Shown: positions 1-64,000 of the stretch, piece by piece | Layout of the letters: each line of letters begins with the position of its first letter | Position numbering within the stretch: position 1 is the stretch's first letter | Assembly: GCA_021811185.1 (NCBI GenBank) | Contig: JAJZPL010000011.1 | Location: forward strand, 1-64,000 | Length of the DNA stretch: 64,000 bases | Direction: 5' to 3' | Source: a bacterium | GTDB lineage: Bacteria > Elusimicrobiota > Elusimicrobia > Elusimicrobiales > UBA9959 | The notes under the pieces: model-generated | What the model was told of the DNA's origin: nothing | What the model saw: only the letters and a program-made list of their open reading frames with translations | Databases searched by the model: none | Position numbers and translations under genes: made by a program

Positions 1-1
1 G

Positions 2-172
2 CTGATCCTGTGCAAGTCCAAAGAGCGGGTTATTGCTGAATACGCTTTGCGCGATATTAGCAAGCCGATCGGCATAGCCAACTGGCGCACAAAACTGGTT
101 GCTTCTCTGCCGACAGAGCTTAAAGGCCAATTGCCGACAATAAAAGAAATAGAGAAGGAGTTGGGAAGTTAG
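2..172 (+). CDS. C-terminal end of a DUF1016 (YhcG-type) PDDEXK nuclease-domain protein, truncated by the window edge
   Basis: An open frame enters from the left edge and stops at TAG 170-172, leaving 56 codons. The visible residues, including LILCKSKERVIAEYALRDI and the closing LPTIKEIEKEL, match the C-terminal signature I know from the DUF1016/YhcG family (PDDEXK nuclease superfamily). That family is often found next to restriction-modification or mobile genes. The start and most of the catalytic domain lie outside the window, so nuclease activity is a family-based statement. A phage-type ORF6N gene follows, which fits an accessory region. Confidence 0.75.
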   Translation: MILCKSKERVIAEYALRDISKPIGIANWRTKLVASLPTELKGQLPTIKEIEKELGS

Positions 173-254
173 ATGCAGTGAGTGCAATATTTGCACATAC
201 TGGGCAGAATGTGAGGGGCAACTGACAAAGATGCTTTGACAGTTAAAGTATAGG

Positions 255-279
255 AACTATCCGGATTTCCCGGATAGTT
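255..279. other. Perfect 10-bp inverted repeat (hairpin) between two genes
   Basis: Positions 255-264 are the exact reverse complement of 270-279 with a 5-nt loop. No T-run follows on either strand, so it is not a standard intrinsic terminator. It may mark the end of the upstream transcript or be an operator for the ORF6N gene that starts at 314. Confidence 0.5.
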
Positions 280-313
280 GCGGGATAGAAAAGGAAGTAA
301 ACCGGGGAGGGGT

Positions 314-685
314 ATGGATATCAAGGAGCCTGTAATTAAAATAAAAAAAGGGGTGTTTACGGCGCGGGGGTTGCGCGTTGTGGCAGCAGCCGACGCGGCA
401 GAGTTCTACGAGGTTACGCCCCATGCGCTGCTGTGCGCCGTGGCGCGCAATCCGCGCAAGTTCACGCGGCAGTTCATGTTCCGCCTTACCCGGCGCGAGC
501 AGGCCGCGGCGCCGGCGCTCAGGAAGCTGCGCAGGCCGCCGCTGGTCTTTACGGAAACTGGCGTCTCCATGCTTTCCACCGTGCTTAAAAGCGGCAAAGC
601 CGCGCGGATAAACGTGGAAATAGTGCGCGAGGTGGTCCGCACGCTGAAAAGCCTGGGCCTGAGCGCCTGGGATATGTTGCGGTAA
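314..685 (+). CDS. ORF6N-domain protein (phage antirepressor/KilA-N-associated type)
   Basis: The 123-residue product has the ORF6N pattern: a YEVTPHALLCAVARN segment, then the FTRQFMFRLTRRE core, then VFTETGVSMLSTVLKS near residue 85. ORF6N domains are DNA-binding-type modules of phage antirepressors and occur widely on chromosomes as single-domain proteins of unknown target. The ATG at 314 is chosen because a purine-rich GGGGAGGGG precedes it; an in-frame start at 278 would lie inside the hairpin. Its neighbour, the DUF1016 gene, is also accessory in many genomes. Function beyond the domain assignment is unknown. Confidence 0.75.
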   Translation: MDIKEPVIKIKKGVFTARGLRVVAAADAAEFYEVTPHALLCAVARNPRKFTRQFMFRLTRREQAAAPALRKLRRPPLVFTETGVSMLSTVLKSGKAARINVEIVREVVRTLKSLGLSAWDMLR

Positions 686-772
686 CTGTTTGATACGACA
701 GCCGCTCATTCGGGCTGGTGCTTGTCCTGCGCGGTCCGGTTTTGTATCATGGGAAAAATAGTTGGGGGGATC

Positions 773-1315
773 ATGAAAAAGCTGGCGCTCAGTAAAGCAT
801 TTATGCTGATAGAGCCGGGGCCGGTGGTGCTGGTGACCACGGCGGACGGCGGGAAAAAGAACGTGATGACCATCTCCTGGACGATGGTGATGGATTTTAC
901 GCCGCGCTTCGCCCTGCTCACCGGCTCGTGGAACCATTCCTGCGCGGCCCTGCTGAAGACCGGGGAGTGCGTGCTGGCCATACCGGGCAAGGACCTGGCT
1001 GAGAAGGCCGTGCGCATAGGGTGCTGTTCCGGCAGCGACACCGACAAGTTCAAGAAGTTCGGGCTCACGCCGCTGGACGGCAGCAAGGTGAAGGCGCCGC
1101 TTATAAAAGAGTGCGTGGCCAACATAGAGTGCCGCGTGGTGGACCACATCAAGGAACACGACATCTTTGTGCTGGAGGGCGTGGCCGCCTGGACCGACGG
1201 CAAGCCCGCCGCCGGGCGCATGTTCCACGCCGTGGGCGACGGCACCTTTGTGCTGGACGGCCGCAAGGTGAGCCACCGCCGCCTGATGCGCGCCAAGCTC
1301 CCCGCCGGGGTCTAA
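773..1315 (+). CDS. Flavin reductase-like domain protein (FMN-binding split barrel)
   Basis: The 180-residue cytoplasmic protein has the split-barrel signature: an N-terminal VVLVTTADGGKKNVMTISW strand pair (FMN-binding region), then FALLTGSW and an ECVLAIPG segment. Family members bind FMN and reduce flavin or act as small oxidoreductases; the substrate here cannot be told. The ATG at 773 is preceded by GTTGGGGGGATC, a strong ribosome-binding site; an upstream in-frame ATG at 722 has none. A TATCAT hexamer at 745-750 could be its -10. It stands alone between the ORF6N gene and a lipocalin gene. Confidence 0.7.
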   Translation: MKKLALSKAFMLIEPGPVVLVTTADGGKKNVMTISWTMVMDFTPRFALLTGSWNHSCAALLKTGECVLAIPGKDLAEKAVRIGCCSGSDTDKFKKFGLTPLDGSKVKAPLIKECVANIECRVVDHIKEHDIFVLEGVAAWTDGKPAAGRMFHAVGDGTFVLDGRKVSHRRLMRAKLPAGV

Positions 1316-1347
1316 GCGGCACAGCCGGCCGTAATCCCGCCTTGGTT

Positions 1348-1358
1348 TATATTAGAAT
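1348..1358 (+). promoter_or_regulatory. Candidate -10 for a leaderless lipocalin transcript
   Basis: Overlapping TATATT (1348-1353) and TAGAAT (1353-1358) sit only 6 nt before the ATG at 1365, and no Shine-Dalgarno sequence lies between them. Transcription from this hexamer would begin at or next to the start codon. No clear -35 is visible. Confidence 0.45.
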
Positions 1359-1364
1359 AGTCAT

Positions 1365-1880
1365 ATGAAAAGATATCTTTGCGCTTTGCTGGCGCTGCTT
1401 GGCGGCTGCGCTGCCGCGCCCAGGGGCGTGGCGCCGGTGAGCGGCTTCGAGCTGCCGCGCTACTTAGGAACCTGGCATGAGATAGCCAGGCTGGACCATT
1501 CCTTCGAGCGCGGGCTTGTTAACGTAACGGCCGACTATTCCATGCGCGCGGACGGCGGCGTTAAGGTGGTTAACCGGGGTTATAAAGCCGCCGCCGGGGA
1601 GTGGAAGCAGGCCGAGGGCCGGGCCTATTTTACCGGCTCGCCCGACTTGGGGCAATTGAAGGTTAGCTTCTTCCGGCCTTTTTACGGCGGCTACAATATA
1701 GTGGAGCTGGACCGCGAAGGCTACACTTACGCGCTGGTGGCCGGCCCTTCGCTTAAATATCTTTGGATCCTGGCCCGCCAGCCCGAGCTGGACCCGGCTA
1801 TAAGAAAGCGCCTGGAGGCCAGAGCCGCCGAACTCGGCTATGATCCCCAAAAACTCATTTTCCCGGGTGCGGTAAAATGA
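1365..1880 (+). CDS. blc: Outer-membrane lipocalin lipoprotein (Blc-like)
   Basis: The 171-residue protein begins with a lipoprotein signal peptide (lipobox LGGC, Cys15). It then carries the lipocalin GxW motif in YLGTWHEIARLDHSFERG and the bacterial-lipocalin strand LKVSFFRPFYGGYNIVELD. Later it has YALVAGPSLKYLWILARQP, which is typical of Blc. Family members bind lysophospholipids or fatty acids at the outer membrane. The stop codon overlaps the next start (ATGA at 1877-1880), so it is translationally coupled to the DNA glycosylase-like gene. Symbol is by family resemblance. Confidence 0.85.
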   Translation: MKRYLCALLALLGGCAAAPRGVAPVSGFELPRYLGTWHEIARLDHSFERGLVNVTADYSMRADGGVKVVNRGYKAAAGEWKQAEGRAYFTGSPDLGQLKVSFFRPFYGGYNIVELDREGYTYALVAGPSLKYLWILARQPELDPAIRKRLEARAAELGYDPQKLIFPGAVK

Positions 1881-2203
1881 GGATCTGGGATATAGAACCG
1901 GGCCGGCTTTGCCGCAACCATCTGCTGGGCGAGCACCGGGAGCTGCATTGCATCTGGGTTGTGCTTACGCAGGGGAAGAAGGGCTACTCCCGGCACCCGG
2001 AGACCCTGCGCTGGCGCGGCCGCCTTAAGGCGCTGTACCTGCGCCACGCGGCGCTGGTAGCCGAAATGGAGCAGCGCGGCTACCGCCACCACAGCCCGCT
2101 GGAGAAAAAGCTGGCCACGGGCCGCGCCATGCAGGATATTTTTATAGATCCGCCGGCCAGGCAGCTTGAACTGCTGGCGGCCAAAAAATGCGGCTGCCGC
2201 TAA
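1877..2203 (+). CDS. Pyrimidine-dimer DNA glycosylase / endonuclease V-like protein
   Basis: This 108-residue protein opens with MRIWDIEPGRLCRNHLLGEH and contains GYSRHPETLRWRGRLKALY, the recognisable core of the bacterial family related to T4 endonuclease V (Pyr_excise). Those enzymes remove UV pyrimidine dimers; the residue after the initiator Met would supply the catalytic amine in the T4 enzyme. Here position 2 is Arg rather than Thr, so the same chemistry is not certain. It overlaps the lipocalin stop by 4 nt, implying co-transcription. Confidence 0.7.
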   Translation: MRIWDIEPGRLCRNHLLGEHRELHCIWVVLTQGKKGYSRHPETLRWRGRLKALYLRHAALVAEMEQRGYRHHSPLEKKLATGRAMQDIFIDPPARQLELLAAKKCGCR

Positions 2204-2221
2204 TTGCTAGTATGGGGAATA

Positions 2222-2623
2222 ATGAACCTTAAAATAATACCCGCGCGCGAAGCGCTTGACTGCGAAAGAGACCACGACGTGGACCGCTGGCGGAAGTTCG
2301 CCCGCCGCATTACGAAGAACCCTTACGTGCGGGATTTTTTGGCGCTGCGGGACAAAGACGAATGCGCCTGGTGCGGGCAGAAGATAACCGACGGCGGGGA
2401 CGTTCACCATACCACCTATGACCACGACTGCTCCTTTTCCGGAACCATCGTGGTGCGGCAGCAGACGGTGCAGCGGCATTCCAGGAAGCGCGAGGTGCCC
2501 GACTGCGAGCGCTGCCGGGCCGGCGACGAGGTGCGGTTCGACGCCTGCATGAAGCGCCTGGTGCTGGTGCACAAGCCCTGCAACATAGAGATCTCTGCCA
2601 GTAAAGGGGACAGGCTACTTTAA
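2222..2623 (+). CDS. Small cysteine/histidine-rich HNH-like protein of unknown function
   Basis: The 133-residue product has a zinc-finger arrangement: CAWCGQ near residue 53, VHHTTYDHDC near 70, a CERC pair near 98 and FDACMKRLVLVHKPCN near the end. The spacing resembles a degenerate HNH endonuclease or a treble-clef zinc fold. I cannot place it in a named family. I prefer ATG 2222 over a TTG at 2204. A TAGTAT hexamer (2208-2213) lies just upstream of the start, as in other possible leaderless genes here. Two copies of GGGGACAGGC surround its stop codon. Confidence 0.5.
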   Translation: MNLKIIPAREALDCERDHDVDRWRKFARRITKNPYVRDFLALRDKDECAWCGQKITDGGDVHHTTYDHDCSFSGTIVVRQQTVQRHSRKREVPDCERCRAGDEVRFDACMKRLVLVHKPCNIEISASKGDRLL

Positions 2624-2651
2624 TTCTAGGGAAATGGGGACAGGCCCCATT

Positions 2652-2685
2652 AACAAACCCGGGGCAGCCCCCGGGTTTGTTTATT
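2652..2685 (+). terminator. Intrinsic terminator after the HNH-like gene
   Basis: A 13-bp perfect stem (2652-2664 with 2669-2681) closes a 4-nt loop and is followed by TTATT. It separates the HNH-like gene from the NmrA-like gene. Confidence 0.75.
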
Positions 2686-2728
2686 CCCGGGCGATTTGTT
2701 AGGATTGCCGCAGGGGAAAGGAGATATC

Positions 2729-3340
2729 ATGAACATAGCTATTATCGGCGCCACGGGCAACGTGGGTACCAGGCTGGCTGCTGAATTGCTTATGCGGGGG
2801 CACAAGGTTACCGGGATAGCGCGTCACCCGGAAAAGCTGGCGCCACGCAAAGGCCTGGCCGTAAAAGCGGCCGACGTTAACGACCTGGACGGCCTGGCCG
2901 CGGCCCTGGCCGGCCACAACGCTGTTATCAGCTCGGTCAGGTTTACGGGGCTGGATATTAAGAAGCTGCTGGCGGCGGTAAAGAAGGCCGGCGTTAAAAG
3001 GCTGCTCGTGGTGGGCGGGGCGGGCAGCCTGGAGGCGGCGCCGGGCCTGCGGCTGCTGGACGCCCCGGGTTTCCCCGCGGAATATAAAGAAGAAGCTTCG
3101 GCCGGGGCGGCTTTTCTCGACGCGCTGCGCCGGGAGCGCGAGCTGGACTGGACTTTCCTTTCCCCGTCGGCGCTGTTCGCGCCGGGCGCGCGCACCGGCA
3201 AGTTCCGGCTGGGCACGGACCAGCTGCTTACCGACGCCGGCGGCGTCAGCCATATCTCCATGGAGGATTTCGCCATAGCGATGGCGGACGAGCTGGAGCG
3301 CCCCCGCCATTCCCGCGCCCGGTTCACCGTCGGGTACTGA
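2729..3340 (+). CDS. NAD(P)-binding NmrA/SDR-like epimerase family protein
   Basis: The 203-residue protein starts with MNIAIIGATGNVGTRLAAEL, a Rossmann GxxGxxG nucleotide-binding turn, and continues with VTGIARHPEKL. The VVGGAGSLE and WTFLSPSALFAPGARTGKF segments are typical of the YwnB/NmrA-like atypical SDR group. Such proteins are NAD(P)H-dependent reductases or redox sensors; the substrate is unknown. The ATG at 2729 has a strong GGGGAAAGGAG ribosome-binding site. It is a single gene flanked by terminators at 2652 and 3356. Confidence 0.8.
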   Translation: MNIAIIGATGNVGTRLAAELLMRGHKVTGIARHPEKLAPRKGLAVKAADVNDLDGLAAALAGHNAVISSVRFTGLDIKKLLAAVKKAGVKRLLVVGGAGSLEAAPGLRLLDAPGFPAEYKEEASAGAAFLDALRRERELDWTFLSPSALFAPGARTGKFRLGTDQLLTDAGGVSHISMEDFAIAMADELERPRHSRARFTVGY

Positions 3341-3355
3341 AAAACTTAGCGGAAA

Positions 3356-3385
3356 AAAAGACCGGAGGTTCGCCTCCGGTCTTTT
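3356..3385. terminator. Bidirectional intrinsic terminator
   Basis: Stem 3356-3368 / 3373-3385 with a TTCG tetraloop, A-run on the left and T-run on the right. It lies between the convergent NmrA-like (plus) and ankyrin/FlgO (minus) genes and can serve both. Confidence 0.85.
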
Positions 3386-3399
3386 GCTTTTATGCGGGA

Positions 3400-4311
3400 T
3401 CAATCCACCCAGTCTTTCTTCACCTGGGCGGTAACGGCGGCGGCGGCCTGGCCCGATTCCACGCTGGCCAGCCGGATGTTCAGCTCGAGCACCTTGCCGG
3501 GCAGCTCCACCATGCCGCCCAGCACCAGGAGGTCCGCGCCCAGCATGCGGCCTACGCGCTTGGCGGATTCCTGGTCTATGGCGCCGGCGTTCTGCAGCTT
3601 CAGCTCGCCCAGGACTTTTTCTATCTGTTTGCGCTCCACCACTTTAAGCGTGCCGTGGTTTATCAGCTCGGTGCTGAAGCGCTCGGCCACCACGCTGCCG
3701 TCCCCGGAGGCGCGGCCGTCGGCGTAGGAGAAGCCGGCCACCGCTATGGTCTTGCCTTCGCCCTTGTAAGCTTTAAGGATGGAGGCCACTATGGGGCCGT
3801 ACTCGCCGGCGTTCTTGGCGCTGCCGGCGGTAAGGCCCAGGTTTTTATTTATGGCGGCCTGGATCATGGCGGTCACGGCCGTATTGCCGCGGTGCTGCGC
3901 TATCTCCAGCGGGGTAAGCTCGTCTAGCCGGTTTAAATTTTCATTAACGGTCAAGCCGCAGCCGGAGGCCACGGCCGTGCCGGGCTCGGGGGCGGCGCCT
4001 TTCTGCAGCAGCATCTGCACCATGGCGGTATTTCCCACCGCGGCGGCTACGTGCAGCGGGGTGCACCTGGCGAAGCCTTTCTCGTTGACGTCCGCGCCGC
4101 TGTCGATAAGCAGCCGCGCGGCTTCCACGTGCGCGTAATAGACGGCGTTGTCGAGCGGCGTGGCGTGAAGCCTGCGCGCGTTTACGTCGGCCCCTTTGGC
4201 TATCAGCGCGCGCATGGCGGGCAGGTCGCCCGTTTCAGCGGCCTTGTGCAGCGGGGTGGCGCAGCCGGCGGCCAGCACGCAGACAAGTAAAATTCCAGAA
4301 ATATTTCGCAT
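3400..4311 (-). CDS. Lipoprotein with ankyrin repeats and a C-terminal FlgO/CsgG-like domain
   Basis: The 303-residue protein has a lipoprotein signal peptide (LAAGC, Cys17). Three to four ankyrin repeats follow over residues 20-130 (TPLHKAAETGD, TPLDNAVYYAHVEAARLLI, TPLHVAAAVGN, TPLEIAQHRGN). The C-terminal half contains KTIAVAGFSYADGR and LKVVERKQIEKVLGEL with MLGADLLVLGGMVEL, the pattern of the FlgO/LPP20/CsgG lipoprotein group. FlgO-type domains sit at the outer membrane. The ankyrin-FlgO pairing is uncommon; a periplasm-facing scaffold is my inference. It is transcribed alone, convergent with the NmrA-like gene. Confidence 0.75.
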   Translation of the reverse strand: MRNISGILLVCVLAAGCATPLHKAAETGDLPAMRALIAKGADVNARRLHATPLDNAVYYAHVEAARLLIDSGADVNEKGFARCTPLHVAAAVGNTAMVQMLLQKGAAPEPGTAVASGCGLTVNENLNRLDELTPLEIAQHRGNTAVTAMIQAAINKNLGLTAGSAKNAGEYGPIVASILKAYKGEGKTIAVAGFSYADGRASGDGSVVAERFSTELINHGTLKVVERKQIEKVLGELKLQNAGAIDQESAKRVGRMLGADLLVLGGMVELPGKVLELNIRLASVESGQAAAAVTAQVKKDWVD

Positions 4312-4370
4312 TAACCCTCCAACCGTCTTTTCTATTTTACATGATTAAGCGCGGCGGGAACGCAAAAACA

Positions 4371-4376
4371 TATAAT
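4371..4376 (+). promoter_or_regulatory. Consensus -10 (TATAAT) 9 nt before a start codon
   Basis: A perfect TATAAT ends 9 nt before ATG 4386. No Shine-Dalgarno is present in the short gap, so the transcript would be leaderless or nearly so. Confidence 0.55.
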
Positions 4377-4385
4377 TGTGTTGTT

Positions 4386-5621
4386 ATGAAGATCACCATT
4401 CACCGCGGGGCGGCCGGGCCCGGGGCCTGCGTGGAGCTGGCCGCGGCCAAGGGCCGGCTGCTGCTGGACTGCGGCGCGCCGCTGGACCTGCCCGGGCTTT
4501 ACGAAAAATCCTCGCCGCCGCTGCTGGCGGTGCTGGTCTCGCATCCGCACCTGGGCCATTACGCCGGGGTGCTGGGCGAGCCGCTGCGCCCTGGCCTGCA
4601 GGTCTACATGTCCGAGGTGATGGAGGAGATCGCGCGCCTGCCGGGCAAGATGTCGGGCAAGGGCGCCGAACTGCCCAAGGGCATTCTGCATTACAGCCGC
4701 AACCGCCGGTTCACGGTGGGCCCCTTCGCCGTTACGCCTTATTTGATGGACCACACCTCGGCGGAGGCCTACGCCTTTCTCGTGGAGGCCGAAGGCCAGA
4801 AAGTGCTGTACACCGGGCATTTCCGCGAGCACGGCAATAAAATTTTCAAACAGTTCCTGGCGGTGAAGACCGGGCCGGTGGACGCGCTGGTAGTGGACGG
4901 CGCGGGCGCGGGCCTGGAGAAAGGCCCCGACGAGGAGGAAGTGCTGGACCACGTGGAGCCCATGCTGAAGGGGCGGCGCGGGGCGCTGTACTTCATGTGC
5001 GCCGGGCAGGACATGGGCCTGCTGGCCCGCCTGGCTTACCTGGCCAGGAACACCAAGCGCTTCCTGGTGGTGGACGGCTACACGGCGCTGGCGCTGGAGC
5101 GCATGAAGGAGCTGGCGCTGAAGCAGGGCGTGGAGCTGAAGCTCCCCGGCCTGGACACCGAGTACCTGCGCGTGATCCGCAACGCGGCCACGCAGCGCAT
5201 CTACCGGCTTTCGGAATACAAAGAAATTTTCGCGCGGATGCGGCCCAAGCTTTACGGCTGGGACTGGGTGCGCGCCAACCTGCCCAAGCTGGTGATCCCG
5301 GTGCGGGCCAACTCGCAGCTGTGGGTGGAAGAAGAGGTGAGGGACCTCGCCAACGCTTCTTTTATCTGTTCCGGCTGGGACGATTACGCCGAGGAGCCCG
5401 GCATGGCGGGAACGCGTGATTGGTTCAGGGCGCGGCGCCTGCCCGAGACCGAGGTCCCGACCACCGGCCACGCCTACTTCTCCACCATCCGCAAGCTCGA
5501 CGAGAACCGGAAGCCGCGTTACATTATTCCCTTTAATACGGCTTGCCCGGAGAAGTTCTCCCACACCTTCGGCAAGCGCGCCAAGCTGCTGGCCGACGGC
5601 GAAGAATTCACGCTGGAATAA
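4386..5621 (+). CDS. RNase J-like metallo-beta-lactamase-fold protein with altered metal ligands
   Basis: This 411-residue cytoplasmic protein has the RNase J/beta-CASP order: an N-terminal MBL motif near residue 53, a beta-CASP middle and a late PTTGHAYFSTIRKL resembling the RNase J GHA motif. The ligands differ from the family: the usual HxHxDH reads HPHLGH (His53, His55, His58, with Gly57 in place of Asp), and the TGD aspartate is replaced in YTGHF (His145). His123 in LMDHTS remains. RNase J enzymes process RNA with two zinc ions; this variant may bind one metal or have a different activity. It is a stand-alone gene with an unusually short leader. Confidence 0.7.
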   Translation: MKITIHRGAAGPGACVELAAAKGRLLLDCGAPLDLPGLYEKSSPPLLAVLVSHPHLGHYAGVLGEPLRPGLQVYMSEVMEEIARLPGKMSGKGAELPKGILHYSRNRRFTVGPFAVTPYLMDHTSAEAYAFLVEAEGQKVLYTGHFREHGNKIFKQFLAVKTGPVDALVVDGAGAGLEKGPDEEEVLDHVEPMLKGRRGALYFMCAGQDMGLLARLAYLARNTKRFLVVDGYTALALERMKELALKQGVELKLPGLDTEYLRVIRNAATQRIYRLSEYKEIFARMRPKLYGWDWVRANLPKLVIPVRANSQLWVEEEVRDLANASFICSGWDDYAEEPGMAGTRDWFRARRLPETEVPTTGHAYFSTIRKLDENRKPRYIIPFNTACPEKFSHTFGKRAKLLADGEEFTLE

Positions 5622-5640
5622 TTTAAAAAATATTTTTCCA

Positions 5641-5662
5641 ACCCGACACGCCCTTGTCGGGT
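5641..5662 (+). other. Hairpin after the MBL-fold gene
   Basis: Stem 5641-5648 / 5655-5662 with a 6-nt loop. It is not followed by a T-run, so it is a weak terminator candidate or leader structure ahead of ssb. Confidence 0.4.
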
Positions 5663-5726
5663 TCGCCTGCTATGCTATTTGTAACAGCAAGTGAGCTCCA
5701 TGGAAAAAATTCGGCAAGGGGGAGTT

Positions 5727-6212
5727 ATGGGGAACTTGAACAGGGTTATGCTGATAGGGCGGCTTACGCGGGAACCGGAGGTGACGGAGTTCAAGAACGG
5801 CGGCAAGGTGGCCAACCTGGGCTTTGCCGTGCACAATACGCGCAAGAACGCGCAGACCGGCGAGTGGGAGGAGACGCCGGTGTGGCTGAACATGAAGGCC
5901 TACAACCACGAGCACGGCAGGAAGCTCGCCGACCTGGCGGCCAAGCTGCACAAGGGAAAGCAGGTGTTCGTGGAAGGGCACCTGGTGCTGGAGCAGTGGG
6001 ACGGCAAGGAAGACGGCAAGCACCATTCCAAGCTGCTGGTTTACGTGGACGCCGTGGAATTCCTGGGCGAGAAGCGCCCGGAGGCGGACGAAGCCGGGGG
6101 CGAGCCCGGGGCCGAAGGCCCCGCGGACCACGCGCCGGGCGAGCACGTGGCGGACGCCGGCTGGCCGGAGGAACCGGCCGCGAAACCGGCCAAAGCGGGC
6201 CGCCGCAAATAG
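5727..6212 (+). CDS. ssb: Single-stranded DNA-binding protein
   Basis: The 161-residue protein carries the bacterial SSB OB-fold: LNRVMLIGRLTREPEV at the start, then VANLGFAVHNTR, WLNMKAYN and KQVFVEGHLVLEQWD. It binds single-stranded DNA in replication and repair. After residue 125 the tail is low-complexity, rich in Glu, Ala, Gly and Pro, and ends AKAGRRK. The acidic DDDIPF-type tip that recruits partners in many SSBs is missing, so this may be an accessory paralogue. ATG 5727 has GGGGGAG upstream; an earlier in-frame ATG at 5700 lacks it. Confidence 0.9.
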   Translation: MGNLNRVMLIGRLTREPEVTEFKNGGKVANLGFAVHNTRKNAQTGEWEETPVWLNMKAYNHEHGRKLADLAAKLHKGKQVFVEGHLVLEQWDGKEDGKHHSKLLVYVDAVEFLGEKRPEADEAGGEPGAEGPADHAPGEHVADAGWPEEPAAKPAKAGRRK

Positions 6213-6302
6213 CGCGGCGGCGGGAGGGGCGGTTATGCGCGGACGCTGATGACTTTATGAATATTTCTCCCGTAAAGCCATCAGCCTCCCCGTATTTTCC
6301 GC

Positions 6303-6308
6303 TATAAT
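6303..6308 (+). promoter_or_regulatory. Consensus -10 (TATAAT) 6 nt before a start codon
   Basis: A perfect TATAAT lies 6 nt before the ATG at 6315 and there is no ribosome-binding site, consistent with a leaderless mRNA for the exonuclease gene. Confidence 0.55.
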
Positions 6309-6314
6309 TTAACC

Positions 6315-6890
6315 ATGTACTTATTTTTCGACACCGAAACTACCGGGCTGCCTAAAAGCTGGAGGGCGCCCGTTACCGACCTGAACAACTGGCCGCGCCT
6401 GATCCAGCTGGCCTATCTGCTGGCGGACGCCGACGGTAAAACGCTGGCCGGCGGGGATTACATAATAAAGCCCGTCGGGTTCACCATCCCCGAGGACGCG
6501 GCCAGGATCCACGGCATTACCACGGAGCGCGCGCTTAAAGAAGGCGTAGATCTTAAGACCGTGCTGCTGGAGTTCCAGGCGGCGCTCGGGCGGGCGGAAT
6601 ACCTTATTGCCCACAATATCAGTTTCGACGAGAAGATCATGGGCGCGGAATTCCTGCGCAACGGCCTGCCGAACGCTATTCCGTCCAAGAAACAGATCTG
6701 CACCATGAACAGCTCCACCGAGTTCTGCGCCATTCCCGGGCCTTACGGCAATAAATGGCCCAAGCTGGCCGAGCTGCATAACAAGCTGTTCCAGACGGAC
6801 TTCGAAGGCGCGCATAACGCCGCCGCCGACATAGCCGCCACGGCCAAATGTTTCTGGGAGCTTAAAAAGCTGGGCGTGATAAAGCTTTAG
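6315..6890 (+). CDS. DnaQ-like 3'-5' exonuclease (DEDDh)
   Basis: The 191-residue protein has the exonuclease motifs in order: FFDTETTGLP (Exo I, Asp and Glu), IAHNISFDEKI (Exo II) and AHNAAADIAATAKCF (Exo III with the DEDDh histidine). The length fits a stand-alone proofreading-type or RNase T-like exonuclease. An insertion with two cysteines (IPSKKQICTMNSSTEFC) sits between motifs II and III. It begins directly after a consensus -10, and a small zinc-finger gene follows 4 nt after its stop, suggesting one transcript through 9737. Confidence 0.85.
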   Translation: MYLFFDTETTGLPKSWRAPVTDLNNWPRLIQLAYLLADADGKTLAGGDYIIKPVGFTIPEDAARIHGITTERALKEGVDLKTVLLEFQAALGRAEYLIAHNISFDEKIMGAEFLRNGLPNAIPSKKQICTMNSSTEFCAIPGPYGNKWPKLAELHNKLFQTDFEGAHNAAADIAATAKCFWELKKLGVIKL

Positions 6891-6894
6891 GGGT

Positions 6895-7155
6895 ATGACG
6901 GAAAAAGAAGAGGACATCTTTAAGAGCTTCGCCGCGGGCGAGGCGCCCAAGGTAAGCATGCCGCCGGGCATGCGCCGGGAACTGGAGGCCAGAGTCAAAG
7001 CCCTGGCCGCCGAAGACCCCGTTTGCCCGGAGTGCAAAACGCGCATGGTGCTGCGTATAGCGCAGGCCGGCCCCAACCCCGGCTCCAAGTTCTGGGGCTG
7101 CGCCAACTATCCTAAGTGCCGCGCCACCATCCCCTTTGCGGCGGACAAACGATGA
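6895..7155 (+). CDS. Small topoisomerase-type C4 zinc-finger protein
   Basis: The 86-residue protein has an N-terminal charged helix, then CPECKTRM followed about 20 residues later by FWGCANYPKCRATIPF. This is the spacing of the C4 zinc finger at the C-terminus of bacterial topoisomerase I (GxFWGCxxYPxC). A separate small protein with this finger probably binds single-stranded nucleic acid. It lies 4 nt after the DnaQ-like gene and its stop overlaps the next start (ATGA, 7152-7155), so the three genes are likely coupled. Confidence 0.75.
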   Translation: MTEKEEDIFKSFAAGEAPKVSMPPGMRRELEARVKALAAEDPVCPECKTRMVLRIAQAGPNPGSKFWGCANYPKCRATIPFAADKR

Positions 7156-9737
7156 GGCAGGTTACCGCGGCTTTCCTGGAGAAGGATGGGAAGATCCTTA
7201 TTGCCCGGCGTAAGCCAGGCGCCGCTTTGGCCGGCAAGTGGGAATTCCCCGGCGGAAAACTCGAGGCGGGAGAAACCCCGGAGGCCTGCCTGAAGCGCGA
7301 GCTGATGGAAGAGTTCGGGGTGGAAACGCGCATAGGCGCTTTTATCTGTTCGAGCAAGTTCGAGTACAAGCATCTGCCCATAGAGCTGCTGGTGTACCAT
7401 GCCTCCCACGTGGCCGGCGAGTTCAGGCTTACCGACCACGACCAGCTGGCCTGGGTGACCCTGGCCGAACTTAAGGATTACGATTTTTCCAGCGCGGATA
7501 TCCCGGTGGTGGCCCGCCTGCTGCGCGGCGGCGCCGCGCCTTCCTGGCGGCCCGATTGGGCCGACGCCGGCGCGGGCTTTACGGCCATGCTGGTGGCGCT
7601 GCCTTCGGCCATAGCGTTCGGCGTGGCCATGTACGCCCCGCTGGGGCCGGGCTATGCCGGCGCGGGCGCTTTGGCCGGCGTGCTGGGGACCATAGTTATA
7701 GGCCTGGTAGCGCCCGCGCTGGGCGGCGCGCCGCGGCTGATCTCGGCGCCGTGCGCCCCGGCGGCCGCCGTAATGGCGGCCCTGTGCGCGCGGCTGGCGG
7801 CCGGCGGCGGCTCGGCGGAAAGCGTGATAGTTTCCATGGTGCTGGTGGGGCTGTTCTCGGGCCTGCTGCAGGCGGTGTACGGCGCGCTGGGCGGCGGGCG
7901 GCTTATAAAATATATCCCTTACCCCGTGGTCACCGGCTATATGAGCGGCGTGGGCCTGTTGATAATCTTCAACCAGCTGGTGCCGCTGCTCGGCCTTGAG
8001 AAGAACGCGGTTCCGCTGGCCGGCCTGTTAACGCCCGGCGCGTGGCAGTGGCCCGCGGTGTGCGTGGCGCTGGTTACCGCCGCGGTAACGGTGGCGGCCC
8101 CGCGGTTTACCAGGCGGATCCCCGCGGCCATTTTGGGCCTTGCCGCCGGCATAGCCGCGCATTTGGCCGCGGGGCTGCTGCGCCCGCAGCTGCTGGCCAT
8201 GGCCGGCAATCCCTTCATCATCGGCGCCATCTCCACCAGCCCTGAAGCTATCTTCAAAGGTATCGCCTTCAACCTGGGCGCGCTGCATTTGCTGGGGCTG
8301 AACGACCTGCGGCAGCTGCTGGGCCCCGCGCTTACCCTTTCGGTGCTGCTTTCCATAGACACCCTTAAAACCTGCGTGGTGACGGATTCCCTTACGCGGT
8401 CGCGGCATAATTCCAACCGGGAGCTGGCCGGGCAGGGCGCGGGCAACATGGCCTCGGCGCTGCTGGGCGGCATGCCGGGGTCCGGTACGCTGGGCGCCAC
8501 CATGGTGAGCCTGGCCAGCGGCGGCCGAACGCGCGCGGCCGGCGTTTTCGAGGGCGTGGCCGCGCTGGCGGCGGCGCTGCTGCTGGGCGGCGCCATAGGC
8601 CGCATCCCGCTGGCCGCGCTGGCCGGAATTTTGGTGGTGGTGGGCGCGCGCATGATAGACCGCTCCAGCGTGCGGCTGGCGCTGAAGCGCTCCACCATGC
8701 TGGACTTCGCCGTGGTGATCTCGGTGGCCGGCACGGCGCTGGTGTCCGACCTGATAGTGGCGGCCGGCGTGGGTATAGGTTTCTCCATGCTGCTGTTCAT
8801 CCGCGAGCAGATGAACAGCAACGTGATCCGCCGCAAGGCCACCGGCGTGGAAATTTATTCCAAGCAGCAGCGGCTGCCGCGCGAGCGCGCCGCGCTTAAC
8901 GCGCACGGCGGCGAAACGCTGGTGGTGGAACTGCAGGGCAGCCTGTTCTTCGGCACCACGGACCAGCTGTTCGCCGAGATCGAGCCCGACCTGCGCGCGA
9001 CGCGCCGGCTGATCATAGACATGCGCCGCGTGACGTCGGTGGACTTTACCGCCGTGCACATGCTGGAGGAAGTGGGCGCCATCCTGCGCGAGCGCGGCGG
9101 GGCGCTGGTGTTCTCCCATCTGCCGGCGAGCCTGCCCACCGGGCAGGACCTGCAGGGGTATTTTAAGCAGCTGGGGCTTACGCACGAGGAAGGCGGCGGG
9201 CGTGTTTTTGAGACGCTGCACGACGCGCTGGAATGGGCGGAGGACCGCATTCTGGAGGAGGCGGGGCTTAAGCGCCTTTATTACGGCGAGCTTTTGGACC
9301 TGGGCGAGATAGATTTTTTGCGCGAAGCCGACCCCGCCACGCTGGCCGGGCTGCGCGCGGCTTTCCGCGAGCAGCGCGTGGAGGCCGGCAAAGCGGTGTT
9401 CCTGCGCAAGGGCCACGGCGAGGAGCTGTTCCTGATACGCCGCGGCAAGGTGCGCGTGGTGCTGCCGCTCAAGGACACGCACCGCCCGCACCACCTGGCG
9501 GTGTTCGGCCCCGGCGACTTTTTCGGCGAGGTGGCCTTTTTGAACCGCGCCGAGCGCACCGCCGACGCCATAGCGCTTTCCGACACGGACCTTTACGTGA
9601 TAGGCCGGCCGGAATTCGACGAGATCATGGAGAAGAACCCCGTGGTGGGCGCGGCTTTCTACCAGCGCCTGGCCACGGTGGAGGCGCTGCGCCTGCGCGA
9701 CACCGACCGGGAACTCCGCCGCCTGCAGGACAGCTGA
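7152..9737 (+). CDS. NUDIX hydrolase - SulP anion transporter - STAS - cyclic-nucleotide-binding fusion
   Basis: One uninterrupted frame of 861 residues holds four modules. Residues 1-130 are a MutT-like NUDIX domain with the box around 35-57 (GGKLEAGE, then RELMEEFGV). Residues about 130-570 are a SulP-type transporter with 10 or more hydrophobic segments (LVALPSAIAFGVAMYAPLGP; GGMPGSGTLGATMVSLASGG). A STAS domain follows near 590-700 (VVELQGSLFFGTTDQLF; IDMRRVTSVDFTAVHMLEE). Last is a cNMP-binding fold near 735-850 (VFLRKGHGEELFLIRRGKV; FGPGDFFGEVAFLN). SulP-STAS-cNMP is known; NUDIX at the front is unusual. A re-initiation at a GTG near 7509 could separate the two halves. The STAS segment keeps the usual S-V-D-F-T around the regulatory serine. 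Confidence 0.85.
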   Translation: MRQVTAAFLEKDGKILIARRKPGAALAGKWEFPGGKLEAGETPEACLKRELMEEFGVETRIGAFICSSKFEYKHLPIELLVYHASHVAGEFRLTDHDQLAWVTLAELKDYDFSSADIPVVARLLRGGAAPSWRPDWADAGAGFTAMLVALPSAIAFGVAMYAPLGPGYAGAGALAGVLGTIVIGLVAPALGGAPRLISAPCAPAAAVMAALCARLAAGGGSAESVIVSMVLVGLFSGLLQAVYGALGGGRLIKYIPYPVVTGYMSGVGLLIIFNQLVPLLGLEKNAVPLAGLLTPGAWQWPAVCVALVTAAVTVAAPRFTRRIPAAILGLAAGIAAHLAAGLLRPQLLAMAGNPFIIGAISTSPEAIFKGIAFNLGALHLLGLNDLRQLLGPALTLSVLLSIDTLKTCVVTDSLTRSRHNSNRELAGQGAGNMASALLGGMPGSGTLGATMVSLASGGRTRAAGVFEGVAALAAALLLGGAIGRIPLAALAGILVVVGARMIDRSSVRLALKRSTMLDFAVVISVAGTALVSDLIVAAGVGIGFSMLLFIREQMNSNVIRRKATGVEIYSKQQRLPRERAALNAHGGETLVVELQGSLFFGTTDQLFAEIEPDLRATRRLIIDMRRVTSVDFTAVHMLEEVGAILRERGGALVFSHLPASLPTGQDLQGYFKQLGLTHEEGGGRVFETLHDALEWAEDRILEEAGLKRLYYGELLDLGEIDFLREADPATLAGLRAAFREQRVEAGKAVFLRKGHGEELFLIRRGKVRVVLPLKDTHRPHHLAVFGPGDFFGEVAFLNRAERTADAIALSDTDLYVIGRPEFDEIMEKNPVVGAAFYQRLATVEALRLRDTDRELRRLQDS

Positions 9738-9763
9738 CTTCGGCACACTCCCCTCATTATTTA

Positions 9764-9838
9764 TTAGAATATTCCCGGGTTAGTTCGGGACTTATTGCCG
9801 CCATAGTAAGGCTTGTCCCGGCCGGTTTTCCGGCCGGG
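9764..9838 (+). promoter_or_regulatory. TAGAAT -10 and structured leader upstream of a lipoprotein gene
   Basis: A TAGAAT element lies near 9764. The roughly 100-nt leader before ATG 9870 contains a perfect 9-bp hairpin (9817-9825 / 9830-9838, TTTT loop). Whether it regulates or only stabilises the mRNA is unknown. Confidence 0.35.
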
Positions 9839-9869
9839 CCGGTTCGCCGCTTTATTTACGGGGGGCTTT

Positions 9870-10682
9870 ATGGAGAAATTAAATTGGGCCGCAGCCTGCC
9901 TGGCTTTGCTGGGGGCGGGCTGCCTGGCGGTTCCGCGGCCGTCAGCGCAGGCAACGCCGCGGGAGTGCGGGCAGGCTTTGAACAAGGACCTGGGCGCGTG
10001 GGATTTCGCTTCCGCCGCGGCCAGGACCAACCGCTGCATAAAACTGCATCATGCCAGGCTGGCGGAATTAAACAAGGCCGAGGCAGAAAAGAAAGAGGCG
10101 CTTGCGGAAGAAGCGGCGGCGGCCAAAAAGGCGCTGGGCCGCCTGCTGTGCGTGAAGGCCCAGCTGCTGACGCTTAAGGGGGACCTGGCGCAGGCGCAAA
10201 AAACGCTTAAGTACGCGGAATTGTTCAACCGGACCTACCCCGAAGTGGGCATGAGCCTGGCCGTGAATAATTCCATGCTGCCCATCACCAGGGCCTTCCT
10301 GCTTGAAAAAAGCGGGGACCTTAAGGGCGCCGCGGCCGCGTACAAGGATATAGCCTACGCCACCAAGGCCGCGGGCTTTATTTCCTACCCGGACCTGGTC
10401 TGCGGGCGGCTGGCCGTTATCTACTTCGAGAGCGGCGACGATAAGACCGCGGCGCGCTGGAGCGGGCAGACCGCCTCTTTCGACAGCGGCGCCAAGGCGG
10501 TGCAGGGCGCCATGCTGCAGAAGCTGGGCGACGAGGAGGGGGCCAGGGACAAGTACGAGGAAACCCTGAAGCTGCTGGCCGCGGCGGCGCAGTCGGAAAA
10601 CAGCGTGCTGCCTATTTACTTTGCGGAGCAGCAGCGGGTGAAGGACGGCTTGGCGGAAGTGGCGGCTGTTCTCTATAAATAG
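9870..10682 (+). CDS. Exported TPR-like protein, possible lipoprotein
   Basis: The 270-residue product begins MEKLNWAAACLALLGAGC, a signal peptide ending in a lipobox-like LGAGC, so it is probably exported or lipidated. Helical repeats follow (about 60-110, rich in Glu, Ala and Lys; ALGRLLCVKAQLLTLKGDLAQAQKTL; LEKSGDLKGAAAAYKDIAYATKAAG; GARDKYEETLKLL), which read as degenerate TPRs. No catalytic motif is visible. ATG 9870 has GGGGGGC upstream. It is probably monocistronic; I do not recognise the family. Confidence 0.6.
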   Translation: MEKLNWAAACLALLGAGCLAVPRPSAQATPRECGQALNKDLGAWDFASAAARTNRCIKLHHARLAELNKAEAEKKEALAEEAAAAKKALGRLLCVKAQLLTLKGDLAQAQKTLKYAELFNRTYPEVGMSLAVNNSMLPITRAFLLEKSGDLKGAAAAYKDIAYATKAAGFISYPDLVCGRLAVIYFESGDDKTAARWSGQTASFDSGAKAVQGAMLQKLGDEEGARDKYEETLKLLAAAAQSENSVLPIYFAEQQRVKDGLAEVAAVLYK

Positions 10683-10775
10683 CGGAAATCCGCCGCATGC
10701 CCCCAGGTTATATATTAAAATTTAAGCAGGCGGCGCTGGCGCCGGGAGCAGGCTGACGGTCCGAGAGGGCGCGCG

Positions 10776-11951
10776 ATGAATAGAGCGGTTAAAACCCTGG
10801 GATATTTTGCCGGTCTTGTAGGCCTGGCGGCGGCCTTGTCGTTATTCTTTTCCGGGTTGTGGGGCGGCAAAGCGGAAAAGGGCGGGATGGAATTGTTCGA
10901 GGTGAGCCCCGGAATGACCGCCCGCCAGTTCGCGCGCGGCAACGGCGTGCCGGAGGCCGCGCTGGCGGAGCTGCTTGGCGCGAAGGGCGCGGCGGGGCTG
11001 GACGAGCCGCTTTCATCCTACAAGGTGGACGAAGGGAAGTTCTTCGCCGAGCTTTTTAAAAGGAAGGCGCTGTGGGACGAGGAAGGTTCCAAGAATTGGC
11101 GCAAGATCGCCCTTAAGTTCGCGCTGTGGTTCGTATTCCTTGGCGTGGTTTTCGCGCTGATGCGCGCGGGGCGGATAACGTTCGGGCTAAGGAACGTCCT
11201 TTATCTTTCGGCGGTGGCGGTGTTCGGGGTGCTGCTCGGGGCCGACCCGAGCCCGATGGGCACGGTGAAGGACGCCATAGCGCTGTACGGAGCCAAGCAC
11301 TTGCTCTTCAAGCCCAGGTTCGTCGCGCTGGCGGTGTTCCTGCTGCTGACGGTGCTGGCCAACAAGTTCATCTGTTCCTGGGGCTGTCAGTTGGGCGCGC
11401 TGCAGGACTTCATCTTCAGGCTGAACGGCGGGCCGGACCGGCGGCCGGGGCTGCTGCGGCAGTTCAAGCCTTCTTTCGCCTTCACCAATACGGTGCGCGC
11501 GCTGTTCTTCGGCGTGTTCACGGTTGTGGCGCTGGGCTGGGGCTTCGACCTGATAGGCCCGGTGGACCCCTTCAAGTTCTACAACCCGTCCGAGGTCACG
11601 CTGGCGGGCTGGGGCCTGATAGGCGCGGTGCTGCTGGGGAGCCTGTTCGTGTACCGCCCCTGGTGCCACCTGTTCTGCCCTTTCGGGCTGGTCGGCTGGC
11701 TGGCGGAAAAGGCGAGCGTGTTCAAGATAAAAGTGAATTACGACACCTGCGTGGCCTGCGAAGCCTGCGCCGGGGCCTGCCCCTCCACGGTGATGGGGGC
11801 CATTCTCAAGCGCGGGCGGACGGTGCCCGACTGCTTCGCCTGCGGCGAGTGCATAGCCGTGTGCCCCACCAGGTCCATTTCGCTGGCCGCCGGGCGCCGG
11901 GCCTTGCCCCCGCCCGGTAAATTCAGCGGCTTGGGACTGCAAAAACCTTAA
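10776..11951 (+). CDS. Membrane-bound ferredoxin of the NapH/NosR/CcoG type
   Basis: The 391-residue protein has an N-terminal transmembrane helix, a soluble region to about residue 105, then five or more membrane helices. It carries the CxxxC(P) motifs FICSWGCQLG and CHLFCPFGLVGW typical of the NapH/NosR family. It ends with two 4Fe-4S motifs, CVACEACAGACP and CFACGECIAVCP (about residues 327-365). Such proteins pass electrons from quinol or ferredoxin to a periplasmic partner. No nap or nos genes are in the window, so the partner is unknown. It sits immediately before tRNA-Val. Confidence 0.8.
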   Translation: MNRAVKTLGYFAGLVGLAAALSLFFSGLWGGKAEKGGMELFEVSPGMTARQFARGNGVPEAALAELLGAKGAAGLDEPLSSYKVDEGKFFAELFKRKALWDEEGSKNWRKIALKFALWFVFLGVVFALMRAGRITFGLRNVLYLSAVAVFGVLLGADPSPMGTVKDAIALYGAKHLLFKPRFVALAVFLLLTVLANKFICSWGCQLGALQDFIFRLNGGPDRRPGLLRQFKPSFAFTNTVRALFFGVFTVVALGWGFDLIGPVDPFKFYNPSEVTLAGWGLIGAVLLGSLFVYRPWCHLFCPFGLVGWLAEKASVFKIKVNYDTCVACEACAGACPSTVMGAILKRGRTVPDCFACGECIAVCPTRSISLAAGRRALPPPGKFSGLGLQKP

Positions 11952-11986
11952 AACTATTGTAGAATATACTTATTGAGTTGGTTTTC

Positions 11987-12061
11987 GGGTGATTAGCTCA
12001 GCGGTAGAGCGCTGTCCTCACACGACAGATGTCACAGGTTCAAATCCTGTATCACCCACCA
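11987..12061 (+). tRNA. tRNA-Val (anticodon CAC)
   Basis: The cloverleaf folds fully: acceptor 11987-11993 with 12051-12057, a four-pair D stem, anticodon stem CTGTC/GACAG around loop CTCACAC (anticodon CAC, reading GUG), a 5-nt variable loop and T arm ACAGG/CCTGT. Discriminator A is at 12058 and an encoded CCA at 12059-12061. A TAGAAT at 11960-11965 is a likely -10. Part of its 3' half is repeated 151 bp downstream. Confidence 0.95.
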
Positions 12062-12217
12062 GATTTAAGTTAAAGCGGCCTCCGGTGGAGGCCGCGCGGA
12101 TTTGAAAGGCGGACCGACGAGGCCAGCAGGCCGAGGAAGGGAGCCGGGGTCGCGACCGAAGGTGAGCGGCGGCGAACCTGAGAGTTGTGACCAAATCCTG
12201 TATCACCCACCAGATTT
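12041..12217 (+). repeat. 26-bp direct repeat of the tRNA-Val 3' end flanking a 125-bp spacer
   Basis: Positions 12041-12066, which include the T-loop, acceptor 3' strand and CCA, recur exactly at 12192-12217. The spacer holds a perfect 9-bp hairpin (12075-12083 / 12087-12095) and no gene. This is the footprint expected of a tRNA-targeted integration or a tandem slip event. No integrase is nearby. Confidence 0.8.
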
Positions 12218-12278
12218 TCAGCTGATGAAAATTGCCGCGTGACCGCGGCAGTTTTATTTTAGGCGCGGCAGGGGAAAA

Positions 12279-12953
12279 ATGGATATTCTCGGACATATCG
12301 TTGACGGGCTGGTTTACGCTTTCCAGGTGTTCCTGCACCTGGATAAGACCCTGGGCGCGGTGATCCAGGACTACGGCGCCTGGACCTACCTCATCCTGTT
12401 CCTTATAATCTTCTGCGAGACCGGGCTGGTGGTAACGCCCATCCTGCCGGGTGACTCGCTCTTGTTCGCGGTGGGCGTGTTCGCCGCGCGCGGCGACCTG
12501 GACCTGCACAAGGTATGGCCGCTGCTGGCCTGCGCCGCCATCCTGGGCGACAACGTGAACTACTGGGTGGGGCATTATATCGGGCCCAAGGTGTTCCATT
12601 ACGAGAATTCCCGGATCTTTAAAAAAGAGTACCTGCAGAAGACCCATAACTTTTACGAGAAGTACGGCGGCAAGGCCATAATCCTGTGCAAGTACGTGCC
12701 CATCGTGCGCACGTTCGCGCCTTTCGTGGCCGGCGTGGGCGCCATGACCTACCCGCGCTTCCTGATGTTCAACGTGATCGGCGGCATCACCTGGGTGACG
12801 GTGATCCTCTGCAGCGGCTACTTCTTCGGGAATATCCCGGCGATCCGCAATAATTTCTCGGTGGTCGTGGTCGCCATTATCTTCATCTCGGTCCTGCCCG
12901 CGGTGATAGAGTACGTGAAGCACAGGCGGGCCGCTCCCGCGGTTCAGCCGTAA
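12279..12953 (+). CDS. DedA-family inner-membrane protein
   Basis: The 224-residue protein has the DedA/SNARE-associated core: FLIIFCETGLVVTPILPGDSLLF with the conserved acidic residues, AAILGDNVNYWVGHYIG, and KYVPIVRTFAPFVAGVGAM with the conserved Arg. About five membrane helices are visible. DedA proteins act in lipid-carrier (undecaprenyl phosphate) recycling and membrane homeostasis. The leader before ATG 12279 contains the second tRNA tail. The ECF sigma promoter begins just before its stop codon, so it is upstream of, and probably not part of, that regulon. Confidence 0.88.
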   Translation: MDILGHIVDGLVYAFQVFLHLDKTLGAVIQDYGAWTYLILFLIIFCETGLVVTPILPGDSLLFAVGVFAARGDLDLHKVWPLLACAAILGDNVNYWVGHYIGPKVFHYENSRIFKKEYLQKTHNFYEKYGGKAIILCKYVPIVRTFAPFVAGVGAMTYPRFLMFNVIGGITWVTVILCSGYFFGNIPAIRNNFSVVVVAIIFISVLPAVIEYVKHRRAAPAVQP

Positions 12954-12979
12954 TACTTTCCGCCCCCGCGCGTACTAAC
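12950..12979 (+). promoter_or_regulatory. ECF sigma promoter P1 (autoregulatory), upstream of the sigma gene
   Basis: GTAATACTTT (12950-12959), 10 nt, GCGTACTAAC (12970-12979). The two blocks and their spacing recur exactly at 14668 and 15180. It lies 21 nt before the sigma start, so the sigma factor probably drives its own operon. Confidence 0.8.
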
Positions 12980-13000
12980 GTTTAGGAAGGCGAACCTTTA

Positions 13001-13501
13001 ATGAACTTTGAAGAGGTCTACGACAAGTACTTCGCGCGGATCTACAACTATATCCGCTACCGGGTACTGGCGCGCGACGCCGCGGACGACCTGGTGAGCG
13101 CGGTGTTCGAGAAGGTGCTGGACAAGTTCGGCAGTTTCGACCCGGAAAAGGCCCCGCTGGAGCCGTGGCTGTTCGCCATAGCGCGCAACACGCTTAACGA
13201 CTATTACCGGCGCAGGAAGGTGCGGGGCTGGTTCTCGATAACGGACCGCGAGGAGAACATAGCCTCGGACGAATCGGTGGCGGGGGCGGCGGAACGCAGC
13301 GAGGAGAACGCGCAGTTGCTGGCCGCGCTTAAGGGGCTTTCGGAACAGGAGCGCGAGCTGATAGCCCTGAAGTTCACGCTCGAACGGACCAACCGCGACA
13401 TCGCCGCCGCGACCGGCCTGGGGGAGAGCAACGTTGGCGTGATTTTGTTCAGGGCCATGAAGAAACTGAAAGAAGCGCTTGGCCCGGAGAAGGAAGTATG
13501 A
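13001..13501 (+). CDS. ECF RNA polymerase sigma factor
   Basis: The 166-residue protein has region 2 (FARIYNYIRYRVLARDAADDLVSAVF and WLFAIARNTLNDYYRRRK) and region 4 (LSEQERELIALKFTLERTNRDIAAATG plus VILFRAMKKLKEAL), the normal two-domain ECF layout and length. It is followed with a 4-nt overlap by a single-span membrane protein that is probably its anti-sigma factor. A promoter with the same two-block sequence as two downstream target promoters precedes it, which indicates positive autoregulation. Confidence 0.92.
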   Translation: MNFEEVYDKYFARIYNYIRYRVLARDAADDLVSAVFEKVLDKFGSFDPEKAPLEPWLFAIARNTLNDYYRRRKVRGWFSITDREENIASDESVAGAAERSEENAQLLAALKGLSEQERELIALKFTLERTNRDIAAATGLGESNVGVILFRAMKKLKEALGPEKEV

Positions 13502-13830
13502 AAGACCTGGACGACGGAGATTTTAAGCAGTTCTCGAACCTGGCCCGGCGGCTGAAGCGTTCCGATTATAGCGGCGAAAGCCGCGTGCGGGACACGCTTA
13601 AGACCAGCCTGCTGGACCGCCAGGAGCGGCGGAGCCGGCGCGGCTTCCCGGCTCTCGCCTGGCTGGCGCCGGTGGCGGTGGCCGCGGCTGTATTGCTTAT
13701 GGTGGACCTGCGGCACAAAAAGCCGGAGGCCCCGGTTTACACTTCCGCCTCCTACAGCCTGCCGGACGACGGCTATGGGCCCTGCGGCAGGCAGGGGCTG
13801 GGGGACTACCAGGCCGCGGAAAGATTTTAG
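13498..13830 (+). CDS. Probable anti-sigma factor, single transmembrane span
   Basis: The 110-residue product has a charged cytoplasmic N-terminus (1-48), one transmembrane helix near 50-68 (FPALAWLAPVAVAAAVLLMV) and a short periplasmic tail with a single Cys. No zinc-anti-sigma HxxxCxxC motif is present. The ATGA overlap with the ECF sigma gene and this topology make an anti-sigma role the natural reading. There is no recognisable family match, so the role is inferred from context. Confidence 0.65.
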   Translation: MKDLDDGDFKQFSNLARRLKRSDYSGESRVRDTLKTSLLDRQERRSRRGFPALAWLAPVAVAAAVLLMVDLRHKKPEAPVYTSASYSLPDDGYGPCGRQGLGDYQAAERF

Positions 13831-13839
13831 GAGAAGGCT

Positions 13840-14616
13840 ATGAAAACATTGACCCTTGTTCTGGCGGCGGCCCTTTATTGCGGCCAGGCCGGCGCGGCGG
13901 AAATAAAGAGCGCGGTGAACGCGCAGGGCCGCACGGAGGACGACATCAACCTGCCCTTCGTGAACGACCCGGCGGTGCTGGGCTCCTGGAAGGCCGTGGC
14001 CTTTGTGGCTAAGCCCGAAGACTTTAAGCCCGGCGAGGCGCAGGGCGACCTTTACCTTAAGGAACTGGTCTTCCTGCCCGACGGAAAGAGCCCCAACGGC
14101 TGGCTGACCTGGACCAAGGGCGCGGTGCTGCACCATGGCGACAGGACCGCCAGCCGCTACGAGATCAGGAAGATCGGCGGCGCCGACTATATGTTCTTCG
14201 AATGGAAGAGCGGCGACTACACGATCAGGCACCGGGCCCCCGAGTACTACGTGCTGAAGCGTGCGGCGCCCATCCGGATAGACAAGATCGACCTGCCCTT
14301 CAAGAACGATCCCCGCGTGGTGGGGGAATGGGAGAGCGTGGATTTCGTGGAGAGCCCGGGGAATTTCGACCCGGCCGCGCGGGCCTGGGCCGGCGACCTG
14401 TACCTTAAGAAGCTGGCCTTCCTGCCGGGCGGCAAGGGCGGCAACCCGTGGTGGACCTGGACCAAGGGCGTGGTAATGCACCAGGGCGACCACACGGCCA
14501 GCCATTACGAGATAAAGAAGATCAAAGGCGCCGAGTACATGTTCTTCGAGTGGAAGAGCGGCGACTATATCTTCCGCGGCGCGAAGCCTTTCTATTACGT
14601 GCTGAAGAAAAAATAG
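13840..14616 (+). CDS. Secreted protein with two tandem BlaR-type C-terminal domains (ECF regulon)
   Basis: The 258-residue protein has a signal peptide (cleavage after about residue 20, GAGAAE region). Two copies of one domain follow, at about 33-138 and 146-258, each with LPF(V/K)NDP near the start, then GDLYLK and WTWTKG, and ending YMFFEWKSGDYxxR and YYVLK. I know this domain from the C-termini of Firmicutes BlaR1-like and regulatory proteins. Its function is unsettled. It follows the anti-sigma gene by 9 nt with a GGAGAAGG site, and a strong terminator ends the operon. Confidence 0.75.
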   Translation: MKTLTLVLAAALYCGQAGAAEIKSAVNAQGRTEDDINLPFVNDPAVLGSWKAVAFVAKPEDFKPGEAQGDLYLKELVFLPDGKSPNGWLTWTKGAVLHHGDRTASRYEIRKIGGADYMFFEWKSGDYTIRHRAPEYYVLKRAAPIRIDKIDLPFKNDPRVVGEWESVDFVESPGNFDPAARAWAGDLYLKKLAFLPGGKGGNPWWTWTKGVVMHQGDHTASHYEIKKIKGAEYMFFEWKSGDYIFRGAKPFYYVLKKK

Positions 14617-14637
14617 CCTTTCGCCAGGCGCAGACCT

Positions 14638-14667
14638 AAGCCCCCGCTCCCGGGGGCTTTTTCTTTT
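14638..14667 (+). terminator. Intrinsic terminator of the sigma operon
   Basis: Stem 14638-14646 / 14651-14659 followed by TTTCTTTT. It ends the sigma/anti-sigma/two-domain operon just before promoter P2. Confidence 0.9.
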
Positions 14668-14697
14668 GTAATACTTTACGCCCGGCCGCGTACTAAC
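14668..14697 (+). promoter_or_regulatory. ECF sigma promoter P2
   Basis: GTAATACTTT, 10 nt, GCGTACTAAC, identical in both blocks and spacing to P1 and P3. It lies 28 nt before ATG 14726, downstream of the terminator. Confidence 0.85.
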
Positions 14698-14725
14698 CTG
14701 TGGAAGCGAAAGTAACGGAGGTTAT

Positions 14726-15172
14726 ATGAATATCAAATTGCTGGCGTTGATAGCGGTGCTGGCGGGGTTCGGGGCGCTGGTTTGCGCGGACGAGGTTAAG
14801 TTGGATGCCACGGCGGCAGGCTCCAGGCTGGCGGACAATATCAACCTGCCCTTCGTGAACGACCCCGCCGTGCTGGGGAAATGGGTTAGCGTGGACTTCG
14901 TAAGGGTGCCAGAAGACTTCGAGCCAGGGACAAGGCAGTTCGGCGGGGACCTGTACCTTAAGGACCTAACTTTTAAGGCTGGCGGCAAGATGGTCCCCGG
15001 GCTGTGTTTCAACTGGACCAAGGGCGTGGTGCTGGACAGCTGCGACACCACGGCTTCCGCCTACGTCATCAAAGAGATCGGCGGCGCCGCGTATATGTTC
15101 TTTGAGTGGAAAAGCGGCGATTACACCATAAGGCACCGGCAGCCGGAGTACTACGTGCTGAAAAAGGAATAA
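14726..15172 (+). CDS. Secreted single-domain BlaR-type paralogue (ECF regulon)
   Basis: The 148-residue protein has a signal peptide (MNIKLLALIAVLAGFGALVC, predicted cleavage near residue 21). One domain follows, the same as in the gene at 13840: NLPFVNDPAVLGKW, GDLYLKDLTFKAGGK, FNWTKGVVL and YMFFEWKSGDYTIRH. It has its own promoter P2 and an AACGGAGG ribosome-binding site. It is one of four domain copies in 1.9 kb, pointing to recent local duplication. The role is unknown; cell-envelope stress binding is only a guess from the sigma control. Confidence 0.75.
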   Translation: MNIKLLALIAVLAGFGALVCADEVKLDATAAGSRLADNINLPFVNDPAVLGKWVSVDFVRVPEDFEPGTRQFGGDLYLKDLTFKAGGKMVPGLCFNWTKGVVLDSCDTTASAYVIKEIGGAAYMFFEWKSGDYTIRHRQPEYYVLKKE

Positions 15173-15179
15173 AGCGTTT

Positions 15180-15209
15180 GTAATACTTTCGGGAGGAACG
15201 CGTACTAAC
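15180..15209 (+). promoter_or_regulatory. ECF sigma promoter P3
   Basis: GTAATACTTT, 10 nt, GCGTACTAAC, matching P1 and P2 while the ten spacer bases differ. It lies 27 nt before ATG 15237. Confidence 0.85.
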
Positions 15210-15236
15210 AGTTGGAAGTCAAAACAAGGAGGCTTT

Positions 15237-15686
15237 ATGAACACTAAGATCATAGCGGTGGCGGCGATGGTGGTCGGTTTCGGGGCGCTGGCTTACGGCG
15301 CGGAGGTACAGATAAAGACCACGGAAGTTGACGGCAGGCTGCGGGACGATTTCTCCAACCTGTCCTTCGTGAACGACCCCGAGGTGCTGGGGATCTGGAA
15401 GAGCGTGGACTTCGTGCGGGACATGGAGGATTTCACGCCCGGCGAACAGAACTTCCGCGGCGGGCTCTACCTGGAGCGGCTCGTGTTCAAGGCGAACGGC
15501 AAGACCGACATGCCCTGGTTCGGCTGGACCAAAGGCGTGGTGATGCACCTGGGCGGCGACCACACGGCTTCCCGCTACACCATCAAGGAGATCGACGGCG
15601 CCAAGTACATGTTCTTCGAATGGAAGAGCGGCGACTACATCATAAGGCACCAGAAGCCGAAATACTACGTGCTGAAAAAGATCTAG
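15237..15686 (+). CDS. Secreted single-domain BlaR-type paralogue, third in the array
   Basis: The 149-residue protein has a signal peptide (MNTKIIAVAAMVVGFGALAYG) and one domain: LSFVNDPEVLGIWKSVDFV, GGLYLERLVF, WFGWTKGVVMH and YMFFEWKSGDYIIRH. It is closest in sequence to the second domain of the 13840 product around HLGGDHTASRYTIKEI. It is transcribed from P3 with an AAGGAGG site and closed by the terminator at 15702. The conserved Trp and Tyr positions across all copies suggest a common ligand-binding surface (inference). Confidence 0.75.
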   Translation: MNTKIIAVAAMVVGFGALAYGAEVQIKTTEVDGRLRDDFSNLSFVNDPEVLGIWKSVDFVRDMEDFTPGEQNFRGGLYLERLVFKANGKTDMPWFGWTKGVVMHLGGDHTASRYTIKEIDGAKYMFFEWKSGDYIIRHQKPKYYVLKKI

Positions 15687-15701
15687 GTCCCGCCTCAACG
15701 G

Positions 15702-15728
15702 AAAAAGCCCCCGTCCGGGGGCTTTTTT
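15702..15728 (+). terminator. Intrinsic terminator after the ECF regulon
   Basis: Stem formed by 15702-15713 and 15716-15727 with a 2-nt apex and a run of six T. It closes the third paralogue's transcript. Confidence 0.9.
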
Positions 15729-15811
15729 CTTGCGGCTCTAAGATGTAAGATATAAAGAGCGCCGCGCAGCGCGGCACCGATTTAAAACTGCATCTTACGG
15801 AGGAAACCGGC

Positions 15812-16990
15812 ATGAAAGAAGTCTTTATAATAGAGGGCGTGCGCACGGCGGTAGGCAGCTTTTCCGGGGCTTTGGCGGACGTGAGTTCCGTGGAGCTCGG
15901 CAAGACGGTGGCGAAAGCAGTGATGGAGCGCGCCAAGGTCTCCCCCGCGGATATCGACGAGGTGATCCTCGGTAATATTTACCAGGCCGGCATGAACCAG
16001 AACGTGGCGCGCCAGGTGGAACTGGGCGCCGGCATCCCCAAGGAAAAGACCGCGCTGACCATTAACATGGTTTGCGGCTCCGGGCTGCGCGCCGTGGCGC
16101 AGGCCGCGCAGGCGATCAAGTGCGGCGACGCCGACCTGATCATAGCGGGCGGCACCGAGAGCATGACCAACGCCCCCTACCTGCTGAAGAAAGCCCGCGC
16201 CGGCTACCGCCTGGGCAACGGCGAGCTGGTGGACTCGCTGATCAACGACGGGCTCTGGGACGTTTTCAACAACTGCCACATGGGCATTACCGCCGAGAAC
16301 CTGGCGGCCAAGTACGGCATTTCCCGCGAACAGCAGGACCAGCTGGCGGCCGAATCTCAGAACAAGGCCGAGAAGGCCGTGAAGGAAGGGCGCTTCAAGG
16401 ACGAGATCGTGCCGGTGCTGATCCCGCAGCGCAAAGGCGACCCCGTGGCCTTCGACAAGGACGAATTCCCCCGCGCCGGCGTGACCGCCGAGGGCCTGGC
16501 CAAGCTCAAGCCCGCTTTCAAGAAGGACGGCACCGTTACCGCCGCCAACGCCTCCGGCATCAACGACGGCGCGGCCGTGGTGCTGGTGGCTTCCGCCGAG
16601 GCGGTGAAGAAACACGACCTTAAGCCGATGGCGAAGATCGTGTCCTACGGCTGGGCGGGCGTGGACCCCGCCATCATGGGCATCGGCCCCGCCGAAGCGG
16701 TGCGGCTGGCGCTCAAGAAGGCCGGCTGGGAGCTGAAGGACGTGGAACTGATAGAGGCCAACGAGGCTTTTGCCGCTCAGGCGCTCTCCGTGGCCAAGGA
16801 ACTCGGCTTCAACAAGGAGATCGTTAATGTGAACGGCGGCGCCATAGCGCTGGGCCACCCGGTGGGCTCGTCGGGCGCGCGCATCCTCGTTACGCTGCTG
16901 CACGAGATGAAGAAACGCGGCGTGAAGAAAGGCCTCGCCACCCTCTGCATAGGCGGCGGCATGGGCATAGCCATGTGCGTGGAGCGCTGA
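15812..16990 (+). CDS. Acetyl-CoA C-acetyltransferase (thiolase)
   Basis: The 392-residue length and motifs are those of degradative/biosynthetic thiolases: acylated Cys88 in [15 protein letters not shown], the [10 protein letters not shown] histidine near 348 and the second catalytic Cys in [10 protein letters not shown] near 378. It condenses or cleaves acetoacetyl-CoA (2 acetyl-CoA interconversion), feeding short-chain fatty-acid, polyhydroxyalkanoate or isoprenoid routes. No pathway partners are adjacent. The start has a TACGGAGG ribosome-binding site and a strong terminator follows. Confidence 0.93.
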
Positions 16991-17006
16991 GCAGTTCCTG
17001 ATCCGT

Positions 17007-17040
17007 AAAAGGGCCCCGGTAAAACCGGGGCCCTTTTGTT
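17007..17040 (+). terminator. Intrinsic terminator after thiolase
   Basis: A 14-bp stem (17007-17020 / 17024-17037) with a 3-nt loop, ending in a T-run. Confidence 0.9.
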
Positions 17041-17084
17041 TGCGGCCGGGAACCCCGGGCGGCGCCCTTTTAATAAAAATATAG

Positions 17085-17090
17085 TAGGAT
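17085..17090 (+). promoter_or_regulatory. Candidate -10 (TAGGAT) 7 nt before a start codon
   Basis: TAGGAT precedes ATG 17098 by 7 nt within an AT-rich patch (17071-17098). AGGA inside it could alternatively serve as a ribosome-binding site, so the leaderless reading is less certain here. Confidence 0.35.
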
Positions 17091-17097
17091 TCCTATA

Positions 17098-19038
17098 ATG
17101 AAACATTGTCCCCCGGGGCAGCGAAAAATCCGCGCGGCTGCCGCACTGGCCTTGCTGCTGGCGCTGGCGCTGGCGCGGGCCGCGGCCGGGGACGAGGTCC
17201 CCTCCAAATATTTCTGCGAAGACATAAAAATACCGTTCTTTTCCGTTCAGCCGTCCGGCGGCGGGACCAGGGTGGTGCGCAACGAAAGGCCGCTCAGCCT
17301 GCCCGCCGAGTTCGCAATGCCGAAGCCGGCCGGGACCGCGCGGGTGTTCATAGTGGGAGAATCAGCGGCCGGGCTGCTGGGCGCGGTTAACCCTTACCTG
17401 GAGGGCTACCTGGCGGAAGCTTTCCCCGGCAAAAAAATAGAACTAGTGAACTGCGGTATGCCCACCTACGAGAGCCGGCGGATCCTGGCGGTTTTCAGAG
17501 AGACGCTGGCCTACTCCCCCGACCTTGTGATAGTGCTGAGCGGCAACAACGAAGCCGTGTGGGATTTCTGCCCCGGTCTTAACGCGGAAGCCGGGCGGCG
17601 GATCCGCAAGTTGAAAGCCAGGCTGGCGGCCCTCTCCCGGCCCCGAGCGGACGCCGAGGTTGAGGTTTCCCTTGCCCTCCACGAGGACCGCTTACGGGAA
17701 ATGGGGGCGCTGGCCCGGGAACACGGCGTGCCGGCTCTGTTCTGCACGCTGCCGGTTAATCTGCGCGACTACGCGCCAGCGGGAACGCCGCCGCCGGAAC
17801 TGGAGAAGGGCGTCCTGCTCGCTTATGGGAAAAAACCCGCGGCGGCCCTGGAGTATTTCAGCGGCCTCGGCGGCGATCCGGAAGAGCCTTTCAGGCTGTT
17901 CTACTCCGGCCGGGCGCTGGAGGAGCTGGGGCGGGGCGCGGAAGCCATGCGCAGTTACCAGGCGGCGGTAAAATACGACGCGGCCGCCGACCGCTGTTCG
18001 GCGGAGCGCAACGCTATGATCCGGGCCGTAGCGTCGGAGGAAAAGGAGTGCCTGGCCGACCTGGATAAAGCCTTTTCTAAGATAGCGCGCGGCGGCGTAA
18101 CCGGCGGCCGGGAGATAGCGGACGGCGTGCACTGGTTCAAGGAGTTAAATCCTTTGGTGAGCGCCGTGATAGGTAAAGCCGCCAGGGACTGCGCGGGGAT
18201 AAAAGGTAAAAGCGGGATCCCGGAGCCTGGCTCGCTGGCGCCGGCTGCCGGAGCCGCCGCGGCCGGGGATTTCAGCGCTGTTTTTTCATACGCCTGCGCC
18301 TATGCCCGCGACGAAGCCGCCGGGACCGGAGCGGCTCCGGGCGGGGAACGCGTTGTTATAATGCTGGAGCGGCTCTGCGGCCTGGACTGCGGGCGGCTGG
18401 AGAAGCTGCTGCTGGACCCGGCGGCCTCTGAAAAAGAACTGCTGGCCAGCGTGTGGAGCAAATCCCTTGGCGAGGACCAGGCCCGGTGGCGGCCGGCGCT
18501 GCTCCGGAGCGCCGCCAGGATGTTCCGTCGCGCCGGGCGGACGGAGGAGGCGGGGCGCGCGGAGGCGGCCCTGGCCCGGGCGGAAGCCGCGGCGCCGGCC
18601 GCGAAGACGGCTGCGCGAACAAGGCCGCTGCGGCAGGGCGAAGCGGCGGCCAAGGAACTTTCGGACCAATCCGTAAAGAAGATCCAGGCCGGGGACCTGG
18701 CAGGCGCGCGGGCGCTGCTGGACCGGGCCGCGGCGCTGGACGGGGACAGCCTGGAGGAACGTTTTAACGCCTGCTACGTGGCTGCGCGCCTTAAGGACGC
18801 GGCTTTCGGGGAGGAGAACTGCGGCGCGGCCATTTCCCTGGCCGCCTATCCGCCCAAGCACGCGAAGGCGGGCCCGGACGAGGCGGCGCAGGCCTATTAT
18901 TCACGTGCTTATTTACGCCTGGAGACCGGAGGAAAAGGCGCCTGCGAAGACCTGCGCGGCGCTTTAGAGAAGGCGCCGGCGGGCTGGAGCCAAGCCGCCG
19001 CGGCCGGGGCCCTGATAAAAAAACACTGCCCCCGCTGA
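17098..19038 (+). CDS. Exported SGNH/GDSL-family hydrolase with TPR-like C-terminus
   Basis: The 646-residue protein has a signal peptide (hydrophobic 12-28, cleavage near residue 31). An SGNH fold follows with block I FIVGESAAG (Ser89), block II NCGMPTYES, block III SGNNE (148-152) and block V ADGVHWF (Asp342, His345). The hydrolase is interrupted around 230-290 by a TPR-like insertion (KKPAAALEYFSGLG; EELGRGAEAMRSYQAAVKY) and followed by helical repeats to the end. SGNH enzymes hydrolyse esters; periplasmic ones often act on polysaccharide acyl groups. It is a single gene; its 3' end is followed by a weak terminator. Confidence 0.75.
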   Translation: MKHCPPGQRKIRAAAALALLLALALARAAAGDEVPSKYFCEDIKIPFFSVQPSGGGTRVVRNERPLSLPAEFAMPKPAGTARVFIVGESAAGLLGAVNPYLEGYLAEAFPGKKIELVNCGMPTYESRRILAVFRETLAYSPDLVIVLSGNNEAVWDFCPGLNAEAGRRIRKLKARLAALSRPRADAEVEVSLALHEDRLREMGALAREHGVPALFCTLPVNLRDYAPAGTPPPELEKGVLLAYGKKPAAALEYFSGLGGDPEEPFRLFYSGRALEELGRGAEAMRSYQAAVKYDAAADRCSAERNAMIRAVASEEKECLADLDKAFSKIARGGVTGGREIADGVHWFKELNPLVSAVIGKAARDCAGIKGKSGIPEPGSLAPAAGAAAAGDFSAVFSYACAYARDEAAGTGAAPGGERVVIMLERLCGLDCGRLEKLLLDPAASEKELLASVWSKSLGEDQARWRPALLRSAARMFRRAGRTEEAGRAEAALARAEAAAPAAKTAARTRPLRQGEAAAKELSDQSVKKIQAGDLAGARALLDRAAALDGDSLEERFNACYVAARLKDAAFGEENCGAAISLAAYPPKHAKAGPDEAAQAYYSRAYLRLETGGKGACEDLRGALEKAPAGWSQAAAAGALIKKHCPR

Positions 19039-19060
19039 AAGGCGCCAGGCGCGGACAAAG

Positions 19061-19087
19061 AACCCCGGTTAGGCGGGTTTTTTTATT
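19061..19087 (+). terminator. Weak intrinsic terminator
   Basis: An imperfect AACCCCG/CGGGTT stem followed by a run of seven T lies between the convergent SGNH and NifK-like genes. Confidence 0.5.
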
Positions 19088-19108
19088 TAACGGCGCGGGC
19101 TTCGGGGC

Positions 19109-20404
19109 CTATTCGCCGGCGTGCGCGGGGGCTTGACCGGAGCGCAGGGCGTTCAGCACGCGGCCGGCCAGTGTCAGGGCGCCGCCGTAGCCGAAGAAGG
19201 GTTCGTCGCTGAGGCAGTGATGGCCGTAGGCTGGAAAACCGAGTTCGGTGAACGGCAGAGCCGGGGCTATGCCCTCGGTTATGGTGAAGGAGTTCCCGAC
19301 CGCCAGCGCGGGCCGCATATATTCGTCCAGCTCCCGGATGGCCGCCGCCGCTTCCGCCGTGTCCGGGGAGAACAGCAGCAGTTCCGGCACGCGGGCGGTT
19401 CCCAGCGGCCTGGGGCCGGAATTGATGACGGCGGCGGTGACGCGCATGCACAGTTCGGCCGCGTAGGCGGAGAAGGCCGCGAATAAGTGCGGGTCGCCGG
19501 TGAAAAGGATGTTCCGGTGCGCCAGGAGTTCAAGCGCGGGGGCCAGGGCGACGGCGGCCCGCTTCTCCAGCGCTTTTACGGCCCGGGGCAGCCCGCCTTT
19601 AAGGCCGGCGGCGCGGCGCACGTTTTCCAGCCAGAGCGAAGTTCCTTTGAGCCCCATCGGCAGGCCGGTCTCCACTAGTTTAGCCCCGGAGGCCGCGGCC
19701 AGCCTGGCGGCGGCCCTGCGGCCGTAAGGCAGGGAGACCACTACTTCCGCTTCCAGCGCGCGCGCCAGCCCGCCGAAATTTCCGCCGTCGGGAAAAACGC
19801 AGGCGAGTTCGAGCCCGCACAGGTTCAGCAGTTCGCGCAGTTCGGCGATGTTGGCCGCATGGTCGCGTTCGTTCCTGTCCATCAGATAACCAACCAGCGC
19901 CACCGAGCGCTTGCGTTTTTTTGCCTTGCCGGCGGGCAGCGCGCGCGCCAGGGCGTCCAGCGCCAGCGCGTAGCCTTCCAGCCAGTCGGCGTCCATGGAC
20001 CTGGCCGGCACGTCCGCCGCGGGCACGCCTGCAACCCCTGCGGCGATGCCTTCGTAGTCCATGCCGGCGAGTTTAAGAAAAGGGAGCCCGGTGAGCAGCA
20101 GCACCTTGAAATAGCCGGAGTCGGCCACGCTCTGCAGCAGTCCGGAAAGGTGCTTCTCCGGGTTATTCCGCTGCGGCAGCGGGCCGGACATGGTGCAGAC
20201 AACCCGGTGCCGGCCTCCGGGGGACAGAAGGGTGGAGTACAGGTCGTGGTTGCCGGCCAGGAAATCTATCTTGGGCATTACGCAGTTGAGGCCGTCCACC
20301 ACCACGCAGGCGTCCTGAACCGCGTTGGCGGCCAGGTAGATGCCCAGCTGGTAAGGCAGGTTGAGCGTCTTGGGGAATTTATTTGGCGAGGAGGTAGCGT
20401 TCAT
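19109..20404 (-). CDS. NifK-like subunit of a nitrogenase-superfamily paralogue
   Basis: The 431-residue protein follows the NifHD-like gene and overlaps it by 26 nt. It has the nitrogenase component I outline: an early Cys in DGLNCVMPKIDF, VVCTMSGPL where a P-cluster-type cysteine would fall, SVALVGYLMDRNERDHAANI with GLELACVFPDGG (the domain-2 Rossmann start) and a late ELGFPAYGHHCLSDEPFFGYGG resembling the NifK/BchB terminal region. It would pair with the NifD-like half of the fusion. There are no nifB, E, N or V genes, so true N2 fixation is unlikely. Assignment to the superfamily is fairly firm; the substrate is unknown. Confidence 0.7.
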   Translation of the reverse strand: MNATSSPNKFPKTLNLPYQLGIYLAANAVQDACVVVDGLNCVMPKIDFLAGNHDLYSTLLSPGGRHRVVCTMSGPLPQRNNPEKHLSGLLQSVADSGYFKVLLLTGLPFLKLAGMDYEGIAAGVAGVPAADVPARSMDADWLEGYALALDALARALPAGKAKKRKRSVALVGYLMDRNERDHAANIAELRELLNLCGLELACVFPDGGNFGGLARALEAEVVVSLPYGRRAAARLAAASGAKLVETGLPMGLKGTSLWLENVRRAAGLKGGLPRAVKALEKRAAVALAPALELLAHRNILFTGDPHLFAAFSAYAAELCMRVTAAVINSGPRPLGTARVPELLLFSPDTAEAAAAIRELDEYMRPALAVGNSFTITEGIAPALPFTELGFPAYGHHCLSDEPFFGYGGALTLAGRVLNALRSGQAPAHAGE

Positions 20405-22913
20405 TGAAATCCCAGTCGCAGAGTTCGAGCAGCCGGCGCCAGGTCTCCAGCGCGCCGGCGTAGCCGGGCTGGAACAGCGCGGCGGTAAAAGGGTTCCGGC
20501 CGGCGGAGACGATCCGCGGGTCCCTGCTGATGTCGGAGTAGACCAGCCGCATGGTTTTGTCCGAGCGGAGCAGCTTGTCCAGGCCGTCGGGGGTCTTGAA
20601 AAGGTCTACGGTAAGGCGCAGGGAGGGGAAAACTTTCTTGAGCGCAGCCAGCCCGGCCTCGAAATCCCCGGCAATCCCGGTTTTTTCGGCCGAGGGCCCG
20701 TCCATAACGAACAGGCGGAGCCGGAAGCCGGCTTCGGCCAGCACCGGCAATACCGGCACGGTCCTGAGCGGGCCGCTGCCGGTGAGGAAGCCTAGTTCTC
20801 CCGGGTTCAGCACGAAACCGGCCGCGAAATTTCTGGCGCGGCCGGCGCAGGCCAGCGCGGCGGCTTTCTGCGCGGGGGCGGGGCCGGCCTTTATCTTTTT
20901 TCCGAGCGCGGCCGCTATGGCCTTAAGCCAGGCGTCCGTGCCCCCGAAACCGTACGGCGCCGGCGGCAGCAGCCACCGCATGCCGGCCTTGTTAAAAGCG
21001 GGGCCCAGCACCGCGTCCGGCCCCGCCAGCACCTGGAGTGCGGCCGAGCGCGCCCCGGAATAAAACTCGGCCCCGGCGTCCACCGAGGAGAGGCCGCGTT
21101 CGGCCAGCAGGGCGGCCATGGCGCGGGCGGAGCGGCCGTAGCCCGTGAAGTTGACGTCCCTGGCCGGTTTTGCGCCCGCGCGCGCCAGCTTTTTGGCCAT
21201 GAAGTCCGCGCGCACGGCGGTTTTTTTGTCGCCGTGTTCGGAAAAGCTGTTGTAGTTCTCTAGCGTGACGGTTACGCCGTTGTCCTTTTCCGCCTCCCGC
21301 GCAAAGAAAGCGGCGTCGCTGGCCAGCAGCATGGGCGAGCAGCCTACGTAGAACTCCACGAGCCCTCCCTTGCCGGCCTGCGCGGCCGCGTCGGAGAGCG
21401 ACTTCCGCATCTTGTCCTCGTCCCCGAAGACGGCGTCGCCGGACTGGAAATCGGTGTTCACGATGCGCCCGTCGCCGCGCGGCAGCAGCGGGCCGCGCGC
21501 GGCCAGGTCGCGGCCGCGGGCGTTAAGGCCGGCGTCGCCGCTGTACATATCCAGCATGCCGTTCTCGGCGTAGCAGAAGCGGCATTCGTTGTCGCCGTGC
21601 TCCACCATTACCGAACCGGGCGGGATAAAGGCGGGCTTGCCGCCGACGGGAAAAATAAAGCGCTGCCACTGGCCGAAGAAGATATGGGGGCGCTTGGTCG
21701 TGTCTTCGGCGTCTTTGCCTTTCTGTGCCGGCAGGGCGTAGGAGGTAAGGCCGCCGTAAAAATCTTTCATGCCCATAAGGGCCGAGAGCATCTCTTTGAA
21801 GCGCAGCGGGGCGAGGATAGCGGCCGCGCGCTCCAGGTCCGGCCCGGCGCGGCCCGCGTCCCCCGAGGAGGGATGGAAGCAGACGGCCCAGTCTGAAAAA
21901 CGCGCGAGGTTTCCCTGTACGGAACTGGCCGGGGCTATGACCACCTTGTAGATCTTGTTGCCGGTCTTCCAGTCGCAGAGCAGCTGGCCGCCTTCGAGCC
22001 CGGCAGCGGCGAAACCTGCCCTTTCGAACAGGGCGGCCGCGGTCTCTTTGCCGCGCGCGGGGGCGCGCGAAGCCGCCTGGCCGGGCTTCAGGCCGGCGTG
22101 CGAGCCGGGGGCGCGGCCTTCGATGAAGTCGAAGAAGTCCAGCTCGGGCAGCGGGCGCGGCGGGGTTTTGGGCGCGCCGGCGGCGCGGATGGTGAGGGCC
22201 AGGCGCGCGGCGCGGCGGGCGAAATCGCTCTTGGGGTGGGCCAGCACGGCGGGCCGGTGCTCGCGCTCGGCCGCGGTCACCACCGGGTCGCGCAGGATCA
22301 CGCCCAGCACGCGCGTGTTCACCGCGCGGGCGAACTCCTCCGCGAGGCGCGCGCCGTCGGGGGTCTTGGCGTTCACGGCCAGGCCGGCCAGGTACACGCC
22401 GTTCCTGGCGTAGCTCTCGATCATCATGATCAGCCGGTTGGCCGCGTAAAGAGAAAGGGGGTCTTCGGAGGTGACGATGACGGCCTTCTTGGCGAAGCCG
22501 CGCCGGAGCGGGGCCGCGAAGCCGCCGCAGACCACGTCGCCCAGCACGTCGAACACCGCGGCCGTGTAGCCGTCGCGCTCGAGCAGCTTGCCGTCCTTCA
22601 TGGCGTCCAGCATGGCGCCGATGCCGGTGCCGGCGCAGCCCACGCCGGGCAGCGGGCCGCCGGCCTCTATGCAGTGCACGCCCTGGACGGGGGAGGCGAA
22701 GATGCTTTCGCGCAGGCCGGCCTCGCCGCTGTTGCCGGACCTGGCGGTGAAAGGCTGGATATGGCGGCCCATCAGGGACAGGGTCGAGTCCATCTTGGGG
22801 TCGCAGCCGGCGTGCAGCACCTTGCCGCCGCCCACTGCCATGAGGACGGTGACGTTGGAGGCTATGGTGCTTTTGCCTATGCCGCCTTTGCCGAAAAATA
22901 CGATGCTTTCCAT
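20379..22913 (-). CDS. Fused NifH-like reductase and NifD-like catalytic subunit
   Basis: The 844-residue protein joins two normally separate components. Residues 1-250 are NifH/BchL-like: P-loop GKGGIGKST (8-16), CDPKMDST (37-44) and both 4Fe-4S ligands, Cys93 in PGVGCAGTG and Cys129 in FDVLGDVVCGGF. A linker rich in Pro, Ala and Arg (250-290) leads to a NifD/BchN-like part (about 290-844). That part contains EHGDNECRFCYAE (Cys444, Cys447), VNTDFQSGDAVFGDEDKM and EFYVGCSPMLL (Cys525). The Cys88-type P-cluster position of NifD seems to be Asp/Gln here. The reductase normally docks transiently, so a covalent fusion is unexpected. It likely forms a complex with the NifK-like protein encoded next. 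Confidence 0.75.
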   Translation of the reverse strand: MESIVFFGKGGIGKSTIASNVTVLMAVGGGKVLHAGCDPKMDSTLSLMGRHIQPFTARSGNSGEAGLRESIFASPVQGVHCIEAGGPLPGVGCAGTGIGAMLDAMKDGKLLERDGYTAAVFDVLGDVVCGGFAAPLRRGFAKKAVIVTSEDPLSLYAANRLIMMIESYARNGVYLAGLAVNAKTPDGARLAEEFARAVNTRVLGVILRDPVVTAAEREHRPAVLAHPKSDFARRAARLALTIRAAGAPKTPPRPLPELDFFDFIEGRAPGSHAGLKPGQAASRAPARGKETAAALFERAGFAAAGLEGGQLLCDWKTGNKIYKVVIAPASSVQGNLARFSDWAVCFHPSSGDAGRAGPDLERAAAILAPLRFKEMLSALMGMKDFYGGLTSYALPAQKGKDAEDTTKRPHIFFGQWQRFIFPVGGKPAFIPPGSVMVEHGDNECRFCYAENGMLDMYSGDAGLNARGRDLAARGPLLPRGDGRIVNTDFQSGDAVFGDEDKMRKSLSDAAAQAGKGGLVEFYVGCSPMLLASDAAFFAREAEKDNGVTVTLENYNSFSEHGDKKTAVRADFMAKKLARAGAKPARDVNFTGYGRSARAMAALLAERGLSSVDAGAEFYSGARSAALQVLAGPDAVLGPAFNKAGMRWLLPPAPYGFGGTDAWLKAIAAALGKKIKAGPAPAQKAAALACAGRARNFAAGFVLNPGELGFLTGSGPLRTVPVLPVLAEAGFRLRLFVMDGPSAEKTGIAGDFEAGLAALKKVFPSLRLTVDLFKTPDGLDKLLRSDKTMRLVYSDISRDPRIVSAGRNPFTAALFQPGYAGALETWRRLLELCDWDFNERYLLAK

Positions 22914-22986
22914 TGGTAGATGGTATACATCATATCAACAAAAGCGGTGCCCTGGCGAACAGGCCGCGGTCGGGAAGGGCCCGGGG

Positions 22987-23568
22987 TCAGACCTGCGTGC
23001 CCAGCCAATTGCCGTCTTTGTCCTTCGACAGCTTGAACCTGGCGCCGCAGCGGGGGCAGGTGACGATATCGCCGGCCTTGGCTCCCTCGGGCAGGATGTT
23101 CTCCTGCCCGCAGGCGGGGCATTTGACGGCGGCGTGCTCCGCGAAGACGATCTTTACCGGTTTGGGGCCCTGCACCGAAATCAGCACGATGCCGCTGTCG
23201 CCCGAGTCTGCCAGCCCGTGCATAACGTTGGCCGGGCCGTAGATGACGGAGCCGCTCTGCACCATGAATTTGTCCTTGCCAACGATGAACTGCCCTTTGC
23301 CTTCCTCTACGTAGAACAGTTCGTCCGAGGCCGGGTGCTTATGCAGCTTGAGCACCTGCCGCGGGGAGAAGAAGAACGTGTTGAACACGAGCTTGCCCGT
23401 GTCTAGCGGGTTCTTCTTTATCATGTCCTTCGCGTCGAACTGCTTTATGTCGTTGATATTCACCGTTTGCGGAGCGGTCGTTTTGCCCCGCGCCGCGGCT
23501 GGCTCCTGCGCGGCGCCGGAGGCCAGTCCGGCGAACATGATGGAAACGGCTAATAATATTTTTTTCAT
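22987..23568 (-). CDS. Exported cupin with a C-terminal zinc ribbon
   Basis: The 193-residue product has a signal peptide (cleavage after about ASGA, residue 19), a cupin barrel with metal ligands HKHPASDELFYVEEG (His76, His78, Glu83) and VMHGLAD (His117), and a zinc ribbon at the end (CPACGQ then CPRCGARF). A zinc ribbon on an exported cupin is odd. It lies 73 nt upstream of the NifHD-like gene on the same strand without a terminator between, so it may belong to the same transcript. TATACT near 23596-23601 on the minus strand is a possible -10. Confidence 0.7.
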   Translation of the reverse strand: MKKILLAVSIMFAGLASGAAQEPAAARGKTTAPQTVNINDIKQFDAKDMIKKNPLDTGKLVFNTFFFSPRQVLKLHKHPASDELFYVEEGKGQFIVGKDKFMVQSGSVIYGPANVMHGLADSGDSGIVLISVQGPKPVKIVFAEHAAVKCPACGQENILPEGAKAGDIVTCPRCGARFKLSKDKDGNWLGTQV

Positions 23569-23779
23569 TTTTCCCCCTTTAAGTCTTCTGCGGAAAGTAT
23601 AACAAGGCTTCTTCCGCCGGGGTATGTCTCTTTTCCGCTTCCGGCAGGCTTAGTTCCGCCCTGCGCTGCCCTGTGAAAGAAGTCAATAGAAAACGGAAAC
23701 AGCCAATAGCGGGGAACGCCGCTGCCGGTGTAGACTATGGGTGTGGAGCAATAGGGTAAGGGCGGGAGGCGGTAACGAT

Positions 23780-24133
23780 ATGGGCGACGAAAAAGTTCTT
23801 TTGATAGAAAGCGACCCCGAGCTGTGCGAGCAGGCCGCGGACTTTCTGTGGGAGGAAGGGTTCAAGGTGGAGAGCGCCACTGACGAGGCCGGCTGGCGCC
23901 GGCGCGTGGATACCGAGGATTTCGACATCGTGCTGCTGGACAGGAAGCTGGCTGGCGCGGACGGGCTGGAAACGGCCCGGCAGATAAAGGTGATGGCGCC
24001 GTGCGCGAGGATCTTCGTGACCGACGGGCGGAACTTGCCCGATACGCTGCGCCTGGCCGAGAACCTTTCCCGGTTCGCCCAGGGCGGCCTGGCCGTGCAC
24101 CGTGAGGGGTTCGCCAAGGCGGTCTGCGCATGA
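23780..24133 (+). CDS. Single-domain response-regulator receiver protein
   Basis: The 117-residue protein is a receiver fold: VLLIESDPELC (acidic pair partly replaced by Glu-Ser-Asp), the phospho-acceptor in DIVLLDRKLAGADGLE near residue 52, and a degenerate switch region (IFVTDGRN) without the usual K-P pair. It may be an impaired or atypical receiver. It starts the plus-strand signalling cluster 23.8-27.9 kb. A putative TAGACT precedes it near 23732. A 30-codon frame overlaps its stop. Confidence 0.7.
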   Translation: MGDEKVLLIESDPELCEQAADFLWEEGFKVESATDEAGWRRRVDTEDFDIVLLDRKLAGADGLETARQIKVMAPCARIFVTDGRNLPDTLRLAENLSRFAQGGLAVHREGFAKAVCA

Positions 24134-24222
24134 CCGACATAGCGAAGCTGGCGCTGGTGCTGAAGCCGCGCTGCCGCGGGCCGAAACCGTCGACCCGGCA
24201 GAAACGGAAAAATAAAGGCTGA
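24130..24222 (+). CDS. Possible small basic protein (30 aa)
   Basis: An ATGA overlap with the receiver gene opens a frame of 30 residues that is rich in Lys, Arg and Pro after residue 12. The coupling and basic composition are suggestive, but no ribosome-binding site beyond coupling and no homology can be claimed. Confidence 0.2.
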   Translation: MTDIAKLALVLKPRCRGPKPSTRQKRKNKG

Positions 24223-24268
24223 CGAGCGGGGGCCCGGCGGAGCTGGCCGCCGGGCGGAGCGTTAGGGA

Positions 24269-24297
24269 GCGCCCGGGCTTTTTTGCCGGGCGCATTT
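24269..24297 (+). terminator. Hairpin, probable terminator
   Basis: An 8-bp G+C stem (24269-24276 / 24286-24293) with a T-rich loop is followed by ATTTTG, between the receiver gene and the AraC-type regulator. Confidence 0.5.
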
Positions 24298-24349
24298 TGA
24301 TGTATCATAGGTGTTCCGGGGTTTTTTCCCGGCCGGACCGGCTAAAATT

Positions 24350-25084
24350 ATGACCGATAACCTTCTTTTGGTGGATGACGATAAAGAATTCCGCAGCGAA
24401 TTCCGCGACTGCTTCGGCGAATACGACATAACCGAGGCTTCTACCGCCGAAGAGGCGCTGGCGCTGCTGAAAAAGCCGAACAAGATAGACCTGGTGCTGA
24501 TGGACGTGAAGATGCCCGGCATGGGCGGCCTCAAGGCCCTGAGGCTGGTGAAGGCCGCGGCCCCGTCCGCCGCCGTCATCATCATGACCGGCTTCAGTTC
24601 CAAGGAAGTGGTGCTGGAGGCCCTCCGGGGCGAGGCCAGCAACTACATAGAGAAACCTTTCGACGTGGAGAAAGCCAGGGCCATCATAGAATCCGCGCTG
24701 GCCAGGAACCGCGGCGAGGAGGAAGCTGCGCTCACCGACGGCAGGGGCAAGGTGGAGAAGGTGAAGAATTTCGTGCGCCGCAACTGCCTTAAGAAGGTGC
24801 GCCTGCGGGACGCCGCGGACGCGGTCTATATCAGCCCGAAGCATTTGAGCCGCATCTTTAAGGCTTACGCCGGCATAGGCTTCAACCAGTATTACCTGAA
24901 GTGCAAGATCGAGAAGGCCAAGGAGATCCTGGCCGGCACCGGCTACAGCGTGGACCACGTGTCCCAGAAGCTCGGCTACGCCAATACGGAATCCTTCATA
25001 AGGCAGTTCAAGAAAATGGCGGGCAAGACCCCTGCCAGTTTCCGCGGAAAGCCGGCGGCGGCCGCGCGGAACCGCCGCAAGTAG
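24350..25084 (+). CDS. Response regulator with AraC-type DNA-binding domain
   Basis: The 244-residue protein has an intact receiver: LLVDDDKEF, DLVLMDVKMPGMGG (phospho-Asp near 55), VIIMTGFSS and YIEKPFDV (Lys-Pro switch). It is followed from about residue 150 by an AraC/XylS helix-turn-helix pair, with VRLRDAADAVYISPKHLSRIFKAYAG and the typical VSQKLGYANTESFIRQFKKMAGKTP. It probably controls transcription as output of the histidine kinase encoded 21 nt downstream. The only ATG with context is 24350, preceded by GGCTAAAATT. Confidence 0.9.
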   Translation: MTDNLLLVDDDKEFRSEFRDCFGEYDITEASTAEEALALLKKPNKIDLVLMDVKMPGMGGLKALRLVKAAAPSAAVIIMTGFSSKEVVLEALRGEASNYIEKPFDVEKARAIIESALARNRGEEEAALTDGRGKVEKVKNFVRRNCLKKVRLRDAADAVYISPKHLSRIFKAYAGIGFNQYYLKCKIEKAKEILAGTGYSVDHVSQKLGYANTESFIRQFKKMAGKTPASFRGKPAAAARNRRK

Positions 25085-25105
25085 GCCGGCGGGCGGGGGC
25101 GGAAA

Positions 25106-27931
25106 ATGCAAAAAAAACAGATAGACGTGCTTATCGTGGAGGATAGCCCGGGCGACCTCCGGCTTACCCGGGAAATGCTCCGCGAGCCGGGGCCTTACGC
25201 CTTTAAGACCGCGCACGCCGCTTCCATAAAGGAAGCGCTGCGGAAACTTGGGGGCGGGAAGTTCGCGGTTATCCTGCTGGACATGAACCTGCCGGACAGT
25301 TCCGGCCTGGACGGGCTGGAGCGCATCGCCGCCGCGTACCCGCTGGTCCCCGTGGTGGTCCTTACCGGCCGGGACGACGAGCGCGTGGGCGTGGAAGCCC
25401 TGAAAAGGCATGCCTCCGACTACCTGGCCAAGGGCAGCATAAACCCTTTCCTGCTTACGCGCGCCATCCGCTATGCCATAGAGCGCAAGAAGAGCGAGGA
25501 GGAGCTGCGCGCGAGCGAACAGCGGCTCAAATTCCATTTCGAGAATTCCCCGCTGGCCGTGGTAGAGTGGGACGCCGATTTTGTGGTGACGCAGTGGTCT
25601 AAAGAAGCCGAGCGCGTTTTTGGCTGGAAAAAAGAAGAGACCCTCGGCAGGCGTATCGACAGGCTCGGGCTGATCTACCCCGACGACATCCCTATCGTTA
25701 ACCACACCATGGAACGGCTCACCAGCGGGGAAGAGGCTCTGGTGGTTTCCTCCAACCGCAACGTCACCAGGACGGGCGAAGTGATAGAGTGCACCTGGCA
25801 CAACTCCGTGCTGCTGGACAAGAGCGGGAAGATGGTTTCCGTGACCTCGCTGATCCAGGACATTACCGAGCGCAGGCGGGCCGAGGAAGAGCGCGAGCAG
25901 CTGCTGCTGGAAGTGAAGCAGCGCGCGCTGGAGCTGGATACCGTGTTCAAAACGCTGCCTTACCTGGTGTCGCTGCACGGGCCCGACGGCAGGTATCTGC
26001 GGGTGAACCCGGCCCTGACTAAACTTTTCGGGTTCGATCCCACCGCGGAAAAACGGGAGGAGGCGGCGCGGCGCCTGAACGCGCGCTACCCGGACGGGAC
26101 CCCGCTGACCGCCGCGAACATGCCCCTGACCGGGGCGCTGAACGGGGAAACGGTGATGGATACGGAATACGTTATTACCGACGCGCACGCCAAGGACCAC
26201 ACGCTGCTTATGAACGCGCTGCCGCTGAAAGTGGAGGGGCATGTTTACGGCGCGGTGCTGGCGCAGGTGGACATTACCGAACGCAAGCACAAGGAGGCGG
26301 AACTGCGGAAGCTGAACCGCGTGCTGAAAGCGCATAACGACAGCGAGCACGCGATGCTGCACGCGAAGGACGAGCAGGACTTCCTGGACAAGATCTGCAG
26401 GGTAATAGCGGAAGACTGCGGCTATCCGTTCGTCTGGATAGGGCTGGCCGAGCAGGACGAGGCTAAGTCGGTGCGCGCGGTAGCCCAGGCCGGGTTCGAG
26501 GCCGGCTACCTGGCCGCGCTTAACCTCAGCTGGGCCGATAACGCCCAGGGCCGCGGCCCTACCGGCACGGCCATCCGCACCGGCAAGGCGAGCAGCTGCC
26601 GCAACATGCTGACCGACCCGGCCTTCGCCCCCTGGCGGAACGAGGCGCTGAAGCGCGGCTATGCCAGTTCTTTGGTGCTGCCTTTGCTGGCGGGGAACCA
26701 GGCTTTCGGGGCGCTCACCATCTATTCCCGGACCCCCGACGATTTCGGCGACGAACAGGTGCGGCTGCTGACCGGGCTGAGCGAAGACCTGGCCTACGGC
26801 ATGCGCACGCTGCGGCTGCGCGCGGCCAACAAGCTTTCAGAGGAGGACGTGCAGCGGCTGGCGCATATAGGCGTTTGGGAAATGGACGCCGCGACCAGGA
26901 TGCTGACCTGGTCCAAGGAGGTTTACCGCATCTATGAGGTGGACCCCGAGAAATTCGCCACTACCGAAAAGGCCTTTATGCACGCGGTGCACCCGGAAGA
27001 CAGGGAAATGGTGGCCGCCGCCTACTCCGAGTCCGTCAGGAACCGCGCCGTCTTCGACGTAACGCACCGGCTGCTTATGGCGGACGCCAGGATCAAATAC
27101 GTGCAGGAGCGCTGCGAACATTTCTACGACCAGGAAGGCCGCCCGGTGCGTTCGGTGGGGACGGTGCACGACATCACGCGGCAGAAAGAGACCGAAGCCG
27201 TGCTGACGGCCGCGCAGGCAGAACTGGCGCGGGCCAAGCGGCTTTCCGATATAGGCACGCTGGCCGCCACCGTGGCGCACGAGCTGCGCAACCCGCTGGC
27301 CACCATAGGAATGGCCGCTTCCAACATCAAGCGGAAGGCGAAGAACCGGGACCTGGACAGGCACCTCTCCAACATAGATCTGAAGGTCTTCGAGAGCAAC
27401 CAGATCATCAACAACCTGCTCTTTTATTCCCGCCTCAGGCCGCCCCATTACGAGCTGGTTAATATCCACGAGCTCCTGGAGGAATCCATCCGGGCGGCCC
27501 GAGGGAACTTGAAAGAGGGCGTGCGGCTGGTCAGCGACATAGCCGGCGTCAGGGACGTGCTGGTGGAAGCCGATCCTATCCAGATAAAGGAAGTGCTGAA
27601 CAACCTGCTCAATAACGCGGTGGACGCGATCGCCGTCGGGGCGGGCAAGGTGGAGGTTTCAGGGGCGCGGAAGGGCGGCTGCGTATTTATAATGATGAAG
27701 GACTCCGGGGAGGGGATGGACGAGGAAACGCTCGCCCACGCTTTCGACCCGTTCTTTACCACCAAGGCTAAAGGCACGGGGCTGGGCCTGTCGGTCTGCC
27801 GGCAGATCATGGACTTCCATAAGGGGGAGATAACCCTTAAGAGCGAGCCCGGCGGCGGCACCGAGGCGCACCTGCGGCTGCCGGAGAAACGAAAGACGGC
27901 CGCGGCCGGTCATCGCGGAAAAGAGAAATAA
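25106..27931 (+). CDS. Hybrid sensor histidine kinase (receiver-PAS-PAS-GAF-PAS-HisKA-HATPase)
   Basis: The 941-residue soluble protein starts with a receiver (DVLIVEDSPGD; ILLDMNLPDSSG; DYLAKGSI). PAS domains follow near 140-255 and 275-390 (each closing with DITER), then a GAF domain near 405-570 and a third PAS near 590-695. HisKA has VAHELRNPLATIG with His near 725. HATPase_c has NNLLNNAVDAI, KDSGEGMDEE and KGTGLGLSVC. No transmembrane helix is visible, so it senses cytoplasmic cues. An N-terminal receiver on a kinase suggests phospho-input from another kinase. It is co-directional and close to the AraC-type regulator. Confidence 0.92.
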   Translation: MQKKQIDVLIVEDSPGDLRLTREMLREPGPYAFKTAHAASIKEALRKLGGGKFAVILLDMNLPDSSGLDGLERIAAAYPLVPVVVLTGRDDERVGVEALKRHASDYLAKGSINPFLLTRAIRYAIERKKSEEELRASEQRLKFHFENSPLAVVEWDADFVVTQWSKEAERVFGWKKEETLGRRIDRLGLIYPDDIPIVNHTMERLTSGEEALVVSSNRNVTRTGEVIECTWHNSVLLDKSGKMVSVTSLIQDITERRRAEEEREQLLLEVKQRALELDTVFKTLPYLVSLHGPDGRYLRVNPALTKLFGFDPTAEKREEAARRLNARYPDGTPLTAANMPLTGALNGETVMDTEYVITDAHAKDHTLLMNALPLKVEGHVYGAVLAQVDITERKHKEAELRKLNRVLKAHNDSEHAMLHAKDEQDFLDKICRVIAEDCGYPFVWIGLAEQDEAKSVRAVAQAGFEAGYLAALNLSWADNAQGRGPTGTAIRTGKASSCRNMLTDPAFAPWRNEALKRGYASSLVLPLLAGNQAFGALTIYSRTPDDFGDEQVRLLTGLSEDLAYGMRTLRLRAANKLSEEDVQRLAHIGVWEMDAATRMLTWSKEVYRIYEVDPEKFATTEKAFMHAVHPEDREMVAAAYSESVRNRAVFDVTHRLLMADARIKYVQERCEHFYDQEGRPVRSVGTVHDITRQKETEAVLTAAQAELARAKRLSDIGTLAATVAHELRNPLATIGMAASNIKRKAKNRDLDRHLSNIDLKVFESNQIINNLLFYSRLRPPHYELVNIHELLEESIRAARGNLKEGVRLVSDIAGVRDVLVEADPIQIKEVLNNLLNNAVDAIAVGAGKVEVSGARKGGCVFIMMKDSGEGMDEETLAHAFDPFFTTKAKGTGLGLSVCRQIMDFHKGEITLKSEPGGGTEAHLRLPEKRKTAAAGHRGKEK

Positions 27932-27932
27932 A

Positions 27933-27955
27933 AAAGCCCCGGCTGGCGGGGCTTT
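27933..27955. terminator. Bidirectional intrinsic terminator
   Basis: Stem 27933-27940 / 27948-27955. The A-run on the left gives a strong T-run for the minus-strand receiver gene, with a weaker one for the kinase gene. Confidence 0.8.
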
Positions 27956-27969
27956 GGGGCGGCCGGCGC

Positions 27970-28323
27970 CTAAGCCTTTATCTTTTCCAGCAGCATGGCG
28001 AAGTCTATGGGTTTGCCCAGTACCGCGCTTACCACGCCCAGCAGGCCCCGGTCCTTGAGTTCTTTCTCGATGAAAGGCTTGCCGGAGACCATGATAACCT
28101 TTTTCTTAACGCTCTCTGCCTTCATGCGCTCCAGAATATCCAGCCCTGTGACGGACGGCATTTTTGAGTCCAGGATGATGGCGTCGTAATCCAGGCACCT
28201 TGTCATGGCCTCGCCGCGGAGGCTGTCGGACGCGCTGGCAACTTCGTACCCCTCGCTCTCGAGCAGATCGGCCAGCTCCTCGCAGAGTTCCTTGTCGTCG
28301 TCGATAATAAGTACCTTTTTCAT
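27970..28323 (-). CDS. Single-domain response-regulator receiver (CheY-like)
   Basis: The 117-residue protein has all receiver residues: VLIIDDDKELCEEL, IILDSKMPSVTG (Asp near 53), VIMVSGKPF and VLGKPIDF (Lys-Pro). It is transcribed convergently with the hybrid kinase and may be its phosphotransfer partner. The start ATG at 28323 follows an AAAG and a TATAAT (minus strand) about 12-18 nt upstream. No output domain is present. Confidence 0.85.
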   Translation of the reverse strand: MKKVLIIDDDKELCEELADLLESEGYEVASASDSLRGEAMTRCLDYDAIILDSKMPSVTGLDILERMKAESVKKKVIMVSGKPFIEKELKDRGLLGVVSAVLGKPIDFAMLLEKIKA

Positions 28324-28334
28324 CTTTGGTAATT

Positions 28335-28486
28335 ATAATACTATTGCGCCGTACTTTCCAGCCTCGGCAAAAAAACGGGGCGGGCCAGGCGGCCCGCCCT
28401 CTGTGGGGTCTCGACTGCTCTGCTTTACGCTGCACCGCACTCCGCTGCGCTCACCGCTCCGAGACCCTCTCTGCTGATAATACTAT
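28335..28486. repeat. Intergenic palindromic element flanked by a 10-bp direct repeat
   Basis: ATAATACTAT occurs at 28335-28344 and again at 28477-28486. Between the copies lie a GC hairpin (around 28371-28390) and an inverted pair GGGGTCTCG (28407) / CGAGACCC (28460). No coding frame of note is present. The layout resembles a short insertion with a target duplication, but the sequence differs from the four repeats at 34-44 kb. Confidence 0.5.
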
Positions 28487-28527
28487 AGCTCCCGAAACCG
28501 GGAATTTCAAGGGCCCTTTGGCCCGCT

Positions 28528-29550
28528 CTATTTGCCGGCCAGCTGGCCGCAGGCGCCGTCTATGTCGGCGCCCATGCTCTTGCGGGTGGTGACTTCCAGG
28601 CCCATGTCCTCGAGCAGGCTGGCGAAGAGCTGGATCTTTTCCTTGGTGGGGGACCGGTACGGGCCGCCGGTGCGGTTGTAGGGGATGAGGTTCACCACGA
28701 AGTACTTGGGGGCCGCCACGGAGCGCAGGAAGGAGTTCAGCTTGGCGGCGGTGGAACGGCTGTTGTTGATGCCGTCCATCAGCACGTATTCCACGAACAC
28801 GCGCCGCTTGGTGGAAACGATGTAGTCCGCCAGCGCTTTGGTCAGCTGCGCGAGCGGGTAGGTGCGGTTGAGCGGCACCAGGTCGTTCCTGAGCGCGTCG
28901 TCCGGGGCGTGCAGCGACAGCGCCAGGTTGCACTGCGGGAAATCCTTGGCGAAGCGCCTTATGCCCGGCACGTGGCCGGCGGTGGACACGGAGATATGCC
29001 GGTGCCCCAGCCCTATCATCTCGGGGTCGCACATGACCTTGATGGCGTCGGAGAGCGCGTCGTAATTGTAGAAGGGTTCGCCCATGCCCATGAAGATCAC
29101 GCTGCCGATCTTGTGGGAGCCCTTGGTCTTGAGATAATGCGCGGCGGCCAGGAACTGGTCCACGATCTCGTCGGGGGAGAGGTTGCGCTTGAGGCCTTTG
29201 CGGCCGGTGGCGCAGAACGGGCAGCGCACCGGGCAGCCGACCTGGGTGGACACGCAGATGCTCCACTTTTCCGGGATCAGGTTAAGCAGCACGGTCTCCA
29301 CCTTGAGCCCGTCCTTCAGCTCGAAGAGGAACTTGACGGCGTCGTTCTTCTTGGAGACCTGCGTTTCTATGGGGAATAAAGAATGGATGTGGAATTTCCG
29401 CGAGAGCTTTTCCCTGAGCGGGGCGGGCAGCACCGGGATCTCGTCCCAGGCGGCGGCGAAGTTCTTGTAGACGGCCTCGCGGACCTGCTTCAGGCGGAAA
29501 GCGGGGATGTCGTTCTCTTTGAGGAAGACGGAAAGTTTTTTTAAGTCCAT
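28528..29550 (-). CDS. rlmN: 23S rRNA (adenine2503-C2)/tRNA A37 methyltransferase RlmN
   Basis: The 340-residue protein has the RlmN radical-SAM signature CPVRCPFCATG (Cys106, Cys110, Cys113), GEPFYNYD, the HRHISVSTAG segment and a C-terminal catalytic GACGQLAGK (Cys334). It methylates C2 of A2503 in 23S rRNA and A37 of some tRNAs through a methyl-cysteine intermediate. It is a housekeeping radical-SAM enzyme, separate in kind from the cluster at 52-62 kb. It is monocistronic, divergent from the sulfatase gene. Confidence 0.95.
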   Translation of the reverse strand: MDLKKLSVFLKENDIPAFRLKQVREAVYKNFAAAWDEIPVLPAPLREKLSRKFHIHSLFPIETQVSKKNDAVKFLFELKDGLKVETVLLNLIPEKWSICVSTQVGCPVRCPFCATGRKGLKRNLSPDEIVDQFLAAAHYLKTKGSHKIGSVIFMGMGEPFYNYDALSDAIKVMCDPEMIGLGHRHISVSTAGHVPGIRRFAKDFPQCNLALSLHAPDDALRNDLVPLNRTYPLAQLTKALADYIVSTKRRVFVEYVLMDGINNSRSTAAKLNSFLRSVAAPKYFVVNLIPYNRTGGPYRSPTKEKIQLFASLLEDMGLEVTTRKSMGADIDGACGQLAGK

Positions 29551-29706
29551 ATGTTTAAACCGCCGAATTTGTTGGGGATAAGGTCTACGCTGGTTTTAAC
29601 GGGTTTGGCCGGGACCCGGGCTGCGGGGCGGCTTTTTAGCAATTTCACGGGATAAGTGATAAAATCATTATACCACTTATGAGGGCCGCTCCCGGATCCG
29701 CTCCCA

Positions 29707-31524
29707 ATGAAAAAAACTGACCTCAAGAGACTCGCGTATTTTCTCGGCCTGAACTTCTGCCTTTCGCTGCTTATTGGAACCGCTTACCTGTTCTTCGCCG
29801 GCTCCCACCCGCTGGAACTGGCGTTCGTAAGCGTCGCGCTGGTCTCGAACACCGTGATGCTGTACGCCGCGCTGGCCCTGCCCGCGGTCCTGCTTTTCCT
29901 TACGGCGCCCGGCCGCTGGCTGCTGTGGGGCGCCCTGGGCTTTTTCCAGCTGGCCCTGTTCACCGACGCCTGCGTCTACAAGATCTTCAAGTTCCATCTT
30001 AACTCGATGGTGTTCAACCTGGTCACTACCCCGGGCGGCCTGGATTCCCTGGAGCAGGGCTGGGGGATGAAGGCGTTCTTCGTATTCGTCGCCGCGTCCA
30101 TGTTCGCGCTGCAGCGGCTTTTCTGGAAGTTGTCGGGGCCGGCGGCGGAGAAACACGTTCTCGGGCGCGGGCGCGCCAAGGCGCTGGCGGCGCTGCTGCT
30201 GTGCTTCGTTATTGCCGACAAGGGCCTGTTCGCCTGGGGCACGCTCTACGATTCCGTGTACATCACGCGCAATTCCCAGCTGTTCCCGCTTTACCAGCCG
30301 CTCAGGATCCGCTCTTTCGCCGCTAAATACCTTGGCGTGAAACTGGACAGCGAGGTGAGGGCCGGCATAGACGTTAAGTATTCCGGCCTGGCCTACCCGC
30401 GCGCGCCGCTCAGGGTGGAACCGCCGGCGAAAAAAATGAACGTGGTTATCATCGTCATAGACTCCCTGCGGCGCGATATGTTCACCCCCGAGGTGATGCC
30501 GGAGACCTGGGCGTTCTCGAAAAAAGCGGCCGTTTTTACCAACCATTACAGCGGAGGCAACTGCACGCGCTTCGGGATCTTCTCGGTGTTCTACGGCATC
30601 TACGGTAATTACTGGTTCGACATGGTGGGCGAGCGCCGCACCCCGGTTTTCATGGACACCCTGATAGCGCAGGGGTACGATATGCGGCTTTTCGCCAGCT
30701 CGAAGCTGAGCTACCCCGAGTTCAACAAAACCTGCTTCGCCGCGGTGCCGCGCGCCGGCATTTACGACGAGCCTAAAGAGACGGATATCGCCGAGCGCGA
30801 CAGGGACATTTCCGACAAGTTCGTGGAATACCTGCGCGAACGGAAGGGCGGGAAGCCGTATTTCGCCTTCGTCTTTTACGACGCCTCGCACGGCGCTTAC
30901 CAGTACCTGCCCGGGTTCGAGAAGTTCGAGCCTTCGGCGGATACCAACCGCCTGGCGCTGAACAAGACGAATATCGGCCCGCTGTTCAACAAGTATAAGA
31001 ATTCCGTCCTTTCGGACGACCACCTGGTGGGCGGGATCCTCAAGGCCATAAAAGAGACCGGAGGGCTTAAGGACACCGCGGTGCTGATAATGGGCGACCA
31101 CGGCGAGGCTTTCCTGGAGCGCGGGCGTTACGGCCACAACCAGGGCTACAGCCCCGAAGAGGTGCGCGTGCCTTTGGTTATGTATTTGCCCGGGCATGCC
31201 CCCTATTCCACCGCCGACGCCACCAGCCACCTGGACATCGTCCCCACGCTGCTGCCGCTCCTGGGCGTTAAGAACCCGGTTTCGGATTATTCCAGCGGGC
31301 GCGGCCTGTTCGACAGGACCCCCAGGCCGTTCGTCCCCGTCTTCTCGTGGGACACGGCGGCCATCGTCAGGAACGGCGAGGTGCTGGAGATGCCGCTGGA
31401 GGCCTATAAGGGCGGGGTAAAGGCTTACGACAGCGAATACCGCGAGGAGGGCAGGAAAGGCGCGGCGGCCTTCTCGCCCCTGATCCCGGCTTTCCAGAAA
31501 GCTGCGAAGAAATTCAGTAAATAG
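29707..31524 (+). CDS. YejM/LapC-like membrane sulfatase-fold protein
   Basis: The 605-residue protein has five N-terminal membrane helices (12-185, DUF3413-like, with the FHLNSMVFNLV segment). A periplasmic alkaline-phosphatase/sulfatase domain begins at about 240 (NVVIIVIDSLRRDMF). The nucleophile region reads SGGNCTRFGIFSVFYG (Thr, as in YejM) and a metal-site MGDHGEAF follows near 462. In enterobacteria YejM (LapC/PbgA) senses lipopolysaccharide and controls LpxC stability. The lpx genes here start 2.5 kb away. Whether it regulates or transfers is unknown. Confidence 0.8.
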   Translation: MKKTDLKRLAYFLGLNFCLSLLIGTAYLFFAGSHPLELAFVSVALVSNTVMLYAALALPAVLLFLTAPGRWLLWGALGFFQLALFTDACVYKIFKFHLNSMVFNLVTTPGGLDSLEQGWGMKAFFVFVAASMFALQRLFWKLSGPAAEKHVLGRGRAKALAALLLCFVIADKGLFAWGTLYDSVYITRNSQLFPLYQPLRIRSFAAKYLGVKLDSEVRAGIDVKYSGLAYPRAPLRVEPPAKKMNVVIIVIDSLRRDMFTPEVMPETWAFSKKAAVFTNHYSGGNCTRFGIFSVFYGIYGNYWFDMVGERRTPVFMDTLIAQGYDMRLFASSKLSYPEFNKTCFAAVPRAGIYDEPKETDIAERDRDISDKFVEYLRERKGGKPYFAFVFYDASHGAYQYLPGFEKFEPSADTNRLALNKTNIGPLFNKYKNSVLSDDHLVGGILKAIKETGGLKDTAVLIMGDHGEAFLERGRYGHNQGYSPEEVRVPLVMYLPGHAPYSTADATSHLDIVPTLLPLLGVKNPVSDYSSGRGLFDRTPRPFVPVFSWDTAAIVRNGEVLEMPLEAYKGGVKAYDSEYREEGRKGAAAFSPLIPAFQKAAKKFSK

Positions 31525-31537
31525 CTGCCGGGGGGGC

Positions 31538-31873
31538 TCAGCGGGCCTTTCTCCGGCGGATCCGGTCCATCTCTTTCAGGCGTTCCGAAGTCTGCGGGGA
31601 AATTTTAAATTCTATCCTGTCCACCAGCTCGCGCAGGGCGAGAAAGCGGTTGAGCGACCGCTTCCGCTCGCGCTGGCAGCGGACTATCAGCTCCAGCGGC
31701 GGGTATTTGAGCAGCACCGCGTTGGACGTCTTGTTTATTTTCTGCCCGCCTTTGCCGCTGCCGCGGGTGAACTGCTCCTCGACGAGGCGCAGGTCCAGCC
31801 CCAGCCTGGCTATGCGCTCTTTGAGCGCCGCCACCTTGGCCGGGGTGATCTCCGAAAATTCGGTGAAATTCAT
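31538..31873 (-). CDS. Release-factor-like GGQ protein (ribosome rescue type)
   Basis: The 111-residue protein contains the peptidyl-tRNA hydrolysis motif in FTRGSGKGGQKINKTSNAV (GGQ near 42) and the basic C-terminal tail KEMDRIRRRKAR. It lacks the codon-recognition domains of RF1/RF2. This matches the small stop-codon-independent family (ArfB/YaeJ or mtRF-R-like), which rescues stalled ribosomes. It sits 9 nt downstream of the relA/spoT gene at the end of the long minus-strand run. Exact subgroup is not certain. Confidence 0.8.
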   Translation of the reverse strand: MNFTEFSEITPAKVAALKERIARLGLDLRLVEEQFTRGSGKGGQKINKTSNAVLLKYPPLELIVRCQRERKRSLNRFLALRELVDRIEFKISPQTSERLKEMDRIRRRKAR

Positions 31874-31882
31874 TCCAGCGGC

Positions 31883-33325
31883 TTATTGTTCCGGCAGGCC
31901 GTGCTCGCGCAGGTATTTGCGGATGCGGCTGCGCGCGCCGGCCGTTTTCACTATGCCGAGCCAGTCCTTTTTGGGCGCGGAGTTCTTGCGGGTGATGATC
32001 TCGCAGATGTCGCCGCTCTTGAGCGGCTGGTCCAGGCGGACCATCCGGTTGTTCACCTTGGCGCCGATGCAGGTGTCGCCGATGTCGGAGTGGATGGCGT
32101 AGGCGTAATCGATGGGCGTGGCGTCCACCGGCAGCGGCTTCACCTCGCCCTTGGGCGTGAAGATGAAGATCTGGTCCAGCTCCAGGTCGGTCTTGAAGCT
32201 CTCGATGAACTCGCGGGGGCTGGAGATGTCCTGCAGCCATTCTATCCACTGCCGCAGCCAGTTGAGCTTCTCGTCCAGGTGGCGGTCGGCGCCTTTCTCG
32301 CCCAGCTTGTAGCGCCAGTGCGCCGCGATGCCGTACTCGGAGGTGCGGTGCATCTCCTCGGTGCGGATCTGGATCTCTATGATCTCGCCGGTGCCGGCCA
32401 TCACGCTGGTGTGCAGGCTCTGGTACAGGTTCATCTTGGGCACGGCGATATAGTCCGTGAACGAGCCGGCCACAGGCTTGAATACCGAGTGCACGGTGCC
32501 CAGCAGCGCGTAGCAGTTGATGACGGAATCGGTGATGATGCGCACGCCCAGCGCGTCCTGGATCTCCTCGAACGGCTTCTCCTGGCGCAGCATCTTGCGG
32601 TAGATGGAGTAGAGGTTCTTGGCGCGCGACAGCACGCGGTGCGGCACGTTGGAGCCCGCCAGGTGGTTCTCCATCTCGGTGCGGAAATCCTCCAGCAACT
32701 TCTCGCGCATCGCGTAGCGCAGCTGCACCTTGGCCAGCAGGCTCTGGTACTCGTCGGGGAACAGGTACTTGAAAGAGAGGTCTTCCAGCTCGCTCTTCAG
32801 CTGGAAGATGCCCAGGCGCTGCGCCAGCGGGGCGTACAGGGAGATGGTCTCGTGGCTGATCTCCAGCTGCTTCTCCTTGGGCATGTAGTTCAGCGTGCGC
32901 ATGTTGTGCAGGCGGTCCGCCAGCTTGATCACGATCACGCGGATGTCCTTGGCGGTGGCCAGGATCATCTTGCGCCAGTTCTCGGCCTGCGCCTCGTCGC
33001 GCGAGGAGAACTTGAGCGTCTCGATCTTGGTGACGCCGGAGACCAGCGCGTAGATCTCCTCGCCGAACTCCTTGCGGAAGGTCTCGTGGGGGATCTTGGT
33101 GTCTTCCAGCACGTCGTGCAGCAGCCCGGCCGCCACGGTCTCCAGGTCCATCTTGTAGTCCACCAGGATCTCCGCCACGGCCGCGCAGTGGATGAAATAT
33201 TTTTCGCCGGAGGCGCGCTTCTGATCGTGGTGGGATTCGCTGGCGTAGTTCCAGGCGTATTCCAGCAGCGTGGTGTCCTGGGTGGAGTATTCGCGGAATT
33301 TCTTGAGCAGTTCGTCCAGTTCCAT
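31883..33325 (-). CDS. (p)ppGpp synthetase/hydrolase of the RelA/SpoT family, lacking the ACT region
   Basis: The 480-residue protein has the HD hydrolase domain (HCAAVAEILVDY; LLHDVLEDT; KLADRLHNMRTL), the synthetase domain (RAKNLYSIYRKM; DALGVRIIT; GSFTDYIAVPKMNLYQSLHTSV; EIQIRTEEMHRTSEYGIAAHW) and a TGS domain (IFIFTPKGEVKPLPVDATPIDYAYAIHSDIG). Long Rel/SpoT proteins run about 700 residues. Here the helical, zinc-finger/RIS and ACT parts are absent and the protein ends after TGS. It is probably bifunctional. The start abuts the ZIP transporter stop. Confidence 0.92.
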   Translation of the reverse strand: MELDELLKKFREYSTQDTTLLEYAWNYASESHHDQKRASGEKYFIHCAAVAEILVDYKMDLETVAAGLLHDVLEDTKIPHETFRKEFGEEIYALVSGVTKIETLKFSSRDEAQAENWRKMILATAKDIRVIVIKLADRLHNMRTLNYMPKEKQLEISHETISLYAPLAQRLGIFQLKSELEDLSFKYLFPDEYQSLLAKVQLRYAMREKLLEDFRTEMENHLAGSNVPHRVLSRAKNLYSIYRKMLRQEKPFEEIQDALGVRIITDSVINCYALLGTVHSVFKPVAGSFTDYIAVPKMNLYQSLHTSVMAGTGEIIEIQIRTEEMHRTSEYGIAAHWRYKLGEKGADRHLDEKLNWLRQWIEWLQDISSPREFIESFKTDLELDQIFIFTPKGEVKPLPVDATPIDYAYAIHSDIGDTCIGAKVNNRMVRLDQPLKSGDICEIITRKNSAPKKDWLGIVKTAGARSRIRKYLREHGLPEQ

Positions 33326-34054
33326 TTATTCAGCTCCGAGCTTTTTAATTATATACACCGTCAGGTAACCGAAAGGGTAGATGAGGCGGGAGAGCCTGTC
33401 GTGGTTCTTGTGCAGCTCCGGCAGAATGTCGGCCATGGCGATGTAGATGAAGGACCCGCCGCTCAGCCCCAGCAGCAGCGCCATGCCGGCGTTGGAAAGC
33501 CCGGAGATTAGCGGCGCGGTCACGAAGGCGCCCGCCGGGGTCATCAGCGCGAAGGCCAGGCACATCCAGAAGGCCTTGCGGGCGCCGCGGCCGCTCTTGA
33601 GCAGCAGCGAGGCCAGCGCCACGCCGCCGGCGAACTTGTGCAGCACCACGCCCAGCGCTATGGACAGGCCCGTAGTGCCGCCGGCCTGCACGCCCACGGC
33701 GATATTCACGCCGTCCGTCAGGGCGTGCAGCGAAAGGGCGATGAAGGCCACCGTGCCCAGCGAATGCGCGTGGACGTGGCAGTCCTCCATCACCTCGTTG
33801 CAGGAGTGCACCACCGTGAAGCTTTCAACCAGGAAAAGGATAAGCAGCGCGGCCAGGCAGCCCCCGTAGGCCAGGTCCGGGTTAATGGCCGTCCCCGCGG
33901 GCATGATGTCCATGAAAGCCACGGAAACCAGCACGCCCGAAGAGAAAGCCAGCGACCAGGCCAGGAACTTCCTGTCAAGCCCGCCGTACTTTATGACCAG
34001 CATAGAGCCGGCCAGCGTAGTCAGTAAAGCTATCAAACTAAAAATAATTACCAT
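33326..34054 (-). CDS. ZIP-family divalent metal transporter
   Basis: The 242-residue membrane protein has about eight helices and the ZIP signatures LHALTDGVNIAVG (helix IV) and LHKFAGGVALASLLL (helix V). A histidine-rich loop (CHVHAHSLG) sits just before. ZIP proteins import Zn, Mn or Fe. It lies between the msbA-side repeat element and relA/spoT and shares the strand of the long lpx run. Zinc supply for LpxC is a possible link (inference). Confidence 0.88.
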   Translation of the reverse strand: MVIIFSLIALLTTLAGSMLVIKYGGLDRKFLAWSLAFSSGVLVSVAFMDIMPAGTAINPDLAYGGCLAALLILFLVESFTVVHSCNEVMEDCHVHAHSLGTVAFIALSLHALTDGVNIAVGVQAGGTTGLSIALGVVLHKFAGGVALASLLLKSGRGARKAFWMCLAFALMTPAGAFVTAPLISGLSNAGMALLLGLSGGSFIYIAMADILPELHKNHDRLSRLIYPFGYLTVYIIKKLGAE

Positions 34055-34073
34055 ATTAAAATCTTAAGCGTTC

Positions 34074-34210
34074 CGCGGCCGCAGTGCTGACCGGATTAGC
34101 AAAACCGTCGCGGAGGCCGAGGCTTGCGTAAGCGACGAGGCCGAGTGACGAGGCGCGCGAACGGTGCTCGCGACTCCGTGTTTTGCGTTCCGGTCAGCAC
34201 TGCGGCCGCG
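34074..34210. repeat. Interspersed palindromic element A (137 bp)
   Basis: Perfect 22-bp terminal inverted repeat (34074-34095 / 34189-34210). The inside has AGCAAAAC, a GGCCGAGGCTTGCGTAAGCG core and GTGTTTTGCGTTCCGG. The core is nearly identical to element B, but the outer arms are unrelated in sequence. It fills the gap between msbA and the ZIP gene. Confidence 0.9.
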
Positions 34211-34216
34211 AGGAGA

Positions 34217-35980
34217 TTAAGTCTGCGCCTCGTACAGGCCCTTGTAGATGCCGCCCATCGCGATCAGCTGCTCGTGTGTGCCGGTCTCGGCCAGCTCGCC
34301 CTTCTTTAAAACGAAGATCTTGTCCGCGTTCTTCACCGTGGAGAGCCGGTGCGCCACCATAATAACCGTGCGCCCTCCCAGGATGCGCTCGATAGCGCCC
34401 TGCACCGCCTGCTCGCTCGCCGTATCCAGGTTCGAGGTCGCCTCGTCCAGCAGCAGGATCTTCGGCTGCTTGATCATAGCGCGGGCGATCGCCAGCCGCT
34501 GGCGCTGCCCGCCGGAAAGCTTCACGCCGCGCTCGCCCAGTCGCGTCTCGTAGCCCTGCGGCATGCCCATGATGAAAGCGTGCGCGTCGGCGGCCTTGGC
34601 CGCGTCCACCACCTCGTCCATCGAAGCGCCCGGGCGGCCTATGGTGATGTTGCCGAAAACCGTGTCGTCGAAGAGGATGGTATCCTGCGTCACCAGGCCC
34701 ATGTGCGCGCGCAGCGCCGTGGTGTCCAGGTCCAGCATGTCGTGGCCGTCGGTCTCGATGCGGCCCGAGATCGGGTCGAAGAAGCGCAGCAGCAGGTGGA
34801 TGATGGTGGTCTTGCCGGAGCCCGACGGGCCCACGAACGCCGCCACCTCGCCCGGGTTGATGGTGAAGGAAAGGTCCTTGAGCACCTGAGTATCGCGCGA
34901 GGGATATTTGTAGTTCACGCCCTTGAACTCGACCTTGCCGGCCAGTTCTTTGATGTCCTTGGTGGTGGCCTTCACGATGACGGTGGGTTTTTCCTCGAGG
35001 ATCTGGTAAATGCGCTCCCAGGCCGCCATGCCCTGCTGCAGCTTGGAGTTCATGTTGCCGATGTTCTTAAGCGGCACATAGGCGGTCACGTAGGCCGCCA
35101 CGAACGAGAAGAACTGGGCGGTGGTCATGGTGCCGTGGAAGATGGCCTGGCCGCTCATGTAGATGATGCCGATCAGCACCATGCCGCTGATGAATTCCAT
35201 GATAGGCCCGCTCATCGCGGTGGCGCGCAGGTAGCGCATCATCTTCGAGAAGTAGGCGTCGTTGGACACCCGGAACTTGGCGATGGCCTGCTCCTCGTAA
35301 TTAAAGGCCTTCACCACGGTGATGCCCTGCAGGCTCTCCTGGAACTTGTGCGAGATCTCGCCCACGATCACGTTGCTTTCGGCCGAGGCCTTGCGCATCT
35401 TCTTTCCCAGCACGCCCAGGATAGCGGCGATCAGCGGCAGCACGATCAGCGAGATCAGGGCCAGCTTCCAGTTGATGTAGAACAGCAGGGCCACGCAGGA
35501 GATCACGGTCAGTACGTCGCGGATGCCGTAAAGCGGGATGAACTGCACGGTGTTCTGCACGTTGTTCAGGTCGTTGATCACGCGGCTCATCACGTCGGAG
35601 GAGCGCTTGCGCCAGTAGAACTCTATCGACAGGCGGTGGATGTGCGTGAACAGGTCCTCGCGGATGTTCTGCACCACCCGCTGGCCCACCCAGCTCATCA
35701 GGTAGCCGTTGGTGTACTCCACCGCCATGCGCAGCACGAACAGGATCGGCAGGCCGATCACGATCATGCGCAGCATGTGCATGTCCTTGTTGACGAACAC
35801 GCCCTGGATGATGGGGCCGGAGATGTAGATCACCGCGTTCTTGATGGCGGCCAGCACGATCATGGAGACGGCGGCCTGGACCATGCGGACCTTGTAGGGC
35901 TTCAGGTAGGCGAGCAGGGCCTTCACAAGCACTTTGAACCTGGCCTTGTCGGCCACGGCGTTCGCGATGGGTTCGGTCAT
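34217..35980 (-). CDS. msbA: MsbA-type lipid A/lipid ABC exporter
   Basis: The 587-residue half-transporter has six membrane helices (about 35-320) and an ABC domain: Walker A GPSGSGKTTI near 393, signature KLSGGQRQRLAIARA and Walker B KILLLDEATSNLD, with the switch VMVAHRLSTV. Position next to lpxB in a lipid A gene run supports a flippase for lipid A core. The stop of lpxB is 2 nt upstream of its start. The length equals MsbA. Confidence 0.88.
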   Translation of the reverse strand: MTEPIANAVADKARFKVLVKALLAYLKPYKVRMVQAAVSMIVLAAIKNAVIYISGPIIQGVFVNKDMHMLRMIVIGLPILFVLRMAVEYTNGYLMSWVGQRVVQNIREDLFTHIHRLSIEFYWRKRSSDVMSRVINDLNNVQNTVQFIPLYGIRDVLTVISCVALLFYINWKLALISLIVLPLIAAILGVLGKKMRKASAESNVIVGEISHKFQESLQGITVVKAFNYEEQAIAKFRVSNDAYFSKMMRYLRATAMSGPIMEFISGMVLIGIIYMSGQAIFHGTMTTAQFFSFVAAYVTAYVPLKNIGNMNSKLQQGMAAWERIYQILEEKPTVIVKATTKDIKELAGKVEFKGVNYKYPSRDTQVLKDLSFTINPGEVAAFVGPSGSGKTTIIHLLLRFFDPISGRIETDGHDMLDLDTTALRAHMGLVTQDTILFDDTVFGNITIGRPGASMDEVVDAAKAADAHAFIMGMPQGYETRLGERGVKLSGGQRQRLAIARAMIKQPKILLLDEATSNLDTASEQAVQGAIERILGGRTVIMVAHRLSTVKNADKIFVLKKGELAETGTHEQLIAMGGIYKGLYEAQT

Positions 35981-35982
35981 AG

Positions 35983-37131
35983 TCAGCTCAGGTAGGTAAG
36001 GATCTTCTGCGCGGCGCGCTCGGCGGCGCCGTGGGAGCCCAGCATCTGGCGGAGCCCCAGCAGTTCTTTGCGGGCCGCCTGGATGCGCGGCGGGTTGTTG
36101 ATGAAGGAGAAAGCTTCCTGCGCGAGGTTCCCCACGGTGGCCTTTTCCTGGATGAGCTCCTTCACGGCGGGCTTCTTGAGCAGGATGTTCACCAGCGAGA
36201 TATAGGGGGTCTTTACCACGCGTTTGGCCACGGCGTAGGTGAACTTGCCCATCCGGTAGGCCACGGCCATAGGAACGCCCAGCAGGCCGTTCTCCAGCGT
36301 GGCGGTGCCGGAGCAGGTGAAAGCGAAGTCCAGCTGCGAGCGCACCTTGTAGTCCTTCTCGCGCACGATCTCGATGTCCTTGGACCAGTACTTGTTGACT
36401 TTTTCCAGTTCCGGTACGATACGGTCGTCGGGGAATTCCGGCACGGCGAACAGGTAGGCCCTGGCCTTGGGGTGCTGCTCCTTGATGCTGTAGAAAGCCT
36501 TAAGGAAAAGGGGCAGGTGCCGCGCGATCTCGGTCTTGCGCGAGCCGGGCAGAATGCCTATCTTCCAGGCGCCGCCCTCGGGCGGGCCGCTCTTCTCCAC
36601 GGGCTCGGGCATCAGGTCCAAGAGCGGGTGCCCCACGAAGGTGGCGTTGCCCTTCACTTTCCTGTAGAGGTCCTCTTCGAACGGAAAGATGACGAAGATC
36701 TCGCGGGTGAGGCGGGCGATCTTGGCGGCGCGGCCGGGGCGGGAGGCCCAGACCTGCGGGCTGACGTAGTAGAAAGCGGGGATCTTGCGGTGGAAGGCCA
36801 GGCCCAGCACCTGGCTGTTGAAGCCGTAGAAGTCCACGGCTATCACGCAGGCCGGCTTCTTCTCCTCCATGTAGCGGCGCACCAGCTTGATCAGCTTGAG
36901 CCACAGGAAGAAGTTCTTGAACGGCTCGGCGAAGCCGACCGCGCCCACCGACACCAGGTTGTAGATGAAGTGCGTGGACACTTCCTGCATGCGCACGCCG
37001 CCTATGGCGGTTACGGAAATTTCTGGGTCTTTGGCGCGCAGGGCTTTTATCAGGTCCGCCGCGTGCAGGTCGCCGGAAGGGTCGCCCGCAACTATCAGGA
37101 TGTTCTTGTTCGTGGGAGCTGTTTTTGCCAT
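35983..37131 (-). CDS. lpxB: Lipid-A-disaccharide synthase LpxB
   Basis: The 382-residue protein starts with NILIVAGDPSGDLHAADLIKAL and has IAVDFYGFNSQVLGLAFH, FYYVSPQVWASRPGRA, FVGHPLLDL and FTCSGTATLENGL, all LpxB hallmarks. It joins 2,3-diacyl-GlcN-1-P (lipid X) to UDP-2,3-diacyl-GlcN at the inner membrane. Neighbours are Gfo/Idh upstream and msbA downstream on the same strand. Confidence 0.95.
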   Translation of the reverse strand: MAKTAPTNKNILIVAGDPSGDLHAADLIKALRAKDPEISVTAIGGVRMQEVSTHFIYNLVSVGAVGFAEPFKNFFLWLKLIKLVRRYMEEKKPACVIAVDFYGFNSQVLGLAFHRKIPAFYYVSPQVWASRPGRAAKIARLTREIFVIFPFEEDLYRKVKGNATFVGHPLLDLMPEPVEKSGPPEGGAWKIGILPGSRKTEIARHLPLFLKAFYSIKEQHPKARAYLFAVPEFPDDRIVPELEKVNKYWSKDIEIVREKDYKVRSQLDFAFTCSGTATLENGLLGVPMAVAYRMGKFTYAVAKRVVKTPYISLVNILLKKPAVKELIQEKATVGNLAQEAFSFINNPPRIQAARKELLGLRQMLGSHGAAERAAQKILTYLS

Positions 37132-37188
37132 AAAATAGTCGATGGTCCGGGGCTCCTGCCCCTGCCTGCCGCCGGCCGCGCGCCGGGC

Positions 37189-38259
37189 TTAGTGTTTATC
37201 TATCCCGGCGTTCTTCAGGCCTTCTTCCACCAGCACCTTGGTCACCTTGCCGATGTCGGCGAGGGTGCCGGCCAGGGATTCGGGGGATTCCTCGGACTTG
37301 GAGGCGGAAACCTCGAAGCGGCGCATCTGGTCGGTGATGTCCAGGGCCAGGCGCAGCGCCTTCAGGCCCTTCTCGCCGCTGGGCGTGGGGGTTTTTGAGG
37401 TCTTGATGCAGTCGATGAAGTGCTTGAGCTCTTCCTGGATGGGCTGCTTGGGCTCGAGCTTCGGGTAGGTGATCTCGATGTCCTTCAGCGACTTGATCAC
37501 CGGGTTCTTCTTGGTGTAGATCTTCAGGCGGGAGCTCACGTAGTCCACGGAGATATAGGCGTCCTGCTGGTAGATGCGCATGCGGCGGGAGGCTTCCATG
37601 CTGGCGCGGCTGGCGGTGATGTCCGCCACGCAGCCGTTCTTGAACTTGAGGCGCACGTTGCAGATGTCCTCGTGGTTAGAGAGCATGCTGGCTCCGATCG
37701 CCTCGAAGGAAGCGATCTCGGAATCGATCATGGTGAGGATGATGTCCAGGTCGTGGATCATCAGGTCCAGCGTAACGCCGGTGGCGGCCACGCGGGGGTC
37801 GTAGGGGCCCAGGCGCTCGATGGTGACGTAGCGGGGGTTCTTCACGTGCTTCATGGTCTCCACCACGGCGGAGTTGAAGCGTTCGGAATGGCCTACCTGG
37901 AGCACCACCTTGTTCTGGAGCGAAAGGGCGAGGAGCTTGCGGGCGCCTTCCTCGGAATTGGTGATGGGTTTTTCCATCAGCACGTGCACGCCGGCGCTGA
38001 GGGCCTTGATGCCGATCTCGGCGTGGTACTCGGTGGGGGCGGCCACCACCAGGGCGTCCACCTGGCCCAGGAGCTCTTCCACGGTCTTGTAGGCCACGCA
38101 GTTGTGGCGCCAGGCCAGCATCTGGGCGCGCAGCAGGTCGGGGTCGGAGACGCCCACCAACTCTACGCCGGGCATTTTTGAAAGGGTTTTGGTGTGGAAA
38201 CCGCCGAGTTTGCCGGCGCCTATTACGCCGAAACGCAGTTTTTTCTCATTTTCAGCCAT
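37189..38259 (-). CDS. Gfo/Idh/MocA-family oxidoreductase in the lipid A gene run
   Basis: The 356-residue protein has the N-terminal NAD-binding turn FGVIGAGKLGGFHTKTL, the EKPITNSEEGARKL segment with the catalytic-type Lys, and the C-terminal domain with TLDLMIHDLDII. A Gfo/Idh gene between lpxI/lpxA and lpxB is common in several phyla. In one route (GnnA) it oxidises UDP-GlcNAc at C3 so that amide-linked lipid A can be made, but GnnB is not in this window. Its exact substrate is therefore open. Confidence 0.8.
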   Translation of the reverse strand: MAENEKKLRFGVIGAGKLGGFHTKTLSKMPGVELVGVSDPDLLRAQMLAWRHNCVAYKTVEELLGQVDALVVAAPTEYHAEIGIKALSAGVHVLMEKPITNSEEGARKLLALSLQNKVVLQVGHSERFNSAVVETMKHVKNPRYVTIERLGPYDPRVAATGVTLDLMIHDLDIILTMIDSEIASFEAIGASMLSNHEDICNVRLKFKNGCVADITASRASMEASRRMRIYQQDAYISVDYVSSRLKIYTKKNPVIKSLKDIEITYPKLEPKQPIQEELKHFIDCIKTSKTPTPSGEKGLKALRLALDITDQMRRFEVSASKSEESPESLAGTLADIGKVTKVLVEEGLKNAGIDKH

Positions 38260-38356
38260 ATTTTCCTTGGGCCGCCGTTGCCGGGGGCCGCCGGCCGATA
38301 ATGCGGCCGGTTATCTTATTATTCTACTAAATATGGTTGATGGGTGGCGTGGGTTC

Positions 38357-38520
38357 GGGGGCGGCCAAGGGGGCCGGAACGCAAAACGCGCTCGGGGCAC
38401 ACCGTGCCCTCGCTCGACATTCGGCCCTTGAACACTGAATTGTGTCGCTTCGCTCCACCCGCGCTATGCAAGCTCGGGCCTCACGACGGTTTTGCTTATC
38501 CGGCCCCCTCGTCCGCCCCC
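38357..38520. repeat. Interspersed palindromic element C (164 bp)
   Basis: Terminal inverted repeat 38357-38377 / 38500-38520 (19 of 21 match). Read on the minus strand, it has the same blocks as A and B (AGCAAAACC near one end, GTTTTGCGTTCCGG at the other) with a longer, more diverged middle. It fills the 281-bp gap between the Gfo/Idh gene and glgB. Confidence 0.8.
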
Positions 38521-38539
38521 TCCGGGTTGGCTTAAGACG

Positions 38540-40447
38540 TTAGGACCGGACCGGCTTGAAGAAGAGGATGGAAAGCGGGGGCAGGGTGATGGAGAGGGAC
38601 TGGGGGCGGCCGTGGGCCGCTACCGGCTGCGCCTCTACACCGCCAAGGTTGCCCATGCCGCTGCCCCAGTAAGCCGGGGCGTCGCTGTTCAGGAGCTCCT
38701 TCCAGGAGCCGCCCTCGGGCACGCCCACGCGGTAGCCCGCGCGCGGCAGGGGCGTGAAGTTGCATACGGCCAGCACCGGCCGGCCGGCCGAGTCGCGGCG
38801 CAGGAAGGCCGTAACGCTCTGTTCCGAATCGTTGGCGTCTATCCATTCGAAGCCGGCGGGGGAGCAGTTGAGCTCGTACAGCGCTGGCTCCATGCGGTAA
38901 AGCATGTTCAGGTCCTTCACCCACTGCTGCATGCCCTTGTGCGGGCGGTGCTCGGTCACGTCCCAGTCCAGGCTGGCCTCGTGGTTCCACTCCTTCCACT
39001 GGGCGAACTCGCCGCCCATGAACAGCAGCTTCTGGCCGGGCTGGGAGAACATAACGCCGTACAGCAGGCGGAGGTTCGCGAACTTCTGCCAGTCGTCGCC
39101 GGCCATCTTGGAGAGCAGCGAGCCCTTGCCGTGCACCACTTCGTCGTGGGAGAGCGGCAGCACGAAATTCTCGCCCCAGGCGTAAAGCATGCGGAACGTG
39201 AGGCTGTTGTGGTGGTACTTGCGGTGCACCGGGTCCTTGGCGAAGTATTTCAGCGTGTCGTGCATCCAGCCCATGTCCCACTTCAGCCCGAAGCCCAGGC
39301 CGCCCAGGTAGGTCGGGCGCGAGACCATCGGCCAGGAGGTGGATTCCTCCGCGAAGGTCTGCACGTCCGGGTAGTTCTCGTAGACCACGTGGTTGAACTG
39401 CTTCACGAAGGCGATGGCCTCCAGGTTCTCGTTGCCGCCGTGCTTGTTGGGCACCCATTCGCCGGCCTTGCGGGAATAGTCCAGGTACAGCATAGAGGCC
39501 ACCGCGTCCACGCGCAGGCCGTCGGCGTGGTACTTGTCCAGCCAGAACATCGCGCTGGAGAGCAGGAAACTCTTTACCTCGTTGCGGCCGAAGTTGAAGA
39601 TGGAGCTCTTCCAGTCCGGGTGGAAGCCCTGCCTGGGGTCCGCGTGCTCGTACAGGTGCGTGCCGTCGAAATATTCCAGGCCGTGCATGTCGGTGGGGAA
39701 ATGGGCGGGCACCCAGTCCAGGATCACGCCGATGCCGGCCTTGTGCAGCTCGTCGATCATGAACATCAGGTCTTCGGGCGAGCCGTAGCGGCTGGTGGGC
39801 GAGAAATAGCCGGTGGTCTGGTAGCCCCACGAGCCGTAGAAAGGGTGCTCGGTGATGGGCATCAGCTCGATATGCGTGAAGCCCATCGCGCTGGCGTAGC
39901 CGGCCAGCTTGGGCGCCAGCTCGCGGTAGGTGAGGGAGCGGTTATTCTCTTCGGGCACGCGCATCCAGGAGCCCAGGTGCACCTCATAAATTGAAACCGG
40001 GCTCTTAAGGCTGTTCTTCGCGGCGCGCGCGCTCATCCAGTCTTCGTCGCCCCAGTCGTGTACGGGGTCGCAGACTATGGAAGCGGTCTTGGGCGCCACT
40101 TCGGCGGCGAAAGCCAGCGGGTCGGCCTTCTCGGCGCGGAAATCGTTGTAGCGGGACACGATGTTGTACTTGTAGCTCTGGCCTTCCTTCACGCCGGGGA
40201 TAAAGCCTTCCCAGATGCCTGACTGCCCGCGCTGTTTGAGCGGGTGCGAATTCTTGTTCCAGCCGTTAAAGTCCCCCATTACGTACACGAGGCTGGCGTT
40301 TGGGGCCCACACGGCGAAGTGCGTGCCTTCCACGCCGCCTACGGTCACCGGGTGGGCGCCGAACTTCTGGTACAGGCGCACATGGTTGCCCTCGTTGAAA
40401 AGGTAAACGTCCTGGTCGGTGAGCAGCTGCTGTTCTTTGTTTTTCAT
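38540..40447 (-). CDS. glgB: 1,4-alpha-glucan branching enzyme
   Basis: The 635-residue protein has the N-terminal CBM48 ([23 protein letters not shown]) and a GH13 barrel: [39 protein letters not shown] (nucleophile Asp), [12 protein letters not shown] (Glu acid/base) and [15 protein letters not shown] (third Asp). It makes alpha-1,6 branches in glycogen. Its start overlaps the DUF374 acyltransferase stop by 4 nt, so it is co-translated with a lipid gene. No other glycogen genes are in the window. Confidence 0.95.
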
Positions 40448-41094
40448 TTAATTTGGCCAGCTTCCAGCAGGGCTTCGGCTTCTTCGGTGAGCTTGTTCAG
40501 GACGCTCTCCAGCTCCAGCGTCTTGGCTTCCACGTCGTCGGTCTCGGCAATGGCCAGCGGCTGGCCGTACACGGCCTCGATGCGGCCGAAAGGCAGCGGG
40601 AACTGGTACTTGTCCCAGCTGCGCAAAATTTTCTTCTTCGAAAGAGCGCAGGCAACCGGGATAACAGGCACATGGGCTTTCTGGGCCAGGTAGACGATGC
40701 CAGGCTGCACTTTGAAGATGGGCCCCTTCGGGCCGTCGGGCGTGATAGCCACCGAATAGCCGTCGCGCGCCGCCTTGATCAGGCCGCGCAGCGCCATGAT
40801 GCCGCCGGTGGTAGTGGAACCGCGTACGAACGTGAACCCAAAGCGTTTCAGGATGCGGGCCATGTACTCCCCGTCCTTGCTCTTGCTCACCAGCCCGCAA
40901 ACTTCCTGGTTCCTGTGCAGGTAAATAAATAAAACTTCCTGCCGGTGCCAAAGCGCGTACACCGCCGCCCCCGGGTACTTATTATCGCCCTTGATATTGA
41001 TGCGCGACGTCAGCCCGATAAGCTGTATGTAAAGCCAAGCCAGCAGCGACAATATGCTGTGAGCAGGCGAGTTCTTATAAAGCAATTCGTTCAT
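40444..41094 (-). CDS. DUF374 lysophospholipid acyltransferase-family protein
   Basis: The 216-residue protein has the DUF374/PlsC-like core [16 protein letters not shown] (the His-containing motif), [18 protein letters not shown], and [26 protein letters not shown]. Members probably add acyl chains to lipid A precursors or related lipids where LpxL/LpxM are missing. ATG 41094 is preferred over a TTG 18 nt upstream; AGGA precedes it. Overlap with glgB and proximity to lpxI suggest an envelope role. Confidence 0.8.
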
Positions 41095-41126
41095 GAAGAT
41101 AAAATCCTGCAAAAACTGGAGCGGTC

Positions 41127-41263
41127 CGCTGGCAGCGCGGGGGCCGGGTTAGCAAAACCCTCACGGAGGCCGAGGCTTGCGTAAGCGACGAGGCCGAGTG
41201 AGGAGGGGCGGCCACGGTGTGGCCGACCCCGTGTTTTGCGTTCCGGCCCCCGTGATGCCAGCG
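41127..41263. repeat. Interspersed palindromic element B (137 bp)
   Basis: Terminal inverted repeat 41127-41147 / 41243-41263 (19 of 21 match). The inside is almost identical to element A, including AGCAAAACC, GGCCGAGGCTTGCGTAAGCG and GTGTTTTGCGTTCCGG, with an internal GGCCAC/GTGGCC hairpin. It fills the gap between lpxI and the acyltransferase gene. Confidence 0.9.
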
Positions 41264-41288
41264 TTAGAGCTGAAACGCGTAAAAGAAC

Positions 41289-42131
41289 TTAAACCGCGAA
41301 CGTCGAGTCTTCGGCGCCGAGGACGGTGATGCCGGTGTCCTTGGCCGCCGCGAGGAACTCTTCCATGCCTAAAATAAGCGTCTTGCCCGCTTCCAGCACC
41401 AGCGTGTCGGCGCCGGCCGCCGCCATCACGCGCAGCGTAGCCGCGCCCGCCACCGGCAGGTCGAAACGCATGTCCTGGCCCGGGCGGGCAACCTTCACCA
41501 CCGTCATCGGGTGGCCCTTGCCCAGGCGTTTGAGTATTTCGCCAGCGCGCTTAATGCACTCGTCCGTGCCCTCCAGGCCCTCGGCCGCCACCACCGTCTG
41601 GTCGCGCAGCACCACGGTAAGGCCTATGTCCAGGGCCGAAAGCGTCTTGGCCGCCTTCCAGCCGTAGGCCGCGGTCTTCATCACGTCGTCGCCCGGCTTC
41701 CTGCCGGCCAGCAGCCCCGGCTTTATCAGCAGGTGCTCCAGCAGCGTGGCCGAGTTCACCAGCTCTATGCCGTCGGCCTTGAATTCTTCGGCCACGGCCG
41801 CGAAAATGGCGTTAGCCTTCCGGTCGCGCAGCTTGAAAAGCAGCTTGGCCGCGCGCAGGTCCGGCAGCACGCCGCCGAAGATGTTGATATGGGAGACGTT
41901 GCCGATCATCACGGCCTTCTTCACGCCCTGCTCGCGCAGGTAGGTCAGCGGGCCGCCGATGTTGCCGAGGCGGGTCCAGAAGACCCCCGCGGCGTACTGC
42001 TCTATGTCCTTGGAAGTGATGTCGTTCAGGCCCACCACGTAGACCTCGCGGCCGGCTTTCTTAGCCTCGGCCGCGAACAGCAGCGGGAAACTGCCCCCGC
42101 CTGCTACCAATCCTATTTTTTGAGCGTCCAT
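41289..42131 (-). CDS. lpxI: UDP-2,3-diacylglucosamine pyrophosphatase LpxI
   Basis: The 280-residue DUF1009 protein opens KIGLVAGGGSFPLLFAAEAKKAG, has VKKAVMIGNVSHINIF and VVLRDQTVVAAEGLEGTDECIKRAG, and ends with the conserved KTLILGMEEFLAAAKDTGI. LpxI hydrolyses UDP-2,3-diacyl-GlcN to lipid X and UMP, replacing LpxH. Its start overlaps the lpxA stop by one base. Confidence 0.95.
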   Translation of the reverse strand: MDAQKIGLVAGGGSFPLLFAAEAKKAGREVYVVGLNDITSKDIEQYAAGVFWTRLGNIGGPLTYLREQGVKKAVMIGNVSHINIFGGVLPDLRAAKLLFKLRDRKANAIFAAVAEEFKADGIELVNSATLLEHLLIKPGLLAGRKPGDDVMKTAAYGWKAAKTLSALDIGLTVVLRDQTVVAAEGLEGTDECIKRAGEILKRLGKGHPMTVVKVARPGQDMRFDLPVAGAATLRVMAAAGADTLVLEAGKTLILGMEEFLAAAKDTGITVLGAEDSTFAV

Positions 42132-42937
42132 TAATCGTCGTTCTCGTCGTTGTCGCGGATGGTGCGGCGCGGGCGGGCCACGCCGCGCTTGGAGGCCTCG
42201 CAGAAGTCCAGCATCAGGGCCGCTTCGGGCGGCAGGTTCTCGGCGCGCAGCTTCGCTATCGCGTCCTTCATCGTCAGCCCGGCGTAGAACAGCGTCTTGA
42301 ATGTGTGCTTGATGAGCTTGATGCTCTCGCGGGAGAAGCCGTTGCGCTTAAGGCCCACGAGGTTCAGGTTCACCGGGCGCGCGCGGTCGCCCTGGGCGAT
42401 CACGTAGGGAACGATGTCCTGGTTGGCCATGCCGCCGCCGGAGATCATCGCGAACTTGCCGATGCGGGTGAACTGGTGGATGCCCACCAGGCCCGAGATG
42501 GTGGCGCGGTCGCCGATCTCCACGTGGCCGGCCGCGGCCGAGGAGTTCACCATGATGACGTTGTTGCCCACGCGGCAGTCGTGGCCGATGTGGGAGTTGG
42601 CCATCAGCATGCAGTTCGAGCCCATCGTGGTGACGTCGGAGTGGGCGCCGCGGTGCAGCGTCACGCCCTCGCGGATCACGTTGCTGTCGCCCATGACGAA
42701 GCGCTTGTGCTCGCCCTTGTAGGACCAGTCCTGCGGGGGCATGCCCACGTAGGCCGCGCCGGTCAGCAGGTTGTCCTTGCCGAGGGTGGAAAATTCGATG
42801 ATGCAGTGGGGGCCGATCTTGGTGCCGGAGCCGATCTGCACGTCCTCGCCGATCACTACGTAAGGGCCGATCTCGACGTTCTCGCCGAGCTGCGCCTTGG
42901 GGTCTATTACCGCGGTGGGGTGTATCTTGGTTGCCAT
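42131..42937 (-). CDS. lpxA: UDP-N-acetylglucosamine O-acyltransferase LpxA
   Basis: The 268-residue protein is a left-handed beta-helix (hexapeptide repeats from IHPTAVIDPKAQLGENVEIGPYVVIG). It has catalytic His in NSHIGHDCRVGNN and the C-terminal LVGLKRNGFSRESIKLI. It adds the 3-hydroxyacyl chain to UDP-GlcNAc (or its 3-amino form if the neighbouring Gfo/Idh makes one). It is coupled to lpxI; fabZ is 24 nt upstream. Confidence 0.96.
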   Translation of the reverse strand: MATKIHPTAVIDPKAQLGENVEIGPYVVIGEDVQIGSGTKIGPHCIIEFSTLGKDNLLTGAAYVGMPPQDWSYKGEHKRFVMGDSNVIREGVTLHRGAHSDVTTMGSNCMLMANSHIGHDCRVGNNVIMVNSSAAAGHVEIGDRATISGLVGIHQFTRIGKFAMISGGGMANQDIVPYVIAQGDRARPVNLNLVGLKRNGFSRESIKLIKHTFKTLFYAGLTMKDAIAKLRAENLPPEAALMLDFCEASKRGVARPRRTIRDNDENDD

Positions 42938-42961
42938 GTTTCCTCCTGGAAAATTAAAGGG

Positions 42962-43423
42962 TCAGCCTATCGCGAAGGTGAGGTCGGCCTCGGCCGCGGG
43001 CTCGTCGCCCACCCAGGCCTCGGCCCGTACTTTGGCCAGGCTGCTCTTGAAGCGCACTATCTCCACGTGCATCTTCAGCACGTCGCCGGGGATCACCTGG
43101 CGGCGGAACTTGGCCCGGTTGATGGCGGCGAAGAAGCCCAGCCGGCCCTTGGTCTCGGGCAGGTTCATCATCATGGCCGCAGCGGTCTGCGCCATGCCTT
43201 CCAGCATCAGCACGCCGGGCATGATGGGCTTCTCAGGGAAATGGCCGTGGAAATAGAGTTCGTTGGCGCTGACGCACTTTATGCCCACGCAGCGCCTGCC
43301 TTCTTCTATCACTTCCACGCGGTCCACCATCATGAAAGGGTAGCGGTGGGGGATGATCTTGAGGATCTCTTCGCAGGGGATGACGCGGACGGGCTTGTAA
43401 GAGGGTGCTTTGTTCTCGTTCAT
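42962..43423 (-). CDS. fabZ: 3-hydroxyacyl-[ACP] dehydratase FabZ
   Basis: The 153-residue hotdog-fold protein has HRYPFMMVDRVEVIEEG (catalytic His) and FHGHFPEKPIMPGVLMLEGMAQ (catalytic Glu). It dehydrates 3-hydroxyacyl-ACP, competing with LpxA/LpxD for the same acyl donor, which explains its place between lpxC and lpxA. Its start overlaps the lpxC stop (ATGA, 43420-43423). In some bacteria lpxC and fabZ are fused; here they are separate. Confidence 0.96.
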   Translation of the reverse strand: MNENKAPSYKPVRVIPCEEILKIIPHRYPFMMVDRVEVIEEGRRCVGIKCVSANELYFHGHFPEKPIMPGVLMLEGMAQTAAAMMMNLPETKGRLGFFAAINRAKFRRQVIPGDVLKMHVEIVRFKSSLAKVRAEAWVGDEPAAEADLTFAIG

Positions 43424-44256
43424 AGTGGGGCCGCCTTCTCTGATAATAGTTTAGCAAAATTGACATTGCCGGCGTGGCCGGGGCGCACGGCTTCGATGCG
43501 GAGGTTCTTGAGCGGCAGGCCGGCCAGCGCCAGGTCGCCTATCAGGTCCAAGAGCTTGTGCCGGGCGAACTCGTCGGCGAAGCGGAGGCCCCCTTTGGCC
43601 AGGATCTCCTTGTCGGCGATCACGATGGCGTTGTCGAGCGAGCCGCCGAGCGCGAGCCCCGCGGCCTTGAGTGCCTCCAGTTCGTGCGAGAAGCCAAAGG
43701 TGCGGGCGGGGGCCACGCGGACGAGGTATTCGTCCGGGTCCATGGCGAATTCCACGGTCTGGCTGCCTACCAGCGGGTGGCTGTGCGCGTAGGTGAGTTT
43801 GAACGAGACGCCGCCGGGCGAGGGATAGGCCGCATAGGCGGTGTCGCCTTTGGTCATCTCCAGGCGGCCTGCGAGGGTAAGGGTTCTGCGTTCCTGGTCC
43901 GGTTTTTCCTTCAGGCCGGCTTTTCTGAGCGCGGCGGCGAAGGGCAAGGCGGAGCCGTCGGCGGCGGGGGGTTCTTCGCCCTGGATCTCGATGTCGAGGT
44001 CGTCCAGGCCGAGGCCGGCGGCGGCGGAGAGCAGATGTTCTACGGTGTGGATGGTGTTGGCGCCGTCGGAGATGTTGGTGCCGCGCACGGTGCCGGTGAC
44101 GCGGTCGAGGCGGGCGGGCAGGGGTTCTTTGAAGAGGGGGCTCAGGAAGCGGATGCCGGTGGGGCCTTCGGCTGGCATAAAGGTGACGCGCGCCGCTTTG
44201 CCCTTGTGCAATCCTATCCCTTCGAAGCTTACTGGTGATTTAATCGTTGTTCTCAT
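43420..44256 (-). CDS. lpxC: UDP-3-O-acyl-GlcNAc deacetylase LpxC
   Basis: The 278-residue protein has FEGIGLHKGKAARVTF, the zinc motif NTIHTVEHLLSAAAGL, FSHELEALKAAGLALGGSLDNAIV and the second metal site EFARHKLLDLIGDLAL. It performs the committed deacetylation of lipid A synthesis. Start ATG 44256 is chosen because family members begin a few residues before TIKSPVSFEGIGLH. An upstream in-frame start at 44331 would lie inside repeat element D. Confidence 0.95.
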   Translation of the reverse strand: MRTTIKSPVSFEGIGLHKGKAARVTFMPAEGPTGIRFLSPLFKEPLPARLDRVTGTVRGTNISDGANTIHTVEHLLSAAAGLGLDDLDIEIQGEEPPAADGSALPFAAALRKAGLKEKPDQERRTLTLAGRLEMTKGDTAYAAYPSPGGVSFKLTYAHSHPLVGSQTVEFAMDPDEYLVRVAPARTFGFSHELEALKAAGLALGGSLDNAIVIADKEILAKGGLRFADEFARHKLLDLIGDLALAGLPLKNLRIEAVRPGHAGNVNFAKLLSEKAAPL

Positions 44257-44286
44257 CTTTAAACAAAAACCGCGAGATGTAAAGTC

Positions 44287-44420
44287 GGGGCCTGGCGAGG
44301 GTATGGGCCCGTCGGGCACGCTATCGGCCACACCGTGGCCGCGCTCCCGCTCGGCCTTCGCGCTTACGTAAGCTCAGGCCTGCGCGAGGGCCCGCCGAAC
44401 CCATACCCTCGCCAGTCCCC
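44287..44420. repeat. Interspersed palindromic element D (about 134 bp)
   Basis: A 16-bp perfect inner arm (44292-44307 / 44400-44415) within a longer imperfect inverted repeat. On the minus strand it carries the same central GGCCGAG/GCTTACGTAAGC core as A-C and the GGCCAC/GTGGCC hairpin of B, but lacks the AGCAAAAC block. It fills the gap between lpxD and lpxC. Confidence 0.8.
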
Positions 44421-44439
44421 TCCGGCCTACTTTTAAAAA

Positions 44440-45471
44440 CTACTCGATCCCGAGCTGCTTCTTTATTTTGAGCAGGGTCTTGTGCATGTCGGGGAGTTTG
44501 CCCAGTAAAACTTCTATCTTCATGGCCTGCAGGCGCGGGCGGGCGGTGTGGCCGAAGACTATCTGGTTGGGGCCGAGGCTGGCCATTACGCCGGTCTTGC
44601 CCATTACCACGGTGTTGTCGCCTACCGTGAGGTGGTCGGAGACGCCGGCCTGGCCGGCTATGATGGCGTTGTTGCCTATGGTGGTGGAGCCGGCTATGGC
44701 GGCTTGGGCGAGGATGAGGCAATTTTTGCCGATCTTTACGTTGTGGGCGATGTGCACCAGGTTGTCTATCTTGGTGCCGCCGCCGATCACGGTGATTTCG
44801 AGCGCGGCCCGGTCTATGGCGGTGTTGGCGCCTATTTCCACGGAATCCTCAATGACCACCTTGCCGAGCTGCGGGATCTTCTCGTGGACGCCGCGCGGAG
44901 AGATGTAGCCGTAGCCGTCGGAGCCGATCACGGCGCCGGCGTGGATGATGACGTCTATTCCCACCTCGCAGGCGTCCATGACCTTAACGCCCGGGTAAAG
45001 CCGGGAGCGCGCGCCTATTTTGGCGCCGCGGCCCACGTAGCACTGCGCGGCTATTACGGCGTCGTCGGCTACGGAGGCGCCTTCCTCTATGACGGCGAAG
45101 GGGCCGATGTGGACTTCCCTGCCGATATGCGCTTTCGGGGAAACGGAGGCGGAGGAATGAATGCCGGGGAGCGGCAGAGGGCGGGCCGCCGTTTCCACCA
45201 GGCGCAGGGCCAGCATGAAGGCGTATTTGGGGTTCTTGGTGAAAACCACGGTGCCGGGGAAATCTTTGAAGAGCCCCTCCGTGCCGCGGGGCGCCAGCAG
45301 GCACCCGGCTTTAGAAGCGGGGGCGTCCACCAGCATGGCGGCGTCGGCCACGAAGGCCAGTTCGGAGGGGCCGGCTTTCCCGAGCGGGGCCGCGCCCGTT
45401 ATGGCGCGGGCGCCGTCGCCCTGCAGGGTGCCTTCGGCCAGTTTGTTGATGTCGGCGGCGGTCAGTTTCAT
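44440..45471 (-). CDS. lpxD: UDP-3-O-acylglucosamine N-acyltransferase LpxD
   Basis: The 343-residue protein has an N-terminal uridine-binding domain ([23 protein letters not shown]) and a hexapeptide beta-helix with [21 protein letters not shown] and [14 protein letters not shown] (catalytic His). A C-terminal helix ends the protein. It N-acylates the LpxC product. Its start overlaps the skp stop by 4 nt. Confidence 0.96.
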
Positions 45472-46370
45472 ATTCCCGGTTCCTCCAGTTTTTTCAGCAG
45501 TTTGTCCGTGAGGTCTACGGCGTTCTGGCCGAAGAGGATATTGCGCTTGTCCACGATCACGCTGACTTCTTCTTTGACCGCCAGCTCTTTGAGCGCCACG
45601 TAAATGCGGCCCAGCAGGATCTCGCTCTTGCGGCTTTCGTATTCCAGCAGTTCGCGTTCGGCCATGCGCTGGAAGGTCTGCAATTCTTCTTCTTTGGCCT
45701 TGAGGTCGGCTTCCTTTTTCGCGATCGCGGCGTCGATCTCGGGCACCGAGGTGGAGACGGAGAATTTAAAGCGGTTGACCGGCACCTTGGCTATGCCGGG
45801 CATGTCGATGCCCTCCATCCCCGGGAGGCCTGTCGGGGCGGAGGGGGGGGGCGTGAGCGCCTGCGGCGGGACGGCAGCGGCCTGGGTCGAGACCGCCACG
45901 GCCTGGGTTGAGACAGTTATGGCCTGCGCGGCCACGGCCTGGGTAGAAACGGCCGCCGGGGTCTGCGTGGAAACATACGCCGCGGCCGCGCTCGAGGCTT
46001 CCACCGCCTGGGTGGAAGCCTGCGGGGGCTGGGCCGGGAGAGGCTGCAGCGCCGCGGCTACGCTGCGCTGGGTGTCCAGCAGCGAGGGGATCGTAAGGGC
46101 AAATTCGCGCTCCTGGCGGAGTTTGGCTATTTCTGCCTTAAGCGTGTAAACCGCCGTTTTTTTTGCGTTGACCGCGTCCTCTTTTCTCTTTATCTCGGCG
46201 ATGAATTCCTCGCGGGCGCCGGTGGTGCCGGAATATTCCTTGAAGACCCGGTCGATGTCCACGTAGCCGATGGTGCCGGACTCGCCGCGGTTCTCCTCCA
46301 GCAGCAGCTCCAGCGCCCCGGCGTTAACCGCCGGCAAAGCCAAAAGAACGATGAAAAATATTTTTTTCAT
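45468..46370 (-). CDS. OmpH/Skp-like periplasmic chaperone
   Basis: The 300-residue protein has a signal peptide, then [40 protein letters not shown] (Skp start) and a helical C-terminus with [27 protein letters not shown]. Skp is usually about 160 residues; here a low-complexity insertion of about 100 residues (Ala, Val, Ser, Thr, Gln, Pro; repeated VSTQA motifs, around 105-200) extends the tentacle region. Position between bamA and lpxD is the classic one. ATG 46370 is preferred over one at 46406. Confidence 0.88.
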
Positions 46371-46418
46371 AATCAGCGGCCTTCTTGCTTCCGGCCAATC
46401 CTCCAATCCTCTATTCCT

Positions 46419-48818
46419 CTAGAACAGGTTGCCCATCGTGAAGTAAATGTCCGAACGCTGCTCGCCAGGCTTGTGGTTGAAGCCGTAGCCCCAGTCCAGG
46501 CGGATCGGGAACGCCGGGGTGGTGAACCTGATGCCGAAGCCCGCGCCGGCCTTAAGGTTGGTGGTGCCGGTGCCGAAGCGGCTGCTCACCGCGGTGAAGT
46601 TCTCCCAGGAGTTGCCGATGTCGAAGAAGAAGGCCCACTGCACTATGGTGCGCTTGCGTTCGCGCGCCAGCGGGAACTTGAATTCCACGTTGGCCACGGA
46701 GTAGACCTTGCCGCCGTTGAGCGGGCCGATCTGCCCGTTGTTGGAGTAACCGCGGATGGTGTCCGCGCCGCCCAGGAAGTAGCGTTCGTACACGGGCACG
46801 CTCTTGGTCTGCCCGAAGCGCCCCACCATGCCCAGCCGGCTGCCGGCCGCCAGCACGAAGGGGTAGTCGTCGATGGAGAACAGCTTGAGGTTGTAGCTGT
46901 AGGACAGCGTGGGTTTGTAATAATTGACCTGGCCCTGCAGCGGGCCGCCGGCGTATTCCAGGCCCAGCGAGGATTTGGTGCCGCGCGTCGGGTCCCACAC
47001 GTTGTCGCGCGTGTCGCGGGCGAACTCCACGTAGATGGAGGAGGTCACGCTGGTGCCTTCCAGCAGCACGTCCTTGTAGAGCGCGTCCACTTCGGAGATG
47101 CGCACCTTCTCGTAGGTGTAGGAGGTGGTCAGGTGGTACTTGTCCTCGCTGAAGCGGGGGGCCACGGTGAGTTTGCCGCCGGTGCGCTTTTCGGTGTAGG
47201 CGGACAGCGTGGTTTCGTAGGGCTTGTAATGGCGGGTGTTGAACACGTCGACGCCCAGCGTGGTGGGGCTGTCGCCCACCCACGGCGTGGACCAGCTAAG
47301 GTAGTAGTCCTGCACCTTCTTGCCGAAGTTCCAGGACAGGGAGGTCTTGTACGCCCGGCCGAAAAGGTTCATGTGCGAAAGCGAAAGCGTCCCCACCAGG
47401 CCGTCGGTGGAGGAAATGCCGGCGCCGGCCGTAAGCATGCCGGGCTTGCCTTCCGTAACGTCGAACACCAGGTCCACCTTGTCGGGGTCGGGCGTGGGGT
47501 TGATCACCGGGCTCACGTCGTCGATGAAGCCCAGGTTGAAGATCCTCTCCTGGGAGCGGCGGATCTTGGAGGAGCTGAACACCTCGCCTTCCTTCTGCGT
47601 GATCTCGCGCTTCAGCACGTAGCTCTTGGTGGCCTTGTTGCCTTCCACGTCCACGTGGTCCACGAAGATCTGGGAATTCTCGGTTATATCGAAGGTGATG
47701 TCGGTCTCGCCGGTCTTCTCGTTCAGCGTTTTTTCCGGGGTTATCACGGCTTTCAGGTAGCCCTTGTCGGCGTACTTGTCCTGCAGCGCGCGGATCGTGT
47801 CGTCGAGCTTTTCCTGGCTGTAGAGCTTGCCCCGGCGGTATTCCAGCAGCGGCAGCAGCTCGCTGGGCATATAGACCGTGTTGCCGGAGAAGAAGGTGGC
47901 GCCGAAACGCTGGCGGGAGCCTTCGCTGATCTGTATTTTTATGGTGACGCCGGAACGGTCTTCGTTGAAGGTGACGCTCGACGAGACCAGCTTATATTCG
48001 CCGTAGCCGTTGTTCTTGTAGAAATCCGCCAGGGTCTTGAAGTCCGCGTCCAGGTCCTGGGGGGAATAGATCTTCTTGGGGCGGTTCTTGAGCTTGCCTA
48101 TAAGCTTTTTAGCCTTGAAGCCGGCGGCGCCGTCTATGGTCACTTCGGCCACGCGGGCCTTCTTGCCCTCCGTCACCTTTACGGTCAGGAAGCAGAGCGA
48201 GGCGGCGGTGTCGTACTTCACGTCGTAGTCGGCCTTCGCGTCGATAAAGCCCTTCTCGTGGTATTTGTCGGCGATCTTGATCAGGTCTTCGCGCATTTTC
48301 AGCTCGTCGAAGAAGTCCTTTTCTTTGAGCGTCATCTCGTCTTTTACGGCGTTCTTGGAAAGGCCTTTGGCGCCGGTGACGGTAATGGTCTTGATCATCG
48401 GCTTCTCGGTTATGATGTAGGTGATCCGCGCCGGGCTGGTGGAGCCGAGCACGGCCGCGAGCTTGGGCGAGACGGCGCGGCCGGGCAGTTCCTCGATGTC
48501 CACCGAGACCTTGTCCACGCTGCCGAGCGCCAGCAGGGCCTCTATGTCCTGCGCCACGAAATCTTTAGTGTAGATGCGGCCTTTTCTGGCCTTGCCGGCC
48601 TTCAGCACGGCCTTGGGTTTGAGGTTGACGGCGCCCTTTACGGCGGTTTCGGCCACTTCCCAGGGGCCGCTGCTCTCCCCGGCCGCCTGGGCCGCGGGGG
48701 CAGAGACCGCGGGCGCCTGAAAGGTTTCCATGCCCGGCAGCACGGTGGTGGAGCTTTGGGCCCCGGCAAAACCGGTGAAAGCGGAGAGGAGCAGAACGGT
48801 GAGAGCTGATTTGTTCAT
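46419..48818 (-). CDS. bamA: Outer-membrane assembly factor BamA
   Basis: The 799-residue protein has a signal peptide (ALTVLLLSAFTGFAGAQ), a Thr/Ala-rich extension, five POTRA-type repeats (for example KTITVTGAKGLSKNAVKDEM; QIFVDHVDVEGNKATKSYVLKR) and a 16-strand barrel. The barrel carries the conserved VPVYERYFLGGADTIRGY (VRGF-type) motif and ends in an aromatic residue, YFTMGNLF. It folds outer-membrane proteins. ATG 48818 is used; 48821 is an adjacent alternative. AAGGAT precedes it. Confidence 0.95.
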   Translation of the reverse strand: MNKSALTVLLLSAFTGFAGAQSSTTVLPGMETFQAPAVSAPAAQAAGESSGPWEVAETAVKGAVNLKPKAVLKAGKARKGRIYTKDFVAQDIEALLALGSVDKVSVDIEELPGRAVSPKLAAVLGSTSPARITYIITEKPMIKTITVTGAKGLSKNAVKDEMTLKEKDFFDELKMREDLIKIADKYHEKGFIDAKADYDVKYDTAASLCFLTVKVTEGKKARVAEVTIDGAAGFKAKKLIGKLKNRPKKIYSPQDLDADFKTLADFYKNNGYGEYKLVSSSVTFNEDRSGVTIKIQISEGSRQRFGATFFSGNTVYMPSELLPLLEYRRGKLYSQEKLDDTIRALQDKYADKGYLKAVITPEKTLNEKTGETDITFDITENSQIFVDHVDVEGNKATKSYVLKREITQKEGEVFSSSKIRRSQERIFNLGFIDDVSPVINPTPDPDKVDLVFDVTEGKPGMLTAGAGISSTDGLVGTLSLSHMNLFGRAYKTSLSWNFGKKVQDYYLSWSTPWVGDSPTTLGVDVFNTRHYKPYETTLSAYTEKRTGGKLTVAPRFSEDKYHLTTSYTYEKVRISEVDALYKDVLLEGTSVTSSIYVEFARDTRDNVWDPTRGTKSSLGLEYAGGPLQGQVNYYKPTLSYSYNLKLFSIDDYPFVLAAGSRLGMVGRFGQTKSVPVYERYFLGGADTIRGYSNNGQIGPLNGGKVYSVANVEFKFPLARERKRTIVQWAFFFDIGNSWENFTAVSSRFGTGTTNLKAGAGFGIRFTTPAFPIRLDWGYGFNHKPGEQRSDIYFTMGNLF

Positions 48819-48858
48819 CATATCCTTTAGACAGCGGACCGCAGCCGCGGTGTCGCGG

Positions 48859-48974
48859 CTTACATATAGATATCTTACTATTTTTCCATAAGGCTTATAA
48901 ATTTGCCGCCGGCGATTTTTATGCTAGAATTAGCCTTGCGCAAAATACGGCCCGCCGATACACGGAGGATCCAC
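48859..48974 (+). promoter_or_regulatory. Divergent promoter region between bamA and phoH
   Basis: Towards phoH, TTGCCG (48903-48908), 16 nt, TGCTAGAAT with extended -10 (TAGAAT 48925-48930). Towards bamA, AT-rich sequence around 48870-48895 offers TAAGAT-like -10 elements, and a GCCGCG/CGCGGC hairpin follows in the bamA leader (around 48840-48860). Confidence 0.55.
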
Positions 48975-50276
48975 ATGAAAAAGTTCTACATACTCGACAC
49001 CAACGTCCTTATCCACGACCCCCTTTCCTTCACCAAGTTCGAGGATAACACCGTGGTCATCCCCATCTCCGTGATCGAGGAACTGGACACCTTCAAGTCC
49101 GCCGGCGACGAGCGCGGCAAGAGCGCCCGCATCGTGTCCCGCAAGCTGGACGAGTACCGCGTGAAGGGCAAGCTGAACGTGGGCGTGAAGATGGAGAACG
49201 GCGGAACGCTGATCGTGGACCTGGACCACGTGCAGGTGCTGCCCAAGGAATTCAAGCTGCTCGAGATGGATAACCGCATCCTCAATACCGCCTACTGGTA
49301 CGAGCAGAAGAAGCATAACGGCACGCTGGTGACCAAGGACATCAACCTGCGCCTGAAGGCCGAGGCCGTGGGCCTGACCGCCGAGGATTACGAGGCGGGC
49401 AAGGTGAAGGTGGACGAGCTGTATCCCGGCATCGTCAATATCGACACCACCTCCGCCAACGTCGACAAATTCTACAAGGACCACGTGATCGACAGCCCCG
49501 ACAAGGACCTGTCGCCCAACGAATTCGTGGTGCTGCATTCCAAGGAAGACCCCAAGAAGTCCGCCATGGGCCGCGTGGACCCGAACGACACCACCAAGCT
49601 GCGCGCGCTGGGCGCGGAGCCTTCCCCCTGGGGCATCCGCCCCATCAACAAGGAACAGCGCTGCGCCATGGAGCTGCTGCTCGACGATTCCGTGAGGCTG
49701 GTCACCCTGATAGGCGCGGCCGGTACCGGCAAGACGCTGGTCACGCTGGTCTGCGGCCTGCAGAAAGCCGTGGAGGAAAGCGTGTACCGCAAGCTGATCA
49801 TCTGCCGCCCGATCGTCCCCGTGGGCAAGGACATCGGCTTCATCCCCGGCACCAAGGAAGAGAAGCTGAACACCTGGATGGGCGCCATTTACGACAATTT
49901 GGAGTTCGTGATGGACAAGCGCCACCCCGAGGGCGCCATCGAGAAATTCGAATACCTGCTGCAGAACGAGAAGATCGAGATCGCCTCGGTGACGCACATC
50001 CGCGGCCGCTCGCTCCCGAAGCAGTACATGATCGTGGACGACGCGCAGAACCTCACCCCGCACGAGATCAAGACCATCCTCTCGCGCGCCGGCGAGGGCA
50101 CCAAGGTCGTAGTGACCGGCGACCCCTACCAGATAGACAACCCCTACCTGGACGTGGCCTCCAACGGCCTCACCTACATAGTGGACAGGATGCGCGGCCA
50201 GAAACTTTACGGCCACCTGACCTTCACCAAGACCGAGCGCAGCCAGCTGGCGGCCCTGGTGGCGGAACTGCTGTAA
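48975..50276 (+). CDS. PhoH family protein with N-terminal PIN domain
   Basis: The 433-residue protein begins MKKFYILDTNVLIHDP, a PIN nuclease start (catalytic Asp8), with ISVIEELDTFK and LVTKDINLRLKAEAVGL. From about 215 follows a PhoH ATPase: LIGAAGTGKTLVTLVCGLQ (Walker A near 247-254), GFIPGTKEEKLNTWMGAI, MIVDDAQNLTPHEIKTI (Walker B) and VVVTGDPYQIDNPYLD. PIN-PhoH proteins act in RNA unwinding and cleavage. Start ATG 48975 has CACGGAGGAT. Confidence 0.93.
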   Translation: MKKFYILDTNVLIHDPLSFTKFEDNTVVIPISVIEELDTFKSAGDERGKSARIVSRKLDEYRVKGKLNVGVKMENGGTLIVDLDHVQVLPKEFKLLEMDNRILNTAYWYEQKKHNGTLVTKDINLRLKAEAVGLTAEDYEAGKVKVDELYPGIVNIDTTSANVDKFYKDHVIDSPDKDLSPNEFVVLHSKEDPKKSAMGRVDPNDTTKLRALGAEPSPWGIRPINKEQRCAMELLLDDSVRLVTLIGAAGTGKTLVTLVCGLQKAVEESVYRKLIICRPIVPVGKDIGFIPGTKEEKLNTWMGAIYDNLEFVMDKRHPEGAIEKFEYLLQNEKIEIASVTHIRGRSLPKQYMIVDDAQNLTPHEIKTILSRAGEGTKVVVTGDPYQIDNPYLDVASNGLTYIVDRMRGQKLYGHLTFTKTERSQLAALVAELL

Positions 50277-50292
50277 AAGAAGAAGGGTAAAG

Positions 50293-50325
50293 AAAGGGCC
50301 GGAGGAAACTCCGGCCCTTTTTATT
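50293..50325. terminator. Bidirectional intrinsic terminator
   Basis: A 12-bp stem (50293-50304 / 50309-50320) with GAAA loop and T-run, shared by the convergent phoH and U32-like genes. Confidence 0.88.
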
Positions 50326-51162
50326 TTACAGGAAGGGCGAGTAGACCAGGCGGTTTATCCGCCGGTTCAACAGGCTTTCTGGACGGGAGTAGAATTTCTG
50401 GGGGAACTTCAGGAAGACGGTGTTGCCTTTCACGTAGAGTTTCTCGTTCACCGCCGGGTGCTCCAGCTCCAGCGAGCAGATTCCGCATTCCCTTTTGCAG
50501 CGTATCCCGTCGGCCGAATCCTCCGGCCCGGTGTCCGGCATGCCGCTGACGCAGGTCCTGGCGCTGGTCATGTTGAGGTACGGGTAATGCAGCGTAAGCG
50601 AGAGCTGGTCCGGCCTGAAGCCCATGGCCTTGGCGGCGCCGAAATTGTTGGCCAGCGTGCTGCCGGTGGTGGAGAGTTCGAAGCGGCGCACGCCCAGCCC
50701 GGCGAACAGTTTAACGGCCCCGCCGTTGAGCACGGTCAGCCTGGCCCGCGTGACGAAGAAGATGTTGTCGTAGAGCAGCCGCCCGGCGTTGAGGGCGAGG
50801 CCGAGGCCCGTTTCGCGCGCCAGCTCCAGCGCCCCCAGGTCGTTCACGGTCACCTCAATGCCTTTGGCCGCGCGCGGGTGCTTTTTGCGCAGCGCGGCCA
50901 GCCGGCGGAACACCGGGCGCAGGACGCGCAGGCCTTTCTCGGAGAGCGGCGGGGTCAGGAAGCAGACCTTGGCGCCTTTCCCGAGGTAAAAAAGCGCTTC
51001 TTTCTCGTGCCAGGCGGGGGTCTGCAGCAGGTTCTCGCAGAACTCGGCGCCGGTATAGAACCAGTCGAAGCGCTCCAGCGCCCCGGCCAGGGCCCCGGTC
51101 TTTTCCAGCGCGGCCGAGCCGGCTTCGCCCAACCTCAGGCCTGTTTCCAGCACGTTCTTCAT
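50326..51162 (-). CDS. U32-family (peptidase U32/UbiV-like) protein, second of a pair
   Basis: The 278-residue protein overlaps the preceding U32 gene (ATGA, 51159-51162) and shares the U32 barrel logic: VTVNDLGALELARETGLGLALNAGRLLYDN and FELSTTGSTLANNFGAAKAMGFRPDQLSLTLHYPYLNMTSARTCVSG. Cysteines in TCVSG and the CKRECGICSLELEHP cluster could bind an iron-sulphur centre as in UbiU/UbiV, TrhP or RlhA. Paired U32 proteins often act as a heterodimer. It is co-transcribed with a radical-SAM gene; start ATG 51162 follows from the overlap. Confidence 0.65.
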   Translation of the reverse strand: MKNVLETGLRLGEAGSAALEKTGALAGALERFDWFYTGAEFCENLLQTPAWHEKEALFYLGKGAKVCFLTPPLSEKGLRVLRPVFRRLAALRKKHPRAAKGIEVTVNDLGALELARETGLGLALNAGRLLYDNIFFVTRARLTVLNGGAVKLFAGLGVRRFELSTTGSTLANNFGAAKAMGFRPDQLSLTLHYPYLNMTSARTCVSGMPDTGPEDSADGIRCKRECGICSLELEHPAVNEKLYVKGNTVFLKFPQKFYSRPESLLNRRINRLVYSPFL

Positions 51163-52100
51163 TCGCCCTTCCATGCGGTCATCCGCCGTATGAACTCTTC
51201 CCTGCCCGCCGCCGCCCCGAACTCGGCGGTAAGGTTTTCCGCCAGGTCCGCCATCCGGCGCAGCTCGCGCACCTTGCGCGCCTTGACCGCGGGCGGGTCC
51301 AGCCGCACTCCGTACTTGAGCCAGCCGACTCCGAGCCGGTAAAAATCGTAGAACGAGGCGGCGTTGTACAGCCTCGGCGCGCCGCCGCAGCCCATGCGCC
51401 GCGCCACGCGGCCCGCAACGGCCGGGGCTTCGCCCGCGCGGAGCGGGTTTATGTCGAACAGCTTTACCGGCAGCGCCGTTCCGGCGCCGCAGCGGCACAG
51501 CCCGCCTTCGCGCGTTTTGCCGCGGAAGGTGTGGTAAATGCCGGTGTGCAGGTTGCAGCGCCCGTTCACGTACACGCAGCCGAAGAAGCGGTAATCGAAA
51601 ATTTCCGTGTCCAGGCCTTCCCGGCGGCAGAGGCGCAGGATCTCGCCGGCTTCGAGGGGAGCCAGCTGGCTGGGCAGGATCAACCGCTTGATGCCGAAGC
51701 GCAGGAAGAAGCGCAGCGCGGCGCTGTTGAAGCAGGGCTGCACGGAGCTCAGGTGGAGCTCCGCCCTGAGCTTGCGGCGGCCCGAGGCGAGCAGGCTGAG
51801 CAGCGAGGGGTTCGAGACGATGAAAGCGTCGGCGCCCTCGTCCTCCAGCCTGAAAACGGTATCGGCGAGCGCCCGCATTCCCGCGGCGTCCTTGAGGACG
51901 TACATGGAGTTCAGCGCTACCAGCGCTTTCTTGCCGAACGAATGGATGATACGGAAGGCCGCCGGCAGTCCGCCGCGGCCGCGCAGGCAGGCCTGGGTGA
52001 AGGAGGGCAGGCCCGCGGCGGAGGTGTAAAGCTCGTCCGCGCCGGCCTTCACGAGCGGCTCGATCTCGGAATGCTCCAGGTAGCAGGAAACTATTTTCAT
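51159..52100 (-). CDS. U32-family protein, first of a pair
   Basis: The 313-residue protein has VSCYLEHSEIEPLVKAGADELYTS, then VALNSMYVLKDAAGM, DAFIVSNPSLL and LRAELHLSSVQPCFNSAALRF. The cysteine cluster FGCVYVNGRCNLHTG followed about 20 residues later by GGLCRCGAG corresponds to the four-Cys 4Fe-4S site of U32 proteins (NGRC as in the family's SGRC). Members hydroxylate RNA or act in ubiquinone synthesis; in this radical-SAM setting a protein or cofactor substrate is possible. It starts 4 nt after the radical-SAM stop. Confidence 0.75.
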   Translation of the reverse strand: MKIVSCYLEHSEIEPLVKAGADELYTSAAGLPSFTQACLRGRGGLPAAFRIIHSFGKKALVALNSMYVLKDAAGMRALADTVFRLEDEGADAFIVSNPSLLSLLASGRRKLRAELHLSSVQPCFNSAALRFFLRFGIKRLILPSQLAPLEAGEILRLCRREGLDTEIFDYRFFGCVYVNGRCNLHTGIYHTFRGKTREGGLCRCGAGTALPVKLFDINPLRAGEAPAVAGRVARRMGCGGAPRLYNAASFYDFYRLGVGWLKYGVRLDPPAVKARKVRELRRMADLAENLTAEFGAAAGREEFIRRMTAWKGE

Positions 52101-52104
52101 GCGC

Positions 52105-53025
52105 TCAGAACCTCTCCGGATTTATCAGCCCCGGGTTTAAAGATGAGGGTTTCAGTTCGGCCAGGCCGCGGATCCTGGCGTAGTCCGCCCGGGCGCCGCA
52201 GCAGGCCGGGGCCAGCGTGCAGCGTGAGCAGGCCGCGCAGCGCGCCCGGTGCGCCACGCCTTCCTCGAACACCTCGTCCCCCCGCAGCCAGCGCTGGAAC
52301 TCGAATGAGAAGCCCTCGAAGCCGGGCAGCCGGCAGAGGGGAAAATTCTGGACCACGGCCCTGAGCCCGGAGAGTTTAAGCTTGGCCAGCGCCAGCCTGA
52401 GGTAGGGTTCCACGGCCGAGTAAGGCGGCACCAGCCCCGGGTCGTCGTTAACGCGGCCGGCGTTGCGCACGAAAGTGAAGTTAACGAAAGCGGCCCCCGG
52501 CAGGTTCTTCGCGGCCCAGGCCGCGAAGGCCGGCAGCGCCTTGTAGTTGAAAGCCGAAATTATATGGAACAGGCGGACCTTCTCCTGCGCGCCGCAGGCC
52601 TTGAGGTTCATGAGGCCTTTGAGCGCCAGCGGGAACTTGACGCTGCGTGTGGCCGCCGCGTAGATCTCCGGCAGGTGGGACGGGAAATTGACCGTGAAGT
52701 ATTCTATCTCGGCCGCCGCTTTTTCGCAGAAGGCCGCGTCGGAGAGCGTGACGCCGTTGGTGGAGAGCATGAAGTGCTCTACGCCGGCTTTCTTTAGCCT
52801 GGCTATCAGCGGGAAAAAATCCGGGTCCGCCGTCGGCTCGCCGCCGCCCTCAAGGCTGACGGCTTTTATCTTCCTGCGCTTTATGGCCGCCAGCGCGGTC
52901 TTGAGCGGCGGCATTTTCCCGTCCGGGGGGTTCTGGCAGTAAGCGCAATAAATATTGCAGGTGCGCGCGGCCTGCACGCAGAGCTGCTCGCTGATCCAGG
53001 AAGAATTCTTTTTTACAGGAGGCAC
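52105..53025 (-). CDS. Radical-SAM protein with C-terminal cysteine cluster, divergent arm of the Hxs-like locus
   Basis: The 306-residue enzyme has the 4Fe-4S motif CNIYCAYC (Cys23, Cys27, Cys30), SLEGGGEPTADPDFF (the GGE-type SAM contact) and a SPASM/Twitch-like C-terminus CAACSRCTLAPACCG near 275. Such C-terminal clusters are typical of peptide-modifying enzymes. The start is a GTG at 53025 with no clear Shine-Dalgarno. It leads an operon with the two U32 genes, divergent from the Hxs-like operon across a 266-bp region. Confidence 0.82.
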   Translation of the reverse strand: MPPVKKNSSWISEQLCVQAARTCNIYCAYCQNPPDGKMPPLKTALAAIKRRKIKAVSLEGGGEPTADPDFFPLIARLKKAGVEHFMLSTNGVTLSDAAFCEKAAAEIEYFTVNFPSHLPEIYAAATRSVKFPLALKGLMNLKACGAQEKVRLFHIISAFNYKALPAFAAWAAKNLPGAAFVNFTFVRNAGRVNDDPGLVPPYSAVEPYLRLALAKLKLSGLRAVVQNFPLCRLPGFEGFSFEFQRWLRGDEVFEEGVAHRARCAACSRCTLAPACCGARADYARIRGLAELKPSSLNPGLINPERF

Positions 53026-53181
53026 GGCTTTATTCTATCATTCCGCCCGATGCCGTTCCTACCTTTTTAATGCCGCGTAATGGCTGGTCCTGCCGGCCTG
53101 GCAGCTTGGCTGCCGGGTTAAGGCCGGATCCGCGGCGGTTTTGCCCTAAAGAGGCGGCGCCCAGCGTTAATATTATACCCG

Positions 53182-53210
53182 TTGAAAATGACAATATTAT
53201 GTGTTAGACT
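53182..53210 (+). promoter_or_regulatory. Sigma-70-type promoter of the Hxs-like operon
   Basis: TTGAAA (53182-53187), exactly 17 nt, TAGACT (53205-53210), the best-formed housekeeping promoter in the window, 82 nt upstream of ATG 53292. Confidence 0.7.
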
Positions 53211-53222
53211 ATATCATTAGGC

Positions 53223-53236
53223 GCTAGCTGCAGCTA
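53223..53236. promoter_or_regulatory. Palindrome TAGCTGCAGCTA in the Hxs-like operon leader
   Basis: A perfect 12-bp palindrome begins about 13 nt after the -10. TTTAGCTGCTG around 53256 repeats half of it. It is placed where an operator or translational control element could act; no binding protein is identified. Confidence 0.35.
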
Positions 53237-53291
53237 ATGCTTTTGGTTTGGGTATTTAGCTGCTGCCGTGCCGGCCCGGAAGGGAGGTTTT

Positions 53292-54155
53292 ATGGAAACC
53301 ACCAGGGAAATTATGGTTAATTTGAGTTTTTCCAACAGGAAGGCCGTTCTGTTCCTGTCTTTTTTCTTTATAGCCTGGCATCCCGGTTTCCTGGGTTCCG
53401 AGACCCTTACCCTTACGACCTATTACCCCGCCCCCTACGGCGGCTATGTGGGCCTGCTTACTACCGGCGGCACCGCCGCCGCTCCGATAAATACCGTCCT
53501 GGCCCGTACCGCCGGCGCCGGCAACGTGCTGATCGGCATGGCCACCCAGGCCGCAGCGCCTGTACCGCAGTCGAAACTGGACGTGAACGGTAGTTCACGT
53601 TCTTCCGGGGAAATTACCGGGACGATGTCGGACGGGGTCGCTGTGGCGCAGTTCCGCGCCATATCGGGCAACTTTCCGGCCGCTATGATCCGCAACGACG
53701 GCACTAATACTTACATGCCGCTCTTTACGAACAGCGGATCTCCGTACAGCGGGTGGAACGGGTTGCGGCCTTTGTATGTTAATAATACGAGCGGCGACGT
53801 TTCCACCGCGGGCGGCCAGGTCGTTACGCGGCATAGCGACGGCGCCATACTCATGTACGGCTCCGGCGGGATCGCGATGAGCGGCACCGGCGGCATCGCT
53901 ATGAACAGCTCCGGCGGTATAGCGTTTAACGGCACCGGCGGTATTACCGGGCTATGCCGTACCGTTCCGTTCGGGATGGGCTGGAGTAACACGTGCAACG
54001 GCAACGAAACTCCCGTAACCACGTATGGGGACGGCGTCGTGCGTATGTGCGGCATGTTCCAGGCCGGTGGCGCGCTCAATGTGGGCACCCAATGGACCAG
54101 GTATTGCTTTGGCGGGGATTGGGCCGGAAGTCTGGTCTGCTGCCGCATGAAATAA
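53292..54155 (+). CDS. Exported cysteine-containing protein with GGIA repeats, candidate target of the radical-SAM locus
   Basis: The 287-residue protein has a hydrophobic signal (about 17-35), then ETLTLTTYYPAPYGGYVGLL, a motif I recall at the mature start of many Elusimicrobiota/Omnitrophota exported proteins. Near residues 190-222 an 8-residue unit repeats four times ([GS][ST]GGIA[MF][SN]). The C-terminal 65 residues hold six Cys, ending LVCCRMK. It has the best promoter and ribosome-binding site (GGAAGGGAGG) of the locus and is directly followed by hxsD/hxsB-like genes. A substrate role is inferred from position. Confidence 0.6.
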   Translation: METTREIMVNLSFSNRKAVLFLSFFFIAWHPGFLGSETLTLTTYYPAPYGGYVGLLTTGGTAAAPINTVLARTAGAGNVLIGMATQAAAPVPQSKLDVNGSSRSSGEITGTMSDGVAVAQFRAISGNFPAAMIRNDGTNTYMPLFTNSGSPYSGWNGLRPLYVNNTSGDVSTAGGQVVTRHSDGAILMYGSGGIAMSGTGGIAMNSSGGIAFNGTGGITGLCRTVPFGMGWSNTCNGNETPVTTYGDGVVRMCGMFQAGGALNVGTQWTRYCFGGDWAGSLVCCRMK

Positions 54156-54166
54156 AGGAGTGCATT

Positions 54167-54646
54167 CTGTCCACTGCTAACAATGTTTTGCGGGTAGACC
54201 TGAAGAAGAACACGCTTAACGCCGTGCGTTACGCCGCTTACTCCGTGAGCGGCGACGCTTACGTTTTGGTAAAAGCGCTGCCGAAGGGCGGGGCGGCGGT
54301 GGAAATAACGCCCAAGCCCGGCTCCCGCTGCCGGCCCGCGGAACTCGTAAAGCGCTTCCGCCTAGAGCTCGAGGACGAGCGGCTGCGCGAGCGCATCGCC
54401 GCCGGCAACGGCGAGCTGCGCGAGTTCCTGCTCCTCAAAGCCATAAATTACCAGCCCGCGCCCGAGGCGCAGGACGACTCCGGCCTTACGCCCCGGCAGG
54501 AAAAAGAACTTAACGACCTGATAGCCCAGATAGAGGGCGAAATAAAAGCCGAATCAGCCAAGGGCGCTTCCACGGACCCCCTGGGGATAACCAGCACGTG
54601 GGAAGACAAGTATGACTCCAAAAACAGCCGCAAAAAAAACCGCTGA
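54167..54646 (+). CDS. HxsD-like protein (His-Xaa-Ser system), probable non-ATG start
   Basis: The product (about 159 residues) has LNAVRYAAYSVSGDAYVLVKALP and later FRLELEDERLRERIAAGNGELREFLLLKAI, matching the HxsD pattern from the His-Xaa-Ser radical-SAM system. No ATG exists in frame. An AAGGAG at 54155-54160 sits 6 nt before CTG 54167, so CTG is the likely initiator; ATT 54164 and TTG 54188 are alternatives. The C-terminus (about 90-159) is a charged linker absent from short HxsD proteins. It overlaps hxsB by 35 nt. Confidence 0.65.
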   Translation: MSTANNVLRVDLKKNTLNAVRYAAYSVSGDAYVLVKALPKGGAAVEITPKPGSRCRPAELVKRFRLELEDERLRERIAAGNGELREFLLLKAINYQPAPEAQDDSGLTPRQEKELNDLIAQIEGEIKAESAKGASTDPLGITSTWEDKYDSKNSRKKNR

Positions 54647-56075
54647 GCGCGCCGCTCCCGCCGTTCCCTATTTCAACTTCCGCCGCCTCTCCGGGGGCAG
54701 GGTATTGCTGTCCAACGATTCCGGCGCTTTTATCGAACTCTCCGGCGGGGAATTTTCCCTGTATTCTTCCGGCCGCCTTAAGCCCGGCGCGCTGCGCTCC
54801 GAGCTCGAGGCCAAGGGCTTCGTGCGGGACATGATGGATTTCGACGGGCTGGCCTCCGCCGCTTCCAGGCGCAACTCTTTTCTGAATTCTGGCCCGGGGC
54901 TGCACATCCTGGTGATGACGCTCCGGTGCAATCACAAGTGCCTGTACTGCCAGTCCAGCGCGGTGGGCGCCGACGGCGGCCGCGAGACCGATATGAGCCG
55001 TAAGGTGGCGCGCCGCAGCGTGGACTTCGCGTTGCAGAGCCCCGCGCAGGGCATCACGATAGAGTTCCAGGGCGGCGAGCCGCTCCTTAACTGGGACACG
55101 CTCAGCGACACGGTGCTTTACGCCCGCGCCGCTGCGAAGAAAAAAAAGAAGGAGGTGAGCCTGGCTCTGGTCTCCAATTTCAGCCTGATGACCGAGGCCA
55201 AGGCGAAGTTCCTGCTGGAGAACGAAGTGTCCATCTGCACCTCGCTCGACGGCCCGGCCGCGCTGCATAACGCCAACCGGGTCTATGCCTGCGGCAACTC
55301 GCACGCTTCCACCGGGCGCTGGCTTGAATATTTTTCCGGCAAGGCGGCCCGCCAGTCCCCGGACTACAAGGTCTTCAGGCCGAGCGCGCTGCTCACCGTC
55401 ACCCGCGCCTCGCTGGGCCAGGGAAAGAAGATAGTGGACGAATATGTCCGCCTCGGGCTGGAGGACGTTTTTCTCCGGCCGCTTGCGCCGATAGGCTTCG
55501 CCCGGAAGCTCTGGCCGAAGATAGGCTATACCCCCGCCGAGTTCTCCGCTTTTTACCGTTCCACGCTGGAATACATACTTAAATTGAACGCCGCCGGCAC
55601 CAGGATGCGCGAGCGGAACGCGATGATCCTGCTTGCGAAGATGCTCAACGGCGCCGACCCCGGCTTCCTGGACCTGCGCTGCCCCTGCGGCGCGGCCATA
55701 GGTCAGGTGGCTTACAATTACAACGGCGACCTTTATACCTGCGACGAGGGCCGCATGGTGGGTTGGGAGGGAAACGACCTGTTCAAGGCCGGCAACGTGC
55801 TGAAGGATTCCTACCGCGACGTCATTCTTTCCCCCGCGGCCAGGGCCTGCGCCGCGGCCTCCACGCTGGACTCGCAGCCGCAGTGCTCGCGGTGCGCCTA
55901 CAAGCCTTACTGCGGCGTCTGCCCGGTCTACAATTACGAAACCCAGGGTTCGCTCTGGGGCGACATGGCCTCCAGCGGGCGCTGCTCCCTGTACCTTGAC
56001 CTTTTCGACACGCTGGCTGAGCTGCTTAAGAAGCCGGCCAGCGCCGCGATACTAAAAGGATGGGTGGCCAAATGA
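54612..56075 (+). CDS. hxsB: HxsB-like radical-SAM maturase
   Basis: The 487-residue protein has the HxsB N-terminal domain (YFNFRRLSGGRVLLSNDSG). The radical-SAM site follows, HILVMTLRCNHKCLYCQ (Cys106, Cys110, Cys113), then DMSRKVARRSVDFALQSP with IEFQGGEPLLNWDTL. The SPASM region is CPCGAAIGQVAYNYNGDLYTCDEG plus CSRCAYKPYCGVCPVYNYE. All are HxsB features known from the His-Xaa-Ser system. It presumably modifies a peptide or protein target with two auxiliary iron-sulphur clusters. Flanked by two HxsD-like genes, with ATGA overlap to the second. Confidence 0.85.
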   Translation: MTPKTAAKKTAERAAPAVPYFNFRRLSGGRVLLSNDSGAFIELSGGEFSLYSSGRLKPGALRSELEAKGFVRDMMDFDGLASAASRRNSFLNSGPGLHILVMTLRCNHKCLYCQSSAVGADGGRETDMSRKVARRSVDFALQSPAQGITIEFQGGEPLLNWDTLSDTVLYARAAAKKKKKEVSLALVSNFSLMTEAKAKFLLENEVSICTSLDGPAALHNANRVYACGNSHASTGRWLEYFSGKAARQSPDYKVFRPSALLTVTRASLGQGKKIVDEYVRLGLEDVFLRPLAPIGFARKLWPKIGYTPAEFSAFYRSTLEYILKLNAAGTRMRERNAMILLAKMLNGADPGFLDLRCPCGAAIGQVAYNYNGDLYTCDEGRMVGWEGNDLFKAGNVLKDSYRDVILSPAARACAAASTLDSQPQCSRCAYKPYCGVCPVYNYETQGSLWGDMASSGRCSLYLDLFDTLAELLKKPASAAILKGWVAK

Positions 56076-56377
56076 AGCCAGTAAAGGACCAGCAGGAAAT
56101 TTTTTTAAGCGGCGCCGTTTATACCCGCCAGGCGGTTGAGCTGGCGGCGGCGGTTTTCGAGGGCCGCTGTGCGGTGCTCGTTGCAGAGGCCCCCGGCGGC
56201 CTGAAGGTTTTTGTGACCGGCGGCCCCGGCGCGGCCGGGGAATTCGCCAACGAAGCGCTGAACCAGCAGTGCAGACTGGACCTGCATCCCGTGAATTCCA
56301 GGATAGCTTCCATCATAGCCACCAAGGCCCTTCTGTCGGCCGCCGGGGAACAGCCCGGGAAGCGCGTAAAAAAATGA
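56072..56377 (+). CDS. Second HxsD-like small protein
   Basis: The 101-residue product reads VYTRQAVELAAAVFEGRCAVLV then EFANEALNQQCRLDLHPVNSRIASIIATKAL, the HxsD outline (initial strand-helix, then an [EF]xNExLxQxCR helix). It overlaps hxsB (ATGA, 56072-56075) and the next gene (ATGA, 56374-56377). Two different HxsD-like proteins beside one HxsB suggest distinct carrier or leader-binding roles (inference). Confidence 0.65.
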   Translation: MKPVKDQQEIFLSGAVYTRQAVELAAAVFEGRCAVLVAEAPGGLKVFVTGGPGAAGEFANEALNQQCRLDLHPVNSRIASIIATKALLSAAGEQPGKRVKK

Positions 56378-57408
56378 GGAAGTGGGCCGTGCTGGCGCTG
56401 GTGCTTTTCCTCGCCGCCGCGGCTCTTTTCCAGTACGCCAGGCGCAGAGACGCGCTGCGGAAAGCGGCCGCCCCCGAACTGAAGCGGCAGAACCTGCTGC
56501 CCGCGGCGCTGCTGGCCGTTCCGCCTGTTTCCGGACCGCCCGCTACTTACGGCGCGCTGCCCACGGTAAAGGATATAGTTTATGACCGCGGTTCCTGTTC
56601 CGGCGGGTCCGTTAACGATATCCTTTCTTCCCACGGCCGGATCTGGGGTTACGCGGCCTCCACCCGCGCCTTCAGCCCGCAGGAGACCGAGGCTGTCTAC
56701 AGGCTGCTGACCTCTTATTTTTCCTGCGTCGGGCTGGCAAAAAAGACTCCGGCCTATTGCGATTACCTGCCGGCCGAAAGCGGGGATAAGGACTTTGCCG
56801 TCCCGCTGCCGAAAAGTCCTAATTACAAATGCCGCGCCGCCTACCTGGACGTGGCGTTTCCTGGTTTCACGGCGGGGCGCGGGGCCGGGCCGGACTGTCT
56901 TGCCTTCTACGGGGATAATTTCGGCGGCAGCCGCTCCAACATCCGGTCCGGAGACTTCTGCCGCGCGGCGGCAAAAGGGCTTGAGAACCTTTGCGGGGAA
57001 CTCTCCGGCTTTATCAGCAAGGCGGACACCCAAAATTGCCGCAGGGTCTTTCCGGCGAGGCAGCGCGACTGCGGCGATTCTCCAGGCTGTTTCTACCGGG
57101 TGGGGATTTACGAGGCGCTGAAGAGCGGTTCGGCCGAAGCCTGCCCCGAGGATTACCGCGCCGGCTGCGGCGCCTACCTGGCCAGTAGCACGGAAACTTG
57201 CCAGGGCGCGCTGGATGCCCTTGGCGCCGCTTACTGCGGGTACCTGGCCGGGGCGCAGAAAGCGTACGATAACATGGCGGGCTACACTCCCGAAGAAGCG
57301 CAGGAGGCCCTGGCGGCAAAAGCCGAAATGGAGCGCAGGGCGGTGCAGCAAAAAAAACAGGACGAAGAGATCAACCGCCGGGTCAGGAAGATGCTGGGGA
57401 AAGAGTAG
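56374..57408 (+). CDS. Membrane-anchored, cysteine-rich exported protein
   Basis: The 344-residue protein has one N-terminal membrane helix (MRKWAVLALVLFLAAAALF) and an exported body with 14 Cys between about 75 and 300, in short patterns such as CSGG, CRAAYLD, CGDSPGCFYRVG and CGAYLAS. A charged tail follows (EINRRVRKMLGKE). I do not recognise the family. Placed between hxsD-like and radical-SAM genes with an ATGA overlap, it could be a substrate, a scaffold or a periplasmic partner of the A24-like protein. Confidence 0.65.
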   Translation: MRKWAVLALVLFLAAAALFQYARRRDALRKAAAPELKRQNLLPAALLAVPPVSGPPATYGALPTVKDIVYDRGSCSGGSVNDILSSHGRIWGYAASTRAFSPQETEAVYRLLTSYFSCVGLAKKTPAYCDYLPAESGDKDFAVPLPKSPNYKCRAAYLDVAFPGFTAGRGAGPDCLAFYGDNFGGSRSNIRSGDFCRAAAKGLENLCGELSGFISKADTQNCRRVFPARQRDCGDSPGCFYRVGIYEALKSGSAEACPEDYRAGCGAYLASSTETCQGALDALGAAYCGYLAGAQKAYDNMAGYTPEEAQEALAAKAEMERRAVQQKKQDEEINRRVRKMLGKE

Positions 57409-57424
57409 CGGGAACGGATATTTC

Positions 57425-58345
57425 GTGAAACGAATAGACCTGAAAATAGGCTTTGACTGCAATAATAAGTGCGACTTCTGCGCGCAGGGAGGCAAACGGC
57501 TGCGCGTGGGCAGGAAGACGCTCGCGCAGATAAAAGCCGTGCTTAAGCGCGCCAGGGGCGAGGGCGTTACCGGCGTGGTGTTCACCGGCGGCGAGCCCAC
57601 GCTGCACCCGGACCTGCCCGCCGCGGTGCGGGCGGCGCGCGCCATGGGCTATGAGAGCGTGCAGGTGCAGACCAACGGCCGCCGCTTCGCCTATTACGAT
57701 TACTGCCTGGAACTGAAGAAGGCCGGCGTTACCGAGATGGCGCCTTCGATGCACGGTTCCACGTCTGAGATCCACGAGGGGCTGACCCGCGCCGCGGGGA
57801 GCTTTAAGGAAGTGGTGCGCGGCATCATGAACTGCAAAAAGCTTGGCATGTACGTGCTCACCAACTCGGTCATAACCTCGTTGAATTACAGGGACCTGCC
57901 GGAACTTGCCAGGCTGCTGGTACACCTGAAGGTGAACCAGTTCCAGTTCGCCTATGTGCACCTGGTGGGTTCCGCCTGGGAGAACCGCAAATGGCTGGCC
58001 CCGCGGAAGAGCGATGTTATGCCTTATCTGCGCCGCGCGCTCGACGTCGGGATGGCGGGCGGCGCGGGCTGCTATACCGAGGCTGTCCCGTTCTGCCTGA
58101 TGAAAGGCTACGAGCAGTGCGTGGCCGAGCGGGTGATCCCCGAGGGCCCGGTTTCCGACGCCGATTTCTACATAGAAAGCTACGGCGACTACCGCCGCAA
58201 CGAGGGGAAGGCCAAGGGCCCGGCCTGCCGCGCCTGCAAGTGGTTCGCCTCGTGCGAGGGCCCCTGGCACGAATATCCCGAAATGTACGGCTGGGCCGAG
58301 TTCAAGCCGGTAAAGGGGAAGAAAATTCTGAGAGCCCGGAGTTGA
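57425..58345 (+). CDS. Radical-SAM protein 1 of the downstream trio
   Basis: The 306-residue protein starts at GTG 57425. Its radical-SAM motif is FDCNNKCDFCAQGGK (Cys12, Cys16, Cys19) with VVFTGGEPTLHPDL. The C-terminus has CRACKWFASCEGPWHEYPEMYGW, a short auxiliary-cluster site. It shares the middle pattern NSVITSLNYRDLPELARLL with the proteins at 60424 and 61356, marking them as paralogues. The start lies 16 nt after the previous stop. Confidence 0.85.
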   Translation: MKRIDLKIGFDCNNKCDFCAQGGKRLRVGRKTLAQIKAVLKRARGEGVTGVVFTGGEPTLHPDLPAAVRAARAMGYESVQVQTNGRRFAYYDYCLELKKAGVTEMAPSMHGSTSEIHEGLTRAAGSFKEVVRGIMNCKKLGMYVLTNSVITSLNYRDLPELARLLVHLKVNQFQFAYVHLVGSAWENRKWLAPRKSDVMPYLRRALDVGMAGGAGCYTEAVPFCLMKGYEQCVAERVIPEGPVSDADFYIESYGDYRRNEGKAKGPACRACKWFASCEGPWHEYPEMYGWAEFKPVKGKKILRARS

Positions 58346-58375
58346 ACCTCCGCGGCATGCTCCGCCCGACCCCAT

Positions 58376-59272
58376 ATGCCCGATATCCCCTTCTGGAACA
58401 AGTGCAACAATAAGTGCGTGATGTGCACCAACACGCCCGGCTTCGCGCGCCAGCCGGGCGAGGCTTACCGGCTGAAGAGCCAGATAGGGAAACTGGAGCG
58501 CTACCTCAAGGGCCTGGGCCCGGTCTACCTTAAAAACTCCGGCAGCGCGGAATTCGTAAGCCTTACCGGCGGGGAACCTACGCTGCACCCCGAATTTTTT
58601 CAGCTGCTGGCCTACTTCCGGCGGCGCCTGCCCGGCACGCCTATAACGCTGCTCTCCAACGGGCGGCGCTTCTCCGACGAGAAGTTCACCCGCAAGTTCG
58701 CCGCCGCAGCCAGGCCGCCGTTCACCGTGGCCGTGGCGCTGCACGGACCTGCGGCCCGCGTACATGACGCCGTGGCCGGTGTTCCGGGGAGTTTTACGGA
58801 GACCGTGAAGGGGCTTGGGAACCTGGCCGCTCTGGCCCCCGGGGTGCGGCTGGAGATCAGGCTGGTACTGCATAAAAAAAGCATAAAACATTTTCCGGGT
58901 ACGCTTAAATTCCTGCTAAGGAATTTCCCCGACACTTCGCGCTGCCTGGTGGCGGCCATCCATTACGAAATAGAGGGGATGTCGCTGGAAAACCACGCCG
59001 CCGTAGGGCTCAGGCTGGGTGCCTCGGCGAAGGCGCTCAACGATGCCCTGCCGCTGATCCGGCGCTTCGAGAATTTCAGGCTTTACCACTTTCCGCTGTG
59101 CCTGGTCGGGAAGGAGCTCAGGCCGCTGTGCTGGATCACCATCCCGGAAGAGGACAGGGTCTACCCGCCGGGGAAATGCGGCGGCTGCGCGCTCCGGGAC
59201 AAGTGCCTCGGGCTGATGGCGGAGTATTCGAAGATGTTCGGCGACGAAGAGCTCAGGCCGGTGAAAAGATGA
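58376..59272 (+). CDS. hxsC: HxsC-like radical-SAM protein
   Basis: The 298-residue protein has CNNKCVMCTNTPGF (Cys10, Cys14, Cys17), VSLTGGEPTLHPEFFQLL and ITLLSNGRRFSDEKF. It also has VAVALHGPAARVHDAVAGVPGSF and the late PEEDRVYPPGKCGGCALRDKC. The N-terminal MCxxxP and the closing ExDRVYP-C-x2-C pattern match HxsC of the His-Xaa-Ser system. It starts 30 nt after radical-SAM 1 in the same frame, with no strong ribosome-binding site. The stop overlaps the A24-like gene (ATGA). Confidence 0.78.
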   Translation: MPDIPFWNKCNNKCVMCTNTPGFARQPGEAYRLKSQIGKLERYLKGLGPVYLKNSGSAEFVSLTGGEPTLHPEFFQLLAYFRRRLPGTPITLLSNGRRFSDEKFTRKFAAAARPPFTVAVALHGPAARVHDAVAGVPGSFTETVKGLGNLAALAPGVRLEIRLVLHKKSIKHFPGTLKFLLRNFPDTSRCLVAAIHYEIEGMSLENHAAVGLRLGASAKALNDALPLIRRFENFRLYHFPLCLVGKELRPLCWITIPEEDRVYPPGKCGGCALRDKCLGLMAEYSKMFGDEELRPVKR

Positions 59273-60423
59273 AAAACATCTCCCTGTTCTTCCTGGCCGC
59301 TTTTACGGCCTGGGCCGTCTCGGTGGTAAACTGGGACCTGGCCACCAGGAAGATCCCCAACTCCAGCATAAAGACCGGCCTAAAACTGCTCGGCGCGGGC
59401 CTGGCCGCGGTGGGGATGTGCACCTGGCTCGGGTATTCGGGGCGGGGCGCCGATTACCTGACTTACGCTTTTTACCCGCTGTTCGGGCTGCACCTGGCCT
59501 GGTCGGCCCTGGCCGGGGTGATCCTGTGGTACGCGGAGGTCTGGCCGGCCGGGGACGCGAAGTTCTATATTCTGGTCTCGGCCGCGCTGCCCTTGGTGAA
59601 CCCGCAGCTCAGGAACTTCCCCGGCTTCCTGTTCCTAACGCTGCTGATCAACATCTTCGTGGCGGCCTCGCTCTGGGCGGTAGGCACCTACGTGGCTTCC
59701 GGATTTTATTCCGCTTCGCCCTCCGATTTCTTCGCCGAGATATGGCGCGATCTGAAAAAGCGCCTTTCGGACCTGAACGCCGGCGGGCGCGGCGCCCCCG
59801 CGGCCGCGGCCTACGTGCTTAACCTGGGTTTCCTTTTCCTGCTGCAGCAGGTGCTCTCCATGGAGGCCCGGGGGCTGGTGAGCCGGTTCTTCTCCCGCGC
59901 CGATATCCTGTTCTTCTTCGTCTTCATCCTCTGGGATAAGATCGGGGACGTGTTCCGCGACCGGCGCTGGGTGTACGTGAGCACGGTCTGCTACCTGCTT
60001 TATTTCTTCCTGGGCTTTTTCCTGTTCCGCGAACGGTTGTGGCTGATGCTGGGCGGCGCTGCGCACAACGTGCTCAGGTTCAGCCTGCTGCTGTTCTTCG
60101 GCCGCTTCATGCTGGAGTTCCTGATGGAACGAAAGGACATGCGCTACCTTTCCGCCGCCGAGGTGGAGCCGGGCATGGTCCTTTCCGCCAAGGCCGCGCG
60201 TATGCTGAAAAGCAACCCGGCTATGGACGGCCTGTTCGACGATTGCTTCCGCGACGGGATTACGGAAGAGCAGGCCGCCGCGCTGAAGGGGTGGCTGGGA
60301 AAATTGGATGTGGCCGACCCCAAGGTGGAGACGGTGGCCGGGCGGCCCTTCGCGCTGTGGATCTTCGCGGGGGGCGTGCTCTCGCTGCTGCTGAACCGGA
60401 ACCTGGCGGGGCTGCTGAAATAA
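59269..60423 (+). CDS. Prepilin-peptidase-like (A24) membrane protein within the radical-SAM locus
   Basis: The 384-residue integral membrane protein has the two aspartates of A24 aspartyl peptidases in context: Asp23 in NWDLATRKIPN and Asp96 in WPAGDAKFY (GD-x-K). At least eight helices are visible, and the second half (about 185-290) adds helices not found in standard A24 enzymes. A cytosolic tail of about 90 residues (YLSAAEVEPGMVLSAKAARMLK) ends with a final helix. It could cleave the leader of an exported, modified substrate. Overlaps hxsC and abuts the next gene. Confidence 0.7.
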   Translation: MKNISLFFLAAFTAWAVSVVNWDLATRKIPNSSIKTGLKLLGAGLAAVGMCTWLGYSGRGADYLTYAFYPLFGLHLAWSALAGVILWYAEVWPAGDAKFYILVSAALPLVNPQLRNFPGFLFLTLLINIFVAASLWAVGTYVASGFYSASPSDFFAEIWRDLKKRLSDLNAGGRGAPAAAAYVLNLGFLFLLQQVLSMEARGLVSRFFSRADILFFFVFILWDKIGDVFRDRRWVYVSTVCYLLYFFLGFFLFRERLWLMLGGAAHNVLRFSLLLFFGRFMLEFLMERKDMRYLSAAEVEPGMVLSAKAARMLKSNPAMDGLFDDCFRDGITEEQAAALKGWLGKLDVADPKVETVAGRPFALWIFAGGVLSLLLNRNLAGLLK

Positions 60424-61356
60424 ATGACGGGGAAAAAAGGCGCAAAAAAACTCAAGATCGTGCTGTTCACGGGCTACGCCTGCAACAACAACTGCGTCTT
60501 CTGCATAGACGCGGACAAGCGTGCGCTGCCGCAGAAGAGCACGGCCGAGCTGCTGCGCGAGACCGTGCGCGCCAGGAACAGGGGCGCCTATATCCTGGAG
60601 ATCATCGGCGGGGAGTCCACGATCCGCCCGGATTTCAACCGCGTGGTGGCGGCCGCCAAGAAACTGGGCGTCCCGCAGGTCTCCTGCGCCACCAACGGGC
60701 GCGTGTTCGCCGATCCCGCCGCCGCAAAAAAAATAGTGGCCTCGGGGATAGACTCCATAATCTTTTCCGTGCACGGGCCCAACGCCCGCGTCCACGACGC
60801 GCTTACCCGCGCGCCGGGGAGTTTCGCGCAGCTCAAGCGCGGCCTGGAGAACCTGCGCGCGCTGGGGTTCACGCGGATAGGGGGTAATACCACCGTGGTG
60901 AAAAGGAACATGGCCGCCCTGCCGGCCCTGGCCCGCTTTTATCTAAAGCACGGGATAAACAACGTGGAGTATATTTTCGTGGACCCCACCTACGGCGGGG
61001 CGAAGAATAATTTCGGGAAGCTGGTGCCGCGCATTTCCGAGGCGGCCCCGTATATGCGCGCCGCGCTGGCGCTCGGCCGCGCCGCGGGCATGGACCAGTG
61101 GAAAGCGCGCTACGTGCCGCTCTGCCACTTCGGGGACTGCCTGGGCCAGATCAGCGAGACCAACGAGCGGAAACTTTTCCTGACCGAGCACTGGGCTCCG
61201 GATTTCAGGAATACCGACGCCATAGGCTCGCGCGCCGCAGTGAGCCGCCAAAAGACCGCGCGCTGCCGCGGCTGCAAACTGTACGGTGCCTGTGAAGGGA
61301 TATGGGCGGAGTACCTGAAAGTTTACGGCGACCGCGAACTGAAGCGGATGAAATAA
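60424..61356 (+). CDS. Radical-SAM protein 2 of the downstream trio
   Basis: The 310-residue protein has GYACNNNCVFCIDADKR (Cys20, Cys24, Cys27), LEIIGGESTIRPDF (GGE motif with Ser instead of Pro), CATNGRVFAD and FSVHGPNARVHDALTRAPGSF. The C-terminus has CRGCKLYGACEGIWAEYLKVYG. Paralogous to the proteins at 57425 and 61356. ATG begins directly after the A24-like stop and the TAATG overlap couples it to the next gene. Confidence 0.85.
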   Translation: MTGKKGAKKLKIVLFTGYACNNNCVFCIDADKRALPQKSTAELLRETVRARNRGAYILEIIGGESTIRPDFNRVVAAAKKLGVPQVSCATNGRVFADPAAAKKIVASGIDSIIFSVHGPNARVHDALTRAPGSFAQLKRGLENLRALGFTRIGGNTTVVKRNMAALPALARFYLKHGINNVEYIFVDPTYGGAKNNFGKLVPRISEAAPYMRAALALGRAAGMDQWKARYVPLCHFGDCLGQISETNERKLFLTEHWAPDFRNTDAIGSRAAVSRQKTARCRGCKLYGACEGIWAEYLKVYGDRELKRMK

Positions 61357-62549
61357 TGGAAAAGAACCCGAACGGCAAGTGCTACGAGCTGATCCTGAAC
61401 TACAACTGCAACGCGCGCTGCCGTTTCTGCTCGCAGGGAGATTTCGACAAGACGCTGAACGCCCCGTTCGCCAAGATCGCCCGCAATATCTACGCCGCCC
61501 GCCGCGACGGGTACACCCGCCTCGGGCTGACCGGAGGAGAGCCGCTGATACGGCCGGATATCCTTAAGGTGATAGCGCTGGGCAAGTCGGTGGGCTTCCG
61601 TTTTATACGTGTGCAGACCAACGGCATCAAGCTGGCCGACCCCGCCTTCTGCGCCGCGCTGGCGAAGGCCGGACTTACCTTCTGCAAATTCTCCTTTACC
61701 ACCGACAGTGCCAGGGACCACGACGCGCTGGTGGGCGTGCCCGGCGCGCTCGAGAAGGCCCTGGCGGGGCTCGAGAACCTGCGCCGCCTGAAGATCCGCG
61801 TAGGCACGAATATCCTGGTGAACAAACTGAATTACCGCCGCCTGCCGGAGATAATGAAATTCTACCTGGAGCGCGGCATAACAAATTTCGTGATAATTTA
61901 CCCGGTGTACAACGGGGCCATGGCCGTGAACGCAGGGGAGATAGGCGTGAGCCTGCCCGAATGCGCCCCGTACCTGCGAAAGGCCGCGGCGGTGCTGGAG
62001 GCCGCCGGCCTGCCCGGGGAGATCCTGTTCCTGAACACGCCGCCCTGCTTCCTGAAAGGCCGGGAGAAGCTGGCTATCGGCCTGGACCTGTTCAACACCG
62101 TGGTGACCGCCCCGGACGGCCGGCGGACCGACCTGGACGCCAACGCCAACGCGGCCAAGGTTAAGGGCCTGCCGTGCCGGCGGTGCGCGCTGAACAGGAA
62201 CTGCCGCGGCGCGGACAGCTGCTACATAGAGCATTTCGGGTGGAAGGGATTCACGCCGGTGAAGAAGGGCGGCGCGGCGAAACCGGTGAAGAAGTCCGGA
62301 CGCGTCTACTTGTCGGATAACGAGCGGTGCCTGGTGGAGATCCTGCGCCAGAGGCCCGAGGCCTCGACAAAAGAGGTGTTGGAACTTTCGAAGAAGATTG
62401 TGCTGTGCCGCGACTGTTCCGACGGGAACGCGGTGCTGGTTTCGGCCGCCAGGCTGACGGAAAAAGGCCTGGTAAAAAGCCGCCTCGTGAAAGGCGCGTA
62501 CCGCTGGTCTTTCGCCAAACCCTACGCGGAAATAAAAAAACGGCTGTAG
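61356..62549 (+). CDS. Radical-SAM protein 3 with winged-helix-like C-terminus
   Basis: The 397-residue protein has NYNCNARCRFCSQGDFDK (Cys18, Cys22, Cys25), LGLTGGEPLIRPDIL and VGTNILVNKLNYRRLPEIM. A cluster CRRCALNRNCRGADSCYIEHFGW follows near 275-300. From about 310 an extra domain (YLSDNERCLVEILRQRPEASTKEVLELSKK; ARLTEKGLVKSRLVKGAYRW) resembles a winged helix, which might bind DNA or the target protein. It ends the operon; no strong terminator was seen before the convergent gene at 62557. Confidence 0.85.
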   Translation: MEKNPNGKCYELILNYNCNARCRFCSQGDFDKTLNAPFAKIARNIYAARRDGYTRLGLTGGEPLIRPDILKVIALGKSVGFRFIRVQTNGIKLADPAFCAALAKAGLTFCKFSFTTDSARDHDALVGVPGALEKALAGLENLRRLKIRVGTNILVNKLNYRRLPEIMKFYLERGITNFVIIYPVYNGAMAVNAGEIGVSLPECAPYLRKAAAVLEAAGLPGEILFLNTPPCFLKGREKLAIGLDLFNTVVTAPDGRRTDLDANANAAKVKGLPCRRCALNRNCRGADSCYIEHFGWKGFTPVKKGGAAKPVKKSGRVYLSDNERCLVEILRQRPEASTKEVLELSKKIVLCRDCSDGNAVLVSAARLTEKGLVKSRLVKGAYRWSFAKPYAEIKKRL

Positions 62550-62556
62550 CCCCGCG

Positions 62557-64000
62557 TCAGCGCGGGCGAGCGTCCAGCGCCGCCAGGTAAACTAACCCCA
62601 TCTCCAGGTAACGCTCTTCCCCGTTCTTCCCCGTAAATTCTTTCAGCGCGGCCTTCGCGCCCGGTCTGTCGCCGGCGGCCGCCTGCGCCAGGGCGGCGAG
62701 CAGGGCTGTTTCCTGCCCGGGGGCGGCGGTCCGCCGCAGGTCCCTTATGAGCGCCGCGCCTTCCTTTTCCTTCCCGCCCAGAACGAGACTGGCCGCCAGG
62801 TTCGCGCCGCAGCCGCCGCAGTCCGGGGCCAGGGCCAGGGCGCGACGGAATTTCTTTTCAGCTTCCCCGAACACGCCGTATTCCAGCGAGCCTAGGCCGT
62901 CCCTGTTCAGCAGCCAGGCCCTGTCGGCGGGGCCGTCGGCGTAATAGAACCCCAGCCGGACGGGGAGCTCCTTCCTGGTCTCGGAGCCGAAGATGGTGTA
63001 GAACCTGTGGCTGAAAGAGGCCTGCAGGAAAGCCTTGCCGCCCGGCGGGGCGTACGAGGGCGAGGCCGGCCGGTAGGACCAGCCGGGCAGGACGTCGGCG
63101 TCGGAGAAGACCTGGTAGACCGGCGGCAGGTACTTAAGGCAGCAGGAGGCGCCGCTTCCGCCCCGGCCTTCTTCCAGGGGGAAATATTTCCTGAGCAGGA
63201 AATAGCGCGTGTCCCGTACGGGGTAGATAAGGGCGCAATTCCCGGGCCAGTCTTCGGAGGCCTTCAGCAGCAGGGCCCATTCGCGGTCGTTGGTCCGCAG
63301 TTCCGTCTCCAGCGAGCGCGCCGCCCTGACGTTGGCCTGCAGGTAGAGGGCGCAGAAACCCGCCAGGACCGTCCACTTGGCCCAGGCCGCCGGGCGCGCC
63401 GCGAGCTTTTCCCAGACGGCGCTCCAAACCGCCGCGGCCAGGAAAACGAAAGGGATGAAGAAGTAGAGCTGGTGCCGCATGAAATGCAGCGGAAAAAGGT
63501 CCAGCGGTTTGAAGACGGCGGACACGTACAGCGCCCACGCCAGCAGGACGGCGCAGAACGCGGGCCGGCCGCGGCGCTTCGAAAGCCAGGCGGCGCGGCA
63601 GGTCAGCGCGAAGGCCGCCGCGGCAAGGTAAGGGGTCAGACCGGCGGCTCCCGGCAGCAACAGGCCCAGGTTGCGGTCCCCCAGCTGGTAGCGCAGGTGG
63701 GGCAGGACCTTCAGCGCTTCGCCCAAGGACGGGCCGTTGTAGGAGCCGCGCGCCAGCACCAGCAGGCCCCAGGCGGCGCTGAGGAAAAGCGCGAGGAGCA
63801 GCAAGGCCGCGGCCGCGGCTTTAGCGCCGGGCCGGGCGGCGAGTTCCCTGAGCGCGCCGCCGGACCGCAGCAGCGAGGAGGCCAGCAGCAGCGCGGGCAG
63901 GGCCGCCAGCTCGTAACGCCCGGTCCAGACCAGGAACAGCGCGGCCAGCGCCCAGGCCAGTCCTTTAAGGTCCCGGCGGTCAGTTTCGAATGAGATGGCG
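62557..64000 (-). CDS. Multi-spanning membrane protein with TPR-like C-terminus, truncated at the window edge
   Basis: The frame runs open to the right edge, so the N-terminus is missing. About 480 codons are visible: several hydrophobic helices (AALLLLALFLSAAWGLLVLA; YLAAAAFALTCRAAW; FFIPFVFLAAAVWSAVW), then a soluble domain with a TPR-like stretch (GSLEYGVFGEAEKKFRRALALAPDCGGCGANLAASL) near the end. The layout resembles glycosyltransferase-39/ArnT-like membrane enzymes with C-terminal TPRs, but the N-terminal catalytic loop lies outside, so no function is claimed. Confidence 0.6.
   Translation of the reverse strand, partial: AISFETDRRDLKGLAWALAALFLVWTGRYELAALPALLLASSLLRSGGALRELAARPGAKAAAAALLLLALFLSAAWGLLVLARGSYNGPSLGEALKVLPHLRYQLGDRNLGLLLPGAAGLTPYLAAAAFALTCRAAWLSKRRGRPAFCAVLLAWALYVSAVFKPLDLFPLHFMRHQLYFFIPFVFLAAAVWSAVWEKLAARPAAWAKWTVLAGFCALYLQANVRAARSLETELRTNDREWALLLKASEDWPGNCALIYPVRDTRYFLLRKYFPLEEGRGGSGASCCLKYLPPVYQVFSDADVLPGWSYRPASPSYAPPGGKAFLQASFSHRFYTIFGSETRKELPVRLGFYYADGPADRAWLLNRDGLGSLEYGVFGEAEKKFRRALALAPDCGGCGANLAASLVLGGKEKEGAALIRDLRRTAAPGQETALLAALAQAAAGDRPGAKAALKEFTGKNGEERYLEMGLVYLAALDARPR

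Follow-up and report, generated by a model that had tools for sequence, protein, structure and literature searches.

We read the locus studied here, with moderate confidence, as the main operon of a radical-SAM system of the Hxs type, in an expanded form, that modifies HxsA and is linked to a dedicated fibre of the envelope. The locus lies within a stretch of 64,000 nucleotides of an Elusimicrobiota contig (the window), and its HxsA gene lies on the same contig outside the window. An Hxs-type locus expanded by paralogous maturases and an A24 homologue had been proposed in a preliminary description, and the profile matches support this proposal. The description of the locus was otherwise confirmed in part, and its interpretation is partly supported.

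Gene content of the window operon

Exploring the operon, we found six radical-SAM reading frames, starting at 52105 (reverse strand), 54612, 57425, 58376, 60424 and 61356, all of which carry CxxxCxxC and a C-terminal CxxCx5C motif. Neighbouring genes overlap or abut all along the operon, as had been stated. One of the six encodes HxsB, a radical-SAM/SPASM maturase (54612..56075, forward) that scores 471.5 bits against TIGR03978 (cut-off 370). It is flanked by two HxsD-like genes on the same strand, D1 (54167..54646), whose reading from a CTG start agrees with the N-termini of relatives, and D2 (56072..56377), whose cluster is present in 22 of 23 genomes. TIGR03976 is the best match of both, at 29.8 and 17.0 bits, respectively, against a cut-off of 50. 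The gene at 58376..59272 (forward) has HxsC as its best match (TIGR03977, 164.8 bits, cut-off 267.9). Of the four products expected to match Hxs models, 54612 (HxsB) does so above the cut-off, and 58376, 54167 and 56072 do so below theirs. The other paralogues of the forward strand, rS2 (57425..58345), rS4 (60424..61356) and rS5 (61356..62549, HxsC/C4-like with a C-terminal extension), match the NCBIfam model HxsC4 (NF038332) best, at 145.2, 150.1 and 85.0 bits; given that the cut-off is 500, we regard them as relatives of HxsC4 and not as members. A paralogue of rS5, 46% identical, is found at contig positions 80821-81981.

The divergent arm begins with rS0 (52105..53025, reverse), an HxsC-like radical-SAM protein (TIGR03977, 62.5 bits, cut-off 267.9) carrying CxxxCxxC and the auxiliary cysteine motif. 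Behind it are two further reverse-strand genes that had been called a U32 pair, a name that holds for one of them: 51159..52100 encodes a peptidase-U32-family protein (PF01136, 7.2e-13), whereas 50326..51162 matches no family and its cluster (cluster 31) is present in 6 of 23 genomes. The closest curated name for 51159 is UbiU (NF047963), at 50.4 bits far below the cut-off of 440, and a possible assignment is to the O2-independent hydroxylase type. The good sigma-70 promoter that had been reported proved a weak claim, as it is one of five consensus matches in 13.5 kb where shuffled sequences gave 2.4 +/- 1.6; three of these matches fall within the divergent intergenic region or on its border. 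An Rfam scan of the window revealed one tRNA and nothing else.

Two further genes of the forward strand encode membrane proteins. CYS (56374..57408) carries, as had been noticed, 14 cysteines and one N-terminal hydrophobic segment serving as its anchor, and a paralogue of it precedes HxsA elsewhere. The copy of the window has no Pfam match, and the family has no convincing Pfam or solved relative. The gene at 59269..60423 encodes an A24-like membrane protein, of the prepilin-peptidase type, whose C-terminal domain is soluble. Its A24-like character was borne out by the family, in which 9 of 19 members match PF01478 (best 2.9e-6), the window copy itself giving no match, and by conserved Asp/GD residues. 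In the alignment D23 is nearly invariant, the one exception being a member whose called start falls downstream of it, and G95-D96-x-K98 (PAGDxK) is invariant; D23 and D96 are presumably the catalytic Asp pair of A24 peptidases. Like the A24 prepilin peptidases of PF01478, the protein has conserved D...N and GDxK motifs and several hydrophobic segments; unlike them, it carries a conserved extra C-terminal part, and no pilin gene was recognised alongside. A plasmid search using A24 and CYS gave no match.

HxsA, the superlocus and its conservation

The preliminary description held that no HxsA exists. The contig, however, encodes a 105-residue His-Xaa-Ser repeat protein at positions 79170-79487, which passes the HxsA4 model NF038313 (69.8 bits, cut-off 55). 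It is absent from the operon of the window HxsB and lies ~25 kb downstream of that gene, where it follows further copies of HxsB and CYS, the second of each (contig 76538-79487). The protein is made of (Ser-His-Gly)n repeats with a conserved leader. HxsA4 matches were found in 53 of the 59 genomes of the family, 47 of them over the cut-off, and CYS stands directly 5' of 18 out of 19 HxsA genes. In relatives HxsA is often inside the main operon, right after CYS, and the main operons of the G000-like pieces are without it. Two other identities were considered for the protein. A true collagen was rejected: Pfam Collagen does match (4.1e-6; 26.9 bits, cut-off 27.2), but at some positions Ala or Ser stands where Gly would be expected. 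An SEEGK motif and a hydrophobic stretch suggested that the leader is a Flp-type prepilin signal cut by the A24 protein; given that no Pfam pilin family is matched and that an AxA-Q site fits ordinary signal peptidase, we regard this as no more than possible.

Comparison of gene order across related genomes, proposed in the preliminary description as a check, showed that the linkage of the Hxs genes is kept in relatives. In this Elusimicrobiota family 54 of 59 genomes have HxsB over the cut-off, against none of 62 in its sister family. Cluster counts, like the count of HxsA genes preceded by CYS, cover 23 genomes, the present one included, through 24 pieces picked for their long contigs. On these pieces EXP, the fibre-like protein described below, is present in at least 18 of 23 genomes, a lower bound given that the gene caller missed the EXP of one genome (G050) and that of another (G012) is on a different contig; clusters of HxsC-like paralogues are present in 17-20. 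The order EXP-D1-HxsB was found in 43 of 80 EXP loci, 8 others ending at contig ends and 29 being unlinked. In a tree of HxsB, in which rows from outside the 24 pieces, except two plasmid rows, were trimmed to 100 residues before CxxxCxxC, the copies preceding HxsC and those preceding CYS-HxsA form separate, well-supported lineages. What is new here is a superlocus with as many as 18 radical-SAM genes and between one and four HxsBs, several of which belong to position-specific lineages. Interspersed in it are OTC-like, cysteine-desulfurase-like and M20-peptidase-like genes (named by eye), and near EXP in relatives there are, by cluster, a barnase-type RNase gene (14/23 genomes) and a barstar gene (13/23).

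The classical Hxs locus, hxsD-hxsB-hxsC-hxsA of the Aeromonas salmonicida plasmid NC_009349.1, shares with this one the HxsB/HxsC-type maturases, the HxsD-type partner and an HxsA whose His-Xaa-Ser repeats follow what looks like a signal sequence. It consists of four hxs genes, whereas here there are 1-4 HxsBs, several HxsC-like paralogues, two HxsD-like proteins, EXP, CYS and A24. HxsA also differs: here it is of the (SHG)n type with a different leader, and it lacks the C-terminal domain (peptidoglycan-binding-like by eye) of the plasmid protein. Among the papers listed for the system in the open-licence literature, a scope outside which most subscription journals fall, none studies by experiment the chemistry of Hxs or what it does for the cell. 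According to PMC9062424, the radical-SAM enzyme TvgB, of cluster 40 where HxsB is of cluster 2, acts on the tandem-repeat precursor TvgA and converts TVGG repeats to cyclopropylglycine; the system shows that repeat precursors can carry many modifications.

The fibre-like protein EXP and its CC tail

EXP (53292..54155, forward) is 287 residues long and is composed of the N-terminal SETLTLTTYYPAPYGGY, a trimeric-fibre-like middle and a C-terminal tip domain with a CC tail, as judged from profile matches, alignments and a model of the tip. Residues 91-162 exceed the gathering cut-off of PF21446, the Gp34-type fibre trimerisation domain (50.6 against 27 bits), and the tip domain is modelled with pLDDT 80-89. 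The middle matched phage tail-fibre PHROGs and, weakly in profile searches, PDB entries 8ol4 and 8ojn; its structure matches were weak too, with entries 8onc and 8ond titled as Bdellovibrio fibres. The mosaic adhesive trimers (MATs) of Bdellovibrio follow, as described in PMC10769870, the same plan of a fixed N-terminus, a fibre middle and a variable C-terminal tip, typically over ~1,000 residues. The shared plan and the weak matches to the middle stop short of establishing homology with these fibres, and EXP differs from them in its length, its N-terminus TTYYPAPYG, its small CC-tailed tip and its tie to Hxs enzymes. That EXP is exported, as the preliminary description stated, is probable yet weak as a claim: its basis is the look of the protein and a modelled helix at residues 15-28, and a hydropathy scan revealed no segment above the threshold. 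The GGIA repeat named there has four units in the window copy and is absent from 19 EXP sequences of relatives; in 87 further EXP-type rows no sequence carries more than one unit. Its absence from the EXP of relatives rules the repeat out as a substrate signature.

The C-terminal CC tail, in turn, marks the Hxs-linked copies of EXP. It is present in 46/46 Hxs-linked and 5/36 unlinked EXP-type proteins, or 5/41 if loci at contig ends are taken as unlinked, the five rows so added all being without CC; among the EXP matches of the 80 loci, five without the motif and five running off a contig end were left out of these counts. The EXP of locus L173 (STYYPAPSG) is also CC-tailed and stands outside the count because its motif is inexact. 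Linked CC-tailed copies extend beyond the family to L161 of Omnitrophota and L164 of another Elusimicrobiota family.

The N-terminal motif TTYYPxPYG was found in 49 of 59 genomes of the family and in none of 62 of the sister family. A hand tally over 294 genomes of the phylum revealed HxsB over the cut-off in 44 of 45 motif-bearing genomes, and 31 HxsB genomes from which the exact motif is missing; the TTYYPAPSG variant, which another family has, escapes the exact DNA pattern used. On CP070807.1, a complete Omnitrophota chromosome, the motif occurs at nine sites, but HxsB over the cut-off is missing. HxsB over the cut-off is likewise missing from 23 of the 27 genomes to which 28 EXP-type loci led, a set that includes four Elusimicrobiota, one of which (G331) is by its HxsB coordinates the family member G027. 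The occurrence of the motif in genomes with no HxsB over the cut-off argues against the motif as the Hxs target.

A proposed mechanism and its alternatives

From these genes we infer substrates, an order of steps, export and assembly as follows. HxsB with its HxsD-type partners, HxsC and the HxsC-like paralogues probably act on precursor proteins in the cytoplasm, and the modified precursors would then be exported. HxsA is the client expected from the family. The operon would supply the envelope partner set, namely EXP with its fixed N-terminus and CC-tailed tip, the membrane-anchored CYS, whose cysteines are probably disulfide-paired, and the A24-type peptidase, whose probable role is to trim one exported protein. 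EXP and CYS could be partners, a role as substrate being a candidate one.

It is possible, if rather doubtful, that the main operon has EXP, not HxsA, as its client, with D1 and HxsB1 modifying the cysteine-containing tip of the fibre while the HxsB2-CYS2-HxsA cluster serves HxsA. EXP is indeed tied more closely to D1-HxsB than is HxsA, a match to which was found in 26 of 43 linked loci (some of these being short), its CC tail is specific to Hxs-linked copies including L161 and L164, the HxsB2 copies form their own lineage, and the main operons of the G000-like pieces are without HxsA. Against it, HxsA lies in the main operon right behind CYS in many relatives, and the tip, whose modification is putative, could be a plain disulfide-stabilised adhesin domain. 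Equally doubtful is the reading that, in Elusimicrobiota and at least one Omnitrophota genome, the expanded Hxs system modifies an adhesive fibre of the cell surface, HxsB/HxsD acting on the CC tip of EXP and/or attaching a modified (Ser-His-Gly)n rod of HxsA via CYS.

It is improbable that the HxsC-like paralogues, together with the U32 arm, serve to produce a small molecule or cofactor and only happen to adjoin a small Hxs system: the paralogues do match cofactor enzymes such as MoaA and NirJ, with scores lower than for HxsC/HxsC4, and the OTC-like and other interspersed genes would suit such a pathway, yet the best match of every paralogue is an Hxs model, and the paralogues abut Hxs genes and recur as clusters in most of the genomes compared. 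The resemblance of EXP to adhesive fibres and the barnase and barstar genes near it in relatives would also fit a secreted antibacterial or competition product with the fibre as its delivery or targeting part. We consider this very improbable, as the barnase/barstar pair is missing from the locus of this genome, the window operon is without a secretion or toxin gene, and the HxsA repeats look structural.

The fibre-like surface protein with two cysteines at its end, which accompanies the cluster, provides a testable target for a protein-modification system that is poorly understood. The locus connects Hxs with concrete envelope proteins, and it offers the CC tail as a sharp sequence marker together with a conserved parts list. 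If the fibre reading is true, such appendages, with their collagen-like Gly-Ser-His repeat, would form a new class of fibres modified by radical-SAM enzymes, and a modified fibre or repeat would be a new surface material made by radical-SAM chemistry. Hxs has been retained and multiplied within a single bacterial family, which suggests that it serves a core function at the cell surface, as opposed to making an optional natural product.

The operon, the HxsA on its contig and known Hxs systems

Exploring the 88-kb contig, whose bases 1-64000 form the window within a 3.1-Mb draft genome, we found that the main operon runs on the plus strand from 53292, the start of the fibre-like, putatively exported protein EXP, to 62549, in the order EXP, D1, HxsB, D2, CYS (Cys-rich, N-terminally anchored), rS2 (HxsC4-like), HxsC, A24 (a prepilin-peptidase-type homologue), rS4 and rS5. 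The preliminary description had proposed Hxs-like maturases; in profile searches the operon HxsB scored over its equivalog cut-off, whereas HxsC and both HxsD proteins (D1, D2) matched their respective Hxs models best but below cut-off, and their membership is read from these sub-cut-off matches. The divergent arm, opposite the EXP operon on the minus strand, carries the radical-SAM gene rS0, one U32 protein and a second gene that matches no family, so the U32 pair described earlier shrinks to a single member.

It had also been stated that no HxsA exists, yet reading the contig past the window revealed second copies of HxsB (76538-77959) and CYS (78078-79157) and, 12 bases after the latter, a 105-aa HxsA scoring 69.8 bits against NCBIfam HxsA4 (cut-off 55), ~25 kb from the operon HxsB and 17 kb beyond the operon end. 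This HxsA has 15 His-Xaa-Ser units, most of which keep to a (Ser-His-Gly)n register, along with a charged leader, a hydrophobic stretch and an AxA-Q end; the opposite strand past it carries further radical-SAM genes.

The Hxs system was reportedly described by Haft and Basu. A plasmid Hxs locus holds hxsD, hxsB, hxsC and hxsA only, A24 and CYS had no match in the plasmid search, and the papers listed from the open-licence literature mention Hxs names in passing. On these grounds we classify the locus as an Hxs-type system in a new variant form. PMC9062424 lists HxsB as an annotated enzyme of a different cluster and cites Haft and Basu for the system.

The EXP N-terminal motif TTYYPxPYG is encoded at nine sites in CP070807.1 (Omnitrophota), in which HxsB over cut-off was not found; judged by sequence, these proteins are a separate, dispersed family of putative fibre-like surface proteins with varied C-termini.

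Conservation across the family

We called genes ourselves on 24 long stretches of contig drawn from 23 genomes, the window's among them, clustered the products and found the linkage conserved in relatives. By cluster, HxsB was present in all 23, D2 in 22, D1 and CYS in 21, rS2 and A24 in 20, HxsC and rS5 in 19, rS4 and HxsA in 18, rS0 in 17 and the U32-arm gene clusters in 13; EXP, whose C-terminal CC was tested by plain counts uncorrected for ancestry, was present in at least 18. Counted by their motifs, there are 10 radical-SAM genes across 30 kb of the window's genome and up to 18 across 49 kb (G040). Where present, phoH (14 genomes) and bamA (12) lie at the EXP end. CYS is directly upstream of 18 of 19 HxsA genes, and 26 of 27 CYS proteins contain either 12 or 14 Cys, the exception having 8.

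Among 59 family genomes, compared as drafts, HxsA4 matched in 53 (47 over cut-off) and HxsB exceeded its cut-off in 54. Neither was found in G020, G023, G037 and G057 among the 59 searched, three of these being 60-68% complete; three genomes were discordant, G004 and G052 with HxsB only and G029 with HxsA and a partial HxsB. Two end types occur among the 19 HxsA genes, RGGWC (12/19) and GSHGSY (7/19), both encoded in G007. Six of the seven GSHGSY genes, including that on the window's contig, follow a second HxsB-CYS pair, and the seventh (G041) sits within the main operon. In another family of the same class, loci L172, L176 and L185 have tandem HxsB copies and the Cys-richer HxsA tails CRGGWCCPRC or CRGGWCNPRC.

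Other genes accompany the superlocus. Near EXP, relatives carry a barnase-type RNase with a signal-like N-terminus (14/23 genomes by cluster; PF00545, 5.5e-13, one member run) and a barstar gene (13/23; PF01337, 2.2e-22 and 3.9e-21, two members run), as at L059:4285-4860, L043:11299-11691, L045:9779-10165 and similar places elsewhere; the window's own locus has neither. In or beside the superlocus of three genomes (G018:C7 68512, G041:C18 34721, G050:C40 49596) lie a protein of 841-862 aa, NifH-like by eye, which we take to be possibly the nitrogenase paralogue known from groundwater Elusimicrobia, and an adjoining cluster 44 gene. An rS0-type gene is paired with a gene resembling cysteine desulfurase by eye (C45:66140-68238; L007:4140-6238), whose cluster lies near the superlocus in 11/23 genomes.

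HxsB lineages and a working scheme

In a tree of 82 HxsB rows, midpoint-rooted for drawing only, copies preceding HxsC form one clade (12 rows, 100/99) and those preceding CYS-HxsA a separate one (6 rows, 100/100); copies beside D1/D2 form no single clade in this tree (3 changes needed). Another 13 rows make up a lineage of their own (100/99), which groups (100/99) with second HxsB copies of a different family in that class; this grouping suggests at least one duplication older than the family. It follows that several HxsB copies are old and belong to particular positions, which suggests that they do different jobs.

Gene content, conservation and associations are the only established parts of our working scheme; its chemistry and client list are putative, given in their most likely form. 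HxsB and HxsC-type enzymes, presumably cytoplasmic, would modify HxsA and possibly EXP, with HxsD-type partner proteins in a candidate recognition role. UbiU/UbiV carry out oxygen-independent hydroxylation, and by analogy the U32 protein suggests such a reaction here. The products would then be exported via their own predicted N-terminal signals, A24 may trim one exported protein, and membrane-anchored CYS, its Cys probably paired, may hold or join the products.
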